Shown: one piece after another, positions 1 to 64,000 of the stretch | How the letters are laid out: each line of letters starts with the position of its first letter | Position numbering within the stretch: the stretch's first letter is position 1 | Assembly (NCBI GenBank): GCA_902789665.1 | Contig: CADAOY010000002.1 | Coordinates: 62,001 to 126,000 of the forward strand | DNA length: 64,000 bases | Source: an uncultured Lachnospiraceae bacterium | Lineage (GTDB): Bacteria; Bacillota; Clostridia; Lachnospirales; Lachnospiraceae | Reading direction: 5' to 3' | Made by a program: the position numbers and the translations under genes | Notes under the pieces: model-generated | Databases searched by the model: none | Seen by the model: the letters and a program-made list of their open reading frames with translations, nothing else | What the model was told of the DNA's origin: nothing

Positions 1-996
1 ACCATTACCAACAAGAAGGGCAACCAGGTTGCAATCACTGATTTTGGCGGTATCATTGTTAAAATCATCATCAAGGATAAAGATGGCAATCCAAAGGATG
101 TGGTTTTGGGCTTTGACAAAGTTAAGCCTTATACCAAAGACGTAAACTGTTATGGTGCCATCGTGGGACCGATTGCCAATAGAACTGCAGGGGCGGCTTT
201 TGCCATAGGGGATAAGAAATATAAGCTTGAGGTTAATGACGGCGTGAACAACCTTCACACCAGCGCGAAGGAAGGTTTCCAGAAGAGACTCTGGAAGGCT
301 AAAAAGGGCAAGGATTCCGTTACGCTTACTCTTCTTAAGAAAGATAAGGAAATGGGACACCCTGGTAAAATGCGCGTCTCCGTTACATACACCTTCACAG
401 ACAAGGACGAACTCATAATTTCCTATGAGTCAGATACAGATAAAGAGACAGTTATCAACATGACCAACCATACATATTTTGCACTTAATGGTCATGACGA
501 TACAAACATTTTCCATGAAAGATTATGGATTAATGCAGATAATTACACACCTATCCACAAGGGCGGAATTCCTACCGGCAAAATCGCCAAAGTTAAGGGA
601 ACTCCAATGGACTTCACTAACAAGGAAGGCCGCGAGGTGTGCGAGAAATTCACATTTAATAATAAAATGATTGAGTATTGCAACGGCTATGACATCAACA
701 TGGTTCTTAATAATTACAACGGAAAGAACCGCCTGGTTGCAACACTTTGGGATGATGTATCACATATCAAAATGGATACATATACAGATCTTCCGGGCAT
801 TCAGTTCTACACAGGAAACTGGGTTGGGGAGAAGGCTGCCAAGGGTAAGGTGCCTTACGGACCAAGACAGGGCTTATGCCTTGAGACTCAGTTCTATCCG
901 AATGTGGCTAACGAGAAGAACTTCCCACAGGCCGTTTACGGACCTAAGAAGGCCTATAAGACAACGACTACTTATGCATTTTCTATTTTCAAATAA
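1..996 (+). CDS. galM: Aldose 1-epimerase (galactose mutarotase), 5' partial
   Basis: The frame is already open at base 1, so the N-terminus lies outside the window; a GTG at 100 is only an internal valine. The first visible residues (TDFGGIIVKI) are the usual start of the mutarotase fold. The family interconverts alpha and beta anomers of galactose or glucose in the cytoplasm, feeding the Leloir pathway. Visible family motifs are the histidine segment NLHTS, the second catalytic histidine in MTNHTYFALNGH, the substrate aspartate in GYD, and the catalytic glutamate in LCLETQFYPN near the C-terminus. The 331 visible codons are near the usual length of about 340. The next gene starts 12 bases downstream, suggesting co-transcription. 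The family call is secure; the exact sugar is inferred. Confidence 0.9.
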   Translation, partial: TITNKKGNQVAITDFGGIIVKIIIKDKDGNPKDVVLGFDKVKPYTKDVNCYGAIVGPIANRTAGAAFAIGDKKYKLEVNDGVNNLHTSAKEGFQKRLWKAKKGKDSVTLTLLKKDKEMGHPGKMRVSVTYTFTDKDELIISYESDTDKETVINMTNHTYFALNGHDDTNIFHERLWINADNYTPIHKGGIPTGKIAKVKGTPMDFTNKEGREVCEKFTFNNKMIEYCNGYDINMVLNNYNGKNRLVATLWDDVSHIKMDTYTDLPGIQFYTGNWVGEKAAKGKVPYGPRQGLCLETQFYPNVANEKNFPQAVYGPKKAYKTTTTYAFSIFK

Positions 997-1008
997 GGAT
1001 TAGAAGAA

Positions 1009-2280
1009 GTGGCTAAAGGATTTGGAAAAAAGAAAAAAGATAATATAACTCCAATTGGTTCAGTTAAGAAGGTTACGCTTAATCCAAAGAAGAGAAAGAA
1101 ACGCCAGATGTCTGACGTGGAGGCCAACGACCGTCAGATTATGAAGGAGACCATTAAGAAGGTGGTTTTCATTGGTTTCTGGGTGGTGATTTTTGTAGTG
1201 CTCATCTGGGTTTTTGGAGCATGGCTGTCAAATCGTCATTACTCTTCTTACAAAATCGTCGCCCAGTATGACAACACCATCACATCCAATTCGCAGGCTG
1301 TGAGACTGAATAATTCGGTGGTTGTATATAATAATGACGGAATTAAATGTATCAACAGCAAGGGTGATGTGGTCTGGAATGAGACTTACCAGATGCAGAA
1401 TCCGATGATTGAGATTGATGATAACATTCTGGGACTTGCAGATTACAATGGCAGTACACTCTACATGTTTAATGAAGAAGGGCTCATTGCCAAGGTTTCG
1501 ACAGATAAGCCGATTCGTAACGTTGCAGTTTCAAGGCGTCAGTGTGCAGCTGTTATTGTAGATAATTCCCTGCAGACACAGATTTATGTCTATGACTTTA
1601 CCAAGGAGCAGAATGACTGGCTTGCTGCATCATTTAGTACGACCATGGCAAACAGCGGATATCCGATTGATATTGCGATTTCGCCGACTGGATATCTTGT
1701 GGAAGTATCCTATCTCTTTGTAGGCGGAACGCAGTTTAGTACGTCGGTTGCTTTCTATAATTTTGGAGCAGTTGGACAAAATAGTACGGATAACTTAGTT
1801 AGTGAGTATTCATATGCTGATGCAGTTGTGCCGGAACTTAAATTCCTGTCATCTTCCAAGGCATGCGCTGTGGCTGATAACAGACTGATGTTCTATGGAG
1901 GAGATCAGTATCCTGAAAGTAAAATGGATGTCATGATTAATGAAGAAATCAAGGGCGTTTACTTCGGAGAGAGCCATGTGGCGGTTGTATTTAATAATAC
2001 GGATACTGATGTTGAGGCCAGGTATAAGATTAATATTTATGATGCCAGTGGAAGTTTGAAAGATACGATTTATTATGCGGATAGTTTTACTGATATATTC
2101 TTTGATGGCAAGAGAGTCGTTGTTTATGGACCGGATAAGTGCCTGATTAGAAGTATTGGTTCGATGGATAAGTTTGAAGGTGGTTTTGATAATAGTATCA
2201 TTACTATGGTCCCAACCAACATATCGAGCAGGTTTATACTTGTTTCGTCTGATTCGATGAGAGTAGTGGAACTGGAGTAA
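1009..2280 (+). CDS. DUF5711-type membrane-anchored beta-propeller-like protein
   Basis: This 423-aa protein starts at a GTG preceded by AGAAG and lies 12 bases after galM. It has a basic N-terminal tail (KKKKD, KKRKKR), one membrane segment at about residues 49-70 (VVFIGFWVVIFVVLIWVFGAW), then a large outside domain. That domain has repeating beta-rich segments with the flavour of a WD/PQQ-like propeller (for example GIKCINSKGDVVWNETYQ, and ILGLADYNGSTLYMFNEEG). This layout matches the DUF5711 family of Clostridia, whose function is unknown. It is probably a type II anchored cell-surface protein. No catalytic motif is visible. The family call rests on overall layout and recollection of the family, not on a search. 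Confidence 0.65.
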   Translation: MAKGFGKKKKDNITPIGSVKKVTLNPKKRKKRQMSDVEANDRQIMKETIKKVVFIGFWVVIFVVLIWVFGAWLSNRHYSSYKIVAQYDNTITSNSQAVRLNNSVVVYNNDGIKCINSKGDVVWNETYQMQNPMIEIDDNILGLADYNGSTLYMFNEEGLIAKVSTDKPIRNVAVSRRQCAAVIVDNSLQTQIYVYDFTKEQNDWLAASFSTTMANSGYPIDIAISPTGYLVEVSYLFVGGTQFSTSVAFYNFGAVGQNSTDNLVSEYSYADAVVPELKFLSSSKACAVADNRLMFYGGDQYPESKMDVMINEEIKGVYFGESHVAVVFNNTDTDVEARYKINIYDASGSLKDTIYYADSFTDIFFDGKRVVVYGPDKCLIRSIGSMDKFEGGFDNSIITMVPTNISSRFILVSSDSMRVVELE

Positions 2281-2413
2281 TCCCCGCCCACACCCCGGGA
2301 CCCCACCCAAGCTGTCTTGAACACTTACACAAGGCCGCCGGCGCCTACCCATGCTGCCCTGTAGACTTACGCAAGGCCGCCCCCCCATGGCGCCCCTTAT
2401 AAAAGATTATTAT
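2281..2413 (+). repeat. G+C-rich ~41-bp minisatellite upstream of asnS
   Basis: The spacer between the DUF5711 gene and asnS begins with two diverged copies of a unit of about 41 bp. The first copy has CCCACCCAAGCTG at 2302-2314 followed by ACTTACACAAGGCCGCC. The second (about 2344-2384) has ACCCATGCTG followed by GACTTACGCAAGGCCGCC. It carries the same core CCCCGGGACCCCACCCA (2293-2309) found six more times between asnS and asnA. The composition is far more G+C-rich than the genes around it. No T-box or other leader typical of aminoacyl-tRNA synthetase genes is visible. Confidence 0.7.
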
Positions 2414-2446
2414 CCATTCTCCTCCCGCCGAGCGGGAGGTGGATGG
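2414..2446 (+). promoter_or_regulatory. Strong hairpin just upstream of asnS
   Basis: CCTCCCGC (2421-2428), loop CGA, and GCGGGAGG (2432-2439) form a perfect 8-bp stem. It is extended, after one U-U mismatch, by CCATTC pairing with GGATGG (one G-U pair). The hairpin ends 32 bases before the asnS start codon and is not followed by a T-run, so it is not a standard terminator. It may stabilise the leader, act as an attenuating structure, or be part of the neighbouring repeat family. Confidence 0.55.
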
Positions 2447-2478
2447 TTAAACATATTTCTTGAAAGGAAAATATATAT

Positions 2479-3870
2479 ATGAAAACAATTGAATTAAGAG
2501 AAATTCATCGTAACAAGGACAAATACCTGAACAATCAGGTAGAAGTTGCAGGCTGGGTTAGGAATAACCGTGACTCCAAGAATTTTGGTTTCCTGGTTAT
2601 TTCAGACGGTACATTCTTTGAGCCAATCCAGGTAGTTTATTCAGATACTCTGGAGAATTTCTCTAATATTTGCAAGATTAATATAGGAGCGGCAGTTATC
2701 GTTAAGGGTAAGCTTGTACCTACACCGGAAGCTAAGCAGCCTTATGAAATTCAGGCTGAGAGCATCGAGATTGAAGGTGATTCAACACCCGATTATCCAC
2801 TCCAGAAGAAGAGACATTCAATGGAATATTTAAGAACAATTACTCATCTTCGTCCTAGAACCAACACATTCCAGGCAGTATTCAGAGTACGTTCTTTATG
2901 TGCATATGCAATTCACAAATTCTTCCAGGAAAGAGATTTCGTATATGTTCATACACCACTTATCACAGGTTCTGACTGTGAAGGTGCAGGTGAGATGTTC
3001 CAGGTTACAACTATGGATTTAAGCAATGTTCCAATGACAGAAGATGGCAAGGTTGATTTCTCAAAAGACTTCTTCAACAAGCCAACCAATCTTACTGTAT
3101 CAGGTCAGCTTAATGGTGAGACATATGCAATGGCATTTAGAAATATCTACACCTTCGGACCTACATTCAGAGCAGAGAATTCCAATACAACACGTCATGC
3201 TGCTGAGTTCTGGATGATTGAGCCGGAAATTGCTTTTGCAGATCTTGAAGATGATATGGAACTTGCTGAGGCAATGATTAAATATATCATTAAATACGTG
3301 CTTGAGAATGCACCTGAAGAAATGCAGTTCTTCAATAACTTTGTGGACAAGGGTCTTATTGAGAGACTTGAGCATGTGGCTAATTCAGATTTCGGAAGAG
3401 TTACTTATACAGAGGCGATTGAGCTTCTTAAGAAGAATAATGATAAGTTTGAATATAAGGTTGAATGGGGATCAGATCTTCAGACTGAGCATGAGAGATA
3501 TCTTACAGAAGAAATCTTCAAAAGACCTGTCTTTGTTACAGATTATCCAAAGGAGATTAAGGCTTTCTATATGAAACTTAATGAGGATGGTAAGACTGTA
3601 GCTGCTATGGACTGCCTGGTTCCTGGTATTGGGGAAATTATTGGTGGTTCACAGAGAGAGGATAATCTTGATCTTTTGCTTAAGAGAATGAATGAACTTG
3701 GACTTAAGGAAGAGGATTATGGATTCTATCTTGATTTGAGAAGATATGGTTCGGCACGCCATGCAGGTTTTGGACTTGGTTTTGAGAGAGCGATTATGTA
3801 CTTGACAGGTATGGGTAATATCAGGGACGTTATTCCATTCCCAAGAACTGTTAATAACTGCGAGTTATAA
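2479..3870 (+). CDS. asnS: Asparaginyl-tRNA synthetase
   Basis: Charges tRNA-Asn with asparagine using ATP (class IIb aminoacyl-tRNA synthetase, cytoplasmic). The 463-aa length is normal. The N-terminal OB-fold anticodon-binding domain is at about residues 15-105 ([19 protein letters not shown]). The catalytic core has class II motif 2 ([25 protein letters not shown]) and motif 3 ([15 protein letters not shown]), with the Asn-type ending RDVIPFPR. The ATG at 2479 is preceded by GAAAGGAAA. It is followed by a repeat-filled spacer and then asnA, so asparagine charging and asparagine synthesis genes are adjacent. The direct charging enzyme together with AsnA implies free asparagine is made and used. 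Confidence 0.97.
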
Positions 3871-3884
3871 TTGCCGCCCCTTCG

Positions 3885-4126
3885 CCCCGGCACCCCACCC
3901 AAGCTGCTATGTCAGCTGACAAAGGCCCCGGCACCCCACCCAATTCACAGATTGGCAACCGATTGGTGCCCCGGGACCCCACCCAGGTCAGATTTCGAAG
4001 ACCGGAACTAGCCCCGGCACCCCACCCAGTTCACAGATCGATGACCGGAAGAAACAGGTGCCGCCCACACCCCGGGAGCCCACCCAAGCTGCCCGTCAGC
4101 TAAGCAATGCCCCGGGACCCCACCCA
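3885..4126 (+). repeat. Imperfect ~43-bp tandem repeat array between asnS and asnA
   Basis: Six copies of a 17-bp core, CCCCGG(C/G)A(C/G)CCCACCCA, start at 3885, 3926, 3969, 4012, 4070 and 4110, giving spacings of 41, 43, 43, 58 and 40 bases. The intervening sequences fall into two related sets. One begins AGCTG and contains its inverted copy CAGCT (after 3885 and 4070). The other begins TTCACAGA and includes GACCGGAA (after 3926, 4012 and 4110, with a diverged one after 3969). A seventh core lies at 2293 upstream of asnS. The G-rich complement carries clustered runs of three and four G. It behaves like a minisatellite, not a gene. Confidence 0.8.
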
Positions 4127-4168
4127 ATTCACAGACTGGCAAAAAAATGTGTTAAGGAGAACAAAACA

Positions 4169-5179
4169 ATGGATAAAATTTTCGTACCAAAGGGCTACAA
4201 GAGCCCACAATCCATTAAAGAAACAGAAAAAGCAATTAAGGAAGTAAAGGACTATTTCGAGAGAGCATTGTCCGATGCACTTGGACTTACACGTGTGTCA
4301 GCTCCGCTTTTCGTATTCCCTGAAAGCGGTCTTAACGACAACTTAAACGGCGTTGAAAGACCTGTAACTTTCGGAATCAAGGAGCAGGATGACAGAGAGG
4401 TTGAAATTGTGCATTCTCTTGCAAAGTGGAAGAGAATGGCTCTTAAGGAATACGGCTTTAAGAAAGGCGAAGGCCTTTATACTGATATGACTGCGATTCG
4501 TAGAGATGAGGACACAGACAACATTCACTCTATCTACGTAGACCAGTGGGACTGGGAAAAAATCATCGACAAGTCAGAACGTAACATCGATACTCTTAAA
4601 GAGACAGTATTCCGCATCTATATGGCAATTAAGCAGACAGAATATTATATGTGCGGTAAGTATCATTTCATGGATCCGTTCCTTCCAAATGAGATTAGTT
4701 TCGTAACTACTCAGGAACTTGAGGACAGATGGCCTGATAAAACTCCGAAGGAGAGAGAAACACTGATTGCAAAAGAAAAAGGCGCTGTATTCATTATGCA
4801 GATTGGTGACAAACTTCTTTCAGGCGAGAAGCATGACGGAAGAGCTCCAGACTATGATGACTGGGCACTTAACGGTGACATCATCGTATTCTATCCAATC
4901 CTTGGAAGCAGCTTAGAACTTAGCTCCATGGGTATCAGAGTTGATGAGGTAAGCCTTAAGGAGCAGCTCGATAAGGCAGGATGCCCTGAAAGAGCAGACC
5001 TTCCATTCCAGAAGGGAATCTTAGAGGGCAAACTTCCATATACCATCGGTGGTGGTATCGGACAGAGCCGTATCTGTATGTTCTTCTTACAAAGAGCACA
5101 CATCGGCGAGGTACAGTCAAGTATCTGGCCTAAGGAAGTTATGGACATAGCTTCTGAGAATGGAATAAATCTTTTATAA
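4169..5179 (+). CDS. asnA: Aspartate--ammonia ligase (asparagine synthetase A)
   Basis: Makes asparagine from aspartate, ammonia and ATP via an aspartyl-AMP intermediate (cytoplasmic, class II synthetase-like fold). The open frame extends upstream to 4058 through the repeat array. The start at ATG 4169 ([14 protein letters not shown]) is chosen because AAGGAGA lies just before it and the upstream residues are repeat-derived. That gives 336 aa against about 330 in E. coli. Family segments visible include [39 protein letters not shown], and the C-terminal [14 protein letters not shown]. It is followed 10 bases later by lspA, so the two are probably co-transcribed. Confidence 0.96.
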
Positions 5180-5189
5180 GGATATTTTG

Positions 5190-5819
5190 ATGAGTTTCAA
5201 AACAAAGAAAATAATTGCATATTTCCTTGGTTCGCTTTTCCTGATTATCCTGGATCAGTGGACCAAGTATATTGCGCTTATAAACTTAAGCGAAGCTGCC
5301 GTTACAGGTGAGAATGGATTTATAAACTTCTTTTCAAACCCGCCTGCAGCTACCGGCGAGGGCATTCCCGTAATTGACCAAATCATCGAGTGGCACCTTG
5401 TATACAACCAGGGTATGGCATGGGGAATGTTCGCAGGCAATCAGGTAGTACTTATATCAGTAGCAGTGATTGCCATCGCAGTATTTACATTTTTATATTT
5501 CAGATCCGGTCAGGTTAAGGGATCCTGGCTTATTCGTCTGCCTCTGATTCTGATGGTAGGCGGCGGATTCGGAAACCTTGTGGACAGAGTATTCAGGGGT
5601 GAACTGTTCAAAGGCGTTGTAGTTGACATGATATATGTTAAGTGCATTGATTTTCCGGTATTCAATGTGGCTGACAGCTGCATAACGGTTGGATGTGTAT
5701 TATTAATGCTTTCGCTCTGGTTAGTTAAGGACGAGCATTTTGGATTTCAGGAAGACAAAGGGAAGATTGAGGAAAATATCATAACGAAAGAAGAGGAAAC
5801 ACACAGTGAAAATAATTGA
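5190..5819 (+). CDS. lspA: Signal peptidase II (lipoprotein)
   Basis: Membrane aspartyl protease that removes signal peptides from diacylglyceryl-modified prolipoproteins. The start is taken as ATG 5190, with AAGGA seven bases upstream, rather than the TTG at 5187. The 209-aa protein has four predicted membrane spans. The family signature is present: VYNQGMAWGMF, GGFGNLVDRVF with catalytic Asp132, and FNVADSCITVG with catalytic Asp162. It is longer than many LspA proteins because of an insert after the first span (residues about 35-65) and a charged cytoplasmic tail (residues about 185-209). Its last 14 bases overlap the next gene, indicating translational coupling. Confidence 0.95.
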   Translation: MSFKTKKIIAYFLGSLFLIILDQWTKYIALINLSEAAVTGENGFINFFSNPPAATGEGIPVIDQIIEWHLVYNQGMAWGMFAGNQVVLISVAVIAIAVFTFLYFRSGQVKGSWLIRLPLILMVGGGFGNLVDRVFRGELFKGVVVDMIYVKCIDFPVFNVADSCITVGCVLLMLSLWLVKDEHFGFQEDKGKIEENIITKEEETHSENN

Positions 5820-6600
5820 TATGCATAGTCACATTTTCCCTGACAAAATCGCCGACCGCGCAGCCGCATCCATCGGCGAATTCTACGGTCTTCACATGGA
5901 CTGTGATGCAAGTGTTAATACACTTTTAAAAGAGGAAGCCAAAATTGAAGCAAGAAAGGTGCTGGTTTGTTCATCAGCCTTAGCGCCTAAGCAGGTTGAA
6001 AGCATTAATAACTTCTTATCAGAATCACTTAATGCGCATCCTGACAAGTTCGTGGTTTTCGGTGCAATGCACAGAGATTACGACAATTATAAAGAAGAAA
6101 TTGCAAGAGTTAAGGAACTTGGATTTACCGGAATTAAGTTCCATCATGATATGCAGAAAATTGACATCGACGATCCAAAGCAGATGCCAATATATAAGGA
6201 AATGGCGAAAAATGGCCTTGCTGTTTTATTCCATATGGGAGATGACAGATATGATTATTCTGCGCCTGCAAGAATGGTCAAGGTTGCAAGGGAGATTCCT
6301 GAACTTACCATATTTGCGGCTCATTTTGGCGGATATCAGAGATGGGCAGATTCAATACACAATCCGAAACTTGATAATGTTTACTATGATACAAGTTCAT
6401 CACTTTTTGCGCTTGATAAATCAACAGCAAAAAGATTTATCGATTACTTCGGACCGGACAGATTTTTCTTCGGCAGTGATTTTCCAATGTGGACACCGGA
6501 AAGTGAGCTTAAGAGATTCTTAAATCTAGGCCTCGGCGATGAGGTAAATAAGATGATTCTTCATGATAATGCAGCAAGAGTTTTGGGACTGAAAGATTAA
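5806..6600 (+). CDS. Amidohydrolase family (TIM-barrel) metal-dependent hydrolase
   Basis: 264-aa amidohydrolase-2 type protein starting at GTG 5806 inside the end of lspA (GAGGAA upstream). Likely metal ligands are the HxH of MHSHIFP (residues 6-8), later histidines in FHHDM, FHMGDD and AAHFGG, and the C-terminal aspartate in FGSDFPMW. Members act as decarboxylases or hydrolases on small carboxylic or aromatic substrates; the substrate here cannot be read from sequence. It is followed 16 bases later by the large adenylation/reductase gene, so a joint role in handling a small acid is possible but only inferred from position. Confidence 0.85.
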   Translation: MKIIDMHSHIFPDKIADRAAASIGEFYGLHMDCDASVNTLLKEEAKIEARKVLVCSSALAPKQVESINNFLSESLNAHPDKFVVFGAMHRDYDNYKEEIARVKELGFTGIKFHHDMQKIDIDDPKQMPIYKEMAKNGLAVLFHMGDDRYDYSAPARMVKVAREIPELTIFAAHFGGYQRWADSIHNPKLDNVYYDTSSSLFALDKSTAKRFIDYFGPDRFFFGSDFPMWTPESELKRFLNLGLGDEVNKMILHDNAARVLGLKD

Positions 6601-6616
6601 TTTTTAGGGGACTTTA

Positions 6617-9562
6617 ATGGAGACAGAAGTCAGGACAATTAGGGAATTTGTGGATGAAATCGGAGAGAAGTATGGCCAAAGGGTGGCCTACAGATTCTTC
6701 CGTGAAGAAAGTGTTGATTCAAGGACTTATAAGAACTTACGAGATGATGTTTACGGCCTTGCCAGTTATTTCGTAAAAAGAGGTTATAAGGACAAGCACA
6801 TTGCACTTTTAGGGGGCACAAGCTACGAATGGGTTGTGTCTTTTTTGGCTGTTATTGTGAGCGGAAATGTGGTTATTCCGATCGACAAGATGCTGCTTGA
6901 AGAGGAGATGATGAACCTCTTTAGAAGCGGCGATGTGGACGTGATTTTCTATGACAATGCATATGAAGATGTGGCACAAAAAGCCAAGAAGAACATCGAG
7001 CAGGTCAAGAGTATCAAGGATATGTCCGCCAGGGATTTTACAGGTCTTTTGTGTACAAAAGAGGGCAAAATACCCGACACCGACATTCACTCAGTAGCCG
7101 AAATCCTCTTTACATCAGGAACCACTGGCGCAAGCAAGGGCGTTATGCTCTCACAGGACAATATCGTCAGCAATATCAGAGAGATTTATCACCTTGATTA
7201 TGCATCAAATGTGGATGGGGAGAAGGTGGTTTTAAGCGTACTTCCTATTAACCACACATTTGAACTGACAGTTGATAACCTGGGCATTTTAGCCTACGGC
7301 GCAACCATCTGTATAAATGACAAACTTGAAAAAATCGTGGATAACATGAACTTCTTCAAACCTTCAGTTATCCTGATTGTGCCTGCAATTGCAGAGGTTT
7401 TCTATAAGAAGATTAAAGAGGCTGAGGAAGACTCCAAAACAAGAAAGAAGATGAACCGTGGATATAAGACGGTTAAGAGACTGTCAAAGCTCAAAATCGA
7501 CGCCAGAAGAAGAATCTTCAAATCCCTTATTGATAAATTTGGCGGCAAACTTACCAATGTGGTAGTCGGGGGAGCTGCTTTAAGACCTGAAATATGCGAG
7601 TATTTTGACCAGTTTGGAATTAATGTATATCAGGGCTATGGCTTAACTGAGTGCGCACCATTGGTTGCAGCAAATAATCCTGAGTTTAACAGGGTAGGCT
7701 CTGTTGGTAAGCCAATCAGAACCATGGAACTTGATATAGATAACGGCGAGGTTGTTGTTAAGGGTAGCGGCGTAATGCTTGGCTATTACAAGAACGAAGC
7801 GGCAACCAAAGAGGTTATCAGGGACGGCTGGTTCCATACAGGCGATTTGGGACATGTGGATGAAGACGGTTTTTTATATATAACAGGAAGATGCAAGAAT
7901 ATTATTATTCTTGATAATGGTAAGAATATTTATCCTGAGGAACTTGAGGACAGATTCAATGTAATTGACGGCGTTAAGGATTCCTTTGTTTATGCGGACA
8001 AGGGAAGACTCTGTGTGCTTGTGCTTCCGAATAATCCGGGAGACAGGGAGAAGAAGAAAGTCATCGAAAATGAGATTAAGAAAATCAATGAATCCATGCC
8101 GACTTACAAGAAGGTAACATTCATTAATTTCACTCATAAAGAGTTCCCGAAGACAACTACAATGAAGATTAAGCGTCATGAATTAATGAAGCTTATCAGT
8201 GAACAACTTGGCAAGAATGAAGTTAAATATGTGGAGCCGACCAATGCGGCTGAGAAGAGAATAGTTGATGCCTACGAAAGAGTGCTTAATAAGAAGGTTG
8301 GTATTCTTAATGACTTCTTCGAGATGGGCGGCGATTCCTTATCTGCTTTTGAAATCGCAGCAATGCTTGGTGTTGATGCTCAGGAAATCTATGAGTTCCC
8401 AACACCTAAGGCCCTCGCAAGATATATGGCCAATAATGACGAAACTGTGGAAGATGACAGAAGTGTGGATGTAAATGAACTTATTAAGCAAAATGCCAAC
8501 CTCTTCTATAATCCGACCAATAAGAGAATTCTCTTAACAGGTGCCACAGGTTTCCTTGGCGCGCACATTTTACGAGAGCTTCTTTCAAGGAACTTAAATG
8601 TTGTATGTCTTGTAAGAAATGAAGAGAGACTTCGTCAGACTTTGGGAAGATATTTCCCTGATAAGTATAAATATTTTAAATATAAAGTTGTTAAGGGCGA
8701 TATTGAAAAACCTAAGTTTGGTTTAAGTAATGAAGAATATGAAATCCTGGTACATAAGGTTGATACAGTTATTCATACTGCAGCCAATGTACATCATGCA
8801 GGTCATTATGAAGATTTTGAAAGAACCAATGTTAAGGGTACACAGAATGTAATTAATTTCTGTAAGGATGCCAAGGCAGTGCTTCATTATACATCAACAG
8901 CATCTGTTAATGGTGTGGGTACTGTTTCAATTCCAAAAACCGATCAGGTATTTGATGAATTTATTTTAGACATCGGACAGGACTATGTTCAGAATGTTTA
9001 TATTCATTCTAAATATAAGGCAGAAGAAGCAGTGCTTAAGGCTCGTTCTGAAGGTCTTAAGGCCAACATCTATCGTATTGGTAATCTTACCTGGAGAATG
9101 TCGGACGGTATGTTCCAGAAGAATGCGGGAGATAACGGTTTTGTGGGAAGAGCAAGAGGTCTCTTTAAGGCAAGATTGTTCAGCCCTGAGATTGCCCAGT
9201 TCCCTATGGACTTCACCGCAGTTGATGAATGTGCTGATGCCTATGTAAGACTTGTGCTTCATAACAGAATTAATAATATTTATCATTTATATAATCCGCA
9301 TCTTTTCACCATTGAGAAGTTATCAAGCAAGCTCCTCTTTAAGTGTAAACAGGTGCCTAAGGAATTATATGATAAGCTCTTAAAAGAGAAAATATATGAT
9401 AAGGATGTGGCAGTGCTGTCCTTCTACAGCTCAATTGCATCCAAGTCAAGAAATGTCCCGATGAGTAACGAATATACGGTAGCAGTACTTAAGGATCTTG
9501 GCTTTAGCTGGTCTAAGATAGGTCTTAAGTATCTTAAATACCTTAAGAGATTCATGGGATAA
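6617..9562 (+). CDS. Adenylation-carrier-thioester reductase protein (carboxylic acid reductase-like)
   Basis: 981-aa three-domain enzyme. The adenylation domain (about 1-545) has FTSGTTGASKG at residues 165-175, YQGYGLTECAPL, HTGDLGHVDEDGFLYITGR and the late lysine motif TTTMKIKR. A carrier domain (about 545-610) has the phosphopantetheine site MGGDSLS with Ser574. A Lys2/CAR-type reductase domain (about 635-981) has the nucleotide motif TGATGFLG (641-648) and the catalytic YxxxK pair Tyr795/Lys799. By family knowledge, such proteins activate a carboxylic acid with ATP, load it on the carrier and reduce it with NAD(P)H to an aldehyde or alcohol. It is shorter than the well-known CARs (about 1170 aa). 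It lies alone with an amidohydrolase, not in a peptide-synthetase cluster. Substrate unknown. Confidence 0.88.
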   Translation: METEVRTIREFVDEIGEKYGQRVAYRFFREESVDSRTYKNLRDDVYGLASYFVKRGYKDKHIALLGGTSYEWVVSFLAVIVSGNVVIPIDKMLLEEEMMNLFRSGDVDVIFYDNAYEDVAQKAKKNIEQVKSIKDMSARDFTGLLCTKEGKIPDTDIHSVAEILFTSGTTGASKGVMLSQDNIVSNIREIYHLDYASNVDGEKVVLSVLPINHTFELTVDNLGILAYGATICINDKLEKIVDNMNFFKPSVILIVPAIAEVFYKKIKEAEEDSKTRKKMNRGYKTVKRLSKLKIDARRRIFKSLIDKFGGKLTNVVVGGAALRPEICEYFDQFGINVYQGYGLTECAPLVAANNPEFNRVGSVGKPIRTMELDIDNGEVVVKGSGVMLGYYKNEAATKEVIRDGWFHTGDLGHVDEDGFLYITGRCKNIIILDNGKNIYPEELEDRFNVIDGVKDSFVYADKGRLCVLVLPNNPGDREKKKVIENEIKKINESMPTYKKVTFINFTHKEFPKTTTMKIKRHELMKLISEQLGKNEVKYVEPTNAAEKRIVDAYERVLNKKVGILNDFFEMGGDSLSAFEIAAMLGVDAQEIYEFPTPKALARYMANNDETVEDDRSVDVNELIKQNANLFYNPTNKRILLTGATGFLGAHILRELLSRNLNVVCLVRNEERLRQTLGRYFPDKYKYFKYKVVKGDIEKPKFGLSNEEYEILVHKVDTVIHTAANVHHAGHYEDFERTNVKGTQNVINFCKDAKAVLHYTSTASVNGVGTVSIPKTDQVFDEFILDIGQDYVQNVYIHSKYKAEEAVLKARSEGLKANIYRIGNLTWRMSDGMFQKNAGDNGFVGRARGLFKARLFSPEIAQFPMDFTAVDECADAYVRLVLHNRINNIYHLYNPHLFTIEKLSSKLLFKCKQVPKELYDKLLKEKIYDKDVAVLSFYSSIASKSRNVPMSNEYTVAVLKDLGFSWSKIGLKYLKYLKRFMG

Positions 9563-9580
9563 AATGTGGTTATAACCACA
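9561..9580. promoter_or_regulatory. 16-bp perfect palindrome before the dehydratase pair
   Basis: TGTGGTTATAACCACA (9565-9580) is a perfect palindrome starting two bases after the TAA of the preceding gene and ending 25 bases before the GTG at 9606. The same 19-bp string AAAATGTGGTTATAACCAC recurs at 13848-13866. It could be an operator for a dimeric regulator or, in RNA, a small UAUA-loop hairpin. Confidence 0.6.
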
Positions 9581-9605
9581 AATAGAATATAGGGAAGTGT
9601 TATAA

Positions 9606-12557
9606 GTGAAATTAGGTTTGGACATCGGTTCTACAACTATCAAGGCTGTAGTATTTGATGATGAAGGTAATTTAATACATGAAAGTTATGAGAGACATTA
9701 TACTCTTATAACTGAGAAAACAAAGGAAGTTATACAGGGACTTATCGATAAGTTTAATATTGATAAACCTGTTATCTGCGCTATCTCAGGTTCAGCAGGT
9801 ATGGGACTTGCAGAGAAGGCAGGCATTCCTTTCGTACAGGAAGTATATGCAACCAAGGTTGCCATAGGTAAGAGACTTCCGGGTACAGATGTTGTTATTG
9901 AACTTGGTGGTGAGGATGCCAAAATCCTCTTCCTGAAAGGTAATCTTGAAGTCAGGATGAACGGAACCTGCGCCGGTGGTACAGGAGCCTTCGCAGATCA
10001 GATGGCATCACTTATGCAGGTATCTGCAGATGACATGAATGACCTTGCCAAAGATGCAACCAAGATTTATCCGATTGCTTCAAGATGCGGTGTTTTTGCC
10101 AAAACTGATATACAGCCTCTGCTTAATCAGGGAGCAAGAAAAGAAGATATAAGCGCGTCTATTTTTGGTGCTATCTGTAATCAGACAATTACAGGACTTG
10201 CCCAGGGTCATCCTATTGAAGGCAATGTTGTTTACCTTGGTGGACCGCTTACATTTATGTCAGAACTTCGCAAGGCTTTTGACAATGCCCTTAAGTTAAA
10301 GGGAACATGTCCTGATAAGTCACTTTTATTTGTTGCAATGGGAGCAGCATACTATGCAACTGAGGAAGTGGATCTTAAAAAGGCTTTGGAGGTTATTGAA
10401 AGTGCCAAGGATTCAATTAAGGTTTCAGACCTTAATCCTTTATTTAAAGATCAGGCAGAATATGATGAATTCATAGAAAGACATAATAAGGACAGAGTCG
10501 AGAGAATAGAAGGAAGACCATATGACGGAGATGCCTATCTTGGTATCGACTCAGGTTCTACCACACTTAAGGTTGTACTTACTGATGACAAGGGAAGCAT
10601 TCTCTATTCCCGTTATGAGTCCAATCAGGGTAAACCGATTGATGTTGTTACCCAATCTCTTAAAGAGATGTATGAGAAATATCCTAATGCAACCATTCAG
10701 TCTTCAGCCGTTACAGGTTATGGCGAAGATATGATTAAGGCAGCGCTTGATGTGGAATATGGCGTGGTTGAAACGGTGGCGCATTTTACAGCAGCGAAGT
10801 TTTTCCTGCCGGATGTAGAATTCATTATCGACATCGGCGGACAGGATATGAAATGCTTTAAGATTAGAAATGGAGCCATCGATAACATCTTCCTTAACGA
10901 AGCATGTTCATCAGGCTGTGGTTCATTCTTACAGACATTCGCAAGTTCCATGGGATATAAGATTGATGAGTTTGCAAATCTCGGTCTTTTTGGACAGAAT
11001 CCTGTGGATTTGGGCTCAAGATGTACAGTATTCATGAACTCATCCGTTAAGCAGGCGCAAAAAGAAGGCGTTAGCGTTGAGAATATCTCGGCAGGCCTCT
11101 CAATAAGCGTTATTAAGAATGCTTTATATAAGGTTATCAGAGTACATTCTGCTGACGAACTTGGTAAGAAGATTGTAGTTCAGGGCGGTACCTTCTTAAA
11201 TAATGCAGTGCTTCGTGCTTTCGAGCAGGAGATGGGCGTTGATGTAATCAGGCCTGACATTGCAGGAATGATGGGTGCTTATGGCGCTGCATTGTATGCT
11301 AAGGAACTTTATATAAATGGTGGTCGCAGCCACAGAGAAGGATATAACGGAATCATTACAGCGAAGGATCTTCAGGAGTTTTCTTATGATGTTAAGAGCG
11401 TAACCTGTAATGGATGTAATAACCACTGCCAGCTGACAGTTAATTCATTCTCAGGCGGAAGAAAATTCATTGGCGGTAACAGATGTGAAAAGCCTGTAAC
11501 CAAGAAGGCTCAGGATGATTCACTTAATCTTTATGAATATAAATTATCACTTTTAAAAGAATATAATGATGCAGAAAAAGAAGAGGGTGGCAGCAAGGCA
11601 ACCATCGGTCTTCCTCTTGGCATGAATATGTATGAGATGCTGCCTTTCTGGTATGCATTCTTTAAAGCATTAGGATATAAGGTTGTGACATCGGGCTTTT
11701 CCAACAGAGCCATGTATCTGAAAGGACAGGGAACAATTCCTTCAGATACCGTATGTTTCCCGGCTAAAATGATGCACGGTCATATCCAGAAATTAATTGA
11801 AATGGGCGTTGATGTAATTTACTATCCGGGCATGACTTATCATTTTGATGAGAAGAAGGGCAGAAAGAATTATAACTGCGCAGTTATTGCAGGATATCCT
11901 GAAGTTATAGCGGCTAATACCGTAAACTTTGGTAACATTAAGTTTATTAATGATTATGTTGGACCTCACGAGCCTAAGGTATTTAAGAAAAAGATAAAAG
12001 AGATAATTAAGCAGATTCCTGGCGGGGCTGATTTGACAGGTTCGGAGATTAATAAGGCGTGTGAGGCAGCTTACAGCGAATATAAATCTTATAAGAATAA
12101 GGTAAGCGAGCAGGGCGCATGGATAATGAATAAGGCTAGAGAAGAGGGCAAGAAGATAGTACTTCTTGCAGGAAGACCTTATCATGCAGATCCTGAAATC
12201 AATCATGGAATTCATAAACTTATTGCGGGCCTTGGTTTTGCAGTTGTATCTGAGGATGCAGTAACAAATCTTGTGGATAAGTTTGAAACCAATATTGTGG
12301 GACAGTGGACTTTCCATCAAAGACTGTTCTTGGCGGCTGACTATGTAGCGAAGGCAGATGATATTTTCCTGGTTCACCTGGTATCATTTGGCTGCGGCCT
12401 TGATGCACTTACAACTGACGAGGTAAGAGAAATCCTGGAGAGTCAGGGCAAGTTATATACACAGATTAAAATCGATGAGGTTACAAACCTTGGCGCTGTA
12501 AAAATCAGGCTCAGAAGCCTTGTTGCAGCCATCGAATCCGGAAGGAGGGCAGAGTAA
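9606..12557 (+). CDS. Acyl-CoA dehydratase activase-related protein, double activase plus DUF2229
   Basis: 983-aa protein starting at GTG 9606 (AGGGAAG upstream). It has two BadF/BadG/BcrA/BcrD-type ATPase domains in tandem. The first begins LGLDIGSTTIK (residue 3), with cluster-ligand cysteines in NGTCAGGTGAF and SRCGVF. The second begins LGIDSGSTTLK (residue 312), with ACSSGCGSF and SRCTVF. A cysteine-rich link (Cys601, Cys604, Cys608, later NRCEKP) leads to a DUF2229-type domain from about residue 665. Family members use ATP to drive electrons into 2-hydroxyacyl-CoA dehydratases, but this multi-domain branch has no assigned substrate. In many Clostridia the dehydratase-like part is fused on as one protein of about 1400 aa; here it is a separate gene overlapping by one base (TAATG). 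Confidence 0.85.
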   Translation: MKLGLDIGSTTIKAVVFDDEGNLIHESYERHYTLITEKTKEVIQGLIDKFNIDKPVICAISGSAGMGLAEKAGIPFVQEVYATKVAIGKRLPGTDVVIELGGEDAKILFLKGNLEVRMNGTCAGGTGAFADQMASLMQVSADDMNDLAKDATKIYPIASRCGVFAKTDIQPLLNQGARKEDISASIFGAICNQTITGLAQGHPIEGNVVYLGGPLTFMSELRKAFDNALKLKGTCPDKSLLFVAMGAAYYATEEVDLKKALEVIESAKDSIKVSDLNPLFKDQAEYDEFIERHNKDRVERIEGRPYDGDAYLGIDSGSTTLKVVLTDDKGSILYSRYESNQGKPIDVVTQSLKEMYEKYPNATIQSSAVTGYGEDMIKAALDVEYGVVETVAHFTAAKFFLPDVEFIIDIGGQDMKCFKIRNGAIDNIFLNEACSSGCGSFLQTFASSMGYKIDEFANLGLFGQNPVDLGSRCTVFMNSSVKQAQKEGVSVENISAGLSISVIKNALYKVIRVHSADELGKKIVVQGGTFLNNAVLRAFEQEMGVDVIRPDIAGMMGAYGAALYAKELYINGGRSHREGYNGIITAKDLQEFSYDVKSVTCNGCNNHCQLTVNSFSGGRKFIGGNRCEKPVTKKAQDDSLNLYEYKLSLLKEYNDAEKEEGGSKATIGLPLGMNMYEMLPFWYAFFKALGYKVVTSGFSNRAMYLKGQGTIPSDTVCFPAKMMHGHIQKLIEMGVDVIYYPGMTYHFDEKKGRKNYNCAVIAGYPEVIAANTVNFGNIKFINDYVGPHEPKVFKKKIKEIIKQIPGGADLTGSEINKACEAAYSEYKSYKNKVSEQGAWIMNKAREEGKKIVLLAGRPYHADPEINHGIHKLIAGLGFAVVSEDAVTNLVDKFETNIVGQWTFHQRLFLAADYVAKADDIFLVHLVSFGCGLDALTTDEVREILESQGKLYTQIKIDEVTNLGAVKIRLRSLVAAIESGRRAE

Positions 12558-13849
12558 TGAGTAAGGTAAGAACAAGCCCTCATTTCAAGGAAAAATTAAT
12601 GTTCACAAAGAAGATGAAGAAGGATTATACTATCCTCTCACCTATGATGTGTCCTATACATTTTAGAATTTTAAGACCTGCTTTCATGAGAGCGGGATAC
12701 AAGGTTGAACTTATGGAGAATGAAGGACCTGATGTAATCCAGAAAGGTCTTAAGTATGTTCATAATGATATCTGCTATCCTTGTTCATTAATTACAGGTC
12801 AGATGCTGGCGACAATGGAGAGCGGCAAGTATGATCCAAATAAAGTTGCCATGATTATTACACAGTCAGGCGGCGGCTGCAGGGATTCAAATTATATTAA
12901 TTTAATGCGTAAGGCTTTTGAAAGAGCCGGTTATCCTGACGTGCCTTTCATCTCAGCCAATACCTGGAATATGGAGTACGCGCCGGGGATTTTCCTGTCG
13001 CCGATTACCATGATGCAGGCTGTTGCAGGCTTGGTATATGGCGACTGCCTTACACTTATATCCAATCAGGTAAGGCCTTATGAGGTGAATAAGGGCGAGA
13101 CTGATGCGCTTTTGGATAAGTGGATAGAAAAGATCGGAAAGATATTCACAAAGGGCAGAGGATATACAGCCCATGCCATGAATAAGAATCTTCAGGCGAT
13201 GTGTAAGGAATTCTCTGAGATTGAGATTAAGAAGGTGCCGAAGGTTAAGGTGGCAATTGTTGGAGAGTTATACCTTAAGTATTCAGTGCCTGGTAACAAC
13301 CATCTTGAAGAATTTTTGACAGAGCAGGACTGCGAATATTTCATTCCGACAGTTCTTGGCTTTGGTGCATATAAGACCAACGGCGCTCTTGAAGATTTAA
13401 GAGCATACGGCGGACCATTATGGAAGAGAATCGCAATGGAAGTAGTTATGAAATACTATTTCTTCATTGAGGATCTTTTAATTAAGAATATCGAAAAATG
13501 GCCGAACTTTACAGCTCCTGAAAGAGTAAACGACTTAAAGAAAAGAGCAAAGGGAATCGTTCATACTGAAAACAGTATGGGTGAAGGCTGGTATATAGCA
13601 GCAGAGATGCTGGAATTATCAGAGCATGGATATGAGAATATAATCTGTGTTCAGCCTTTTGGCTGCCTGCCTTGCCACGTGGCAGTTAAGGGTATGCTCA
13701 ATAAGGTTAGAAGGGAAAATCCGATTATCAATGCTGTTGACATTGAATATGATCCGGGTGCTACCAGGGTAAATCAGGAAAACAGAATCAAACTTATGCT
13801 TTCTGTTGCAAGAGAGAATCTGGAGAAGAAGGCAGAAGGTCAGATGTAA
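12557..13849 (+). CDS. 2-hydroxyacyl-CoA dehydratase-like protein (partner of the activase)
   Basis: 430-aa protein whose ATG overlaps the stop of the activase gene, so the two are translationally coupled. Conserved cysteines that could bind an iron-sulfur cluster are in SPMMCPIHF, DICYPCSLITG, GGGCRDSNY and FGCLPCHVAVKG. The fold corresponds to the HgdB/DUF2229-like C-terminal part of the large fused activase proteins. It probably forms the electron-accepting half of a complex with the 983-aa protein. No genes for the typical fermentation substrates (CoA-transferase, dehydrogenase) lie beside it, so the substrate is unknown. It ends two bases before the second copy of the 14-bp palindrome. 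Confidence 0.8.
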   Translation: MSKVRTSPHFKEKLMFTKKMKKDYTILSPMMCPIHFRILRPAFMRAGYKVELMENEGPDVIQKGLKYVHNDICYPCSLITGQMLATMESGKYDPNKVAMIITQSGGGCRDSNYINLMRKAFERAGYPDVPFISANTWNMEYAPGIFLSPITMMQAVAGLVYGDCLTLISNQVRPYEVNKGETDALLDKWIEKIGKIFTKGRGYTAHAMNKNLQAMCKEFSEIEIKKVPKVKVAIVGELYLKYSVPGNNHLEEFLTEQDCEYFIPTVLGFGAYKTNGALEDLRAYGGPLWKRIAMEVVMKYYFFIEDLLIKNIEKWPNFTAPERVNDLKKRAKGIVHTENSMGEGWYIAAEMLELSEHGYENIICVQPFGCLPCHVAVKGMLNKVRRENPIINAVDIEYDPGATRVNQENRIKLMLSVARENLEKKAEGQM

Positions 13850-13867
13850 AATGTGGTTATAACCACG
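13848..13867. promoter_or_regulatory. Second copy of the palindrome, before the HD triphosphohydrolase
   Basis: GTGGTTATAACCAC (13853-13866) is identical to the core at 9566-9579, and the shared string including flanks is 19 bp. As in the first copy, it begins right after a TAA stop and ends just before a ribosome binding site (GAAGGAG at 13867-13873). Confidence 0.6.
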
Positions 13868-13878
13868 AAGGAGAATTG

Positions 13879-15162
13879 ATGGCTTTTAACGAAGTAAGCG
13901 CGGAAGTCAAAAACAGAATATTTGAAGACAGAGAGAAACATGCGGTTAATCCTTATGCATTAAAAAATGAAGATGCAATAAGGGAAACCACAAACGGCGA
14001 CCATGATTCACTTCACAGACCCACATTCGTAAGGGATGTTGAGAGAATTATGAATAATCCGTTTTATAACAGATATATGGATAAGACCCAGGTTTTCTCT
14101 TTTGTTAAGAATGATGATATCTCAAGGCGTGCAAGCCATGTGCAGTTAGTATCACGTATTGCAAGGGATATCGGTTCGGTTCTTAACTTAAATACTGATG
14201 CCATTGAAGCCATGGCCTTAGGTCATGACATTGGGCATACACCTTTCGGACATGAAGGAGAGAGGCTTCTTAGTAAGCTATATAACGAAAGAACCGGAAG
14301 ATTCTTTAATCATAATATACAAAGCGGGCGGGTATTTTACACGCTCTTTAAGACCAATCTTACTTTCCAGACCCTGGATGGAATTATCTGTCATAACGGT
14401 GAGATGGAAGCAAAGGAATATAAGCCGGATACTGAAGGCGTGAGCCCTGAGACAGCTTTCGAGGTCTTTAGAAATAAAATGGAGCACTGCTATGTGGAAG
14501 AGAAGGGTATCAAGGATTTGTGCCCTGCCACATTAGAGGGCTGCGTTGTAAGAATTTCGGATATTATTGCATATCTTGGTAAGGACAGACAGGATGCCAA
14601 GCTCCTTGGGCTTGATGTTCAGAAGATGCCGACTGAGGCTGAGAAACTTTTCCATAATGAACTTGGCAGAACCAACTCTGAGATTATAAATAATATTACA
14701 GTCAGCATAATTGAGAATTCATATGGTAAGCCGTATCTTGCCATGGATGATGTGATTTATCAGGGACTTAAGAAGGCTAAGAATGATAATTATGAGAATA
14801 TATATGGCAGCGATCCGGTAAAGGAAAGATATGCGAAGCTTGTTCCGATGTTTGAGTTTTTCTATGAGAAGTTCCTTAAGGATTTGGAGAATCATAACAC
14901 GGATTCCTTTATCTACAAGCATCACATCGAGTATCTTAAGTCAAGCAACGCCCGCATAAATTACTATAAGAGCGCGGACAGGCCTAAGGTGGAATGGACT
15001 TATGAAGAGGAAGAACCAAACAGCATTGTATGTGATTATATCTCATCAATGACGGACGATTATTTTATAGATTTGTATAATCTTTTGAAGGATGAACCGA
15101 AGGAGAAGATTATATTTACCGGGTATTTTGACAAACTTAACTGTGTTGTCATCAAGCCTTAA
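13879..15162 (+). CDS. Deoxyguanosinetriphosphate triphosphohydrolase-like HD protein
   Basis: 427-aa protein. The ATG at 13879 is chosen over the TTG three bases earlier because GAAGGAG ends five bases before it. The HD phosphohydrolase signature is RRASHVQLV, then GHDIGHTPFGHEGERLL with His116/Asp117, and a later conserved block GCVVRISDIIAYLGKDRQDA. The family removes triphosphate from dGTP or other dNTPs; bacterial homologues are often called dGTPases although substrates vary. Upstream it carries the palindrome shared with the dehydratase pair. A promoter for the following gene lies within its 3' end. Confidence 0.88.
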   Translation: MAFNEVSAEVKNRIFEDREKHAVNPYALKNEDAIRETTNGDHDSLHRPTFVRDVERIMNNPFYNRYMDKTQVFSFVKNDDISRRASHVQLVSRIARDIGSVLNLNTDAIEAMALGHDIGHTPFGHEGERLLSKLYNERTGRFFNHNIQSGRVFYTLFKTNLTFQTLDGIICHNGEMEAKEYKPDTEGVSPETAFEVFRNKMEHCYVEEKGIKDLCPATLEGCVVRISDIIAYLGKDRQDAKLLGLDVQKMPTEAEKLFHNELGRTNSEIINNITVSIIENSYGKPYLAMDDVIYQGLKKAKNDNYENIYGSDPVKERYAKLVPMFEFFYEKFLKDLENHNTDSFIYKHHIEYLKSSNARINYYKSADRPKVEWTYEEEEPNSIVCDYISSMTDDYFIDLYNLLKDEPKEKIIFTGYFDKLNCVVIKP

Positions 15163-15175
15163 TTTGGGGTATAAT
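15146..15175 (+). promoter_or_regulatory. Predicted sigma-A promoter for the GGDEF gene
   Basis: TTGTCA (15146-15151), an 18-base spacer and TATAAT (15170-15175). The -35 box lies inside the last codons of the triphosphohydrolase gene. The GGDEF gene starts 41 bases after the -10 box. Confidence 0.6.
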
Positions 15176-15215
15176 TAGGGTAGTTAACGGGTTAAAGCAA
15201 TAAGGAAGATATTTT

Positions 15216-17195
15216 ATGGCAAAAAAGGGAACTATAGGTGTACTTATAAGCGGGTTATTCGGCGACTATGTCCAGAATTTCTGTAAGGGCATTCAGAAGG
15301 CCGCCACAGAGAATAATCTTAATCTTATTATCATACCGGGCAAATACATAAACAGGTTTTCTGCAACCAACAGGGATGTGGAATTTGAGTATCAGTATAA
15401 TACTCTTTTCAGGGTTGCGGCAGACTGTAACTTGGATGGAATTATTATCGAGGCAGGTTCAATCGGTAATTTTACAAACAAGGAGAATATAGATCAGTTT
15501 ATTCATACTTTTGACGGGATTCCAACAATTGTGGCATCTCATAAAATTGATGGATATCCGAGTATCTGTTTTAATAATGAAAGTGGTATCTTAGAAGCGC
15601 TTGAAGCGCTGTATGAAAGCGGCGCCAGATCCTATGCGATGTTTGGAGGACCTGAGAGCAATATCGATGCCATAGAAAGAAAGGAAACTTTCAGAAAGTT
15701 TCTTAAGAAGCACAGAATCAAATATTCAGATAACATGTATGTGGCAGGTAATTATACCTCCAACTGTGTTAAAAGAGCAAAGCAGCTTCTTGAGCAGAAT
15801 CCTGATGTGGAGGCAATATTCTGTGCCAATGATGAGCAGGCCCTTGCCATGTATAAGGCTCTTGAGTCGATCAAAAAAGAACCGGGCAAGGATGTTTCAG
15901 TTCTCGGATTTGACGATGATTATACGGCGGCCCGTATTAAGCCGTCCCTTTCATCCATAAGAGCGGATGCTTTTGAGATGGGTGAGAATGCAGTAAAGAT
16001 GCTGATTGAATCCATGAAGGGCGTTGAAGTTGAGAACTTCGAAATGCCTACCAAGTTTATAATGCGTTCTTCATTCACCTGTTCAAATAATGGTGAATAC
16101 AAGGATGCCAGAAATAAAGAGATTGAAGCAATTGAGCACGAATTCATAGAGTCTTTGTATAAGAGAAGACCTGAGGAATATGATAATTCCGTGAATTTCA
16201 AGCTCTTTACCCAGGACCTGTTTTTCTTCGGTGATGCCGATGAAGACAGCTACGGAAACATACTTGATAAGTTAAAATACCTAGGTATATCAAATGCATT
16301 TTTATATCTTTTTGATTATGCGGTTGACCCTGTTAAGGGTTCGAGCCTTCATCTTCCAAACAAGATTTTGTTGAAAGCCATGATGAAGGATGGGGAAGTA
16401 TCCATGCTTTCGTTTGCAAGGCAGCAGATAAATACCAAGGATATGTTCAGAAACTTCTACTTAAACTGGAGAAGCTGCGATACCCTGGTAATGCATCCGG
16501 TCTTCTCAGGAGCGCATCTGTACGGATATCTTTTCACGGATTTGAGCCTCAGTGATTTTAACGAAGCCGAGATACTGGTTAACCAGTTCAGTTCAGCAAT
16601 TAAGATGCTTGGACTCCTTAGAGAGAATGATGAGATTCAGCGTCAGCTTATGGAGAACCTGAAACTCCTTCGTGAGAATAATATCGTGCTGGATACATTT
16701 GCCAACATGGATATGCTTACGGGACTTTATAACAGACGTGGCTTCTTCACTAATGCAGGCGAACTTGTGGATGACTGCAGGGCTGATGGCACCAATGTAA
16801 TTGCCATGTATGCAGACATGAATAATCTCAAAATCATTAATGATAAATATGGTCACGAGGAAGGGGATTTTGCCCTGTCGCTTGTTGGAAAGATTCTAAA
16901 AAATGTCGTTGGCAAAATCGGCGTCTGCGGACGTATCGGAGGCGATGAATATGCTCTGGTCATTCCGGTTAAGGATGGTAAAACAGGGGAGAGCATCAGC
17001 GAGCTTATTGATAAGAAATTGGATGATGCGAACAAGAAAGCCAACAAACCTTTTGATGTAACGGTATCCTGTGGTTATCAGGTGATGTATGCAAATCTTG
17101 ATCAGGATTTGGAAGAGGCGCTGGCAGTTGCGGATGCAATGTTATACGAAGTTAAGAAACGTAAAAAAGAGGCGATGAAGGTCAGGGGAATATAG
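15216..17195 (+). CDS. LacI-type periplasmic-binding-fold protein fused to a GGDEF diguanylate cyclase
   Basis: 659 aa with no signal peptide and no membrane span. The N-terminal 290 residues are a Peripla_BP_3/LacI-type ligand-binding domain (GTIGVLISGLFGDYVQNFCKGI; DVSVLGFDDDYTAARIKPSLSSI) but without the helix-turn-helix normally found ahead of it. A middle region (about 290-500) is unassigned and ends in a helical linker. The C-terminal GGDEF domain (about 510-655) has DMLTGLYNRRGF and an intact active site GGDEY at 575-579. No RxxD inhibition site precedes it. The protein likely makes cyclic di-GMP in response to a cytoplasmic small molecule, perhaps a sugar. The next gene follows 34 bases later. 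Confidence 0.88.
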   Translation: MAKKGTIGVLISGLFGDYVQNFCKGIQKAATENNLNLIIIPGKYINRFSATNRDVEFEYQYNTLFRVAADCNLDGIIIEAGSIGNFTNKENIDQFIHTFDGIPTIVASHKIDGYPSICFNNESGILEALEALYESGARSYAMFGGPESNIDAIERKETFRKFLKKHRIKYSDNMYVAGNYTSNCVKRAKQLLEQNPDVEAIFCANDEQALAMYKALESIKKEPGKDVSVLGFDDDYTAARIKPSLSSIRADAFEMGENAVKMLIESMKGVEVENFEMPTKFIMRSSFTCSNNGEYKDARNKEIEAIEHEFIESLYKRRPEEYDNSVNFKLFTQDLFFFGDADEDSYGNILDKLKYLGISNAFLYLFDYAVDPVKGSSLHLPNKILLKAMMKDGEVSMLSFARQQINTKDMFRNFYLNWRSCDTLVMHPVFSGAHLYGYLFTDLSLSDFNEAEILVNQFSSAIKMLGLLRENDEIQRQLMENLKLLRENNIVLDTFANMDMLTGLYNRRGFFTNAGELVDDCRADGTNVIAMYADMNNLKIINDKYGHEEGDFALSLVGKILKNVVGKIGVCGRIGGDEYALVIPVKDGKTGESISELIDKKLDDANKKANKPFDVTVSCGYQVMYANLDQDLEEALAVADAMLYEVKKRKKEAMKVRGI

Positions 17196-17229
17196 ACCCA
17201 AAAAATAGAAGGATTAGAGAGGGTTTTGT

Positions 17230-18801
17230 ATGAAAGTATTAAAGGGAATCAGTGTTGACAATTACACAGGTAAGGGAATGCTTAAGAAAAAAGAAGAGCA
17301 TTTCTTAAAAAAAGAGGAGTTTACATCCTGTGGAGAGGAGATTTCAAGATTTAGCAGTGCACTTATGGCAGTTGAAGCAAATCTTGAAGCCAAGGCAGCA
17401 TCTTATACAGGCGCCATTGCGGATATCCTTAAGGCAGAAGCTGCACTTACCAAGGATGAGGTACTTGTTTCAGATGTAATCAGATGCATCAACGATGAAG
17501 AAATCACCGCCTCGGAAGCAGCAAAGAAAGTTATTGATGGTTATATCTCCGGTTTCCAGAGTGGAAAGAGCGACAGATATGTGGATGACCTTGAAAGTTT
17601 CCAGGATCTTCTTTTAAGAGAACTTAACAAGAAGGATGGAGATGAGCTTGTTACAGCAGGTCTGGTTCCGCTTATTTATTACTGCGAAAGCATAACAATT
17701 GATGAACTTCTTTCATTTGACAAGAACGTGGTTAAAGGTATTATCTGCCACAACGTATCACCAACATCACATATCATGATTATTGCAAAGAGCCTGCTTA
17801 TTCCTGCAGTATCAGGCATTGATTCAAAGATAGTTGCTGAATATGACGGCAAGCAGTGCGTATTATATTCATATAAGGGTGAAGTTAATATTGCTGAGAA
17901 TGCAGAAGATGATGAATATATTAAGAATCTTGAAGCAAAAGGTCTTGCAGTTAACTCTGATGCACTCAGCCAGGATTATGCAACCATCGAAGCCAAGTAT
18001 GATTACAGATATATAAAAGAGAAAAATATTCCGGTATACCTTAATGTATTTTCACCGGATTCTCTTACCAAGGATCTTGTTGAGACATATGACGGCGTTG
18101 GATTATTCAGATCGGAATACTTATTCTTAAGAGGAGACAAGGCGCCAACAGAAGAAGAGCAGGTTGAGGTATACAGCAAACTCGCATCTTTCTTTGGAGG
18201 AAAGCCGGTTGTTATCAGAACTCTTGATGTAGGTTCAGATAAGAAACCACAGTATATGCATTTTGATGAAGAGATTAATCCGGCTCTTGGTATCAGAGGC
18301 GTAAGATATTATCTTGATAAGCCTGAAATCTATATGAATCAGCTTCGTGCAATATATAAGAGCAACAAGGCTAACAATATTCAGATTCTTGTTCCTATGG
18401 TAACATCAAGAATGGAACTTCTTTCATTCAAGGAAATCCTGGGAGAAGTTGAGAATTCACTTACCGCTGAAGGCATTGAATTCAATGTGCCTAAGCTTGG
18501 TATTATGATTGAGACTCCGGCAGCAGCACTTGAAAGTGATATGTTTGCCAAGGAAGTTGATTTCTTCAGTATCGGAACCAATGACTTGTCAGCATATGTT
18601 TATGCATGTGACAGAGATGATAAGAGAATGGCAGATATTATCACTACAGATAAGAGTGCTCTCTGGAAACTCATTAAGATGGTTTGCGACAATGCTCACG
18701 AAGAAGGCATCACAGTTTCTGCTTGCGGCGAACTGGCAGCAGAGAAAGAGTATATCGATGAACTGCTTGCACTTGGACTCGATAGTGTGTCGATAGGATA
18801 G
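17230..18801 (+). CDS. PTS enzyme I-like phosphoenolpyruvate-binding protein, short C-terminus
   Basis: 523 aa resembling PTS enzyme I from end to end. It has an N-terminal helical/phosphohistidine region with the active histidine in SPTSHIMIIAKSLLIPAVSGI (His181). The PEP-binding TIM barrel has GVGLFRSEYLFL, VIRTLDVGSDK, NPALGIRGVRYYL, FSIGTNDLSAYVYACDRDD and the catalytic cysteine in VSACGELA (Cys499). It stops at GLDSVSIG, where E. coli enzyme I continues for about 45 more residues. Reading through or shifting frame after the TAG gives no family-like tail. No HPr or EII gene is nearby. It may be a regulatory or specialised enzyme I following a sensory GGDEF gene. Confidence 0.8.
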   Translation: MKVLKGISVDNYTGKGMLKKKEEHFLKKEEFTSCGEEISRFSSALMAVEANLEAKAASYTGAIADILKAEAALTKDEVLVSDVIRCINDEEITASEAAKKVIDGYISGFQSGKSDRYVDDLESFQDLLLRELNKKDGDELVTAGLVPLIYYCESITIDELLSFDKNVVKGIICHNVSPTSHIMIIAKSLLIPAVSGIDSKIVAEYDGKQCVLYSYKGEVNIAENAEDDEYIKNLEAKGLAVNSDALSQDYATIEAKYDYRYIKEKNIPVYLNVFSPDSLTKDLVETYDGVGLFRSEYLFLRGDKAPTEEEQVEVYSKLASFFGGKPVVIRTLDVGSDKKPQYMHFDEEINPALGIRGVRYYLDKPEIYMNQLRAIYKSNKANNIQILVPMVTSRMELLSFKEILGEVENSLTAEGIEFNVPKLGIMIETPAAALESDMFAKEVDFFSIGTNDLSAYVYACDRDDKRMADIITTDKSALWKLIKMVCDNAHEEGITVSACGELAAEKEYIDELLALGLDSVSIG

Positions 18802-18827
18802 GCGACGCTGCGCCTCGTCCAAAACTA

Positions 18828-18878
18828 CTCTCCCCAAAGCTCATTGCAGCAAGCTGTACAGGATCGCTTTGGCGAGAG
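18828..18878. other. Long inverted repeat after the enzyme I-like gene
   Basis: CTCTCCCCAAAGC (18828-18840) can pair with GCTTTGGCGAGAG (18866-18878), with a single C-C mismatch, around a 25-base loop that itself contains CAG/CTG pairing. It is not followed by a clear T-run (CATTTTG), so terminator function is uncertain. Confidence 0.45.
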
Positions 18879-18905
18879 CATTTTGTCCTTGCGCTGGTCT
18901 ACCCC

Positions 18906-18934
18906 TTGCACAAAGCGGGGGTAAATGTTACAAT
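18906..18934 (+). promoter_or_regulatory. Predicted sigma-A promoter for the coiled-coil gene
   Basis: TTGCAC (18906-18911), a 17-base spacer and TACAAT (18929-18934), about 50 bases before the ATG at 18986. Confidence 0.6.
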
Positions 18935-18985
18935 ATTTTAAGTACGCTTTTAGAATTACACGCTCTAATGTAATGGAGGTTTGAA

Positions 18986-20074
18986 ATGGATAATTTCACA
19001 GATAAGCTCGCTTCTAAGTTCAACGCTCAGGAGATGATTAAAGCTAATGCTCAGGCTGAGGCCAATGAGATGAACAGACTTAAAGAACAGGTTGCTGCAT
19101 ATGAAGCAATTCTTACAGATATGCGCAAACTTAATTATAAGAACTCAGAGCTTACCGATAAGATTAATGCTTTGGTAGATGAGAGTATAACCAAGTTCCA
19201 GTCTTCAAGATCAGAAGATGTGGCTGTAGAATCGTCAGATATCAGTGCAGGTCTTAGTGAAGCAATAATGGGAGCACTTGATGAAGCACTTAATGCTTCA
19301 GTTAACAATACTCTCATGATACCTGTTGATGAGATGAAGCAGTCATCACTTGAGGTATCAGGTTCAGTTGCATCAGTTCGTCAGATGGTAGATGATGTTA
19401 AGGCTTCTGCTGATGAAATAAAAGGTGCATCTGATGATGTTAGAAATTCAGCAAGTGAAGTTAATGCAACTGCAAGTGAACTTAAGGCTACAATAGAGGA
19501 ACTTAAGTCATCTGTAAGCGGGGCGGCTTTTAGCACTGAGGATATGAAGGTATCTGCTCAGGAAATTCGTTCAACTACAGACGCTCTTAAGAATTCCAAT
19601 GATGAACTTAAGACACAGGTTAAGAATACAGTTGATAATGCTCTTCTTACAATGAGAAGAGAAAATAGAGAAATCGCAGATCATCTGGAATATATCAGAA
19701 GTACTGTTGAGAATATTCATAATCCGTCAGAGGACGACCTGGTTCGTAAGATGGAAGAGGAAGCTAAGAGAGCCGAAGAGGAGAGAATCAAGGAAGAGGA
19801 ACGCCTGCAGAGAGCTGAGGAAGACAAGGCTGCAATTCAGGAAATGTTCAGAGCTTCTGATGATTTCACCCATAAGGAGAATGTTAAGGTTTATCGTAAT
19901 GTTCAGGCTGTTGTTGAAGAGCAGATTAAGGAACAGACAGATAATCTTATGAAGCATAACAGTGTATTATATGATAAGCTTAAGGCTACAAGAGTTGCCA
20001 TCGTAATTGCAATCATTCTTACACTTGTTAATATTGCACTTACAGCATTATCCGTATTCGGTATTATCGGATAG
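18986..20074 (+). CDS. Tail-anchored coiled-coil protein of unknown function
   Basis: 362-aa protein starting at an ATG with GGAGG upstream. It is almost entirely helical, with long heptad-like runs in the manner of a methyl-accepting protein cytoplasmic rod (DDVKASADEIKGASDDVRNS and similar serine/alanine/aspartate-rich repeats at about residues 130-215). A charged Glu/Arg/Lys-rich segment (EEEAKRAEEERIKEEERL) follows at about 253-275. A single membrane span at the very C-terminus (about 336-360) leaves most of the protein in the cytoplasm. No HAMP or canonical chemoreceptor hairpin tip is visible, so it is not called a chemoreceptor. It sits five bases before an M23 peptidase gene, suggesting a cell-envelope or division role. 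Confidence 0.6.
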   Translation: MDNFTDKLASKFNAQEMIKANAQAEANEMNRLKEQVAAYEAILTDMRKLNYKNSELTDKINALVDESITKFQSSRSEDVAVESSDISAGLSEAIMGALDEALNASVNNTLMIPVDEMKQSSLEVSGSVASVRQMVDDVKASADEIKGASDDVRNSASEVNATASELKATIEELKSSVSGAAFSTEDMKVSAQEIRSTTDALKNSNDELKTQVKNTVDNALLTMRRENREIADHLEYIRSTVENIHNPSEDDLVRKMEEEAKRAEEERIKEEERLQRAEEDKAAIQEMFRASDDFTHKENVKVYRNVQAVVEEQIKEQTDNLMKHNSVLYDKLKATRVAIVIAIILTLVNIALTALSVFGIIG

Positions 20075-20078
20075 GTAT

Positions 20079-21656
20079 ATGAAACGTCGTCATTTATCAA
20101 GATTTCATTTTAGATATAAAGCATATTTATTAAGGGTGCTCATGGGCACCCTTATTGTTGCATTCTTTTTTATCCCGAATTTTACAATTTATAAATCCAC
20201 CGGGGACAATCATTTCACTGTTAAAATGTATGGTGAAACCGTGGGCGTTGTAGGCTCTGAGGAAGAGGCTTATTCTCTTATGAATGAAGCAAGAAAGCAG
20301 CTTCAGATGGATACGGACAAGCTCTATATGATATCTGAGCCTGATCTCGAACTTATCGGCGAAGAGTCAATAATAAGCAAAACTGACTCGCCTTCAGTTG
20401 TAAAGGAGCGCATGGTTGAACTTATGAGCGCAAATCACAAGGACGCTCTTGAAAGTGCCTACACTGTTAAGGTTAATTCAGAAATCGTAAATCTTGCCAC
20501 CAAGGATGATGTGGAGACTCTTCTTAAGAAAACCCTTCTTGCATATGATACGGAAGGCATATATAATCTCAAACTTGACCGAAATGAGAAGAAAGTCTTT
20601 GACTCATATACAGCTGATGTTTATAAGAAGGCTGACGAGTTCGGGGATTTTGTCCCAATGGTTGGTATAGAAAATGATATGAATGATTGCATTGAAAAGG
20701 CCAATGATGAGAGGGAGAAATCCTTTGATGAGTATCAGTATGGCCTTAGAAATATTGAGTTTTCTGAAGAGGTGGAAGTTGCGGGAACCTACGTAAATAA
20801 GAGCGAGATTTCGGATATTGATACGGCGCTTAACCTGCTTACAAATGAGCAGGATGTGCAGCAAATTTACGAGGTTCAGGCGGGTGATACCCTCTCCGAG
20901 ATTTCCATTAAAGTTGGCATTCCGATGGAAGATATTGTGGCGATGAACAGGGACACAATGGAGGATATCAATTCCACGATTCGTGAGAATCAGGCCCTCA
21001 TTATTACTGTGCCGGAGCCGACGCTCTCAGTTATCTGGACGGAGAGAACTTCCTACGAGGAGAGTTATGAGGCTGATATCATCTACATCGATAATGATGA
21101 CTGGTATACCAATCAGAAAGTTACCGTTCAGGAGGCAAGCGCCGGATACAGACGTATTGTGGCGGATATGACCTATGAGAATGATACAGAGATAGATAAG
21201 TTAATTGTAAAAGAAGATGTTTTGATGGAGGCGGTTCCAAAAATCATCGAGCGCGGAACCAAGATTCCTCCTACATATATCAAGCCGATTTCAGGTGGGC
21301 GATTCACTTCAGGCTTTGGTAGAAGAACTGCTCCGACAGCCGGCGCGTCTACCTTCCATAAAGGTATTGACTGGGCTACTCCTGTTGGTACCACTGTTGT
21401 GGCATCCTGTGGTGGTACGGTTTCAAGAGCAGGTTGGGCGAAGGGTTATGGTAATGTAATCTTTATTGACCATCCGGATGGAAGACAGACCAGATACGGA
21501 CATCTGTCCAAGATTTATGTATCAGTTGGACAGAAGGTATCGCAGGGTGAGAAGATTGCGGCATCTGGTAATACCGGTGTAAGTACAGGACCGCATATCC
21601 ATTTCGAGATTTTGATAAATGGAAGCCAGGTTAATCCACTTTCGTATATGAATTAA
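20079..21656 (+). CDS. M23 family metallopeptidase with LysM and G5-like domains
   Basis: 525-aa exported murein hydrolase. The start is taken as ATG 20079 (MKRRHLSRFHF), four bases after the preceding stop; the open frame upstream lies within the other gene. One N-terminal membrane segment (about residues 14-36) acts as anchor or signal. After an unassigned region come LysM (264-312, YEVQAGDTLSEISIKVGI), a G5-like region (about 313-395), and the M23 domain. That domain has the zinc ligands HKGID (His427, Asp431) and HIH (His506, His508). The family cuts peptidoglycan cross-bridges or stem peptides. Its position between a tail-anchored coil protein and murA suits a cell-wall role. The ribosome binding site is weak (AGGT), consistent with translational coupling. 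Confidence 0.9.
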   Translation: MKRRHLSRFHFRYKAYLLRVLMGTLIVAFFFIPNFTIYKSTGDNHFTVKMYGETVGVVGSEEEAYSLMNEARKQLQMDTDKLYMISEPDLELIGEESIISKTDSPSVVKERMVELMSANHKDALESAYTVKVNSEIVNLATKDDVETLLKKTLLAYDTEGIYNLKLDRNEKKVFDSYTADVYKKADEFGDFVPMVGIENDMNDCIEKANDEREKSFDEYQYGLRNIEFSEEVEVAGTYVNKSEISDIDTALNLLTNEQDVQQIYEVQAGDTLSEISIKVGIPMEDIVAMNRDTMEDINSTIRENQALIITVPEPTLSVIWTERTSYEESYEADIIYIDNDDWYTNQKVTVQEASAGYRRIVADMTYENDTEIDKLIVKEDVLMEAVPKIIERGTKIPPTYIKPISGGRFTSGFGRRTAPTAGASTFHKGIDWATPVGTTVVASCGGTVSRAGWAKGYGNVIFIDHPDGRQTRYGHLSKIYVSVGQKVSQGEKIAASGNTGVSTGPHIHFEILINGSQVNPLSYMN

Positions 21657-21688
21657 GTGTGGGGCGAGGCACCCCCTATAATTAAATA

Positions 21689-21717
21689 TTTACAAGAAAT
21701 ATCTAACATAGTATAAT
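21689..21717 (+). promoter_or_regulatory. Predicted sigma-A promoter for murA
   Basis: TTTACA (21689-21694), a 17-base spacer and TATAAT (21712-21717), about 107 bases before the murA ATG. The leader contains no recognised riboswitch. Confidence 0.65.
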
Positions 21718-21823
21718 AGAATATGGTGTAAAAGTGTCTATTCGGATATTTAGTATTGGGTAATTTTAGATTTACAAGATATTGTATATATCAGTAGACA
21801 GTAATAACGATTGGAGTTTTAAT

Positions 21824-23167
21824 ATGTCACTATATTTAGTGCATGGAGGCAAACCACTTAAGGGTGAAGTTGATATTAGCGGTGCTAAGAACGCAGCCCT
21901 GGGCATTATTGCAGCTTCCATAATGACAGATGAGACCGTTGTGATTCATAACGTGCCAATGGTATCTGACATTAAGGCAATGCTTAATGCCATAGCAAGT
22001 ATCGGAGCCTTCGTTGAGCAGTCTAAGGATGATCCTCATACTTATACTATCAACGGCAGTCGCATTAACAATATGATAGTAGAGACAGAGCAGATTAAGA
22101 AGATAAGAGCTTCTTATTATCTTATTGGTGCTCTTCTTGGTAAATATAATGAAGCACAGGTTCCACTTCCTGGTGGTTGTGATTTAGGTACACGTGGTAT
22201 CGACCAGCATGAGAAGGGCTTCAGTGCTCTTGGTGCCAGAGTTGGAATCTCCAATGGTTTTATTTCAGTTAAGGCTGACAGATTATATGGCACACATATT
22301 TATTTTGATAAAGTATCTGTAGGTGCAACAATTAATGTTATGCTCGCAGCAGTTCTTGCTGAAGGTAAGACAGTAATTGAAAGTGCAGCCAAAGAGCCAC
22401 ACGTCGTTGATATTGCGAACTTCCTTAACTCAATGGGAGCGAACATAAGAGGCGCAGGTACAGATAACATCCGTATTACCGGTGTTCCTAAACTTCACGC
22501 ATCAGAATATACAATTATTCCTGATCAGATTGAGGCCGGAACATTCATGATGGCAGCAGCCATTACAGGAGGCGATATTCTTGTTAAGAATATCATTCCT
22601 AAACATATGGACTGCGTAACCGGTAAGCTTCGCGAGATGAATTGCAGAGTTGAGGAATATGACGATTCCATCAGGGTAATCGCCGGAGATTATATAAGAC
22701 ATACCAATGTTCAGACTCATCCATATCCAGGTTTCCCAACGGATATGCAGCCACTTATTACAGTAACTCTTGGTCTGGCAGACGGTATGAGCCTTGTTAC
22801 TGAGACAGTCTTTGATAACAGATTCAGATATGTTGATGAGATTCGTAACATGGGAGCCAAGATGAGTGTTACAGGCACCACAATCAATATTAATTCAGTG
22901 TCTAATTATACACCGGCAAATGTTAATGCCTGCGACTTAAGAGCGGGAGCTGCTCTTGTCATCGCCGCATTATCAGCCAAGTCTCCGAGAGAACTTGAAG
23001 ATAGTCCAATCTTTGATGTGCCTATGTGCAGTATCATTGAACAGGCTGAGCTTGTTGAAAGAGGATATGAATATTTCGATGAGAAACTTCGGGCTCTTGG
23101 CGGATATATCTACAGATTTGAAAACCGGGAAGATATAGCGAAGTTTAATATTAAGCAGTTTGCGTAA
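21824..23167 (+). CDS. murA: UDP-N-acetylglucosamine 1-carboxyvinyltransferase
   Basis: First committed step of peptidoglycan synthesis: transfers enolpyruvyl from PEP to UDP-GlcNAc (cytoplasmic, the fosfomycin target). The ATG at 21824 is chosen for its GGAG seven bases upstream and because MSLYLVHGGKPLKGEVDISGAKNAAL is the family N-terminus; the frame is open 14 codons further up. The 447-aa length is slightly above the usual 420. The catalytic cysteine is present in PLPGGCDLGTRGIDQH (Cys119), so the fosfomycin-resistant Asp variant is not seen. Other family blocks are DKVSVGATINVMLAAVLAEG and GFPTDMQPLITV. It ends at a clear terminator. Confidence 0.96.
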   Translation: MSLYLVHGGKPLKGEVDISGAKNAALGIIAASIMTDETVVIHNVPMVSDIKAMLNAIASIGAFVEQSKDDPHTYTINGSRINNMIVETEQIKKIRASYYLIGALLGKYNEAQVPLPGGCDLGTRGIDQHEKGFSALGARVGISNGFISVKADRLYGTHIYFDKVSVGATINVMLAAVLAEGKTVIESAAKEPHVVDIANFLNSMGANIRGAGTDNIRITGVPKLHASEYTIIPDQIEAGTFMMAAAITGGDILVKNIIPKHMDCVTGKLREMNCRVEEYDDSIRVIAGDYIRHTNVQTHPYPGFPTDMQPLITVTLGLADGMSLVTETVFDNRFRYVDEIRNMGAKMSVTGTTININSVSNYTPANVNACDLRAGAALVIAALSAKSPRELEDSPIFDVPMCSIIEQAELVERGYEYFDEKLRALGGYIYRFENREDIAKFNIKQFA

Positions 23168-23171
23168 AAGT

Positions 23172-23204
23172 AAGACCTGCACTTAACGTGTAGGTCTTTA
23201 TTTA
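23172..23204 (+). terminator. Rho-independent terminator after murA
   Basis: AGACCTGCAC pairs with GTGTAGGTCT (10 bp, one G-U pair) around loop TTAAC, followed by TTTATTTA. Confidence 0.8.
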
Positions 23205-23220
23205 TGAGGGCTCCCACCGT

Positions 23221-23292
23221 CGCCTTCGGCGCCGGCAGGAGCGAAGAAAGAATTTTGCAGTGCTGCCAAAGCCTTCGGCGCCGGCTGGAGTG
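23221..23292. repeat. Duplicated G+C-rich element with GCC-TTC-GGC hairpins
   Basis: GCCTTCGGCGCCGGC occurs at 23222-23236 and 23271-23285, each followed by (A/T)GGAG. Each copy can fold as GCC-TTC-GGC. A related GTGCC-TTC-GGCAC hairpin is at 31231-31243. Together with CACCCCACCCCT at 23355-23366 it makes this spacer much richer in G+C than the genes beside it. Confidence 0.6.
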
Positions 23293-23370
23293 TGCTTCCT
23301 TGCGTGTTGGTGGCAGGTGTTTTTTGCTCGTCGCAGAGTAAAAATATTATGGCACACCCCACCCCTATTA

Positions 23371-23399
23371 TGATATAATTATTTAGTGATATTATATCA
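23371..23399 (+). promoter_or_regulatory. Extended -10 promoter inside an inverted repeat, upstream of the HD-GYP gene
   Basis: TGATATAAT (23371-23379) is an extended -10 element. It is repeated in inverse as ATTATATCA (23391-23399), giving perfect 9-bp arms separated by 11 bases. The -35 region has no good match. The inverted repeat spans the expected transcription start and could be an operator. Confidence 0.55.
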
Positions 23400-23412
23400 A
23401 TGAGGGTAGGCT

Positions 23413-24522
23413 ATGAGAGAGGTATTAACTAGTGAACTGGTGCCGGGAATGGTGCTGGCAGATGATATACTTAATTTCACAGGGCAGCTGGTCTTTTCCA
23501 AGGATTTTGTACTGACGGATAAGGCTATAACCCGTCTTGCCTATTATTCAATACCTTCAGTTGTAATCCAGGATGACAATGCAGAATTAAAATATGAAGA
23601 GATAAAGCCCATAGAGATTGCACCTCCTCCGGTATTTGAGGAAAGTGTGCATTCGCAGAAGGTTAAGGCAAGTCCGAATTTCCAGAAATTCAAGAAGGAA
23701 TTCGAGGAGAATCTGGAGAGTTTCAAGGGTTCGATTAATGATATCGTAACTCTGAATAAGCCAATTGATCCGGACGCTCTTTTTGCCCAGACTGTCAACA
23801 TGACAACCTTTAGTGACAGCAGCATATCCACAATGGATATGATTCAGAACATGAGGGAATATGATGACCTTACTTTTGCCCACAGCATGAATGTAGCGCT
23901 TATCTGTAATGTATTTGCAGGGTGGCTGAAGTGGGATGCTGAGGAGACCAAGCTGGTTACTCTTTGCGGACTTCTTCATGACATTGGTAAATTAAAGATT
24001 CCTGATTCCATCATCAAGAGCCCTAACAAGCTTACGGATAATCAGTATAAGATAGTTAAGACTCATACCATCAAGGGTTATGAGATTTTAAAAGAGCATT
24101 CATATCTTGATCCGCATATTGCTTATTCAGCGCTTATGCATCATGAAAGATATGATGGCACAGGTTATCCTCTTGGTATTGCGGGAGAGAAGATAGATAA
24201 ATATGCAAGGGCCGTTGGTATTGCGGATGTTTATGATGCAATGACTTCTGCCAGAGTATACAGAGGACCCTGGTGTCCGTACCGAGTTGTGGAATTATAT
24301 GAAAATGAGGGCTTCCAGAAATACGATCCGGAGTTTATCATTAATTTCCTTGAGAATGTTGTTAATACATATCTTCATAATGATGTTCTTCTTAGTAATG
24401 GTGAAAAGGGTACAATTGTATTTAATAACAAGTCCTATCTTTCCAAGCCAATCGTTCAGACGGACTTCCAGCTTTATGACTTAAGTAAGGAAACAGGTCT
24501 GCATATTGAGAAAATTTTATAA
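23413..24522 (+). CDS. HD-GYP domain cyclic di-GMP phosphodiesterase
   Basis: 369-aa cytoplasmic protein. A DUF3391-like N-terminal region (about 1-115) precedes the HD-GYP domain (about 150-325). Key residues are present: HD pair His189/Asp190 in LLHDIGK, HHERYDGTGYP (His243/His244 and the GYP triad) and ADVYDAMTS. By family, it hydrolyses cyclic di-GMP to GMP. It counterbalances the GGDEF cyclase at 15.2 kb. It has its own promoter with an overlapping inverted repeat and a strong terminator downstream, so it is probably transcribed alone. Confidence 0.92.
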   Translation: MREVLTSELVPGMVLADDILNFTGQLVFSKDFVLTDKAITRLAYYSIPSVVIQDDNAELKYEEIKPIEIAPPPVFEESVHSQKVKASPNFQKFKKEFEENLESFKGSINDIVTLNKPIDPDALFAQTVNMTTFSDSSISTMDMIQNMREYDDLTFAHSMNVALICNVFAGWLKWDAEETKLVTLCGLLHDIGKLKIPDSIIKSPNKLTDNQYKIVKTHTIKGYEILKEHSYLDPHIAYSALMHHERYDGTGYPLGIAGEKIDKYARAVGIADVYDAMTSARVYRGPWCPYRVVELYENEGFQKYDPEFIINFLENVVNTYLHNDVLLSNGEKGTIVFNNKSYLSKPIVQTDFQLYDLSKETGLHIEKIL

Positions 24523-24553
24523 TTTCGCTTTACATAAGAGAATAAAAATCGGC

Positions 24554-24604
24554 AAAATGCCAGTCCCGAAATATCTTGTATTTGCGGGGCTGGTATTTTA
24601 TAAT
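24554..24604 (+). terminator. Strong 15-bp hairpin terminator after the HD-GYP gene
   Basis: AAAATGCCAGTCCCG (24554-24568) pairs along its whole length with CGGGGCTGGTATTTT (24585-24599), with two G-U pairs, and AAATA/TATTT extends it inside. It ends in TATTTTATAA. The A-run on the 5' side would let it work from the other strand as well. Confidence 0.7.
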
Positions 24605-24615
24605 TAGAGCATAAA

Positions 24616-24701
24616 TTGAAATACTTACTGCTGACGGTATTATGTGATAACACAGTGTAGTAAGTAGCTGGATTTTCCAGTATAAGCCGACCGTCTGGGC
24701 A
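24616..24701 (+). ncRNA. Probable ZTP (pfl motif) riboswitch upstream of the OFA transporter
   Basis: A 7-bp stem P1 (ACTTACT 24623-24629 with AGTAAGT 24659-24665) encloses CTGACGG and a small hairpin TGTG-ATAA-CACA. A linker hairpin CTGGA-TTT-TCCAG (24668-24680) follows, and then GCCGACCGTCTGGGCA (24686-24701). This order and the 3' conserved block CCG(C/T)CTGGGCA are those of the pfl/ZTP riboswitch, which senses the purine intermediate ZMP/ZTP when formyl-tetrahydrofolate is short. The 3' block is also the 5' side of a terminator, as usual for this class. The call is by eye; the region after P2 matches the consensus less well. Confidence 0.65.
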
Positions 24702-24726
24702 ATGTCTTGTGGCATTGTCCTTTTAT
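24697..24726 (+). terminator. Riboswitch expression-platform terminator
   Basis: GGGCAATGTC (24697-24706), loop TTGT and GGCATTGTCC (24711-24720) form a 10-bp stem with G-U pairs, followed by TTTTATTATA. The GGGCA of the conserved riboswitch core is used by the terminator stem, so ligand binding and termination would be mutually exclusive. Confidence 0.7.
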
Positions 24727-24773
24727 TATACCCATTTGCCGGGGAGCATCCCGCCGCGCACGCCGCGCAGGCG

Positions 24774-24806
24774 AAAAAGATGCACATTACCCCGTCCCTA
24801 GTGGCA
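24774..24806. repeat. 33-bp intergenic repeat, copy 1
   Basis: A 33-bp stretch running from AAAAAGATGCACATTA to CCGTCCCTAGTGGCA is identical to 33489-33521. It lies between the riboswitch terminator and the OFA transporter gene and is preceded by a very G+C-rich run (GCCGCGCACGCCGCGCAGGC). Function unknown. Confidence 0.75.
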
Positions 24807-24852
24807 CAGTATAAGAAAGGACAATTGCGGGTTTTTGAAGATGGAGGTTTAT

Positions 24853-26094
24853 ATGAGTTTTCTTAACAACAAATGGATGAGAGCTGCCGTACCTGCACTT
24901 TTAATCCACTGCTCAATAGGTACAGTTTACTGTTGGTCTACTTTCAAAGAGAGAATCTCCGAAGCCATCGGAATGGACACATTCGGTGTAGGCTGGGCGT
25001 TCTCCCTGGCTATATTCTTCCTTGGCATGTCGGCTGCTTTTGCAGGTAAGATGGTAGAGAAGAATATTCATAAATCATCCCTTATTTCATGCATATGCTT
25101 TACCGTCGGAATGCTCGGTACAGGCGCATCAATTCAGTTTTTAAAAGGACCTGCGGCCCTTATTTCAATATATATTTTCTACGGCTGCATCATGGGTATC
25201 GGCCTTGGTGTCGGTTATCTTACACCGGTTAAAACACTTATGCTCTGGTTTGATAAGCAGAAAGGTCTTGCAACAGGTATCTCCATCATGGGCTTCGGTC
25301 TTGCCAAAGCAATCGCCACACCTATCATGGAAGCAATCCTTTCAAGATTCGGTATCTCTGCGATGTTCTATATTTTAGGTGGCGTGTATTTTGTCATGAT
25401 GTTACTCGGTCACTTCCTTCTTAAGAAGCCGGAAGGCTGGGTTGAGCCTCAGGATAACAAGGACGGCTTCAAGGTTATGTCCATGTTCAAGAACAAAGTA
25501 TTCCTTGGAATCTGGCTTATGTTCTTTATCAACATTCACTGCGGCCTTGCACTTATCACATACGAAAAGCAGATCATTCAGACAACATTTGAAGGCATGG
25601 CAGTTCTTGCAGTAATGGTCAGCGTTGTGCCTATGGTAACTGCTGCATTTAACGCGCTCGGCCGTATCGGATACTCAACCATCTCAGATAAGATGAAGGA
25701 CAGAAATACGGTTTACCAGATTATCTTCATAAGCTGCATCTTAATCACAGGCATTGCACTTGTTACACAGTCAATCACAAAGGGACCTCAGACCATTGTA
25801 TTTGGTATGATTACAGTTTGCCTTCTTCTCCTTGTTAACCTTGGATACGGCGGCGGCTTCTCAACACTTCCTGCACTTCTTTCATCAAGATTTGGTATGG
25901 AAAAGATTAGCAAAATCCACGGCCTGTCACTTTCCGCCTGGGCAATCGCAGGTATTACAGGAAATAACATGACTGAAATCATCAAGCATTTTGTTGGAAA
26001 CAGATATGAAGTTGTACTTATCGCAACCCTTTGTTTCTACATTGCAGCCCTTCTTATCTGCTTAATTTTGGTTAAAGAGAAAAAAGAAAAATAG
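24853..26094 (+). CDS. OFA-family MFS transporter (oxalate/formate antiporter-like)
   Basis: 413-aa membrane protein with about 12 predicted spans. The ATG at 24853 (MSFLNNKWMRAAVPALL) is chosen because GGAGG lies five bases upstream; in-frame TTG and ATG codons at 24835 and 24841 are less likely. OFA-type features are the N-terminal CSIGTVYCWSTF segment, GCIMGIGLGVGYLTPVKTLMLWF with FDKQKGLATGISIMGFGLAKA, and the long central loop at about residues 195-215. The family exchanges small organic anions such as oxalate and formate, but many members have unknown cargo. The ZTP riboswitch ahead of it links expression to one-carbon/folate status, which favours formate or a related acid (inference). 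Confidence 0.85.
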   Translation: MSFLNNKWMRAAVPALLIHCSIGTVYCWSTFKERISEAIGMDTFGVGWAFSLAIFFLGMSAAFAGKMVEKNIHKSSLISCICFTVGMLGTGASIQFLKGPAALISIYIFYGCIMGIGLGVGYLTPVKTLMLWFDKQKGLATGISIMGFGLAKAIATPIMEAILSRFGISAMFYILGGVYFVMMLLGHFLLKKPEGWVEPQDNKDGFKVMSMFKNKVFLGIWLMFFINIHCGLALITYEKQIIQTTFEGMAVLAVMVSVVPMVTAAFNALGRIGYSTISDKMKDRNTVYQIIFISCILITGIALVTQSITKGPQTIVFGMITVCLLLLVNLGYGGGFSTLPALLSSRFGMEKISKIHGLSLSAWAIAGITGNNMTEIIKHFVGNRYEVVLIATLCFYIAALLICLILVKEKKEK

Positions 26095-26132
26095 TTTACA
26101 TAATGACACAATTAACCATTTAGTCATTTATA

Positions 26133-26175
26133 CACCCCTTGAGGCTTATTTTGTAAATCTTAAGGGGTGCTTTTA
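26133..26175 (+). terminator. Rho-independent terminator after the OFA transporter
   Basis: CACCCCTTGAG (26133-26143) pairs with CTTAAGGGGTG (26159-26169), 11 bp with one G-U pair, followed by CTTTT. Confidence 0.8.
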
Positions 26176-26189
26176 AATATAGGAATATG

Positions 26190-26218
26190 TTTACATAAAT
26201 TACGACTTGTGGTATAAT
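26190..26218 (+). promoter_or_regulatory. Predicted sigma-A promoter for the hybrid kinase
   Basis: TTTACA (26190-26195), a 17-base spacer ending TGG, and TATAAT (26213-26218). The leader of about 68 bases to the ATG at 26293 is G+C-rich and contains GGGACGCA and GGGGTTAC, reminiscent of parts of a c-di-GMP-I riboswitch but incomplete. Confidence 0.7.
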
Positions 26219-26292
26219 ATTTAAGGAATTGTGCGTGCTTGCGCGGGGACGCAGGTAAATCAGCATGGGCCATGATGGCCAGGGGTTACGAT

Positions 26293-29200
26293 ATGAGAAT
26301 AAATAATTTCTTAAGAAAGCATGGCAGCAAACTGTTTATTATAATTGCAATTTTAGTACTTGCAATTGTAATTCTTAACGGGCAGCTGTTTTTCTATACT
26401 CTGAATGAGCAGGCTGCGGTACTTAGCCGTGAGCAGCTTGAAATCATTTCTTCAAGACTTCAGGAAACTTTAAATAATGCGGAAGTGTCACTTTTTAAGG
26501 TGTCATCCGACGTGGCGGTACTTACGAATACCGGCGCCGGCGATGAGGCAATTGTGGCGTCATTAAGACAGCATAAAAGTGAACTTGCAGATGAAAACTG
26601 CATCAATGTTTTTGCAGCAAGGGGCGACCTGTGCTTAGTGCCTGACAGAGTGGTGGGCGATGACCTGACCATTCGCGACCGCGTGTGGTACAAAGGCGCG
26701 GAGAAATCCGGCGTGGATGTGGTTTATGTTTCATCCCCTTACGTCGATTATTTTACGGGGGAGACCTGCTTCTCAGTATCCATGATGCTTAAAGATGGCA
26801 GAACCATCGTAGGCCTTGATTATGACTTATCCGACATGCAGGCCTGCGTGGAATTCATAGATGACAACATGAACGGCGATGCCTTAATCGTCAACTCCGA
26901 AGGCATGGTAGTTGCCTACAGAGACATATCTTACGTTGGCCAGAACCTGGCAGATGTGGACAAGGGTTATAATAATGTCTTTTCCAAAATCATCGCCTCC
27001 GGCGAAAGCACTGCCTCCTTCACCAGCCGTATTGACGGACAAAGAAGTACAGTATTTTATACAAAGACAGATAATGACTGGTATTTAATTTCATCTGTTT
27101 CAAATGCAGGTTTATATAAAAGTAATTACACAGCTCTTATAAGAAATCTGATTCTTAATATTCTTTTAATCGGCGTGCTTATCGTGCTTTATATTGTGAC
27201 ATACAGAAGACAGAATCAGGTTGAGAAGACTTTGATTGCCGAGGAAAAATTCCTTGATAAAAAGACTGAGGATGTAAGTCATAAACTTCATGCCATTTTG
27301 AAACATTCAAGTGAAAGCAGACTGGATAACGTGGATATGGAAGAAGCCATGAAACTTATTCAGGAAAATGCCTACGGCATTGAGAATGTAATGAATGAAA
27401 TCTCATTAAGTGCCAAGGTTATTGATACGGTTCAGGAAGAGAATAATCTTGATAATCAGAAAGTTACGGCGGGAATGAGCGGAAGAAGAAGCAGACTGTT
27501 CCTGGTGGGCGTTCTTGTGGTGCTTTTCTTTGCATTCATCGTTTCTATTATTGTTGCAACGAGTTCAACTGTAAGAAGCGGTAGTGACAGTATGATGGGT
27601 CATATTGGTGCGAGAGTTGATGAACTTAAAGTGTGGACAACTCATCAGGAAACCATACTCGATATGCTCTCCAATTTCGTGCTGACCGGTGATAATTCGT
27701 CGGATAATAAGGCTAATGAAGAGATGATTAGTCAGATATCAGGGCAGTATGATCAGATTTATGCTGTATATCTTGCTAATGCGAATTCTTCCACGCCACT
27801 TGTTATAAGTGATGGCAAAGAGAGCGCGTCCGATGAAAAAGTGGAAGAACTTAAATGGTATACAGATGCCATGGATACTAAGGGAAATGAGGGCTTTACA
27901 GTATCATCGCCTTTCTACAGGGAAGATGAAAATGATTATTTCATAACTCTTTCAAAGAAAATAATGGATGATGAGGGAGAGTTCTATGGTGTTATTGCCA
28001 TGGACGTTTATCTTTCAAGTCTTACGGACATCATTGATAATAATACGGATACGGCATATACCTTCTTTGTTGATAAAGACGGTAATATCATAAGCCATCC
28101 TAATAAGGATTATTCAATTAAAAAAGACAGCGCAACATCCATGGAACAGGCGGGTTACTTAGAGGCAGTTTATAATGATGACCCGGTGACTCTTAAGGAT
28201 TATGATGGCAAGCGAAAAGTTGTTATGTCGGTGGTTGAAGAAGAGTCCGGATTTAGCGTTGTATATGTTAGAAAATGGTCAGATATATATGGCGATGTTA
28301 TTAAGTATGATATTTTATTTGTTGTGCTTTTTGGTCTTTGCATGGGGGTTATATCCCATATCATGCTTGCCATGATAAAGTGGCAGGAAAAAGCAACCCT
28401 TGTATTGCAGGAAGCAGTTGAGGCAGCAACCCAGGCAGATGAAGCCAAGTCGCAGTTTTTGGCTCAGATGTCCCATGAAATCAGAACTCCTATCAATGCA
28501 GTGCTTGGTATGGATGAGATGATTCTTAGAGAGAGTAATAATGAGAATGTAAGAAGTTATGCAAGGGATATTCAAAGCGCCGGTAATTCACTTTTATCAA
28601 TCATTAATGATATCCTTGATATTTCCAAAATTGAGTCCGGAAAGTTGGAGATTGTACCTGCAGAATATGAACTTGATTCCATGCTTCGCGACCTTGTAAA
28701 TATGGTATCATTCCGTGCCAATGCCAAGAATCTTAAACTGGAAGTTACTGTTGATCCGTCATTGCCATCGAAGTTATACGGCGATGATGTAAGAGTAAAA
28801 CAGTGTATTACAAATATTCTTACCAATGCGACCAAATATACACAGACAGGTACTGTATGGTTCAGGGTTAGCGGCACTGTTAAGGATCAGACTTGCGAAC
28901 TTTACGTAGAGGTAGAAGATACAGGTATCGGTATTAAGGAAGAAGATCTTTCCAAACTGTTCTCTGCTTTTGACAGAATTGAAGAGAAGAGAAACCGTAA
29001 TATTGAAGGTACCGGTCTTGGTATGAATATTACTCAGAATCTTCTGCACCTCATGGGTACCAAACTTGAAGTTGAAAGTAAATACGGCGAAGGCAGTAAG
29101 TTCTATTTTACAATAGAGCAGGAGATTAGGGATAAGAGCCCAATCGGGGATTTTGACGTTTATGAAAAAGAGGGAGAGACTTATGATTATAACGAGTCCT

Positions 29201-30270
29201 TCTATGCGCCAAATGCCAGAGTTCTCGTGGTGGATGACAATGCTCTTAACCGAAAGGTATTTGTTGCGCTTCTTAAGGATACGGGCGTGCAGATTACTGA
29301 GGCTGAGTCGGGTAAGGAATGTCTGGAACTTACGGAGAAGAATTATTACGATATTATTTTCCTTGATCATATGATGCCGGAACTTGACGGTATTGAGACG
29401 CTTCATTTGATGAAGAAGAATCTTCAGGGTCCGAATAAAAATACGCCGGTATTCGTGCTTACCGCCAATGCGGTTACGGGTGCCAAGGAGATGTACCTAA
29501 GCGAAGGCTTCAATGGATTTTTGTCAAAGCCTGTTGTGGCGTCGAAACTTGAAGAGGTAATTAAAGAGAATATCTCGCCGAGGCTTTTTGAGCATGCGCC
29601 TGATAAGGATGAAAGAGAAAAGAAAGAGAAACTTGCAAAGGCAGCAGAGGAGGACCTTGGAGAACTTCCAATTATCGGAGGTATCGACTGGAATTATGCC
29701 ATGGCTCACCTTTATCAGAAGGACCTGGTTATTGCTACGGTTAAGGACTTCGTTGAGATGATTCCTATGCATGCCAAGAAACTCGATGAGATGTATGGCC
29801 GAATCGACGAACCAGGTGAAATGGATAATTACAGAATCCAGGTTCATTCAATGAAGAGTGTTGCTGCAACCCTTGGTATTATTCCGCTTGCAGGTATGGC
29901 CAACGTGCTTGAGCATGCATCAAGAGAAGGAAAGAAAGATACAATTGAGAGGATGCATTCGATACTTATTGATTTCTGGTATAATTACGGTGAGAAATTA
30001 AGGGAAGCATTCAATATAGAAAAGACGGAGATTACCAGGGAAGAATATGATATTTTCTCAGTTACAGATCAGCTTGAGAAATTAAAGGAGTCCATGGAGG
30101 ACCTGGATATTGATACTGCAGATCCGATTGCGGATTATCTATATAAATATAACTGGGGCGTTGAGATGAATGAAAAAGTTAAGGATTTGAAGAATGCAGT
30201 TACGGCCCTGGATTCAGATACGGTTGCGGAACTGGTTGATGAGATTCTGGCAGCTAAAGATGATGAATAA
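26293..30270 (+). CDS. Hybrid sensor histidine kinase with two tandem sensor modules, REC and HPt
   Basis: 1325-aa protein. The ATG at 26293 (AGGGGTT upstream) is preferred over the open frame from 26239. Order: TM1 (about 14-34), Cache-like extracellular domain, TM2 (about 284-306), cytoplasmic helical linker, TM3 (about 401-422), second Cache-like domain (VSSPFYREDENDYFITLSKKI), TM4 (about 673-696), HisKA with phospho-His728 in FLAQMSHEIRTPINAVLG, HATPase (TNILTNATKYTQ, DTGIGI, GTGLGM), receiver with Asp1025 in FLDHMMPELDG, and HPt with His1185 in VHSMKSVAATLG. It is a complete phosphorelay protein. A second HisKA is not visible after the first sensor, so the two sensor modules feed one kinase. 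The response regulator follows 24 bases later. Confidence 0.9.
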   Translation: MRINNFLRKHGSKLFIIIAILVLAIVILNGQLFFYTLNEQAAVLSREQLEIISSRLQETLNNAEVSLFKVSSDVAVLTNTGAGDEAIVASLRQHKSELADENCINVFAARGDLCLVPDRVVGDDLTIRDRVWYKGAEKSGVDVVYVSSPYVDYFTGETCFSVSMMLKDGRTIVGLDYDLSDMQACVEFIDDNMNGDALIVNSEGMVVAYRDISYVGQNLADVDKGYNNVFSKIIASGESTASFTSRIDGQRSTVFYTKTDNDWYLISSVSNAGLYKSNYTALIRNLILNILLIGVLIVLYIVTYRRQNQVEKTLIAEEKFLDKKTEDVSHKLHAILKHSSESRLDNVDMEEAMKLIQENAYGIENVMNEISLSAKVIDTVQEENNLDNQKVTAGMSGRRSRLFLVGVLVVLFFAFIVSIIVATSSTVRSGSDSMMGHIGARVDELKVWTTHQETILDMLSNFVLTGDNSSDNKANEEMISQISGQYDQIYAVYLANANSSTPLVISDGKESASDEKVEELKWYTDAMDTKGNEGFTVSSPFYREDENDYFITLSKKIMDDEGEFYGVIAMDVYLSSLTDIIDNNTDTAYTFFVDKDGNIISHPNKDYSIKKDSATSMEQAGYLEAVYNDDPVTLKDYDGKRKVVMSVVEEESGFSVVYVRKWSDIYGDVIKYDILFVVLFGLCMGVISHIMLAMIKWQEKATLVLQEAVEAATQADEAKSQFLAQMSHEIRTPINAVLGMDEMILRESNNENVRSYARDIQSAGNSLLSIINDILDISKIESGKLEIVPAEYELDSMLRDLVNMVSFRANAKNLKLEVTVDPSLPSKLYGDDVRVKQCITNILTNATKYTQTGTVWFRVSGTVKDQTCELYVEVEDTGIGIKEEDLSKLFSAFDRIEEKRNRNIEGTGLGMNITQNLLHLMGTKLEVESKYGEGSKFYFTIEQEIRDKSPIGDFDVYEKEGETYDYNESFYAPNARVLVVDDNALNRKVFVALLKDTGVQITEAESGKECLELTEKNYYDIIFLDHMMPELDGIETLHLMKKNLQGPNKNTPVFVLTANAVTGAKEMYLSEGFNGFLSKPVVASKLEEVIKENISPRLFEHAPDKDEREKKEKLAKAAEEDLGELPIIGGIDWNYAMAHLYQKDLVIATVKDFVEMIPMHAKKLDEMYGRIDEPGEMDNYRIQVHSMKSVAATLGIIPLAGMANVLEHASREGKKDTIERMHSILIDFWYNYGEKLREAFNIEKTEITREEYDIFSVTDQLEKLKESMEDLDIDTADPIADYLYKYNWGVEMNEKVKDLKNAVTALDSDTVAELVDEILAAKDDE

Positions 30271-30294
30271 TCAAATAATTAGGAGCATATAAAT

Positions 30295-31161
30295 ATGGAC
30301 AGAATGTTGATTGTTGGAAAATTGAATGTACACAATAAGGAATTAAATGAGTTCTTTGGGCAGTATTTTGAGTCTCATTTATGTTCTGAAGAGATTGTGG
30401 GATTTGATAAAGTTTTGGGCGTTACCGGACCTATGGTAGTGGTAATCAGTATGATCGGGAATGCGGGAGAGATGGACCCGGGGATTTTTCGGTCGGTTGC
30501 AAGAGTATGTCCGGGGGTTCCGACGATTACCATTGGTAATGATTTAGAGCGTAAGAATTATATGTACTTCTATGGAAATAAGCAGTTTTCGCATATCGAC
30601 AAGGATGTGGATAAAGAGGAAATGGTGCGTATTATTAAGGAGAGAGTTGAGGAGTACAGGGCTGTTAAGAAGAGGGAAGAGATTGAGGAAGCGGATGCGG
30701 ATGATATTGATATAGAGGCAGAGCTTGCGGGGCTTTCGGATATGCTTGGGGGTGTGGAGCCGCTGGAGGAGCCGAAGGTGGAGGAAGATCCGCATGATGA
30801 TATAAGAGTTCTGGTTATTGATGATGATCCGATGATGCTCAGGAGTCTTAAGGCGATACTTGATGGGGAGTATGATGTGTCGCTTGCGACGTCCGGTATG
30901 AAGGGGATTACAGCGATGGCGAAGAAGAGGCCGGATGTAATTTTGCTTGATTATGAGATGCCGGTTTGTGATGGAAAGCAGACTCTGGAGATGATTCGTT
31001 CGGATGAGGATACGAAGGATATACCGGTTATTTTCCTGACGGGGCTTGGGGATATGGAGCATATCAAGTCGGTGCTTGCGCTTAAGCCGGCGGCGTATAT
31101 ACTTAAGCCGGCGAATAAGGATAGTTTGATGGAAAAGATTACGGCAGCGCTGAAGCGCTAA
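30295..31161 (+). CDS. Response regulator with C-terminal receiver domain
   Basis: 288 aa. The receiver domain (about 170-287) has the acidic pair in VIDDDPMM, the phospho-accepting Asp219 in LLDYEMPVCDG, and the switch residues FLTG and Lys in YILKPANK. The first 130 residues are an unassigned domain that may itself be a degenerate receiver-like fold, followed by an acidic Glu/Asp-rich linker (about 120-165). No DNA-binding or enzymatic output is present, so it may pass the signal by protein contact. It is co-transcribed with the hybrid kinase (24-base gap) and ends in a textbook terminator. Confidence 0.88.
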   Translation: MDRMLIVGKLNVHNKELNEFFGQYFESHLCSEEIVGFDKVLGVTGPMVVVISMIGNAGEMDPGIFRSVARVCPGVPTITIGNDLERKNYMYFYGNKQFSHIDKDVDKEEMVRIIKERVEEYRAVKKREEIEEADADDIDIEAELAGLSDMLGGVEPLEEPKVEEDPHDDIRVLVIDDDPMMLRSLKAILDGEYDVSLATSGMKGITAMAKKRPDVILLDYEMPVCDGKQTLEMIRSDEDTKDIPVIFLTGLGDMEHIKSVLALKPAAYILKPANKDSLMEKITAALKR

Positions 31162-31166
31162 GAGGA

Positions 31167-31194
31167 AGCATCGCCTTTAGGGCGATGCTTTTTA
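31167..31194 (+). terminator. Rho-independent terminator after the response regulator
   Basis: AGCATCGCC (31167-31175), loop TTTAG, GGCGATGCT (31181-31189), then TTTT. A perfect 9-bp stem. Confidence 0.9.
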
Positions 31195-31220
31195 TGTTAG
31201 GCCCACCCGCCCACCCCTAT

Positions 31221-31253
31221 ATGCCCCCACGTGCCTTCGGCACGCGGGGGCAT
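31221..31253. repeat. Long perfect-looking hairpin in a G+C-rich spacer
   Basis: ATGCCCCCACGTGCC pairs with GGCACGCGGGGGCAT around a TTC loop: 15 positions with one A-C mismatch. No T-run follows. It is the strongest secondary structure in the spacer 31195-31491 and resembles the smaller GCC-TTC-GGC elements at 23.2 kb. Confidence 0.6.
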
Positions 31254-31452
31254 GGGAAAGGGGAGAGGCAAACTCCAATCTGCGCAGGGGCGTGGCAGAG
31301 GAAACCCAATCCGCGACTCGGGCCATCTCCTCCACACGCCTGAGACGCCTCGGACAGGTGGGAAGGGTGGGAGGGTTGGGAAAAAAGGCTTGGGTGCGGC
31401 GAAGGCGTGAGGCAGAGAGAAATGGCGATAGGTGGGAGACAGTTGCAATATG
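31254..31452. other. G+C-rich spacer with a G-quadruplex motif
   Basis: No gene is seen here. The stretch is much richer in G+C than its neighbours. At 31360-31380 there are five runs of GGG separated by one or two bases (AA, T, A, TT), the strongest intramolecular G-quadruplex pattern in the window, about 75 bases upstream of the next promoter. Open frames on both strands in this stretch show no protein-like features. Confidence 0.55.
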
Positions 31453-31461
31453 TGATATAAT
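31453..31461 (+). promoter_or_regulatory. Extended -10 promoter for the ParB-like/BMP gene
   Basis: TGATATAAT at 31453-31461, 30 bases before the ATG; no convincing -35 box at the right distance. Confidence 0.5.
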
Positions 31462-31491
31462 GTATCTCGTAAGAAAGATAAGAGGTATTAT

Positions 31492-33450
31492 ATGATACAA
31501 GATTATGTCCAGGCGAGGAAGCTTGGGATGGATGCAATTAAAAAGGCGCAGAAGGATGGAACGGATCCGTATCTGCAGGTGCTTGATAACATGGAGGATG
31601 CGAAAGAGGCTCATGGAAATATCAAATTAAGCCTTATCGAGATTCCGCTTAGCCGTGTGGTGGGTACCAAGACTGAGGGAAGGAATAATGCCTTCGCTTT
31701 TAATTTTATGCCACTTTTAGAGCAGAGTACGGAGTTCGCAACCAAGTGGAGCGCTTTATATGACTCATATTTGGAGGAAGGAATCCAGAATCCAATTGAG
31801 TGCTTTGAATATATGAATCATTACTATGTGCAGGAAGGAAATAAGAGGGTTTCTGTGTCCAAGTACGGGGGCAGTGTATTCATTCCTGCCAATGTTACGA
31901 GACTTTTGCCCCCTAAGAGCGATGACCCGAGGGTGGTGGCTTATTATGAATATTTGAAATTCTATGATGTGACTGGAAATCACCTTTTTGTATTTACAAA
32001 TCCGGGTGAGTACGAGCAGCTGGCTGCTTACCTTGGACAGACTTTGGATAAGGCGTGGCCAGAGGAACTTAGGAATGATTTGAAGGCGGCGTATTTTGTC
32101 TTTGAGAAGAATTGCAGGGCGATTCTTGATAATCAGGACGATAAGGCGGTGAGCAGCGCATTTTTGACATACTTAAGTTTTTATCCGATGTCATCGCTAT
32201 TTGAGATGTCTGATGAGCAGATTATTGCGAGGATGAAGAAGGCGAGAGAGGAACTTTTGTCCGACGGCGATGTGGAGAATATTGAGTTTGTGGAGGAGGC
32301 CCCGAAGGCGCCGAAGGTTGAGGGACCGCAGAATATAATTAATACGCTGTTTCCGGGCGTGAATAATAAATATACGGCGGCGAATCCGCTGAATGTGGCG
32401 TTTGTATTTAATTCAAGTAATACGGCGTCGGGCAGATGGCTTGATTCCCATGAAGCGGGCAAAATCTACGTCGACGAAAGATGTGGCGACAATGTTGTTA
32501 CCAAGAGTTATTTCTCAAATCCGAGGGATGGCAGCGTGGAGAAGGCGCTTGGGGATGCAGTTTATGATGGCTGCCAGGTTATTTTTACAGTGTCATCTTA
32601 TATGCTGACGGAGACTGTTAAGTGTGCGATTGAGCATCCGGATATCAAATTCTTTAACTGCTCGGTTGGTAAGACTCATCCGTTGGTTAGGTGTTATCAT
32701 GGTAAGCTTTATGAGGCGTCGTTTTTGATGGGCGTGCTTGCGGCGGACAGGCTTTTACAGATTTCGTCGGGGGTCGGGGCTGGCGATGGTCAGACCAGAA
32801 ATGTTATTGGATATGTGGCGAGAAATACTGCCAATATTTCAATTGCCAACATGAATGCTTTTGCAATTGGCGTTTCGCTGATTGATCCTAATGCAAAGGT
32901 CAAAATCATATGGAATACTTTGGAGAATTCCATGGATTACATGGCGGTTCTTAAGTCCGAGAATATCAGGGTTTATGCGGATATTGAGTATTCGTATGTG
33001 TATGGTGAGAATAACAGGCCGGGCGTGTATGTGATGGAAGAAAATAATATCAGATTCCTGGGCGCGCCATATTATAACTGGGGTAAATATTACTTAAAGA
33101 TTGTTGAATATATGCTGGAAGACGGCTTTAAGAATGAGAAGACTGAGGAAGGCAAGACGGCGACCAACTACTGGTTTGGTTTATCTACCGGTGTGGTTGA
33201 TATCATTACGGCGGCTGACCTTCCATATCAGACATGCAAACTGCTTTCGTTCTTAAAGAGCGCGATTATTTCGGGCGGCGTTGATCCGTTCTCCGGTGAG
33301 ATTCATTCGCAAAATGGGCTCGTCAGCGAGAATACCGCCGGATTATTTGAAGTATCGGTACATCAGGAGGCCATAGGTGATGGCAATATCGCCACCCTGG
33401 ACTGGCTTAATGAGAATATAGAAGGCGAATTGCCAAAGAGTGAAGAGTAA
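31492..33450 (+). CDS. ParB-like domain fused to a BMP (basic membrane protein) ligand-binding domain
   Basis: 652 aa with no signal peptide, lipobox or membrane span, so cytoplasmic. The N-terminal region (about 1-250) has LSLIEIPLSRVVGTKTEGR and YYVQEGNKRVSVSKYGGSVFIPA, which resemble the ParB/sulfiredoxin-type nucleotide-binding fold (the GNKRVSVSK element). The C-terminal 350 residues (from about 285, NPLNVAFVFNSS) are a BMP/PnrA-type periplasmic-binding fold, whose exported relatives bind purine nucleosides for ABC uptake (TVSSYMLTETVKCAIEHPDIKFFNCS; GYVARNTANISIANMNAFAIGV). No ABC transporter genes are beside it. It likely acts as an intracellular ligand sensor. It follows a two-component system but has its own promoter. 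Confidence 0.75.
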   Translation: MIQDYVQARKLGMDAIKKAQKDGTDPYLQVLDNMEDAKEAHGNIKLSLIEIPLSRVVGTKTEGRNNAFAFNFMPLLEQSTEFATKWSALYDSYLEEGIQNPIECFEYMNHYYVQEGNKRVSVSKYGGSVFIPANVTRLLPPKSDDPRVVAYYEYLKFYDVTGNHLFVFTNPGEYEQLAAYLGQTLDKAWPEELRNDLKAAYFVFEKNCRAILDNQDDKAVSSAFLTYLSFYPMSSLFEMSDEQIIARMKKAREELLSDGDVENIEFVEEAPKAPKVEGPQNIINTLFPGVNNKYTAANPLNVAFVFNSSNTASGRWLDSHEAGKIYVDERCGDNVVTKSYFSNPRDGSVEKALGDAVYDGCQVIFTVSSYMLTETVKCAIEHPDIKFFNCSVGKTHPLVRCYHGKLYEASFLMGVLAADRLLQISSGVGAGDGQTRNVIGYVARNTANISIANMNAFAIGVSLIDPNAKVKIIWNTLENSMDYMAVLKSENIRVYADIEYSYVYGENNRPGVYVMEENNIRFLGAPYYNWGKYYLKIVEYMLEDGFKNEKTEEGKTATNYWFGLSTGVVDIITAADLPYQTCKLLSFLKSAIISGGVDPFSGEIHSQNGLVSENTAGLFEVSVHQEAIGDGNIATLDWLNENIEGELPKSEE

Positions 33451-33488
33451 TAATGGAACCATAGGTGGACACGCTGGCGGATGGGCGT

Positions 33489-33521
33489 AAAAAGATGCAC
33501 ATTACCCCGTCCCTAGTGGCA
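33489..33521. repeat. 33-bp intergenic repeat, copy 2
   Basis: Identical over 33 bp to 24774-24806 and in the same orientation. It lies 23 bases before the metallophosphoesterase start codon, as the other copy lies 46 bases before a transporter start codon. Confidence 0.75.
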
Positions 33522-33544
33522 ATATGGTGAAAAAGGGGTTACGA

Positions 33545-34243
33545 ATGAAGATATTAGTAGTAGCAGATGAAGAATGCAGGTCGTTGTGGAATTATTATTC
33601 TCCCGAGAAGTTGAAGGGGGTGGACCTGATTATCGGATGCGGAGACTTAAAGGCGGATTATCTTGAGTTTCTGATGACAATGGCTAATGTGCCGGTTTAT
33701 TATGTCAGGGGAAATCATGATTCGTCTTATGTGAAAAAACCGCCGCTTGGGTGCATATGCATAGATGATAAGGTGGTGACATATAAGGGGGTTCGTATTA
33801 TGGGACTGGGTGGTTCCATGAGATATAAGGACGGGCCGTTTATGTATTCGGAAGGTGAGATGAAGGGGCGAATTAACAGGGCCGGTGTGTCGATATTAGC
33901 GCACAGAGGAGTTGATATTTTGGTTACTCATGCTCCTGCCAAGGGGTATGGAGACCTTGAGGATGTGGCACACAGAGGGTTCAACTGCTTTAATAAATTA
34001 CTGGAAGAGACAAGGCCTTTATATATGCTGCACGGGCATGTGCATTCGACGTATCAGGGCGGGAATTTTGCCAGAGTTATTGAGCATCCGTCGGGGGCAA
34101 AAATCATTAACGGATATGAGAAATATATCCTTGAATATGATGAAACAAAGCACAGTCCGGCGACTATGAAGGAACTGGCGCTTAACCTTAATTCTGTGGT
34201 CATAAGAAAGAGTTACAGAAAAGTTGACATGAGGGAAAATTGA
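33545..34243 (+). CDS. Calcineurin-like metallophosphoesterase
   Basis: 232 aa. The ATG at 33545 (MKILVVADEEC) is chosen for its GGGG ribosome binding site and because it is the family start; an in-frame ATG at 33524 has none. Metal-binding motifs are VVADEE, IIGCGDLKADYL, VRGNHDSS (catalytic GNHD), VTHAPAKGYGD and LHGHVHS. Such enzymes hydrolyse phosphomono- or diesters; some bacterial members act on cyclic nucleotides. The substrate is not evident. It lacks a signal peptide. Confidence 0.88.
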   Translation: MKILVVADEECRSLWNYYSPEKLKGVDLIIGCGDLKADYLEFLMTMANVPVYYVRGNHDSSYVKKPPLGCICIDDKVVTYKGVRIMGLGGSMRYKDGPFMYSEGEMKGRINRAGVSILAHRGVDILVTHAPAKGYGDLEDVAHRGFNCFNKLLEETRPLYMLHGHVHSTYQGGNFARVIEHPSGAKIINGYEKYILEYDETKHSPATMKELALNLNSVVIRKSYRKVDMREN

Positions 34244-34264
34244 GTATTAAATTGAGGGGCGATA

Positions 34265-34273
34265 TGATATAAT
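34265..34273 (+). promoter_or_regulatory. Extended -10 promoter for the desulfoferrodoxin gene
   Basis: TGATATAAT (34265-34273) lies 32 bases before the ATG at 34305, with AAGGAGG just upstream of that start. Confidence 0.55.
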
Positions 34274-34304
34274 TTAAGAAATTGGGGTCAAGGAGGTATT
34301 TAAA

Positions 34305-34673
34305 ATGAAGTTTTATATTTGTAAAGGCTGTGGAAAGATTGTAGCTATTGTTAAAGACTCAGCATGTCCAACCAAATGCTGCGGCGAATCAATGGAAGAG
34401 ATTATTCCTGGCACAACAGATGCAGCAGTTGAGAAGCATGTACCTGTATATGAGATTAGGGATAACAAGGTTTATGTTACAGTAGGCGAAGTTGTTCATC
34501 CTATGACAGAGGCGCATTTCATTGAGTGGATTGCAATTGAGACCAAGAATGGAAATCAGAGAAAGACTCTGACACCTACAGATGAGCCTAAGGCTGTATT
34601 CCCACTTTTAGAGGGTGATGAAGTGCTTGCTGTATATGCTTACTGCAATTTGCATTCACTTTGGAAGGCTTGA
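34305..34673 (+). CDS. dfx: Desulfoferrodoxin (superoxide reductase)
   Basis: 122-aa two-iron protein that reduces superoxide to hydrogen peroxide without making oxygen, a typical defence of strict anaerobes. The N-terminal desulforedoxin-type centre has cysteines in FYICKGCGK and CPTKCCGESM. The catalytic FeHis4Cys centre has histidines in EKHVPVYE and HPMTEAHFIEW, and the Cys/His pair in YCNLHSLWKA. The conserved EKH glutamate and lysine are present. It is followed 49 bases later by rubredoxin, its usual electron donor. Confidence 0.95.
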   Translation: MKFYICKGCGKIVAIVKDSACPTKCCGESMEEIIPGTTDAAVEKHVPVYEIRDNKVYVTVGEVVHPMTEAHFIEWIAIETKNGNQRKTLTPTDEPKAVFPLLEGDEVLAVYAYCNLHSLWKA

Positions 34674-34722
34674 TTTTACGTAAAATTGGAAATTGGATTT
34701 GATTTTTTAGGAGGAATTTGTT

Positions 34723-34878
34723 ATGAAATATGTATGTGAGATTTGTGGTTTTGAATATGATGAAGAAGTTGGTGCACCAGATCAGGGAATAGCTCCTGGT
34801 ACCAAGTTCGAAGATTTGCCGGCTGATTTTGTTTGTCCGGTTTGCGGAGTTCCTAAAGAGAATTTCAAAGCTGAGTAA
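34723..34878 (+). CDS. Rubredoxin
   Basis: A 51-aa iron-only electron carrier starting at ATG 34723 with GGAGG upstream (AGGAGGAATTTGTTATG). The two iron-binding CxxC knuckles are [11 protein letters not shown] and [13 protein letters not shown], with the aromatic and glycine residues typical of the family and [15 protein letters not shown] in between. It is downstream of desulfoferrodoxin and very probably donates electrons to it. A terminator follows at once. Confidence 0.97.
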
Positions 34879-34892
34879 TTAAGCAAGAATTT

Positions 34893-34923
34893 GGGGATGG
34901 GCAAAACCATCCCCTTTGTTTTT
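34893..34923 (+). terminator. Rho-independent terminator after rubredoxin
   Basis: GGGGATGG (34893-34900), loop GCAAAA, CCATCCCC (34907-34914), then TTTGTTTTT. It ends directly against the ribosome binding site of the EAL gene, so read-through would be needed to express that gene unless a promoter overlaps. Confidence 0.88.
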
Positions 34924-34933
34924 AAGGATTTAT

Positions 34934-36820
34934 ATGAAAGAATTATATGTATTTTACATAGCCGCTGTCATAGTATTCGGAATATGTTTCGTGATGCTTT
35001 CCGACAAGGGCTTAAGCAGAAGAAATAATAAATTATTATTCATGGTTAATCTGAATGGATTACTTGCATCCCTTATCCTTGAGATGAATCAGATAGTAAG
35101 TCCGTTTTTAGATACTAACCTGATTAGTTTATATCTGTATCATGCGATACATGTTGTTTTTATTGTGCATGTTTTTCTGTATGCAGTTGATATCTGCGGT
35201 AGATGGTATTCTTTCAACAAAATCAAGATGGCGCTTACCTTCGCGCCGATAGGGATTTTTTATCTTATCTTATTATCCAATCCTTTGACGAAACTGGCCT
35301 TTACGGTGGAAGATGGTGTATATCACAGAGGAAACGGCATACTGGTTGAATATGTTATCGCCATTGCCTTTTTGATACTTACCATATATATGATAATCAA
35401 ATATCACAAGGCCATTGGTATTCGTAAGGTTTATGAGATTATTCTTTTTATCATTCTCTCCCTTATTGGTGTGGGAATTCAGTTTGTTTACCCGGAAATT
35501 AAATGTGAATTATTCTTTGAGGCAGTTGCGGTGTTCTCTATCTGCGGCTTTACGGAAAGTGAAGGACAGGTACGTGATCCGATTACGGGATTATACAACA
35601 GGGCGCTTTTTGCCAGCGATGTGGAGCAGTATATAAAGGCGAATGTCAGATATAATGTTGTGCTGATTAGAATGGCAAACTTCAATCACCTTAATAATGC
35701 AGTTGGATATAATTATGTGAATGATATGCTGAACATCGTGTCTGAGAAACTAAAGGATACGTTTGGTAAGGGCAGCAGTTTGTATTATTTAAGCGGCGGG
35801 GGTTTTGCCTATATTAATAATTCATCCAGGGAGGATATGGATGAGTATATTGAGAAACTTAAGGGGCAGTTTGGAGAGGCCATTCAGGTTGGCGGTTATA
35901 ATATTCCTGCGGACATAAATGTGGTATGTCTGCGTGTGCCTGAGGATGCGGATTCGCTTAATAATATCCTGATGTTTTCTGACTCCCTACGAAGGACTTA
36001 TGAGCACGGCGTGCAGGTTTATAAGGGTGAGAAATTAGAGACCATAAACAGGAAACTTAAGGTTGAGAAGGCGCTGCAAAACGGGCTTAATAGCGGGGCT
36101 TATCAGGTCTTCTATCAGCCGATATATGATAACAGGACAGGTAAGGTGCATTCTGCGGAGGCGTTATCGAGATTGATTGATCCGGAACTTGGATTCATCT
36201 CCCCGGATGAATTTATTGCGGTTGCAGAGGAAAGTGACCTTATCTTTGAGGTTGGGGAAGAGATGTTTAAGAAGGTCTGCCAGGATATTGCCAAGGGCGA
36301 ACTTAAGAAATATGGCATTGATTTTATTGAAATTAATCTTTCGCCGGTACAGCTTATGAAGAAGAATATCGCGGAAGATTTTAAGAATATCATGAAGGAA
36401 TACAACGTCACGACGGATGATATTAACTTAGAGATTACTGAGTCTACGGCGGAGCGTTCGGAGGATATCTTTATTGATAATTATATTAAACTTAAGGATG
36501 AGGGATTTTCCTTCTCGCTTGATGATTACGGCACCGGGCTTAGTAATATGTCATCGATTCTTAATATGCAGTTTAAGATAATTAAGATAGACAAGAGCAT
36601 TTTGTGGGATGCTGCGAAGAATCAGCAGGCGAAAATCGTCTTTGAAGGAATCTCCGAGATGTTCCAGCATATGGGGCTTGAGATCGTAACGGAAGGGGCT
36701 GAAACCAAGGAGCAGGTTGATTATATCTCAGGACTTGGCATAGAGTACAGCCAGGGCTTCTATTTCTCCAAGCCGATACCGTATGGGGAGTTTGTGGAGT
36801 TTTGTAAAAAGCGAGCGTGA
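34934..36820 (+). CDS. Membrane EAL phosphodiesterase with degenerate GGDEF domain
   Basis: 628 aa starting at ATG 34934 (AAGGAT upstream). The N-terminal 205 residues contain about six or seven membrane spans forming an uncharacterised sensor. A GGDEF domain (about 215-370) begins DPITGLYNRALF but has SGGGF (287-291) where the active site should be, so cyclase activity is unlikely. The EAL domain (about 385-628) is intact: AEALSR (Glu409-Leu411), NLEITES, SLDDYGTG, KIDKSIL, VTEGAE and QGFYFSKP. By family, it degrades cyclic di-GMP to pGpG, perhaps with GTP binding by the dead GGDEF as a control. Its stop codon abuts the first copy of the 39-bp direct repeat. Confidence 0.9.
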   Translation: MKELYVFYIAAVIVFGICFVMLSDKGLSRRNNKLLFMVNLNGLLASLILEMNQIVSPFLDTNLISLYLYHAIHVVFIVHVFLYAVDICGRWYSFNKIKMALTFAPIGIFYLILLSNPLTKLAFTVEDGVYHRGNGILVEYVIAIAFLILTIYMIIKYHKAIGIRKVYEIILFIILSLIGVGIQFVYPEIKCELFFEAVAVFSICGFTESEGQVRDPITGLYNRALFASDVEQYIKANVRYNVVLIRMANFNHLNNAVGYNYVNDMLNIVSEKLKDTFGKGSSLYYLSGGGFAYINNSSREDMDEYIEKLKGQFGEAIQVGGYNIPADINVVCLRVPEDADSLNNILMFSDSLRRTYEHGVQVYKGEKLETINRKLKVEKALQNGLNSGAYQVFYQPIYDNRTGKVHSAEALSRLIDPELGFISPDEFIAVAEESDLIFEVGEEMFKKVCQDIAKGELKKYGIDFIEINLSPVQLMKKNIAEDFKNIMKEYNVTTDDINLEITESTAERSEDIFIDNYIKLKDEGFSFSLDDYGTGLSNMSSILNMQFKIIKIDKSILWDAAKNQQAKIVFEGISEMFQHMGLEIVTEGAETKEQVDYISGLGIEYSQGFYFSKPIPYGEFVEFCKKRA

Positions 36821-36858
36821 AAGGAAAAAAGAGCTTAGGCTCTTTTTTTTATGGGAAA
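36820..36858. repeat. 39-bp direct repeat, left copy, containing a terminator
   Basis: Bases 36820-36858 are identical to 38390-38428. The repeat contains AAAAAAGAGC-TTAG-GCTCTTTTTTTT (36825-36850), a rho-independent terminator for the EAL gene, followed by ATGGGAAA. Together the copies bracket the HigB/HigA module exactly. Confidence 0.85.
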
Positions 36859-36872
36859 TCCGCTAATACGTG

Positions 36873-36921
36873 TTGACATATGTCAAAAACATTATTACAA
36901 TGAAATTACCTGACGGGTAAT
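36873..36921 (+). promoter_or_regulatory. HigBA promoter with two inverted repeats
   Basis: Consensus TTGACA (36873-36878), a 17-base spacer and TACAAT (36896-36901). The -35 box is the left half of the perfect palindrome TTGACATATGTCAA (36873-36886). Just after the -10 box is ATTACC-TGACG-GGTAAT (36905-36921). Such palindromes at toxin-antitoxin promoters are usual binding sites for the antitoxin's helix-turn-helix. Confidence 0.7.
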
Positions 36922-36942
36922 CAGCAGTGGCGGAGGTTTGAT

Positions 36943-37314
36943 TTGAATATATACTACTCTGATGAAAAAGTTAAGAATCAATGCTTAAGTGTAAAAAGTG
37001 CCAGGAAACTATTTGGCGGTGATGAAACTTTGACTGTAAAACTTAAGTCCAGGATGCAGGCATTAATTGCTGCAGAAACGCTTAATGATATAGTAGTTCA
37101 AAAGATTTTTCGTTTTCATAAATTACAAGATATAGGCAGGAATAAGCTGGAAGGGTATTTTGCAATTGATGTTAAGACATCCAAGGAGCCTTGGAGAATT
37201 ATATTAAGACCATTGGATGAAAATGGTGACTATTATAACCCTTGTAATATTGATCAAATCGCGAAAATAACACGGAGTGTTGAAATTGTGGAGGTAAGTA
37301 AGCATTATGAGTAA
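36943..37314 (+). CDS. RelE/ParE-type toxin (HigB-like)
   Basis: 123-aa protein starting at TTG 36943, six bases after GGAGG. The RelE/ParE fold is indicated by the segment FHKLQDIGRNKLEGYFAIDVKTSKEPWRIILRP and the ending VEIVEVSKHYE, which correspond to the core strands of HigB-type ribosome-dependent mRNA interferases. It is a little longer than classical HigB (about 92 aa). The toxin gene comes first and overlaps the antitoxin gene by 8 bases, the normal order for higBA. The DNA is more A+T-rich than the flanking genes (lysine mostly AAA). Confidence 0.8.
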   Translation: MNIYYSDEKVKNQCLSVKSARKLFGGDETLTVKLKSRMQALIAAETLNDIVVQKIFRFHKLQDIGRNKLEGYFAIDVKTSKEPWRIILRPLDENGDYYNPCNIDQIAKITRSVEIVEVSKHYE

Positions 37315-38386
37315 TTGTTACATTGAATATAACGATAAAATGGCATTTCATCCTGGATATTATATCAAAGAAGTTATTGATGATATGGGAATTACGCAAG
37401 AAGATTTTGCAAAGAGACTGGATACGACACCTAAAAATTTAAGTTTATTAATAAGGGGCGAGCAATCATTATCCATTGATATAGCGACAAAACTATCCAG
37501 AATGTTAGATACAAGCATAATATACTGGCTAAATCTGCAAAATGAATTTGATGCACTTAAGGCAGAGTCTATTTCCGATAAAATGCTTGAAGAAGAAAAA
37601 AATATATACAACATAATGGATTATAGTTATTTTAAAACAAATTATAACTTGCCGGTTTCAAAGAAGGATGTTGAATTGTCAGTAACCTTAATAAGACGAT
37701 TCTTGAAATTGTCATCGTTAACATTGTTAGATAAAGATAATTTGTCGGTATGTTTTAGAAGTAAGTCTGAATTATTATCAAAAGAAGATAGAATTAAAGC
37801 TAATACGATGGTTCAAATGGCGACAAATGAAGTGTTGTCAGTTGATGCTCCTAAGTATAATAAAGCACTATTTACAAATGCCATTGATTATGCATTGAAA
37901 CAAACTGTAAACAATGATTTTTACGAAGATGTAAGAGAGGCATTTTATCAGGCGGGAGTTATTCTTGTGGTTATTCCGAATTTCGCTAATTCCAACACCA
38001 GTGGTGCATCAAAAAAAGTTGGAGACAGTGTTATGCTCATGGTTAATGACAGAAAAAATTATTCAGATTATTTTTGGTTTACCATGTTTCATGAGATTGG
38101 TCATATTATGCTTGGCGATTTTGGGATATCTATGGATAAAGAAGAAGGAAAAAAAGAAAGCGAAGCTAATGATTTTGCCAGAAATATGCTAATTCCGAAT
38201 GATATTTATCAAGAGTTTGTCTCTCGTGGAGAGTTTGGTTTGCAGGATATAAAAAACTTTGCAGATGAGATAAACCGTCATCCTGGAATCGTGGCAGGAA
38301 GATTGATACATGATAAGATAATTAAAGAAAATGACGAAGTAAATTCGCTTAGGAAAAGGTTTAAGATTTATAGGCATGAAATCTAA
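37307..38386 (+). CDS. HigA-type antitoxin fused to an ImmA/IrrE-type metallopeptidase domain
   Basis: 359 aa. The N-terminal XRE-family helix-turn-helix (about 15-75: HPGYYIKEVIDDMGITQEDFAKRLDTTPKNLSLLIRGEQSLS) is the HigA signature. The C-terminal half (about 215-330) is a zinc peptidase domain with HEIGH (His262, Glu263, His266) and a downstream glutamate in SEANDFARNMLIP, as in ImmA/IrrE. It would neutralise the HigB-like toxin and repress its own promoter. The peptidase domain suggests it may be cleaved or act on a partner. Its start overlaps the toxin gene, and GGAGG precedes it. Confidence 0.82.
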   Translation: MSNCYIEYNDKMAFHPGYYIKEVIDDMGITQEDFAKRLDTTPKNLSLLIRGEQSLSIDIATKLSRMLDTSIIYWLNLQNEFDALKAESISDKMLEEEKNIYNIMDYSYFKTNYNLPVSKKDVELSVTLIRRFLKLSSLTLLDKDNLSVCFRSKSELLSKEDRIKANTMVQMATNEVLSVDAPKYNKALFTNAIDYALKQTVNNDFYEDVREAFYQAGVILVVIPNFANSNTSGASKKVGDSVMLMVNDRKNYSDYFWFTMFHEIGHIMLGDFGISMDKEEGKKESEANDFARNMLIPNDIYQEFVSRGEFGLQDIKNFADEINRHPGIVAGRLIHDKIIKENDEVNSLRKRFKIYRHEI

Positions 38387-38389
38387 TTA

Positions 38390-38428
38390 AAAGGAAAAAA
38401 GAGCTTAGGCTCTTTTTTTTATGGGAAA
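38390..38428. repeat. 39-bp direct repeat, right copy, containing a terminator
   Basis: Identical to 36820-36858. It begins three bases after the stop of the HigA-like gene and serves as that operon's terminator (GAGC-TTAG-GCTC plus eight T, 38401-38420). Confidence 0.85.
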
Positions 38429-38432
38429 GGGG

Positions 38433-38467
38433 TTGCATTTTTGAAAACAAGGATATACAATGTATAT
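38433..38467 (+). promoter_or_regulatory. MazEF promoter and palindromic operator
   Basis: TTGCAT (38433-38438), a 17-base spacer and TACAAT (38456-38461). ATATACA-A-TGTATAT (38453-38467) is a 15-bp palindrome that covers the -10 box, a typical site for autorepression by a MazE/MazF complex. Confidence 0.65.
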
Positions 38468-38490
38468 ACCTGGTAAACGGAGGAAGAATT

Positions 38491-38733
38491 ATGGAAACTA
38501 CGATAAAAGCATGGGGAAATAGTCAGGGAATAAGGATTCCAAAAGAAATACTCACACAGGCAGGAGTGTCAGTGAATGATGTGATGGATATAAGCGTAAT
38601 GGATGGGAAAATCGTTTTAGAAAAACAGTTCAGACATAGAAGCCTGGAGGAGAGAGTTGCAGCATATGGTGGCAAACTTATTCTCGATGGAGAATTTGAT
38701 TGGGGAGAAAAAGTAGGTGAAGAAAAATGGTGA
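38491..38733 (+). CDS. MazE-type antitoxin (AbrB/SpoVT fold)
   Basis: 80 aa with GGAGG upstream. The N-terminal AbrB-type swapped-hairpin DNA-binding domain reads IKAWGNSQGIRIPKEILTQAGVSVND. The acidic/aromatic C-terminal tail (ILDGEFDWGEKVGEEKW) is of the kind that wraps a MazF toxin. It overlaps the toxin gene by seven bases, so translation is coupled. Confidence 0.9.
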   Translation: METTIKAWGNSQGIRIPKEILTQAGVSVNDVMDISVMDGKIVLEKQFRHRSLEERVAAYGGKLILDGEFDWGEKVGEEKW

Positions 38734-39035
38734 AGAATAAGATTAATCAGGGAGATGTCCTTCGGATTGAGGGAATATCGAGACCTATTTTTGTAGCCAG
38801 CAAAAACTATTTTAATGAGGCAGGTGGGATTATGGGGTGCCCAATATATAAGGATGGTCCTGCCGGAGCATTGCATATCGAAATTTCTATTGGAGAAAAA
38901 AAAGGATATGTGATTTGTGAAAAAATGACATTGATTGATGTTGGCAAAAAGAAATATTCTATAATCTGCTCCGCTGATTTTAGGAAAAAGGCGGATATTA
39001 TCGATGCGATTCAAGGTATTTTTGAACAGAACTAA
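38727..39035 (+). CDS. MazF/PemK-type endoribonuclease toxin
   Basis: 102-aa sequence-specific mRNA interferase family member. It starts at ATG 38727 inside the end of mazE. The fold begins with INQGDVLRIEG (usually GDV(W/V)...G in MazF), then RPIFVASKNYFNEAGGIMGCPI. The late segment GYVICEKMTLIDVGKKK corresponds to the conserved strand with the catalytic-site region. It differs from housekeeping clostridial MazF in being shorter and less basic, and belongs to an accessory pair. Confidence 0.85.
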   Translation: MVKNKINQGDVLRIEGISRPIFVASKNYFNEAGGIMGCPIYKDGPAGALHIEISIGEKKGYVICEKMTLIDVGKKKYSIICSADFRKKADIIDAIQGIFEQN

Positions 39036-39049
39036 GGCAAATTGAAGTG

Positions 39050-40015
39050 ATGGAAAAAGAACTTGTAACAAAGGAACATTTTGAGAAACTTGTATATGTA
39101 ATCCGTGGACGCCAGGTAATGCTTGATTCTGATCTGGCGGATATTTATGGATATGAAGTAAAGTATCTCAACAGGCAGGTTCAACGTAATATCGTACGTT
39201 TTCCTGATGATTTTGCATTTCGCATCACAAAGGAAGAAGTGGAGGATTTGTGGTGCCAAAATGACACTGCAAATATTAACCCCATGCGACGTGCATTGCC
39301 ATATGTATTTTCAGAACAAGGAATATATATGCTTGCGGCTGTCCTAAAAAGTGATACAGCAGTGCAACAGTCCATAATTATCATGCGGGCGTTTAAAAAT
39401 ATGAGACAGCAGATTTCAGAAGCATGTCGATATGTCAGTATGGATGAGTATCGAAGAGCAACGGAAATATTCAATGAGTATAAAGCAAAGACAGACTTGG
39501 TTATTCAAAGTATTGAAAAAAGATTAGACGATTTGAGCGTAAAATCAGCCGAATTTGAAAACGATAAAAATATTGTTATATATAAAGGGGAGCAATTCGA
39601 AGCTGATAAAGCTTTTATAGAAATATATCAGAGAGCAAAAAAGAGAATATATGTTATAGATAATTATGTGAATATCAAAACTCTTCATTTGTTGACACAT
39701 AAGAAAAAGGGTATTGAGGTGATTATTTTTACTGAAAATGGATTTGGAAGATGCAAAGAGTTTTTAACTGCATCAGAAGTGGCGGATTTTAACAAAGAAT
39801 ACCCAACTTTACAGGTCAAATCTAATCCGTATTGTCATGATAGGTTTGTTGTTGTTGACTATGGATTGAAGAGTGAAAAAGTATATCATTGTGGCGCATC
39901 AAGTAAAGATGCGGGCAAGAAGGTTTGCTCCATAAACCTAATAGAAAACTATAAGATGTTGCATCCTATTATTGATGCACTGCTTAAGCGACCGAATAAG
40001 AAACTTAAAAAGTGA
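39050..40015 (+). CDS. ORF6N-domain protein with a C-terminal PLD-like region
   Basis: 321 aa. ATG 39050 is preferred over the GTG directly before it; the ribosome binding site is weak. The N-terminal ORF6N domain (about 8-100: VIRGRQVMLDSDLADIYGYEVKYLNRQVQRN) is typical of phage- and plasmid-borne DNA-binding proteins. A coiled segment (about 130-175) follows. The C-terminal part (about 185-315) has YCHDRFVVVDY and VYHCGASSKDAGKK, resembling a single phospholipase-D/HKD-type unit. It is part of the accessory island with the two toxin-antitoxin pairs, lying 14 bases after mazF. The role is unknown; phage defence or regulation is plausible. Confidence 0.8.
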   Translation: MEKELVTKEHFEKLVYVIRGRQVMLDSDLADIYGYEVKYLNRQVQRNIVRFPDDFAFRITKEEVEDLWCQNDTANINPMRRALPYVFSEQGIYMLAAVLKSDTAVQQSIIIMRAFKNMRQQISEACRYVSMDEYRRATEIFNEYKAKTDLVIQSIEKRLDDLSVKSAEFENDKNIVIYKGEQFEADKAFIEIYQRAKKRIYVIDNYVNIKTLHLLTHKKKGIEVIIFTENGFGRCKEFLTASEVADFNKEYPTLQVKSNPYCHDRFVVVDYGLKSEKVYHCGASSKDAGKKVCSINLIENYKMLHPIIDALLKRPNKKLKK

Positions 40016-40022
40016 TGAAAAA

Positions 40023-40052
40023 TTGCATAATTATTAGGAAATATGCTATAAT
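40023..40052 (+). promoter_or_regulatory. Predicted promoter of the exopolysaccharide operon
   Basis: TTGCAT (40023-40028), an 18-base spacer ending TGC, and TATAAT (40047-40052, an extended -10). The -10 box lies within the left arm of the hairpin described next. Confidence 0.6.
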
Positions 40053-40077
40053 AAAGTGATTTATTATAGCATTTTTA
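40043..40077 (+). terminator. Perfect 13-bp hairpin terminator before the exopolysaccharide locus
   Basis: ATGCTATAATAAA (40043-40055), loop GTGA, TTTATTATAGCAT (40060-40072), then TTTTATT. It ends transcription from the ORF6N gene, while its left arm contains the -10 box of the next operon. Confidence 0.8.
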
Positions 40078-40145
40078 TTGTGTGCGCGCGAGGTGTGGAA
40101 ATACAGGTGCTGGCGAGGAATGCTGGGGCGTGCGAGAACGGATAG

Positions 40146-42122
40146 ATGGATAACAAGAATACAGATAATATACAAGTTGATAAAGACAGCGTAGAAGGTA
40201 CCATTAAGAGTTTTAAGGATAATGCGAAGAAGAAGGGAGCGTTGGGGCTTCAGCACTGGCAGGTTATAATGCTGGGGATGATGTTCTATGATTATGTGAC
40301 TGCGGTTGGGTCATATGGTTTTGCGCTTTTATTAAGGTTCGATCTTAAATTCTTATCGATACCTGAGAAGTACCTGGCAATGTATTATAAGATTATCTTT
40401 ATATATGCGGCAGTATGTATAGTGGTATTCTTTATATTTAAGCTGTACCAGAGTGTGTGGAGATTTGCTAGTTACCATGAACTTAAGCTTACGACCTATG
40501 CGGCGGGAGTGGCGCTTATTCTGCACATAATCATTGCTTTTGCCATTGTAGGAAGAATGCCTATATCTTATTTCGTATTCGGTATAGCATTCCAGTACAT
40601 GTTTATGATGGCATTAAGGTTTTCATACAGGCTTTTACTTATCTTTAAGTCAAAGAATGAGGAAACTACAAAGGCTGACAGAATAATGCTTATTGGTGCG
40701 GGTAATGCAGGACAGATGCTGCTTCGTGATATCAGACTTTCGCGTGAAGGCAAGGGCAAGGTTTACTGCATTATTGATGATAATCCTAATAAGTGGAACA
40801 GATATATTGACGGCGTGCCGGTAGTGGGTGGAAGAGATTCCATTATGGCTAATGCCGAGAAATATGCAATTGATAAGATTTATTTAGCTATCCCTAAGGC
40901 AAGTCCTGAGAATAAGAGAGATATCTTAAATATCTGCAAGGAAACTGGATGCGAACTTAAGAATCTTCCTGCCATGTATCAGATAGTTAATGGCGAAATA
41001 AATGTGGAAGCCATGAAGGATGTGGCAGTTGAGGAACTCTTGGGAAGAGAGCCAATAGAAGTTAACCTTGATGAGATATGCTCATATATTGAGGGTAAGA
41101 CCGTACTTGTTACAGGTGGCGGTGGTTCAATAGGGTCTGAACTTTGCAGGCAGGTTGCTGGTCACAAGGTTGGCAAGTTAATAATTTTTGATGTATATGA
41201 AAACAGCGCTTATGACATAGAGCAGGAACTTCGTCATGATTATCCTAAACTCGACCTTGAAGTTTTAATAGGTTCTGTCAGGGATTCAAGAAGAATCAAT
41301 GAGGTTTTTGAGTTATATAAGCCTGATATATGCTATCATGCAGCGGCTCATAAACATGTACCTTTAATGGAAGACAGCCCATGCGAAGCCATTAAGAATA
41401 ATGCGGTTGGAACATATAAGACAGCTTACGCTGCAATGATACACGGATGTAAGAGATTTGTGCTTATCAGTACGGATAAGGCGGTTAATCCGACCAATAT
41501 AATGGGAGCCAGCAAGAGATTATGCGAGATGGTTATCCAGACCTTTGATTATTATATTAAGGCAGGTAAACCGGAGGCTCTTACAGCCATGATAAGCCAT
41601 GATAATGAGGAATATGAGGAATTAAATATTCCTGATAATTTTGTGGCCAAGACAGAATTTATGGCAGTAAGATTTGGTAACGTACTTGGCAGTAACGGTT
41701 CTGTTATTCCGCTTTTTAAGAAGCAGATAGCAGCAGGGGGTCCTGTAACAGTTACAGACCCAAGAATCACAAGATTCTTTATGACAATCTCAGAGGCAGT
41801 AAGCCTTGTGCTTCAGGCAGGGGTATATGCCAAGGGTGGAGAAATCTTCGTGCTTGATATGGGAGAGCAGGTTTTAATTGATGACCTTGCAAGAAACTTA
41901 ATTAAATTATCAGGATTTAAGCCTGATGTGGATATAAAGATTGAATATACAGGTTTAAGACCTGGCGAGAAATTATACGAAGAAAAACTCATGGCAGAAG
42001 AGGGCTTAACAAAGACTTCAAATAAGACAATTCTTATTGGAAAGCCGCTTGATTTTAAGCATGAGTTATTCTTGGAAGAGTTAAGGGGACTTACGGAACT
42101 TGCGTATAAAAATTGCGTATAA
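40146..42122 (+). CDS. Membrane nucleotide-sugar 4,6-dehydratase (CapD/PglF/EpsC family), frameshifted end
   Basis: 658 aa. Four N-terminal membrane spans (about 35-160) are followed by a Rossmann-like linker domain (about 175-290), then the SDR catalytic domain with TGGGGSIG (323-330) and the family-specific STDKAVNPTNIMGASK (442-457; Met453/Lys457 in place of Tyr/Lys). Relatives convert UDP-GlcNAc to the 4-keto-6-deoxy sugar, the entry to di-amino sugars such as diNAcBac. The sequence ends LAYKNCV because the 13-bp string TGCGTATAAAAAT is present twice (42101-42113, 42114-42126). With one copy the frame continues 21 residues further, to a TAG at 42190. The active site is unaffected. The ribosome binding site is weak. 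Confidence 0.9.
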   Translation: MDNKNTDNIQVDKDSVEGTIKSFKDNAKKKGALGLQHWQVIMLGMMFYDYVTAVGSYGFALLLRFDLKFLSIPEKYLAMYYKIIFIYAAVCIVVFFIFKLYQSVWRFASYHELKLTTYAAGVALILHIIIAFAIVGRMPISYFVFGIAFQYMFMMALRFSYRLLLIFKSKNEETTKADRIMLIGAGNAGQMLLRDIRLSREGKGKVYCIIDDNPNKWNRYIDGVPVVGGRDSIMANAEKYAIDKIYLAIPKASPENKRDILNICKETGCELKNLPAMYQIVNGEINVEAMKDVAVEELLGREPIEVNLDEICSYIEGKTVLVTGGGGSIGSELCRQVAGHKVGKLIIFDVYENSAYDIEQELRHDYPKLDLEVLIGSVRDSRRINEVFELYKPDICYHAAAHKHVPLMEDSPCEAIKNNAVGTYKTAYAAMIHGCKRFVLISTDKAVNPTNIMGASKRLCEMVIQTFDYYIKAGKPEALTAMISHDNEEYEELNIPDNFVAKTEFMAVRFGNVLGSNGSVIPLFKKQIAAGGPVTVTDPRITRFFMTISEAVSLVLQAGVYAKGGEIFVLDMGEQVLIDDLARNLIKLSGFKPDVDIKIEYTGLRPGEKLYEEKLMAEEGLTKTSNKTILIGKPLDFKHELFLEELRGLTELAYKNCV

Positions 42123-42126
42123 AAAT
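42101..42126. repeat. 13-bp tandem duplication causing a frameshift
   Basis: TGCGTATAAAAAT occurs twice head to tail. Because 13 is not a multiple of three, the second copy shifts frame and brings in TAA at 42120-42122. Removing one copy joins LAYKN to IDNDEIRSAVAK and on to a stop at 42190-42192. Confidence 0.9.
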
Positions 42127-42208
42127 ATCGATAATGATGAAATACGCAGCGCTGTTGCAAAGGTAGTAAAGACATATAATCCAAGTATTTAGTTTTTGGG
42201 GGCTTAGT

Positions 42209-43963
42209 ATGAAGGATAATAAGAAATTCAAGAAGATTCTTACATTTTTGGGAATTGTTTTTGTCGTGCTTCAGATAATTGCGTGGTGCAAGAAAAAGAA
42301 GCATAAGAAAGATGCTTTCCTTAAAGAAAATGCATATGATGGCGCAGGTAAGCCGAAGGTTGACGGCATTCCGAATATTTATGAGGCTGTTTGTAAACCA
42401 TGCCTTGATAAGGTGCTTTCTTTCCTTGCACTGGTGGTACTTGCTCCTATATTTGGGCTGATTTCACTGTGTATTTATGTGGATGATCCGGGGCCGGTGA
42501 TTTTTCGGCAGAAGAGGGTTGGTGTAAATAAGACATTCTTCTATGTTCATAAGTTTAGAAGCATGAAGATGAGTACACCTTCCGATATACCGACACATCA
42601 GTTAGAAGATCCTGATCAGTATATAACAAGGGTTGGTAAGATTATTCGTAAACTTAGCCTTGATGAACTTCCGCAGATTTGGGATATCTTTGTAGGAGAT
42701 ATGTCGATTGTGGGACCAAGACCGGCGCTTTGGAATCAGGCTGACCTGGTGGCCGAGAGAGACATATATGGCGCTAATGATGTAAAACCGGGCCTTACAG
42801 GCTGGGCTCAGATAAATGGCAGGGATGAACTTGAAATTCCTGTAAAGGCTGCTTTCGACGGAGAGTATGTCACAAATCTTAAGAAGAATTCCGTTAAGGC
42901 ATTTATGATGGATGTTAAATGCTTCTTCGGAACCTTCTCTTCGGTGCTTGGTGCAAAGGGCGTCGTAGAAGGCGGCACCGGAAGCATGGGAATAAATGAT
43001 GATTTCTCATGGGGAAGAGAAGAGATTGATGAGGCAGAACTAATCGGTGATATCGGATTCGGAGAAGTTGTAAGGGTAAGTAAACTTGCAGAGAAGCGTG
43101 TGCTTATCTTAGGCAAGGATTCCTTTATTGGCGAAAGTTTCCAGAATTATGCCAAGGCGCATTACGGCGATAATTTGACAATAGATGTGATGGATATGAG
43201 GGATGAAAGCTGGAGAGAGCATTCTTTTGCCGACTATGACATTGTTTTCAATGTGGCAGGAATTGCTCATTCAGATACAGATAATATCTCAACATTCGAG
43301 AAGAAATGCTACTATGACGTGAATGCTGACCTTGCTGTAGATGCAGCAAAGAAGGCGAAGAGAGACGGTGTTAAGACATTCATACATATGAGCTCAATGA
43401 TAGTTTACGGGGCATCTGCAGGAGTTGGCGAGGATCGGATGATAAAACCTGACAGCGTACCGATGCCGGAGAACTTCTATGGAGACAGCAAACTTAAGGG
43501 CGATGTGTACTTAAGACGTCTTGCAACAACAAGATTTAAGGTTATCGTTTTAAGACCTCCAATGATATATGGAGACGGCTCAAAGGGCAATTATAAGACC
43601 TTAGAGAAGATTGCTTTAAAGAGTCCGGTCTTCCCGAATATTCATAATGACAGGTCTATGTTATATATTGATAATCTGTGCGAACTTTTATGCCAGGTTA
43701 TGCTGATTTCCAGCTATAAGCGTAAGGCAGTTGTTCTGATGCCTCAGGATGAAGAGTGGGTTACAACGTCTAAGATGGTAGCGGACATTGCGAAGGAAAA
43801 TGGAAAGAAAATCTGGGTAACAGGGCTTCTTAATCCGTTTGTTTATATCGCAAGTTTAGTGCCTGGTAAGATGGGCAAGATGACCAATAAGGCATTTGGC
43901 AGTATGTGCTATGATAAGTGGCTTAGTATATATCCGGGGATTAAGTATCAGGGAAAGAATTAA
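42209..43963 (+). CDS. Initiating sugar phosphotransferase fused to an NAD-dependent epimerase
   Basis: 584-aa bifunctional protein. A short N-terminal span (about 8-27) and a second span (about 70-90) flank a small-type polyprenyl-phosphate sugar-1-phosphate transferase domain (about 60-250). That domain has KVLSFLALVVLAPIF, FRQKRVGVNKTFFYVHKFRSM, SLDELPQIWDIFVGDMSIVGPRP and PGLTGWAQINGRD. From about residue 295 (KRVLILGKDSFIGESF) an SDR-type epimerase/dehydratase domain follows with the catalytic pair in NFYGDSKLKGD (YxxxK). By family, it makes a nucleotide sugar, probably reducing the keto sugar from the preceding dehydratase, and loads it on undecaprenyl phosphate, starting a glycan. The gene order (dehydratase, then this fusion) supports that. 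Confidence 0.88.
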   Translation: MKDNKKFKKILTFLGIVFVVLQIIAWCKKKKHKKDAFLKENAYDGAGKPKVDGIPNIYEAVCKPCLDKVLSFLALVVLAPIFGLISLCIYVDDPGPVIFRQKRVGVNKTFFYVHKFRSMKMSTPSDIPTHQLEDPDQYITRVGKIIRKLSLDELPQIWDIFVGDMSIVGPRPALWNQADLVAERDIYGANDVKPGLTGWAQINGRDELEIPVKAAFDGEYVTNLKKNSVKAFMMDVKCFFGTFSSVLGAKGVVEGGTGSMGINDDFSWGREEIDEAELIGDIGFGEVVRVSKLAEKRVLILGKDSFIGESFQNYAKAHYGDNLTIDVMDMRDESWREHSFADYDIVFNVAGIAHSDTDNISTFEKKCYYDVNADLAVDAAKKAKRDGVKTFIHMSSMIVYGASAGVGEDRMIKPDSVPMPENFYGDSKLKGDVYLRRLATTRFKVIVLRPPMIYGDGSKGNYKTLEKIALKSPVFPNIHNDRSMLYIDNLCELLCQVMLISSYKRKAVVLMPQDEEWVTTSKMVADIAKENGKKIWVTGLLNPFVYIASLVPGKMGKMTNKAFGSMCYDKWLSIYPGIKYQGKN

Positions 43964-44005
43964 GGCAGCAATGCCTGGAAAAACTTCGGGCGTTTGTGAT
44001 GGCAG

Positions 44006-45682
44006 ATGGAGAATAGTATAGATATTTCGAAGAAAAAAAGAATAATCTTAACCATTATATATGCGGCGGTTATCGTATATTTAAGCCTTATGGACGTGGC
44101 GACCGGGCAGCTTGATGCCTGGAACTTAGACAGCGTAAAGGCTACGCTAGGGATTGTGATTGCGGTTGTGATACTGTCCTGCTATAAGCTAAAGGACTTC
44201 CTTAAGTGGCAGTACTATGTGTGGCTGGCATTTAGCTCTGTTATGTGTATAGTCTTATATTTTGCTAAGTTTCACATAGATGATAACAGGAAGAGATGGT
44301 TATTCTTTGCTCTTGGATTTATCGTTTATGGACTCATTCTACTTAGAGAGATACTTGGAATAATAGAGACTAAGAAGCTTCAGATAAGTAAGACCTATAT
44401 CCTCTGGGTATATATGCTGTTTTGGATGATGATTTCAAGATATGAGGTTATCTGGCCAGTGACTTTTGGAATCATATTTACTGCCTTCTATCTTGCTGAT
44501 ATGGGGAAGGAGAGGCATGAGATATGGATGGATGGGGTAAGCTATGGGCTTATCGCAAGCTTTATTATTCTTCAGCTTCTTGGAGACCTGTTCAGGCCTT
44601 TTGATTCCGAGAGATATAAAGGAATATATGAGAATTCCAACATGGCGGCATTATTCTATTGCCTGGTGCTTGTTGGGTTTATATACAGACTCTGGAAACT
44701 TGATAATTCAAAGGAAAATGCCATAGTTAAGAAAATTGCAGTTGTCATGGGAATCTCCTGGGTTATAGGCCATATGTACCTTACCTGCTCAAGAACAGGT
44801 GCAATGGTAGCTTTTGTTCTTGTAATGGTATATGGCATATGTGGAGTATTTAAGTATGAAAAGAAAAAGAAGATATGGCCTGTGGCAGCAGTAGCAGTTA
44901 CTCTGATTATGTCTTTGATTTTCTTCCCAATAAGCTACTATGTAGTTCGTTATGTGCCTGCGGTAACGCATCACAGGATTACTTTTCCAATGGATAACAG
45001 GGAATATATAATAGATCCGGCTGTTGATCCGATAGATTCAGAGAAATATACATCTTTTGATTATATCTTAAGCCAGAGCATATTTAAGTATTTTGGATTC
45101 GGAGAAGAAGAGGCTGAGGAACAGCTTGATGTTCGAAGAAGATATAATGTTGTATATGCAGCTGAACTTGATGAGAACGCTATAGCCGAAATGGCAATAC
45201 CGGAGCCGGGTTCATCTTTTGATTATACGCTCATTGAAGGATGGGGAACCGGAATAGGAAGCGGAACCATAAGGGCAGAGATGTGGAGATATTACTTATC
45301 GAGGCTTAATATGATGGGGCATCCTGCTTCTGAGGTGCCGGTATGGGTGCATAAATCACTTCTTGCTACTCATACACAAAATATTCTCATTCAAATGGCG
45401 TACTGCTATGGTACTCCGGTTGGAATACTGTGGATTATATTTATGACAGTTATGCTGATTTCAGCCCTGATAAAGCTCATTAAGGGCGATGAGGCTGACA
45501 AAGATGCAGGATTTATGATGCTGTTATTTATTACAGCGTTTGGGCTTTTTGGAATGACAGAACTTACCTGGAATGTAGGGCAGCTTGGATTTACGTTATT
45601 CTTTATTTTCCTAAGGGAAGTTTTTGTACTTAAAGAGCCAAGGAAGATTGGTAAGGAAGAGTATAAAAGTTACGCAATATAG
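44006..45682 (+). CDS. O-antigen ligase/polymerase-like polytopic membrane protein
   Basis: 558 aa with roughly 11 or 12 membrane spans and a large extracytoplasmic loop (about residues 320-450). That loop ends in ATHTQNILIQMAYCYGTPVGILW, which matches the conserved His-Asn-type segment of the Wzy_C/O-antigen ligase family. Such proteins polymerise or ligate lipid-linked glycan repeat units outside the membrane. A second, different polymerase-like protein is encoded at 52.9 kb, so the two may serve different glycans or different steps. The ATG at 44006 is preceded by an unremarkable ribosome binding site. Confidence 0.75.
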   Translation: MENSIDISKKKRIILTIIYAAVIVYLSLMDVATGQLDAWNLDSVKATLGIVIAVVILSCYKLKDFLKWQYYVWLAFSSVMCIVLYFAKFHIDDNRKRWLFFALGFIVYGLILLREILGIIETKKLQISKTYILWVYMLFWMMISRYEVIWPVTFGIIFTAFYLADMGKERHEIWMDGVSYGLIASFIILQLLGDLFRPFDSERYKGIYENSNMAALFYCLVLVGFIYRLWKLDNSKENAIVKKIAVVMGISWVIGHMYLTCSRTGAMVAFVLVMVYGICGVFKYEKKKKIWPVAAVAVTLIMSLIFFPISYYVVRYVPAVTHHRITFPMDNREYIIDPAVDPIDSEKYTSFDYILSQSIFKYFGFGEEEAEEQLDVRRRYNVVYAAELDENAIAEMAIPEPGSSFDYTLIEGWGTGIGSGTIRAEMWRYYLSRLNMMGHPASEVPVWVHKSLLATHTQNILIQMAYCYGTPVGILWIIFMTVMLISALIKLIKGDEADKDAGFMMLLFITAFGLFGMTELTWNVGQLGFTLFFIFLREVFVLKEPRKIGKEEYKSYAI

Positions 45683-45690
45683 GTTGTGAA

Positions 45691-46428
45691 ATGGTTAGTG
45701 TAATTACGATATGCTATAACTCAGAAGAAGTTATAGCAAAGACAATAGAATCAGTGCTGTCACAGACCTATACAGATATAGAATATATCATTATCGATGG
45801 TGCCAGCAAAGATAAGACAGTAGAGATTGCTGAATCTTACAGGCAGCAGTTGGAAGATAAAGGTATTAAATACTATATATATTCAGAGCCTGACAAGGGC
45901 ATATATGATGGCATGAATAAAGGTATAGCCAGGGCTGCCGGAGAACTGGTTGGACTTATTAATTCAGGGGATATGTATCTTCCGGAGATGATAGAAACAG
46001 CAGTTAAGGCTTATAAGGAAGAACCATATGACTTATTCTATGGGAATATAAAACTTGTTAAGGCCAATGGCAGTGCCATCATAAAGAAAAGTAAGATGGA
46101 TAAGTTCCCAACAAGCAGACACTGGAACCATCCGACCATGGTAGTAAGGCGTGGTTATTACGAAGAAATGGGCACATATAAGTGCGAAGGAATCCATGAT
46201 GATTTCGAGTTCTATCTTAGAGCCAGAAGGGCTAGTGCTAAGATAAAGATTGTTAATAAGGTTTTAGCAGAGTTCGCCACAGGCGGCGCCAGTAACCAGA
46301 AGAGTTTTAAGAAATGTAAGATGAGGATTCACGACAGATATCAGGCATATAAGAATAACGGCTATGGTGGCCTGGTAGCCTGGTGTGAATGTGTGGGAAT
46401 AGAAGCGGCGAAATATATAATAAGTTAA
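45691..46428 (+). CDS. Family 2 glycosyltransferase
   Basis: 245-aa GT-A fold enzyme. The nucleotide-sugar site is VSVITICYNSEEVIAKTIESVLSQTYTDIEYIIIDGASKDKT, with SEPDKGIYDGMNKGIARAAGELVGLINSGD (the DxD-like position is SGD). The acceptor half has HWNHPTMVVRRGYYEEMG. It belongs to the WcaE/WfgS-like type common in polysaccharide loci. It has no membrane span and presumably works at the inner face on a lipid-linked intermediate. It is eight bases after the polymerase-like gene. Donor sugar unknown. Confidence 0.9.
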   Translation: MVSVITICYNSEEVIAKTIESVLSQTYTDIEYIIIDGASKDKTVEIAESYRQQLEDKGIKYYIYSEPDKGIYDGMNKGIARAAGELVGLINSGDMYLPEMIETAVKAYKEEPYDLFYGNIKLVKANGSAIIKKSKMDKFPTSRHWNHPTMVVRRGYYEEMGTYKCEGIHDDFEFYLRARRASAKIKIVNKVLAEFATGGASNQKSFKKCKMRIHDRYQAYKNNGYGGLVAWCECVGIEAAKYIIS

Positions 46429-46437
46429 GGTGAACCT

Positions 46438-47550
46438 ATGCTTATAGGAATAGATTTGCTATGGGTGAGACCGGGTATATGCGGTGGCACCGAATCTGTT
46501 ATAAGAAATCTTATGACAGGTTTTGGCAGGTATGATGATAAAAATGAATATATGCTATTTACAGGAAGAGATACTGTGGAAACATTTAGGGAATACGAAC
46601 AGTATCCAAATATGAAGATACAGGTATGCGATGTAGACAGCATGAAGAGGCTTAAGAGAATAGCCTGGGAGAACGCCAGACTTGATAAACTTGCAAGGTC
46701 TCTGGGTGTAGGAGAGATGCTGATACCAGTATATTCCAAACCGTCATCATTAAGCGTAGATAAAGGCGGAATACCGTATATAACAGTAATCCACGATCTT
46801 CAGGCGCTTCATTATCCGGAGTACTTCTCAAAGGCAAAACTTATATTTGCAAAGAATTCCTGGAAGAAAGCCTGCATAGAGAGTGCCAAGGTTGTAACCA
46901 TATCCAATTACTGCAGGGAAGATATAATTAAGAATTATCCGGTAGCAAAGGATAAAACAACAGTTATATATGACCCGATTATTGTATCAGAAAGCCAGCA
47001 AAGCATTACCGATGATGAGGTAATGAGTAAATATGCAATAGAAAAAGATAAATACTTCTATACAGTAAGCTCAATGCTTCCACATAAGAATCTTACAACC
47101 TTAATTAAAGTTATGAAGGAACTTAAAGATAATCCTGATTACAGCAATATCAAACTTGTAGTCAGCGGAGTAGGCGGAAGAAAAGAAGAATTCCAGGCTG
47201 AGGGTAAGGAAGCAGGAATAGAAAATCTGGTAATAGATACAGGCTTCGTAAGTAATGAAGAGAGAGATATCCTCTATAAGAATTGCAACTTATTCCTATT
47301 CCCAAGCATCTTCGAAGGCTTTGGCATGCCTCCTATAGAGGCTATGATGAAGGGTGCAAGGGTAGTTACTACTAAGTGCAGCTGCATAGAAGAAGTAACA
47401 AGGGGACTCGCTACATATGTAGATGATCCTAAGGATGTAAAGGACTGGATAGAAAGAATTAAAGAAGCACAGGGCAAAGACAGAATCAAACAGGAATTTG
47501 ACTGTTACAGCCTTGAGATCATAACAAAGCAGTATATAGACATATTATGA
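46438..47550 (+). CDS. Family 4 glycosyltransferase (GT-B fold)
   Basis: 370 aa. The N-terminal glycine-rich start IGIDLLWVRPGICGGTESVIRNLM and the C-terminal donor-binding segment FLFPSIFEGFGMPPIEAMMKGARVVTTKCSCIEEV (EX7E-like) place it in GT4. In between is VSSMLPHKNLTTLIKVM. By family, a retaining transferase adding one sugar to the growing lipid-linked unit. It overlaps the next gene by four bases (ATGA). Ribosome binding site AAGGTGA. Confidence 0.9.
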   Translation: MLIGIDLLWVRPGICGGTESVIRNLMTGFGRYDDKNEYMLFTGRDTVETFREYEQYPNMKIQVCDVDSMKRLKRIAWENARLDKLARSLGVGEMLIPVYSKPSSLSVDKGGIPYITVIHDLQALHYPEYFSKAKLIFAKNSWKKACIESAKVVTISNYCREDIIKNYPVAKDKTTVIYDPIIVSESQQSITDDEVMSKYAIEKDKYFYTVSSMLPHKNLTTLIKVMKELKDNPDYSNIKLVVSGVGGRKEEFQAEGKEAGIENLVIDTGFVSNEERDILYKNCNLFLFPSIFEGFGMPPIEAMMKGARVVTTKCSCIEEVTRGLATYVDDPKDVKDWIERIKEAQGKDRIKQEFDCYSLEIITKQYIDIL

Positions 47551-48686
47551 AGATACTTTATGTGTTAAATGACACTCTTCACCATGCAGGAACTGAGAGT
47601 GTAATATTAAATTATTACAATCACATAGACAGAGATACCATTCACATTGACTTTCTTCTTAATGCACCTAAGAGTGAACTTATGGAGAATGATATATGCA
47701 GATATCTGCTTCAGCAGGGCTCTAATGTATTCTGTATTACACCTAGAAGAGAGAATGCAAAGGCCAATAAGGAAGAGTTTCTTATGGTATTAAAAGATGA
47801 GGAGTATGATATAGTACATACCCACATAGATGCCATAGGCTCATATTTCCTTAATCTTGCCAAAGAAGCAGGTGTTAAGGTAAGAATAGCCCATGCGCAT
47901 AATACCAGACATCAGCTTAAAATAAAGGGTTTAAAGAGCAGAATTCATTATGCCTACCTTGAAAAATGCAGGAAAGATATAAGAAAAGTAGCAACCCATT
48001 ATATGGCATGCTCTAAAGAAGCAGGAGAGTGGCTTTTTGGAGAAGAGGCAGTAAGCGAAGATAAGGTATATCTTCTTAATAATGCCATAGATGTAGATAA
48101 TTACCGTAAGAACTTAAGTGTTCGCGGAATACTAAGGCAGGATCTGGGCCTTGAGAATGAACTTGTAATAGGTCACGTGGGAAGATTTAAACCACAGAAG
48201 AATCACGATTATTTACTTGATGTATTCGCCAAGGTATGTGAAAAAAGAGAAGATGTAAGGCTCTTACTTATAGGAGATGGACCGCTTAAAGGGGGGATAG
48301 AGCAAAAGGCAGAAGATCTTGGCATTAAAGATAAGGTTATCTTTATGGGAGAGGTCGATAATGTCGGCAAGTACCTAAATGCCATGGACGTATTCGCTTT
48401 TCCGTCACTCTATGAAGGACTTAGCGTTGTAATGGTAGAAGCCCAGGCTAATGGTCTTAGGTGCGTAATGGCAGATTCTGAGAGAGTATCCAAAGATACA
48501 ATCCTTACAGGAAATGTTGTATGTATTAAGACAGATGATAAGCATAAGGATAAGTGGGCGGAGGCACTGCTTGATTTTGGCAAGGAACATGCTGATACTG
48601 CTCAGGAGATAAAAGATAAGGGATATGATATAACACTGGAAGCCAAGAGGCTGGAGAGATACTATAAAGGTCTGTTAAAGGATTAA
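47547..48686 (+). CDS. Family 4 glycosyltransferase (EpsF-like)
   Basis: 379 aa, overlapping the preceding gene by four bases. Start MKILYVLNDTLHHAGTESVILNYYNHI; substrate loops IVHTHIDAIGSYFLNLAKEAGVKVRIAHAHNTRH; donor site IGHVGRFKPQKNHDYLLDVF, LLLIGDGPLKGGIEQKAEDLGIKDKVIFMGEVDNVGKYLNAMDVFAFPSLYEGLSVVMVEAQANGL. This matches the glycosyltransferase family 1 group found in Gram-positive exopolysaccharide operons. Donor sugar not deducible. Confidence 0.9.
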   Translation: MKILYVLNDTLHHAGTESVILNYYNHIDRDTIHIDFLLNAPKSELMENDICRYLLQQGSNVFCITPRRENAKANKEEFLMVLKDEEYDIVHTHIDAIGSYFLNLAKEAGVKVRIAHAHNTRHQLKIKGLKSRIHYAYLEKCRKDIRKVATHYMACSKEAGEWLFGEEAVSEDKVYLLNNAIDVDNYRKNLSVRGILRQDLGLENELVIGHVGRFKPQKNHDYLLDVFAKVCEKREDVRLLLIGDGPLKGGIEQKAEDLGIKDKVIFMGEVDNVGKYLNAMDVFAFPSLYEGLSVVMVEAQANGLRCVMADSERVSKDTILTGNVVCIKTDDKHKDKWAEALLDFGKEHADTAQEIKDKGYDITLEAKRLERYYKGLLKD

Positions 48687-48688
48687 GA

Positions 48689-49675
48689 ATGGATAAAATA
48701 TTAACCGTCTCAGTGGCGGCATATAACATAGAAAATGATATTAAGCAAACTTTAGATTCACTTATTGTGTCTAAAGATTTGATGAAACTTCTTGAAGTTA
48801 TTGTTGTTGATGATGGCTCTAAGGATGATACAGCTTTGAAGGCTAAAGAATATGAAGATAAGTATCCTGATACTTTCAAAGTAATACTTAAAGAAAACGG
48901 TGGATATGGCTCAACCATCAATGCGTCTGTTAAAGAGGCAAGTGGTAAGTATTATAAGCAGCTTGATGGCGGAGATGAATATATAACTGAAAATCTGGAA
49001 GATTTCATTGAGTATCTTACGGGTATCGATGCAGATATAGTAGTTAGTCCTCATGAGAAGTTTTTCCAGGATGATAATAAAACAGAAGTAGCCAATGATT
49101 ACAGCTCTTACGAAAGAAGCAAGGCTTTTAAATTGGAAGATGTAAGCTTTGGCAGTAGGCTCTGGATGCATGGAATGGCTTTTAAACCTCAGGTTTGGAT
49201 TGAGGCTAACAGAAATATTCCGGAACACTGCTTCTACACAGACATGGAATATGTTCTCTACCCATTCATAAAGGCTGATACAATTGCTTTTTATGATAAG
49301 CCTATTTATAAATATTATCTTCAGTGTGAAGGCCAGAGCGTAAGTACAGAAGGCCTTAAGAAACATTATACTGATGCCACAAGAATGATGTGGGATGTTG
49401 TGGAGACATATAATGAGTTGTTAAAAGAAGGCAAAATGGCAGAAAGCGTTAATAGTTTGTACGAAATGATGGTTGATCATGCTATAGCCTTCACATATAC
49501 GGTATATTCATATCTGGATGGCAATCACAAAGCAGATTATAAAGAGATGGATAAAAAACTTAAGGACGATTATCCGGTTATTTACGATAAGAGCCTAAAG
49601 GTTAAAAGACTTAAACTTATGAGAAATACAGGATTTGGTTGTGTTTCTTTATACAGAAAGATGTTTAAGATTTAA
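48689..49675 (+). CDS. Family 2 glycosyltransferase
   Basis: 328 aa starting two bases after the preceding stop. The GT-A core has VSVAAYNIENDIKQTLDSLI, VIVVDDGSKDDTALKAKEYEDKYPD, NGGYGSTINASVKEASGKYYKQLDGGDEYI (DxD-like GGD) and a later RLWMHGMAFKPQVW. No membrane span. It is one of at least five transferases encoded in line, consistent with a repeat unit of several sugars. Confidence 0.9.
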   Translation: MDKILTVSVAAYNIENDIKQTLDSLIVSKDLMKLLEVIVVDDGSKDDTALKAKEYEDKYPDTFKVILKENGGYGSTINASVKEASGKYYKQLDGGDEYITENLEDFIEYLTGIDADIVVSPHEKFFQDDNKTEVANDYSSYERSKAFKLEDVSFGSRLWMHGMAFKPQVWIEANRNIPEHCFYTDMEYVLYPFIKADTIAFYDKPIYKYYLQCEGQSVSTEGLKKHYTDATRMMWDVVETYNELLKEGKMAESVNSLYEMMVDHAIAFTYTVYSYLDGNHKADYKEMDKKLKDDYPVIYDKSLKVKRLKLMRNTGFGCVSLYRKMFKI

Positions 49676-49687
49676 GCAGGAGTTAAT

Positions 49688-51433
49688 ATGATTTCAGTTT
49701 TAGCAGACTGGATAGTCATTATATATTTTTCTTTTATATTTGGCGTAGGCTTCCTGAAACTATCAGGACTTAAGAAAGAAACAGTAGTATCTCGCATTGA
49801 GATGCTTCTTCTTTCAGGCCTTATGGTTCTTACAGCATATGCCGAATATTTCAGTTTATTTCATAAAGTCGGAGCGCTGGCTCTGATTATTCTTGGTATT
49901 ATATCTATATTTTTAATCATATGGTGTAAAAATGAAATAATATACATGATAAAGAGCATGAAAAACGTTAAGTGGTATTACTATGTTCTTCTTGGCGTCA
50001 TATCTTTAGTATGTATCGCTTTAGCAAGCAAGACTCCGGGACATTATGACACATATCTTTATCATGCACAAAGTGTAAGATGGATAGAAGAATATGGCAT
50101 AGTCAAAGGTCTTGGTAATCTTCATAACAGATTGGCATACAATAGTGCTATCTTTTCTTTGGATGCTCTATTCAGCTTTAAATTTCTCATAAATCAGTCT
50201 ATGCATGCCGTAGACGGACTATTCACATGCATATATTTATTCTATGCGGTTCGCAGTATCAAAATCTTTAAGGATAAAAAGATATATATTTCAGATATGC
50301 TACGAATCGGAATGATAGCGTATTTAATCAGTTCAGAAACAAGGGGATTTATCAGTTCTTTAAGTTCAGATATTCCGGCACTTGGACTCCTTCTGTTTAT
50401 TTTTATCAAGTGGATGGATTTAAGTGAGAATGAAAAGATAAGTGAAGATAAAGATAAGAACTTAATGCTATATGGAATTCTCTGCATTCTTGGTGTATAT
50501 GCCATGAGTATTAAATTATCAGTGGCTATGTGTATCTTATTAAGCATACCAGTAGGCGTAATGCTGATAAAGAGAAAGAATATAAAAGGCTTTATGTTCT
50601 GCCTTATATCAGGAACTCTTGTAATACTTCCATTTCTTCTTAGAAATATAATAATTTCCGGATATCTGATATATCCATATTCGGGAATAGATTTATTTGA
50701 TTTTGACTGGAAAATGCCAGCCTCAGTTCTTGATTATGACAGACATGAAATCCTTTCATGGGGAAGAGGAATAAAGGATGTATATAAGTATAATTTGCCG
50801 ATAACTGATTGGTTTCCGGGATGGTTTGGAAATCTTAATTTGTTTCTTAAGATATGCTTAATTCTCAATCCTTTTGCGCTTATCGTTGCAACAGCCAAGA
50901 GTATTAGAGAACTAAAGAAGAAAAACTGGGGCTGTATAACCTTTATCATAGTTAGTTTATTATGCCTAATATTCTGGTTTACAGGCTCTCCGGACAGCAG
51001 ATATGGCGGAGTATATATGTCCATATTGCCGCTTGTTGCTATAGGTGTGGCGCTTCAGTGGATATTTAATATCATAAAGGATAAGAAAAAGGCGACAAAA
51101 GCCGGAATGTATGCACTTATGACAGCGCTTTGTTTATATATGGCTTTAGCAACATTTATCCTTGGAAAAGAGGTTGTGACAGGGGAAAAGATAGGATTAA
51201 AGAGATGTAATGATTATATAAAACTGGGCTGCTATGAGGCATACCTTGATAATCAGATAATATATATCCCAATTCAGGGAGATCAGGGAGGATATTATTA
51301 TTTCCCGGAAACTACTGGTGAACAGATACTAAAGGTTATTGAATTAAGAGGAGACAGCCTTGAAGAAGGCTTTAGAGTAAAAGAAGAATATAGAGATAAA
51401 AAGTTAAATTCATATGGGTTTATAGATGAATAA
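49688..51433 (+). CDS. Polytopic membrane protein, glycosyltransferase C-like (LIC_10190-type)
   Basis: 581 aa with about 12 or 13 predicted spans. After the first spans comes ASKTPGHYDTYLYHAQSVRWIEEYGIVKGLGNLHNRLAYNSAIF, a loop with acidic and histidine residues characteristic of membrane proteins remembered as the LIC_10190 family, related in layout to GT-C enzymes that use polyprenyl-phosphate sugars. A short C-terminal extracytoplasmic tail (about 510-581) follows. The function is inferred from layout and from its place among glycosyltransferases; it could be a lipid-linked sugar transferase or an unrelated membrane component. Confidence 0.6.
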   Translation: MISVLADWIVIIYFSFIFGVGFLKLSGLKKETVVSRIEMLLLSGLMVLTAYAEYFSLFHKVGALALIILGIISIFLIIWCKNEIIYMIKSMKNVKWYYYVLLGVISLVCIALASKTPGHYDTYLYHAQSVRWIEEYGIVKGLGNLHNRLAYNSAIFSLDALFSFKFLINQSMHAVDGLFTCIYLFYAVRSIKIFKDKKIYISDMLRIGMIAYLISSETRGFISSLSSDIPALGLLLFIFIKWMDLSENEKISEDKDKNLMLYGILCILGVYAMSIKLSVAMCILLSIPVGVMLIKRKNIKGFMFCLISGTLVILPFLLRNIIISGYLIYPYSGIDLFDFDWKMPASVLDYDRHEILSWGRGIKDVYKYNLPITDWFPGWFGNLNLFLKICLILNPFALIVATAKSIRELKKKNWGCITFIIVSLLCLIFWFTGSPDSRYGGVYMSILPLVAIGVALQWIFNIIKDKKKATKAGMYALMTALCLYMALATFILGKEVVTGEKIGLKRCNDYIKLGCYEAYLDNQIIYIPIQGDQGGYYYFPETTGEQILKVIELRGDSLEEGFRVKEEYRDKKLNSYGFIDE

Positions 51434-51460
51434 TACAAAGTGGCTAAATCTATAAAAGTA

Positions 51461-51469
51461 TGGTATAAT
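51461..51469 (+). promoter_or_regulatory. Extended -10 promoter in front of the chain-length regulator gene
   Basis: TGGTATAAT at 51461-51469, about 53 bases before the ATG at 51522. It suggests a second transcription unit within the polysaccharide locus. Confidence 0.5.
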
Positions 51470-51521
51470 GTTACAAACTATGTAAAAATGTCGTTAGTAG
51501 GCAAATCTTAAGGAGAATTAA

Positions 51522-52877
51522 ATGTTAAAAGGCAACAGGATTGTACTTGCATCAGATGTGATAAAGCATATTCGTAAGCACTGGAAAAGGGCACTGATTA
51601 TTGCTCTTATTATTACAGTGCTTTATGCTGCATATACATTTATTGACGATGTGCGTAAGGTTAGAGCGCAGGCAGCAGCAGATGAAGCTGCAAAGCAGGT
51701 AAAAGTCGAAGATTTCACAGAAGAAGAATTAACTGATGTACAAAATGCCATAGATGCCTACAATCTTCTTCAGGATACACAAACCTACCATGATAATTCT
51801 TATATTATGAAGGTTGATCCATATGCGGTTAATCAGGTAGTAATTAATTTCAGAGTTGAAATGGATTCAAGTAAGTTGCCTGCTGATCAGGTTGGACAGG
51901 AAGCAAACCTTGCAGGTGTACTCAGAAATGAGTACGTGGCGTATATAAATAAGTCAGATTTAGGTACAGACGTAGCTGAGAGAATTGGCGTTGATCCTCA
52001 GTATATAACAGAGATTATTGCTGTTGAGAATGAAGGAAATATCGGCTTTAACATTTATTTAAGAGGAATCGATTTAGTTCCGGATTTCGAGGACAGTGTT
52101 AAAATCTGTCTTAATAAGTTTACCAAGGAACTGGAAAACGGAGATTATTACGCACATTCACTTACTGTTAACAATGAGTATGAGGCAACCGTAAGAATAG
52201 ATGATTATTACAACAGGCAGAGAAATTCCATTAATGAGATTAATGGATGTACGAATAATGTAACCAATTTCATCAAGAAGATGACACCTGAGCAGGTCGC
52301 TTATTATAATGCTGAAACCGGTAGTAATGAAGTAGGTTATGATCAGGAAAGCGGAGAAGAGATTGAAAAATATGAATCTGTTGGCATCTCTGGTTTAATC
52401 AAGAAAGACATTATTGGAGTGATCATAGGTATTGTACTTGCAGTATTAATTGAGTTATTCATATATATGTACTCGAAGAAGGTTGTAACAGAAAGCGACT
52501 TTACTATCGCTATGGGTATGGTACTACTTGGAGATAATTCTTCTGAAGATAACAAGAACGTTGTTATTTCAAAGATAAGAAATATATGTAAGCAAAATAG
52601 CATTAAGAAACTTGCTCTAATTTCAACAGAAGAAGACATTCTTAAGACTGACTTAGTGGACAGCATTAAAGAAACACTAAACAATAATGAGATAAGTGTA
52701 AGTGTTAGTGCAGATATACTTAAAAATGCAGATAAGATTGATGAAGTACTTGATGCATCAGCTGTAGTTCTGATAGAGGGTGTTGGTAAATCAGTACTTA
52801 ATAAGGTTAACGAAGAAGCAGAATTCATAGAAGATTACAAACTTAATCTTTTGGGAGTAGTTAATTGCGAAGCATAG
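51522..52877 (+). CDS. Wzz-type polysaccharide chain-length regulator with degenerate kinase-like tail
   Basis: 451 aa with AAGGAG upstream. Membrane spans at about 22-42 and 302-325 flank an extracytoplasmic coiled domain, the normal polysaccharide co-polymerase (Wzz/CpsC/YveK) layout. After the second span, about 115 residues (IAMGMVLLGDNSSEDNKNVVISKIRN, LALISTEEDILKTDLVDSIKETL, AVVLIEGVGKSVLNKVNEE, LNLLGVVN) follow the order of a bacterial tyrosine kinase/CpsD P-loop domain. They lack the Walker A GxGKS/T and have no C-terminal tyrosine cluster. It probably sets glycan length without autophosphorylation. No separate CpsD kinase gene is visible in the window. Confidence 0.85.
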   Translation: MLKGNRIVLASDVIKHIRKHWKRALIIALIITVLYAAYTFIDDVRKVRAQAAADEAAKQVKVEDFTEEELTDVQNAIDAYNLLQDTQTYHDNSYIMKVDPYAVNQVVINFRVEMDSSKLPADQVGQEANLAGVLRNEYVAYINKSDLGTDVAERIGVDPQYITEIIAVENEGNIGFNIYLRGIDLVPDFEDSVKICLNKFTKELENGDYYAHSLTVNNEYEATVRIDDYYNRQRNSINEINGCTNNVTNFIKKMTPEQVAYYNAETGSNEVGYDQESGEEIEKYESVGISGLIKKDIIGVIIGIVLAVLIELFIYMYSKKVVTESDFTIAMGMVLLGDNSSEDNKNVVISKIRNICKQNSIKKLALISTEEDILKTDLVDSIKETLNNNEISVSVSADILKNADKIDEVLDASAVVLIEGVGKSVLNKVNEEAEFIEDYKLNLLGVVNCEA

Positions 52878-54061
52878 CGAAGAGTATAAGGGATAGACAA
52901 AGAGAAGGATTAGATACAGATGCTGTTATATTTATAGTAGCAGTATCTATGTTCCTGGTATCTGTAATAGTAGATATGTCGCTTCTTGGCATAGATACAA
53001 GAGTGACACAGGTCTTAAGATATGCAGGCTATGGAATAATACTATATAAGTTAGTTAAAGACATATATGACAGAAATACACTGGTTAAATATCTTGTGAT
53101 ATTCAGCATGCTGATAGTAGGATATGTATTTAATCATAACAAGGTCATGCTGTTATATTCCCTTGTAGTTCTGGCAACAATTAATATTGAATCCAAACTA
53201 CTTATGAAGATATACTTCGCTGTGCAGGGAATGATATTACTCATTATAGTGACTATGTCACAGCTTGGTATGGTGCTTGATTATGTCAATAAGAGTATTG
53301 ACAGAACGAGACATTATTTGGGATTTGACCATGCTACTACGGCTCCAATATTGTTCCTTTTTATGTTAATGGAATATATATATATCAGGAAAGGAAAACT
53401 GACTTTATTAGAGTATCTTGCAGGCATGGGAATTGTTACATATTTCTATAAACTTACAGATACCAATATGGCTTTCTGGATATGCGTTGCTACATTGACA
53501 TTTTTCTTTATAATTCAGCTTTGGATTGACAAGGGATATATAACAGAAACATTCAGATATTTATTGGCTCTGAGTCCATGGTTTGCTGCAGCATTAAGTA
53601 TATGGGCACAATATGCATTTAAAGCAGAAAATGCCACATGGATGAAACTTGATGAATTCTTTCACACCAGACTTCGCCTTGGGTATGAAGCGATTAATAC
53701 ATATGGTTTTAGTCTGTTTGGAAGAGATATAACATGGATAGGAAGTTCGTTCCCAGATATGAATCCAAAGGGATACAATTACGTGGACTGCTCTTACCTA
53801 CAGATAGCACTTCAGCAGGGACTTATATTTCTTTGTATAGTGCTTGCAATGTATTCGTACATAATACTTAAAATGACAAGAGAAAAGAAGTATTATGGAG
53901 CCTGGATATGTGTATTCATATCAGTATTTAGTATGACGGAGCCAAGACTTGTGAATGTGGTATTTAACCCATTTGTTATATTGGCGCTTACCATTATAAC
54001 AACTGATGTATCCGAATATGTAAAACGATTAGAAATTAAGCGAAAGCGAGCATATGGATGA
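52865..54061 (+). CDS. Wzy-like polysaccharide repeat-unit polymerase
   Basis: 398-aa membrane protein with about 10 spans. The start is the TTG at 52865, seven bases after GGGAG and overlapping the end of the preceding gene by 13 bases; no ATG is well placed. A central extracytoplasmic loop carries RLRLGYEAINTYGFSLFGRDITWIGSS and NYVDCSYLQIALQQGLI, typical of Gram-positive Wzy polymerases. It would join repeat units outside the membrane, with length set by the preceding Wzz-like protein. Confidence 0.82.
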   Translation: MRSIAKSIRDRQREGLDTDAVIFIVAVSMFLVSVIVDMSLLGIDTRVTQVLRYAGYGIILYKLVKDIYDRNTLVKYLVIFSMLIVGYVFNHNKVMLLYSLVVLATINIESKLLMKIYFAVQGMILLIIVTMSQLGMVLDYVNKSIDRTRHYLGFDHATTAPILFLFMLMEYIYIRKGKLTLLEYLAGMGIVTYFYKLTDTNMAFWICVATLTFFFIIQLWIDKGYITETFRYLLALSPWFAAALSIWAQYAFKAENATWMKLDEFFHTRLRLGYEAINTYGFSLFGRDITWIGSSFPDMNPKGYNYVDCSYLQIALQQGLIFLCIVLAMYSYIILKMTREKKYYGAWICVFISVFSMTEPRLVNVVFNPFVILALTIITTDVSEYVKRLEIKRKRAYG

Positions 54062-55524
54062 ATAAAAAAGAAAAAGTAATTTCATTTATTTTTCTTGCGA
54101 TGATAAGCATATTTTTTATTATGTTTTATGTAATTATTCATCCGATAGTACTATTTGATTCGGACGACTGGATTAACTGCTGCAGTTTTAGAGATGCAAT
54201 ACCTCTATATGGAGCGTGGAATCCAGGCAGGATACTTCCGGAAATAATGATGCCATTATGTAGCAAGATAGGAGCATATGTTATTCATCCATTGTTTCCT
54301 AAGGTTAGTTTATTTAGAGCGCTTACATATGCATATGCTTTAAATGTTACAGCGGCAATAGTTCTGGTAGTTTCGGAATTATATGCTCTTGTATGGACAA
54401 AGACCAAGAAAATACATATAAGTATTATCGGCACCTTATTTTTTGTTTTGTCGATATTCTGGTTTTTTAGAAGTGAATATGCCAATAACATTTATCTTTT
54501 ATCCACCAGAGATTTATCGACATATTATGTTTATGTAATTCCAAATCTGTTTTGCAGTGCGGCTCTTCTTATGCTTATTAGACTTAGCTTGGAAGGCAAG
54601 ATAAATGATATGTGGAAAGGTCTTGGAGGTGCAGCAAGAATTGTATTATTATATTTTTGCATCTTCTCCAATTTGTGGGCATCGGTAATTATTGGTATAT
54701 ATGTCTCTTTGCTTTTACTTCGTGACATATATAACCTGGTAAAAAAGAAAGAAAAAATTAAATATCAGACTATCATATGGAAAGTTGTTATACTGATTGG
54801 CTGGCTGTTGGCACAGTTCATGGAAGCAACAGGTGGAAGAGCATCTTATGCAGTTCATTCCCAGACATATATGGAAAGAATGGGAACAACCATAAAGAAT
54901 CTGGTGGATATGATTCTAAAGGTTAACAGGGCGTGTGCTGTAGTAATAATTGCTTTTACAATATATCTTTTCATAAGAATGATAGTTAAGAAAGACAAGG
55001 TCTGTGCTAATGTCCTTATATTAGGTGCGATTAATATAGCAGCGCTTATGATATATAATGTCATAACCTGTAATAAAGTTGATCCTGAATATATCAAGAG
55101 AGTTGATGTATTATGGGGAGCATTGCTTTGGATTATTCTGACAGAAGTATATGCAATTATTACACTATGTGAATATCATCAAAGTATAATCGTATGGCTT
55201 CCGCTTGGGTTAATACTTATATTTTGCAACATAGATACCAAAGGGAAAACCTTTGACGAGGCTTTAGTAGGTATAGATGAGCCAGAAGATGCATATATGA
55301 TATGTGAATATATAGCATATCAGCTTAAGAGTGCAGATGGTCAGGGACTAACAAGTATGGATTTGATAGTACCTAAATTTGGCGCTGAAGATAATTGGCC
55401 AATAGCCACATATGTAAATAGTTCAATCTCAGATATGGCATATGAATATGGTATTACATCTCATAAATTAAAGATTGAAACAATTATTCCTACAGTGAAT
55501 ATAACGATACCACAGTTTGAGTAG
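54058..55524 (+). CDS. Polytopic membrane protein of unknown function, GT-C-like
   Basis: 488 aa overlapping the polymerase gene by four bases (ATGA). About 10 or 11 spans are predicted. The first outside loop holds VLFDSDDWINCCSFRDAIPLYGAWNPGRILPEIMMP; acidic residues after the first span (here FDSDDW) are the usual catalytic place in GT-C lipid-sugar-dependent transferases. The C-terminus is a soluble extracytoplasmic piece of about 100 residues. Its position between polymerase and flippase supports a glycan-modifying role; the family could not be named with confidence. Confidence 0.6.
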   Translation: MNKKEKVISFIFLAMISIFFIMFYVIIHPIVLFDSDDWINCCSFRDAIPLYGAWNPGRILPEIMMPLCSKIGAYVIHPLFPKVSLFRALTYAYALNVTAAIVLVVSELYALVWTKTKKIHISIIGTLFFVLSIFWFFRSEYANNIYLLSTRDLSTYYVYVIPNLFCSAALLMLIRLSLEGKINDMWKGLGGAARIVLLYFCIFSNLWASVIIGIYVSLLLLRDIYNLVKKKEKIKYQTIIWKVVILIGWLLAQFMEATGGRASYAVHSQTYMERMGTTIKNLVDMILKVNRACAVVIIAFTIYLFIRMIVKKDKVCANVLILGAINIAALMIYNVITCNKVDPEYIKRVDVLWGALLWIILTEVYAIITLCEYHQSIIVWLPLGLILIFCNIDTKGKTFDEALVGIDEPEDAYMICEYIAYQLKSADGQGLTSMDLIVPKFGAEDNWPIATYVNSSISDMAYEYGITSHKLKIETIIPTVNITIPQFE

Positions 55525-55532
55525 ATATAAAT

Positions 55533-56978
55533 ATGGGACAAAAATCCATCAAGTTAAATTTTATACTTAATGCAAGTTTGTCGATGCTTAATGTAATCTT
55601 TCCGCTTCTTACGTATCCTTATGTGTCGAGAACATTAGGACCTGATAATCTTGGAAAGATTAGATTCTTTGCATCTTTCGTTGAATATTTCGTATTATTC
55701 TCTCAACTTGGTCTGCCAACATTAGGTGTAAGGGAAGTGGCCAAGGTTAGAGATGATAAGGAAAAACTTAGTAAGTTAGTTCAGGAACTATTAATTATTA
55801 ACCTGGTAGTGTCAGTTATCTCGTATGTGTTACTTGGCATATGTATGATAACAGTACCAAAGGTTATTGATAACAGGGCCTTGGTTGCAATATTTAGTTT
55901 AAATATATTCTTTGGTGCTATAGGCATTGAGTGGATGTACAGAGGACTTGAAGAGTATGGATATATAACTCTAAGGTCTGTAATATTTAAGATTATCAGT
56001 GTGATAGCGATATTTATGCTGATTAACGGTGAAGGTGATTATCTAATATATGGAGCAATATTAGTATTTGCAACATCAGGCTCATATATCTGTAATTTTA
56101 TTCATGCAAAGAAATACATATCATTTAAGCCTACCGGCGGATATGAGTTCGGGAAACATATTAAGAATGCAATGATATTCCTTGGGATGTCAGCTGCAAC
56201 AACTATATATACAAGTTTAGACAGCCTAATGCTTGGCTTTATGAAAGGTGATACAGAGGTTGGGTATTACGATGCTGCAGTAAGGGTAAAGAATATACTT
56301 GTTACGCTGATAACAAGCCTTGGAACTGTTATTCTCCCTAGGACATCGTATTATATAGAAAAAGGGCTTATTGATGACTTCAAGGCAGTCATTGCCAAGG
56401 CTCTTGATTTAGTCTGGTGTGCATCATTGCCATGCGTGACATATTGCATTATGTTTGCATATCCTATAATAATGGTGCTGGCCGGAAAAGAATATGAACC
56501 ATCAGTTACAGCAATGGTAGTAATTACCCCAACTATCTTTCTAATAGGTATGTCGAATATCTTTGGAATACAGATGCTGGTGCCTCTAGGAAAAGAAAAG
56601 AGCCTTTTAATTGCAGAGATATGTGGAGCTATAGTGGATTTAATATTAAATGCTATACTAATCCCAAAGTTTGGAGCCACAGGAGCAGCAATAGGCACTT
56701 TGGCAGCAGAATTTGTTGTTTTGTTTATCGCTCTTATTGCTCTTGGCAATAACATTGGTCAGGGATTAAAGAGTATTAGTTATATAAAGATTATTATTTC
56801 ATTGGCTGTGACAAGCATTATAAGTATGCCTATAGTTTGGATTAATATTAGACCGTTATACATTGTCTTAATAAGTGGAGTCACATTCTTTGGGATATAT
56901 GGTTTGATGCTTCTAATATCAGGAGAAAAGATGGCGAATGAAGCTATAGAGATCATTAAGAATAAAATAAGAAAGTAG
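55533..56978 (+). CDS. Wzx-type oligosaccharide flippase
   Basis: 481 aa, 12 to 14 membrane spans, MOP/MATE-like superfamily. Family start: KLNFILNASLSMLNVIFPLLTYPYVSRTLGPDNLGKIRFFASFVEYFVLFSQLGLPTLGVREVAK. Later GVREVAK-type and GFMKGDTEVGYYDAAVRVKN segments are also usual. It flips undecaprenyl-linked repeat units to the outer face for polymerisation by the Wzy-like protein. It starts eight bases after the preceding stop. Confidence 0.92.
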   Translation: MGQKSIKLNFILNASLSMLNVIFPLLTYPYVSRTLGPDNLGKIRFFASFVEYFVLFSQLGLPTLGVREVAKVRDDKEKLSKLVQELLIINLVVSVISYVLLGICMITVPKVIDNRALVAIFSLNIFFGAIGIEWMYRGLEEYGYITLRSVIFKIISVIAIFMLINGEGDYLIYGAILVFATSGSYICNFIHAKKYISFKPTGGYEFGKHIKNAMIFLGMSAATTIYTSLDSLMLGFMKGDTEVGYYDAAVRVKNILVTLITSLGTVILPRTSYYIEKGLIDDFKAVIAKALDLVWCASLPCVTYCIMFAYPIIMVLAGKEYEPSVTAMVVITPTIFLIGMSNIFGIQMLVPLGKEKSLLIAEICGAIVDLILNAILIPKFGATGAAIGTLAAEFVVLFIALIALGNNIGQGLKSISYIKIIISLAVTSIISMPIVWINIRPLYIVLISGVTFFGIYGLMLLISGEKMANEAIEIIKNKIRK

Positions 56979-56995
56979 TTATACTTGACAATATA

Positions 56996-57004
56996 TGCTA
57001 TAAT
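56996..57004 (+). promoter_or_regulatory. Extended -10 promoter before the second sugar phosphotransferase
   Basis: TGCTATAAT at 56996-57004, 35 bases before the ATG at 57040. A TTGACA at 56985-56990 is only eight bases away and so is not its -35 box. Confidence 0.45.
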
Positions 57005-57039
57005 CGAAAAGTTGTATTGTTATAAATGGTTGAATAAAT

Positions 57040-58467
57040 ATGTATGAGAAAAGAAAATCAATTGAACATTTATTAGCGCTCTTCTCAGATTTTGTGTGCA
57101 TAATAATAGCCTTTGCTCTTGCAACATATATAAGGTTTCATCAGTGGTTTGCAATTGGCTCGGGACATCAAACCGGTACAATATTATTTATTATTTGTTC
57201 AGTTTATCTGGTGCTGGGACTTCTTGTTAATTATTATAAGAATTTCATTAGAAGAGGCTATTTTGATGAGGCGTTGCAGCTTGTATGGCTGGAAATGTCT
57301 GTAGCGGCGGTGCTTGCCATACTTATGTATGTACTTAAAGTAGGTAGTGAATTCTCGAGAGCTATATTTGGATATTTCTTTATTTTTCACATATTGTTTG
57401 CTTATGCCGGAAGGTTACTGATAAAGAATTATCTTCTTAAGATATACAGAAGAAGTCGGCACAGCAGCAAAATGCTGGTGGTAGTACCGAGAGATAAGTG
57501 CGACGAAGTATTAGACAATCTTCTTAAATATAATGAGTGGTATAGAGATATAGAAGGCGTTGCTTTAGTAGGTGATCATGCTAGTGCAGTAGGTGAACTA
57601 GTGGCTCATGAGATAAAAGTTGTTGCTACAGGTGATAATCTTATTGATTATGTTACACATCATAAAGTAGATGAAGTTTTCATTACAGATTGTATTGAGC
57701 ATAATACAGAGCAAATCAAGTTCTGGGTTAAACAGATGCGTGATATGGGTATTCTCGTTGATGTAAACATAGACATATTTAATATGGTTCACTCTGGAAA
57801 GAGAACAATAAATAGAGTTGGCAAGTATGCAACGGTGTCATTCGCAAGGAACATTTATTCAACTAGACAGTTTATTGCAAAAAGAGCCTTAGATATCGTA
57901 GGTAGTACTGTAGGTCTTGTTATTCTTGGGATATCATATATTTTTGTAGCGCCTTTAATTAAACTTGATTCCAAAGGTCCAGTGTTCTTTGTTCAAAAGA
58001 GAGTTGGCAAGAATGGAGAGATATTTAATTTCTATAAATATCGTTCTATGTATATAGATGCCGAAGAACGTAAGGCTGCATTAATGAAAGATAATGAGAT
58101 GGAAGGACCTATGTTTAAAATGAAGGATGATCCTCGTATAACGAAAGTGGGTAAGTTTCTTCGTAAAACAAGTATTGATGAACTTCCGCAGTTCTGGAAT
58201 GTATTTAAGGGCGATATGTCATTAGTTGGTACCAGACCACCAACAGAACAGGAATTTAAGGAATATGAAGCTGCACATAAGTGCCGATTAGCTATGGTCC
58301 CTGGAATAACAGGCATGTGGCAGGTAAGTGGTAGATCAAATATTAAAGAGTTTGACGATATCATTAAACTTGATATGCAGTATATAGATAACTGGTCTAT
58401 ATGGCTTGATATAAAGATATTGTTCCAAACAGTTGGAGCAGTGTTTACTGGAAGAGGTAGTGAATAA
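57040..58467 (+). CDS. Polyisoprenyl-phosphate sugar-1-phosphate transferase (WcaJ/WbaP type)
   Basis: 475 aa. Four N-terminal spans (about 10-130), a Rossmann-like regulatory domain (about 140-260), a further re-entrant helix (about 285-305), and the catalytic domain: FFVQKRVGKNGEIFNFYKYRSMY, DPRITKVGKFLRKTSIDELPQFWNVFKGDMSLVGTRPP and PGITGMWQVSGRS. By family, it transfers a hexose-1-phosphate (glucose or galactose) to undecaprenyl phosphate, the first step of glycan assembly. It is the second initiating enzyme in the locus, the other being the epimerase fusion at 42.2 kb. It is followed 16 bases later by a tiny gene. Confidence 0.93.
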   Translation: MYEKRKSIEHLLALFSDFVCIIIAFALATYIRFHQWFAIGSGHQTGTILFIICSVYLVLGLLVNYYKNFIRRGYFDEALQLVWLEMSVAAVLAILMYVLKVGSEFSRAIFGYFFIFHILFAYAGRLLIKNYLLKIYRRSRHSSKMLVVVPRDKCDEVLDNLLKYNEWYRDIEGVALVGDHASAVGELVAHEIKVVATGDNLIDYVTHHKVDEVFITDCIEHNTEQIKFWVKQMRDMGILVDVNIDIFNMVHSGKRTINRVGKYATVSFARNIYSTRQFIAKRALDIVGSTVGLVILGISYIFVAPLIKLDSKGPVFFVQKRVGKNGEIFNFYKYRSMYIDAEERKAALMKDNEMEGPMFKMKDDPRITKVGKFLRKTSIDELPQFWNVFKGDMSLVGTRPPTEQEFKEYEAAHKCRLAMVPGITGMWQVSGRSNIKEFDDIIKLDMQYIDNWSIWLDIKILFQTVGAVFTGRGSE

Positions 58468-58483
58468 GGAGGGAATAAGTAAA

Positions 58484-58672
58484 ATGGATATCAAAAAAGA
58501 AGCAGAAAAGTTAGTAAAGAGCGTCGATAAGGATGATGTTAAGAAAGTAGTAGATAAAGCCCTTGATTCCAAGGCTGCTGACAGTGTTATTGACAAGATT
58601 AATGATAAAACCAAGAAGGTTGATATTAATAAATCTGATGTTAAAAAGGCTGTTGATAGTATTTTGAAGTGA
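58484..58672 (+). CDS. Small lysine/aspartate-rich helical protein
   Basis: 62 aa. The ATG at 58484 is preceded by AAGGAGGG, a strong ribosome binding site ending about 10 bases upstream. The frame is open further up inside the transferase gene, but that part is out of frame with it. The protein is highly charged, without cysteine, histidine or aromatic residues, and built of repeated amphipathic pieces (DDVKKVVDKALDS, SDVKKAVDSILK; an imperfect internal repeat). It has no signal peptide. Function unknown; it ends the operon just before a terminator. Confidence 0.6.
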   Translation: MDIKKEAEKLVKSVDKDDVKKVVDKALDSKAADSVIDKINDKTKKVDINKSDVKKAVDSILK

Positions 58673-58699
58673 TGAAATTTTTTGTATATTTACCTCTAT

Positions 58700-58726
58700 G
58701 AATCTCGTTTAGACGAGATTCTTTTG
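58700..58726 (+). terminator. Rho-independent terminator of the main polysaccharide operon
   Basis: GAATCTCGT (58700-58708), loop TTAG, ACGAGATTC (58713-58721), then TTTT. A perfect 9-bp stem. Confidence 0.88.
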
Positions 58727-58903
58727 ATATAATGATGACATATTTTGTGATTAGGGCATATATTAAGTGTTTTAAGTTGTGGAACTATTCCTTTAAGAAC
58801 GAGTACTCTATCACAAATTTTTTTCTTTTGTTAGAAGGTAAAGCCAAAAACATAATTTGTTAATACAATATTTTCTTGTAATATAGAATTGATGTTGTAT
58901 TTG
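58727..58903. other. A+T-rich spacer without a recognised gene
   Basis: Between the terminator and the next promoter no protein-like frame, RNA gene or repeat was seen. A TATAAT at 58728-58733 has no partner -35. The composition turns clearly A+T-rich here and stays so to the end of the window. Confidence 0.5.
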
Positions 58904-58912
58904 TGGTATAAT
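58904..58912 (+). promoter_or_regulatory. Extended -10 promoter for the distal polysaccharide genes
   Basis: TGGTATAAT at 58904-58912, about 140 bases before the start codon at 59053. The long leader contains no recognised riboswitch. Confidence 0.5.
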
Positions 58913-59052
58913 TATCTCCAATTGTAGGTAATAAATGTATGTGATATTTGTATTTTGATTATTAGTAAATCATATTGGATTATTATCCATAATTAAAAGT
59001 GGAGAGATATCACAAGTATATAAATTATTTGATATTTGGATGGAGAATTGAA

Positions 59053-59808
59053 ATGTCTCGAATGAAGTTTATGAATACTGAAATTGATAATCTCACTATG
59101 GAAGAAACATTAGATAGAATAGATGAATTGATTTGTGAGAACAGGAATGCTTATGTTGTTACTCCTAATGTTGATCATATAGTTCAACTTGAAAGAGGTG
59201 GAGAATTAACAGAGGTGTACAAGAACGCTGATTTGATTCTTACAGATGGGAAACCATTAATATGGATATCTAAATGGTATAGAACGCCAATAAAGGAAAA
59301 AATAAGTGGATCAGATTTATTCCCATTGCTGTGCGAGATGTCATCTAAAAAAGGATATAAAATGTTTTTCTTGGGGGCAGCGGAAGGAGTTGCAGCAAAA
59401 GCTGCAGAGAATCTAACTCAAAGATATCCGGGTCTCCAGGTAGTTGGAACATATTCACCACCTATTGGTTTTGAAAAAGATATAGATGAAATGAGTAAGA
59501 TTAAAAGCATGATAAAAGACACGTCACCACATATTCTTATTGTTGGTTTGGGATGTCCTAAACAGGAATTGTTCATATTGCACCATAAAGATGAATTGGG
59601 CGTTCCACTTTCTTTGGGATTGGGTGCAAGTTTAGATTTTGAAGCAGGCAATATAAAAAGAGCTCCAAAATGGATGGCTAATCATGGTTTAGAGTGGCTG
59701 TACAGAATAACGCAGGATCCTAATAGATTGGCGAAAAGGTATCTTGTTGATGATATAAAAATAATTGGGTTGGTATTTAAATATAAAAATAAAGGTAAAA
59801 GGATGTAA
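59053..59808 (+). CDS. WecG/TagA/CpsF family glycosyltransferase
   Basis: 251 aa starting at ATG 59053 (GGAG seven bases upstream), rather than the upstream in-frame 58999. Family motifs: [73 protein letters not shown], and the C-terminal [32 protein letters not shown]. The conserved Thr-Pro-Asn and Asp of the active site are present. This group (GT26) usually adds the second sugar (ManNAc or similar) to an undecaprenyl-linked first sugar. It therefore fits directly after a WcaJ-type enzyme. Confidence 0.93.
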
Positions 59809-59812
59809 GTAT

Positions 59813-61048
59813 ATGAGAATTGCTGTAGCAGGAACAGGATATGTAGGTCTTTCATTAGCTGTTTTGCTGTCACAACATAATGAGGTTGTGGCGGTTGATA
59901 TAGTTCCAGAGAAAGTCGACATGATTAACAATCATATATCTCCAATTAAGGATGAATATATTGAAAAATACTTAAGTGAATATGAACGTAGGAATCTAAA
60001 TTTAACAGCTACACTTGACGGAGCTGGCGCTTATAAAAATGCTGATTTTGTTATTGTTGCCGCACCAACTAATTATGATTCTCAAAAGAATTTTTTTGAT
60101 ACAAGCGCCGTTGAAAAAGTGATTGAGCTGGTTTTAAAATCCTCGGATACAGCAGTGATGATAATCAAATCAACCATTCCGGTTGGATACACCGAGTTGA
60201 TTAGAAAAAAATATTCTACAAAGCGTATTTTGTTTAGCCCAGAATTCTTGAGAGAATCAAAGGCATTGTATGATAATCTTTACCCTTCTCGAATTATTGT
60301 TGGGTGTGATGATGATAACATAGAAGTGGCAAAAATGTTTGGTGACCTTTTGGTTGATGGAGCCGAAAAAAAAGATATTGATGTATTATATATGGGATAT
60401 ACAGAGGCTGAAGCGGTTAAATTATTTGCCAACACTTATCTTGCATTGAGAGTTAGTTTTTTTAATGAATTAGATACATATGCTGAAATGAAGGAATTGA
60501 CAACAAAGGACATAATTTCAGGGGTTTGTTTAGATCCACGAATTGGCGATTTTTATAATAATCCTAGTTTTGGATATGGAGGCTATTGCTTACCTAAGGA
60601 TACAAAACAATTATTGGCTAATTATCAGGATGTTCCGGAAAATCTTATTGAAGCTATTGTTGAAAGCAATAAAACTAGAAAAGATTTTATTGCAGATCGA
60701 GTTTTGACATTAGCAGGATATCATAATTATAGCGAAGGATATTATGATGCGAATAAAGAAAAAGATGTCACGATAGGAGTATATCGTTTGACAATGAAGA
60801 GTAATAGTGATAATTTTCGACAAAGTTCTATTCAAGGTGTTATGAAAAGAATAAAAGCTAAAGGGGCTCAGGTAATTGTATATGAGCCGTCTTTGGATAA
60901 TAATTCCTTGTTTTATGGCTCTAGGGTTGTGAATGACTTGAAAGAATTCAAAGATAAGTCACAGGCTATAATAGCAAATAGGTATGATTCATGCCTTGAT
61001 GATGTAAAAGATAAGGTTTATTCAAGAGATTTATTTCGAAGAGATTAA
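59813..61048 (+). CDS. ugd: UDP-glucose 6-dehydrogenase
   Basis: 411 aa starting at ATG 59813 ([19 protein letters not shown]), five bases after the preceding stop, with AAAGGATG upstream. It oxidises UDP-glucose to UDP-glucuronate with two NAD. NAD-binding [31 protein letters not shown] and FSPEFLRES are present, as is the catalytic cysteine in [16 protein letters not shown]. The short group-2 layout resembles streptococcal HasB and E. coli Ugd. With the next gene it would supply UDP-glucuronate and UDP-galacturonate, so the glycan is probably acidic. Confidence 0.94.
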
Positions 61049-61081
61049 TAATATGAATACAAACAATATTGAGGAAGAAAC

Positions 61082-62149
61082 ATGGGAAAACAAGATGTAA
61101 TATTAAGTGGAAAAAATATTTTGGTTACAGGATCCCCCGGGTTTATTGGAGCCAATCTAGTAATAAGGTTGTTAAAAGAGTTGAACGGAGGGATGATAAT
61201 AAGTTTAGACTCGATGAATGACTATTACGATCCTAAACTAAAAGAGTATCGTTTGTCGAGAATAAACGAAATTGTTCCAGAATCGAAAGTTAAGCACATC
61301 TTTATCAAAGAAGATATCTCGGACAAGAATGCAATGGATGAGGTGTTTAGCAATTATAAACCATCGATTGTTGTTAATCTTGCTGCTCAAGCAGGAGTAA
61401 GATATAGCATAGAGAATCCTGATGCGTACATAAATAGTAATATTCTAGGTTTCTATAACATATTAGAATTATGTCGCCGATATCCAGTTGAACATTTGGT
61501 ATATGCGTCATCATCCTCTGTTTATGGAGGCAATAAAAAGGTGCCTTTTTCAATCGAAGATAATGTTGATCATCCGGTTAGTCTATACGCGGCAACAAAA
61601 AAATCTAACGAGTTGTTAGCTTACTCTTATTCAAAATTATATAATATACCAACAACGGGATTAAGGTTTTTTACAGTATATGGTCCTGCAGGAAGACCAG
61701 ATATGTTCTATTTTTCTGCAACAGAAAAACTAAAACGTGGCGAAAAAATACAGATATATAATTACGGAAATTGTAAAAGAGATTTTACATATATAGATGA
61801 TATTGTAGAAGGAATTTATAGAGTGATGCAAAAAGCACCAGCTGGTGAAAATGAGGATGATGGAACGAAATCTCCAACATATTCTATTTATAATATTGGT
61901 GGCGGTAATCCTGAGAATCTCCTTGACTTTGTAGATGTTTTACAGAAAAAACTTGTTGAAGAAGAGGTCCTTCCTAAAGATTACAATTTCGAGTTGCACA
62001 GAGAATTGATTGGAATGCAACCCGGGGACGTACCAACAACATTTGCGGATACAAAATCTTTAGAAACTGATTTTGGCTTTGTGCCTAATGTGGGTATTGA
62101 AATTGGACTTGGGAAATTTGCACATTGGTATAGAGAGTACTATCAATAA
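61082..62149 (+). CDS. UDP-glucuronate 4-epimerase-like SDR epimerase (CapI-like)
   Basis: 355 aa, GAGGAAG upstream of ATG 61082. It has a GxxGxxG-type site in VTGSPGFIGANLVIRLL, with Ser-Pro where Ala-Gly or Gly-Ala is usual. SLDSMNDYYDPKLKEYRLSRI is characteristic of UDP-glucuronate epimerases. VVNLAAQAGVRYSIENPDAYINSNILGFYNIL, catalytic SSSSVYGG and YAATKKSNE (YxxxK), and the C-terminal RDFTYIDDIVEGI are present. By family and by adjacency to ugd, it converts UDP-glucuronate to UDP-galacturonate. A GalE-type activity cannot be excluded by eye. Confidence 0.9.
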   Translation: MGKQDVILSGKNILVTGSPGFIGANLVIRLLKELNGGMIISLDSMNDYYDPKLKEYRLSRINEIVPESKVKHIFIKEDISDKNAMDEVFSNYKPSIVVNLAAQAGVRYSIENPDAYINSNILGFYNILELCRRYPVEHLVYASSSSVYGGNKKVPFSIEDNVDHPVSLYAATKKSNELLAYSYSKLYNIPTTGLRFFTVYGPAGRPDMFYFSATEKLKRGEKIQIYNYGNCKRDFTYIDDIVEGIYRVMQKAPAGENEDDGTKSPTYSIYNIGGGNPENLLDFVDVLQKKLVEEEVLPKDYNFELHRELIGMQPGDVPTTFADTKSLETDFGFVPNVGIEIGLGKFAHWYREYYQ

Positions 62150-62179
62150 TTTAGATATGATAGGCTATTGGGGATAAAT

Positions 62180-63295
62180 ATGAAAAATAGAGTTATGCTT
62201 ATTATGCCTGGGTTATTTGTAGGTGGGGCTGAAAAACAGTACAGATATATTATGGAATCGATATGTGAAGAGTTTTCTGTGACTGTGTTGTTACTTAATA
62301 GACCATTACTTGGGCATGAAATAGAAACAGAGTCTTTTATAAAAGAACATGGGGATATTGATTTTGTTCAGTTAAATGGCGATGCTCTTAATAAAGAAAA
62401 ATCGGGGATAGTTATTCGCAAAATAAGCAAGTTTCATTCCTTGTGCATACAGCATATTTGGTTGCGGTTAAATTTAAAAAAGTACAATGTTGATATTGTT
62501 ATGTTTTCTTACTTGACGCAATTGCTAGAAACTAAACTATTTTGTAAAAATCATGTGAAGGTTGTGTTTAATGAGAGAAATACAGGACGCCAAATTTGTG
62601 ATAAAGATTACAAAATTAAACTATTAAAACAGTGTAATCAAGTCGTTTGTAATTCGAAGTATGCTTCTAGTTTTCTAAACGAAAAAGCAAATGTTTCTTC
62701 CTTAGTGATTAATAATGGGATAGTCTTTACTCAGATAGATAAGGTTGAACACAATAAATATGTAATACTTATTCCGGCTAGGGTTAACAAAATAAAGAAT
62801 CAAAAAATAGTTGTGGAATCTTTGATACGACTTAAAGAAAAACATGGTAGTGAGTTAGTAAAAAATATTAATTGTATTTTTGCAGGGAGTATAGAGGATT
62901 TAAGTTATCAAAATGAAATGGTTGAATTGATAACAGGTAATAACCTAGACGTTGTTTTCTCTGGTTTTGTCGGGAATATTAAAGAACTATATTCAAAAAC
63001 AGATTTAATTATTCTTCCATCGCTTGAAGAGGGGACGCCTAACATTTTATTGGAAGCGTATGCATATTCCATTCCGAGGCTTATATCAGATATACCAATG
63101 AATAGGGATTGCATTATAGATTCGGATGAGTTGTTCAATCCTAATTCTTCGGAAGAATTGGCTTGCAAAATTTTTGACAAAATGCAAAATCAGGGAAGTG
63201 TTAATTCGTGTAAAGAACTTAAATACTTGATTGATAACTATGGAATTGAAAAAATGAAAGCAACTTATCTTAAAGTAATTAATGAAGTTATATAA
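62180..63295 (+). CDS. Family 4 glycosyltransferase
   Basis: 371 aa. ATG 62180 (MKNRVMLIMPGLFVGGAEKQYRYIMESI) with GGGGAT upstream is preferred to the in-frame TTG at 62168. N-terminal GGAEKQ loop, then VILIPARVNKIKNQKIVVESLIRL, and the donor-binding end DVVFSGFVGNIKELYSKTDLIILPSLEEGTPNILLEAYAYSIPRLISDI. A retaining GT-B transferase by family. Codon use is strongly A+T-biased (lysine AAA, isoleucine ATT/ATA), unlike genes before 58 kb. Confidence 0.9.
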   Translation: MKNRVMLIMPGLFVGGAEKQYRYIMESICEEFSVTVLLLNRPLLGHEIETESFIKEHGDIDFVQLNGDALNKEKSGIVIRKISKFHSLCIQHIWLRLNLKKYNVDIVMFSYLTQLLETKLFCKNHVKVVFNERNTGRQICDKDYKIKLLKQCNQVVCNSKYASSFLNEKANVSSLVINNGIVFTQIDKVEHNKYVILIPARVNKIKNQKIVVESLIRLKEKHGSELVKNINCIFAGSIEDLSYQNEMVELITGNNLDVVFSGFVGNIKELYSKTDLIILPSLEEGTPNILLEAYAYSIPRLISDIPMNRDCIIDSDELFNPNSSEELACKIFDKMQNQGSVNSCKELKYLIDNYGIEKMKATYLKVINEVI

Positions 63296-63319
63296 GATAG
63301 TTAAAAATAGGAGTGTTTG

Positions 63320-64000
63320 ATGAAAACGATATTGTTTGATTTATACAATTCCCAACCTTTTAAACAATCAAAATATCATGGTGGTGGGGAATATATAAAA
63401 ACCATTTTTAAATATTTGGTAGATAATAAACTTGATCAAATTAATTTGGTTACTTTTTTTGATAAGGATAAATTCCTTGATGAATATATTTTAAAACTAA
63501 TTGAAGATAATAATATTAAATGCTTTTATATTAAAGAGTTACAAGAAATAAAAAACATATTTCCAAAGATACACATAGATATTCTATATTCAGGAATACC
63601 GTACTATTACAAAAAAGAATGGTTCCCCAAGAATTTGGTGTTTAAAGGAACAATTCATGGCTTGAGATATTTAGAAAAGCCAACGGATCAGTATGCTCCT
63701 TTATACTTTGTTGGAATGGAGTCTTTGAAAGAAAGAGTAAAATTGATTTTCAAAGAGCAATTTAGAAGAAAAAAATATAATGAATTTAAAAATCTGATCA
63801 CAATTATTGATGAAATGATTATTGTTTCAAATCATTCTTATTTTTCTCTAGTAAGTTTTTTTCCGGAAGTATTGAAAAAAAAGAATTATGTTCTGTATAC
63901 TCCTTCAAAACAGTACAATTATTGTGAACAAAGTGAAACAGATTATGATTTTCCATATATTTTACTTATGGGTGGAAATAGATGGGAAAAAAATTGCTAT
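63320..64000 (+). CDS. Glycosyltransferase (GT4-like), 3' partial
   Basis: The gene starts at ATG 63320 with AGGAG upstream, 24 bases after the preceding stop, and stays open for 227 codons to the window edge. It begins MKTILFDLYNSQPFKQSKYHGGGEYIKTIF, with the glycine-rich HGGGEY loop typical of GT-B enzymes. Later come KGTIHGLRYLEKPTDQY and IVSNHSYFSLVSFFP. The end of the window (YILLMGGNRWEKN) is the beginning of the C-terminal donor domain. The function is a sugar transferase by fold; donor and acceptor are unknown. Very A+T-rich coding sequence. Confidence 0.8.
   Translation, partial: MKTILFDLYNSQPFKQSKYHGGGEYIKTIFKYLVDNKLDQINLVTFFDKDKFLDEYILKLIEDNNIKCFYIKELQEIKNIFPKIHIDILYSGIPYYYKKEWFPKNLVFKGTIHGLRYLEKPTDQYAPLYFVGMESLKERVKLIFKEQFRRKKYNEFKNLITIIDEMIIVSNHSYFSLVSFFPEVLKKKNYVLYTPSKQYNYCEQSETDYDFPYILLMGGNRWEKNCY

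Follow-up and report, generated by a model that had tools for sequence, protein, structure and literature searches.

A ZMP/ZTP riboswitch precedes a monocarboxylate-type MFS carrier, probably a formate importer, in a Lachnospiraceae bacterium

The window, i.e. the whole 64-kb stretch of DNA analysed here, encodes on its forward strand a 413-aa MFS carrier (24853-26094), the leader of which comprises a possible promoter, a riboswitch aptamer, an intrinsic terminator and a Shine-Dalgarno sequence. A cmscan search of the entire 64-kb window against 4227 Rfam families assigned positions 24617-24707(+) to the ZMP-ZTP family RF01750, with a match spanning the full model (positions 1-86; 40.9 bits against a gathering score of 39; E 0.0029), and RF01750 was the sole Rfam family to reach its gathering score. 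In the whole genome from which the window derives (G000; 2.25 Mb, 91.5% complete), this site was likewise the only such match at E <= 0.001 (E 2.4e-5). The earlier note had placed a ZTP riboswitch at 24616-24852, and the covariance-model search it had proposed as a check, run on both window and genome, left that claim standing.

The score margin over the cut-off is small (1.9 bits); the core is nonetheless intact. A 9-bp P1 stem (UACUUACUG, 24622-24630, with UAGUAAGUA, 24658-24666) encloses a UGUG/CACA inner hairpin (24643-24654) and is followed by a linker hairpin (24667-24681), both hairpins as given by the computed fold. The J1/2 strand GACGG (24633-24637) pairs at 5/5 positions with CCGUC (24691-24695), the pseudoknot strand contained in the P3 and conserved core segment GCCGACCGUCUGGGC (24686-24700), with P3 itself formed by GCC (24686-24688) and GGC (24698-24700). 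The intrinsic terminator, which would serve as expression platform (24697-24728), consists of a 10-pair stem, GGGCAAUGUC-UUGU-GGCAUUGUCC (24697-24720), and the T run UUUUAUUAUA; its fold is stable (-15.2 kcal/mol, z -4.7), and its 5′ arm is the 3′ GGGC of the aptamer P3. The element order, the sequences and the GGGCA common to aptamer and terminator, all proposed beforehand, are thus present. We regard 24617-24707 as almost certainly a ZMP/ZTP riboswitch, and within its class the element is unremarkable.

Just 5′ of the aptamer, TTGTAT-17-TATAAT (24576-24604), read from the sequence, has a perfect -10 and a 3/6 -35 element and lies under the threshold of the promoter scan; it is a possible promoter of the leader. 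At the other end, the start codon ATG 24853 with its Shine-Dalgarno sequence GGAGG (24843-24847) sets the leader end at 24852, in agreement with the earlier proposal. In transcriptional ON switches of the ZTP class, the ligand holds the pseudoknot and the terminator is prevented (PMC7337938), and the present leader has the layout of such a switch.

Several repeats were also seen in the window. An exact 33-nt repeat occurs in the leaders of two genes (24774-24806 and 33489-33521), and in the carrier leader it is preceded by a GC-rich (71%) run of CGCGCACGC-like units, of which L032, a genome of the same species, has a longer version. Elsewhere, a 31-nt unit with the core CCCCGGCACCCCACCCA occurs seven times within 2284-4142, mostly at intervals of ~40-60 nt, and an exact, terminator-like 39-nt repeat is found at 36820-36858 and 38390-38428.

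The association of riboswitch and carrier recurs in other genomes. Among the best 80 of 186 relatives, five (L032, L047, L049, L060 and L101) have a ZTP core directly 5′ of the carrier gene, as do three of the 53 carrier-bearing genomes (G000, G091 and G224) in a family panel of 299. L032 is of the same species as the window (99% identity), and L049 was grouped with genome G224 and shares its ZTP-carrier lineage with L047; the pair is present in five lineages, including Peptacetobacter hominis (L101). RF01750 scores lay above the cut-off in L101 (49.9 bits), L060 (43.7) and L032 (39.2) and below it in L047 (33.7), L049 (31.9) and L113, the G091 locus (31.5). Despite these sub-cut-off scores, the leaders of L047, L049 and G091 contain the full ZTP core, with the pseudoknot pairing 5/5 in L049 and G091, where it was counted. 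Across six leaders counted, the P1 arms vary between lineages yet pair over 7-10 bp, and in L060 the pseudoknot GGCGG/CCGCC replaces GACGG/CCGUC, i.e. both strands have changed. On a tree of 107 carrier rows (duplicates L114, L117, L126, L142 and L143 dropped, here as in the box counts below), the seven ZTP-bearing rows require five changes by a quick method, at least two of them forced by strongly supported branches. Judged from sequence, the riboswitch is genuine, and several lineages have it in front of the carrier. The literature that we searched, whose coverage did not reach the ZTP gene lists of Kim et al. 2015, does not name a ZTP switch on this carrier.

Most carriers lack the switch, namely 100 of the 107 rows and 50 of the 53 in the family panel. 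In G120, from the window's own genus, there was no RF01750 match in the genome and no ZTP core 5′ of the carrier. A core-like match 5′ of L126 was not counted, as it lies within coding sequence and the other features are absent. In two other families the carrier is scarce: only one of 71 genomes of L101's family and two of 98 genomes of L060's family have it, the second of the latter without ZTP switch, and it may have been acquired there by transfer. In the P. hominis locus, the carrier gene (4001-5221) has one in-frame stop and the riboswitch is intact; a fluoride riboswitch (RF01734, 41.2 bits) lies nearby at 6001-6074.

The expression platform differs in two relatives. L049 and L047 (3894-4003 in each) depart from the class layout seen in the window in that the ZTP aptamer has no terminator and is followed, a few bases downstream, by a Shine-Dalgarno sequence, an arrangement that suggests a translational switch. 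The L047 leader fold is not unusual against shuffles (z 0.6). In both, pairing is conceivable between the linker CAUCCCCC and the Shine-Dalgarno region GGAGGAUG.

The carrier protein has an MFS_1 domain and resembles two groups of transporters at a distance. Its best NCBIfam score was obtained with the SfMCT L-lactate transporter model (NF049980; 233.8 bits, missing the cut-off of 320), and it reached 137.6 bits with the OFA model (cut-off 374.85) and 94.1 bits with the oxalate/formate antiporter model (cut-off 335), the OFA models being TIGR00890 / TIGR04259. OxlT and SfMCT were the only solved relatives found by sequence at E 0.001. A structure model built from 47 sequences (mean pLDDT 84.7) retrieved OxlT at rank 1 in Foldseek (TMq 0.83), followed by SfMCT and human MCTs. 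By pairwise sequence alignment at ~20% identity, rather than by superposition, OxlT Arg272 and SfMCT Arg280 correspond to carrier Arg271, their Asn partner (OxlT Asn268, SfMCT Asn276) to Asn267, and OxlT Lys355 to Trp363; all three carrier residues are invariant in the 47 sequences. OxlT requires both Arg272 and Lys355, which are stated to be conserved in OFA (PMC10070484), and SfMCT requires Arg280 and Asn276 (PMC6573034). With Arg271 and Asn267 kept and a Trp at the Lys355 position, the carrier pocket looks suited to a single carboxylate. Given this Trp and the missed curated cut-offs, the protein is not a canonical oxalate/formate antiporter. Oxalate, part of the cargo type first proposed for this protein, is unlikely because the OFA-type cut-offs were missed and the second basic residue of OFA is absent, and we rejected it as a candidate. 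The original OFA-family assignment is retained only in weakened form: the protein is OFA-like, with both model scores short of their cut-offs and without that second basic residue.

ZTP switches elsewhere in the family stand before genes of formate metabolism. RF01750 was detected in at least 147 of the 299 family genomes (E <= 0.001, stricter filters), a lower bound because the riboswitches that precede the carrier in G091 (31.5 bits) and G224 (31.9 bits), both under the cut-off, were not listed. Among the matches listed, from which the gene pairs were chosen by eye, at least 24 switches precede a PFL gene, with a distance of 78-263 bp in 18 of them and of 807-1019 bp in six, and nine have a PF01226 gene downstream (one at 198 bp, eight at 1.9-2.4 kb). 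Six of the eight distant PF01226 cases have an ORF of 561-562 aa in between, which is formate-THF ligase in both instances tested (L163 and L169). Both pfl and fhs are already known as ZTP targets (PMC2864571). ZTP switches in this family thus appear to control formate supply, a place that the MFS carrier would occupy in the window species.

Across the panel, which holds nearly one genome per genus, the carrier and FocA-type channels tend to avoid each other. PF01226, a family that also includes nitrite carriers, was found in 8 of 53 carrier-positive and 147 of 246 carrier-negative genomes (Fisher p 2e-9, shared ancestry ignored), and the avoidance holds within both PFL-positive (p 9.8e-6) and PFL-negative (p 2.1e-4) strata, again with shared ancestry ignored; 99 of the 299 genomes have neither. 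The four PF01226 proteins tested scored below the NCBIfam FNT and FocA cut-offs. PFL itself showed mild co-occurrence with the carrier (46 of 53 carrier-positive versus 173 of 246 carrier-negative genomes, p 0.016). Operon evidence for carrier function is weak. In a set of 117 carrier-locus sequences that contained the window and had flanks of at most 1.5 to 4 kb, the carrier adjoins a PF01226 gene in two genomes, G002 and G188, each represented by two locus ids, Fhs pieces lie ~3.5 kb upstream of it in L108 and L111, and no match to PFL, NrdD, NrdG or FDH was found.

The window genome encodes formate-THF ligase (Fhs). Searches of the whole genome found no PFL (TIGR01255), no PF01226 (at E 1e-20) and no Fdh-alpha (TIGR01591), each of which could be a gap given its 91.5% completeness; no Fdh-alpha match was found in G299, of the same species, and the 100% complete G120 likewise has Fhs and gave no match to PFL, PF01226 or Fdh-alpha. 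The remaining ZTP-linked genomes vary. G091 has only PFL-like matches far under the cut-off and no Fdh-alpha match; G224 and G314 have Fdh-alpha with no PFL found, and Fhs was not found in G314; G327 (L060) and G368 (L101) have PFL, the latter with an Fdh-alpha match under the cut-off. A formate-dependent importer therefore fits the ZTP-linked cases unequally, and a general rule of an always PFL-less host was rejected on account of the L060 and L101 genomes.

A second type of regulatory element was found on carriers that lack the ZTP switch. Upstream regions were scored with the NrdR box consensus acaCwAtATaTwGtgt, and a pair was called when it scored >= 24 of 32 and its two boxes started at a distance of 30-33 bp. 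Tandem NrdR-type boxes precede the carrier in 11 of 107 upstream regions, with 0.05 expected in shuffles, counts that are to be read with the threshold having been picked after the score distribution was known and with the rows being related rather than independent. No such pair occurs in the rest of these carrier loci, of which 791,944 bases were scanned on one strand. The box-bearing rows comprise one clade (L056, L059, L062, L065, L066 and L098) as well as L072, L081, L115, L094 and L116, where L116 is G120, from the same genus as the window; none is a ZTP row, and the window species is without boxes. Starts of the 16-bp boxes lie 31-33 bp apart in the 11, leaving spacers of 15 bp in seven, 16 in three and 17 in one. 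When spacings from 17 to 60 were compared, eight regions had a pair at threshold at 31 bp and 0 to 4 at the others (4 at 29 bp), and the E. coli nrdD pair, used as positive control, was recovered by the same scan (26 of 32, spacing 31). At the same threshold, one of 37 FocA-type upstream regions contains an NrdR-type pair, and none of the 37 contains a ZTP core. Neither a ZTP core nor an NrdR-type pair was found 5′ of the remaining 23 family carriers. NrdR binds boxes with 14-17 bp spacers (PMC12051234) and represses RNR genes, among which the formate-requiring class III RNR takes formate as reductant (PMC11226230).

The one FocA-type region with an NrdR-type pair (24 of 32) is that of L228 (G207), upstream of a PF01226 gene. 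In eight loci (L043, L045, L046, L057, L070, L073, L087 and L102), a palindrome GTTGCANNTGCAAC, possibly another operator, is located 60-75 nt before the carrier start, followed by terminator-like T runs in some copies and not in others.

Taking these data together, we consider it probable that the ZTP riboswitch activates expression of an MFS carrier of the monocarboxylate type, and that this carrier imports formate when 10-formyl-THF is short. Given the layout of the window leader and the mechanism known for the class, low 10-formyl-THF would let ZMP/ZTP accumulate; bound to the aptamer, they would keep pseudoknot and P3 in place, so that the GGGC strand would be unavailable to start the terminator and transcription would enter the carrier gene. 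As the aligned binding-site residues and the comparative genomics suggest, Arg271, positioned by Asn267, would then bind a small monocarboxylate and allow formate uptake. Gene content points to formate-THF ligase as the enzyme that would turn this formate into 10-formyl-THF; purine synthesis would resume, ZMP would fall and the switch would close. Cargo and direction are the parts we infer, and formate is the best-supported cargo in that four partly independent comparative lines agree on it, i.e. the presence of Fhs with no formate source found, ZTP switches on formate genes, the rarity of FocA-type channels in carrier-positive genomes, and NrdR-type control of orthologues. A connection with formate and 10-formyl-THF had been suggested from the window sequence at the outset, and it thereby gains independent comparative support.

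A carrier for lactate, pyruvate, glycolate or glyoxylate under the same, real riboswitch, helping one-carbon and purine metabolism indirectly, is in our view an unlikely alternative. The SfMCT L-lactate model outscores the OFA models, the SfMCT pair Arg280/Asn276 is kept while OxlT Lys355 is not, and in the Foldseek ranking SfMCT and human MCTs come right after OxlT. However, the SfMCT cut-off was missed too, and such a cargo would leave unexplained why the carrier avoids PF01226, why it sits in the regulatory slot of pfl and fhs-focA, and why its orthologues have NrdR-type boxes. Formate import also has to be weighed against a carrier that mainly exports formate or another fermentation acid, with the ZTP switch tuning efflux, which we judge improbable. 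Formate must exit from the 46 of 53 carrier-positive family genomes that have PFL, where export is as plausible, and carrier direction can follow the gradient, since OxlT is an antiporter (PMC10070484) and SfMCT a proton-coupled carrier (PMC6573034). In the window species, on the other hand, with no PFL or Fdh-alpha found there would be little formate to export, and switching on an exporter at 10-formyl-THF shortage would deepen the shortage. The earlier note had left both directions open; of the two, the ON switch and the absence of PFL and Fdh-alpha matches from the genome make import more likely and export less so.

It is very improbable that the RNA has decayed, or resembles the class by chance, and leaves the carrier gene unregulated. 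Its narrow excess over the cut-off, the three related leaders below it, and G120, without match in its genome or core before its carrier, are what such a reading could draw upon. They are opposed by the intact core, the fully paired pseudoknot, the 9-bp P1 and a terminator in register, and by the recurrence in five lineages, in which altered P1 arms still pair and one pseudoknot has changed on both sides. A chance match was rejected on the grounds of the RF01750 match, the related leaders, and the pseudoknot and P1 pairing.

Beyond the window, we lean slightly towards a broader reading of the carrier clade, which the models render as distant OFA or lactate transporters, as an on-demand formate importer under either of two unrelated sensors, the ZTP riboswitch or tandem NrdR boxes, and as a stand-in for FocA where formate is not made. 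The two sensors would track formate-consuming pathways, namely 10-formyl-THF for purines and dNTPs made by the formate-using anaerobic RNR. This names a testable cargo, formate, for a clade that sequence models leave without assignment, and does so via regulatory logic rather than homology. If true, some anaerobes of the family need external formate to make purines and DNA precursors, which would constitute a cross-feeding route between bacteria, and riboswitch and repressor would be interchangeable as demand sensors on one transporter.

Compared with known systems, the leader shares with the ZMP/ZTP (pfl) class a P1 enclosing P2, the J1/2-L3 pseudoknot, the conserved 3′ core, the 5′ leader position and a terminator that uses a P3 strand. 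It differs in its target, since PMC2864571, in its available part, lists purH, fhs, pfl, glyA and folD for the class and no MFS monocarboxylate-type carrier. The carrier resembles the OxlT oxalate:formate antiporter (PDB 8hpj/8hpk) in fold and in its equivalents of Arg272 and Asn268, but is only 21% identical to it, has Trp363 at the Lys355 position and misses the TIGR04259 and TIGR00890 cut-offs. With SfMCT (PDB 6g9x) it has in common the single carboxylate Arg with its Asn partner, whereas identity is ~20%, the Cys362 position is a Trp and the cut-off of 320 was missed. The 11 box-bearing relatives are reminiscent of NrdR box pairs before RNR genes, with two 16-bp boxes and 15-17-bp spacers, except that the candidate target is a transporter and not an RNR. 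Finally, the ZTP-fhs-focA and ZTP-pfl leaders of the family place the same riboswitch class before formate supply genes, with the difference that the transporter in the fhs-focA arrangement belongs to the unrelated FNT channel family (PF01226).
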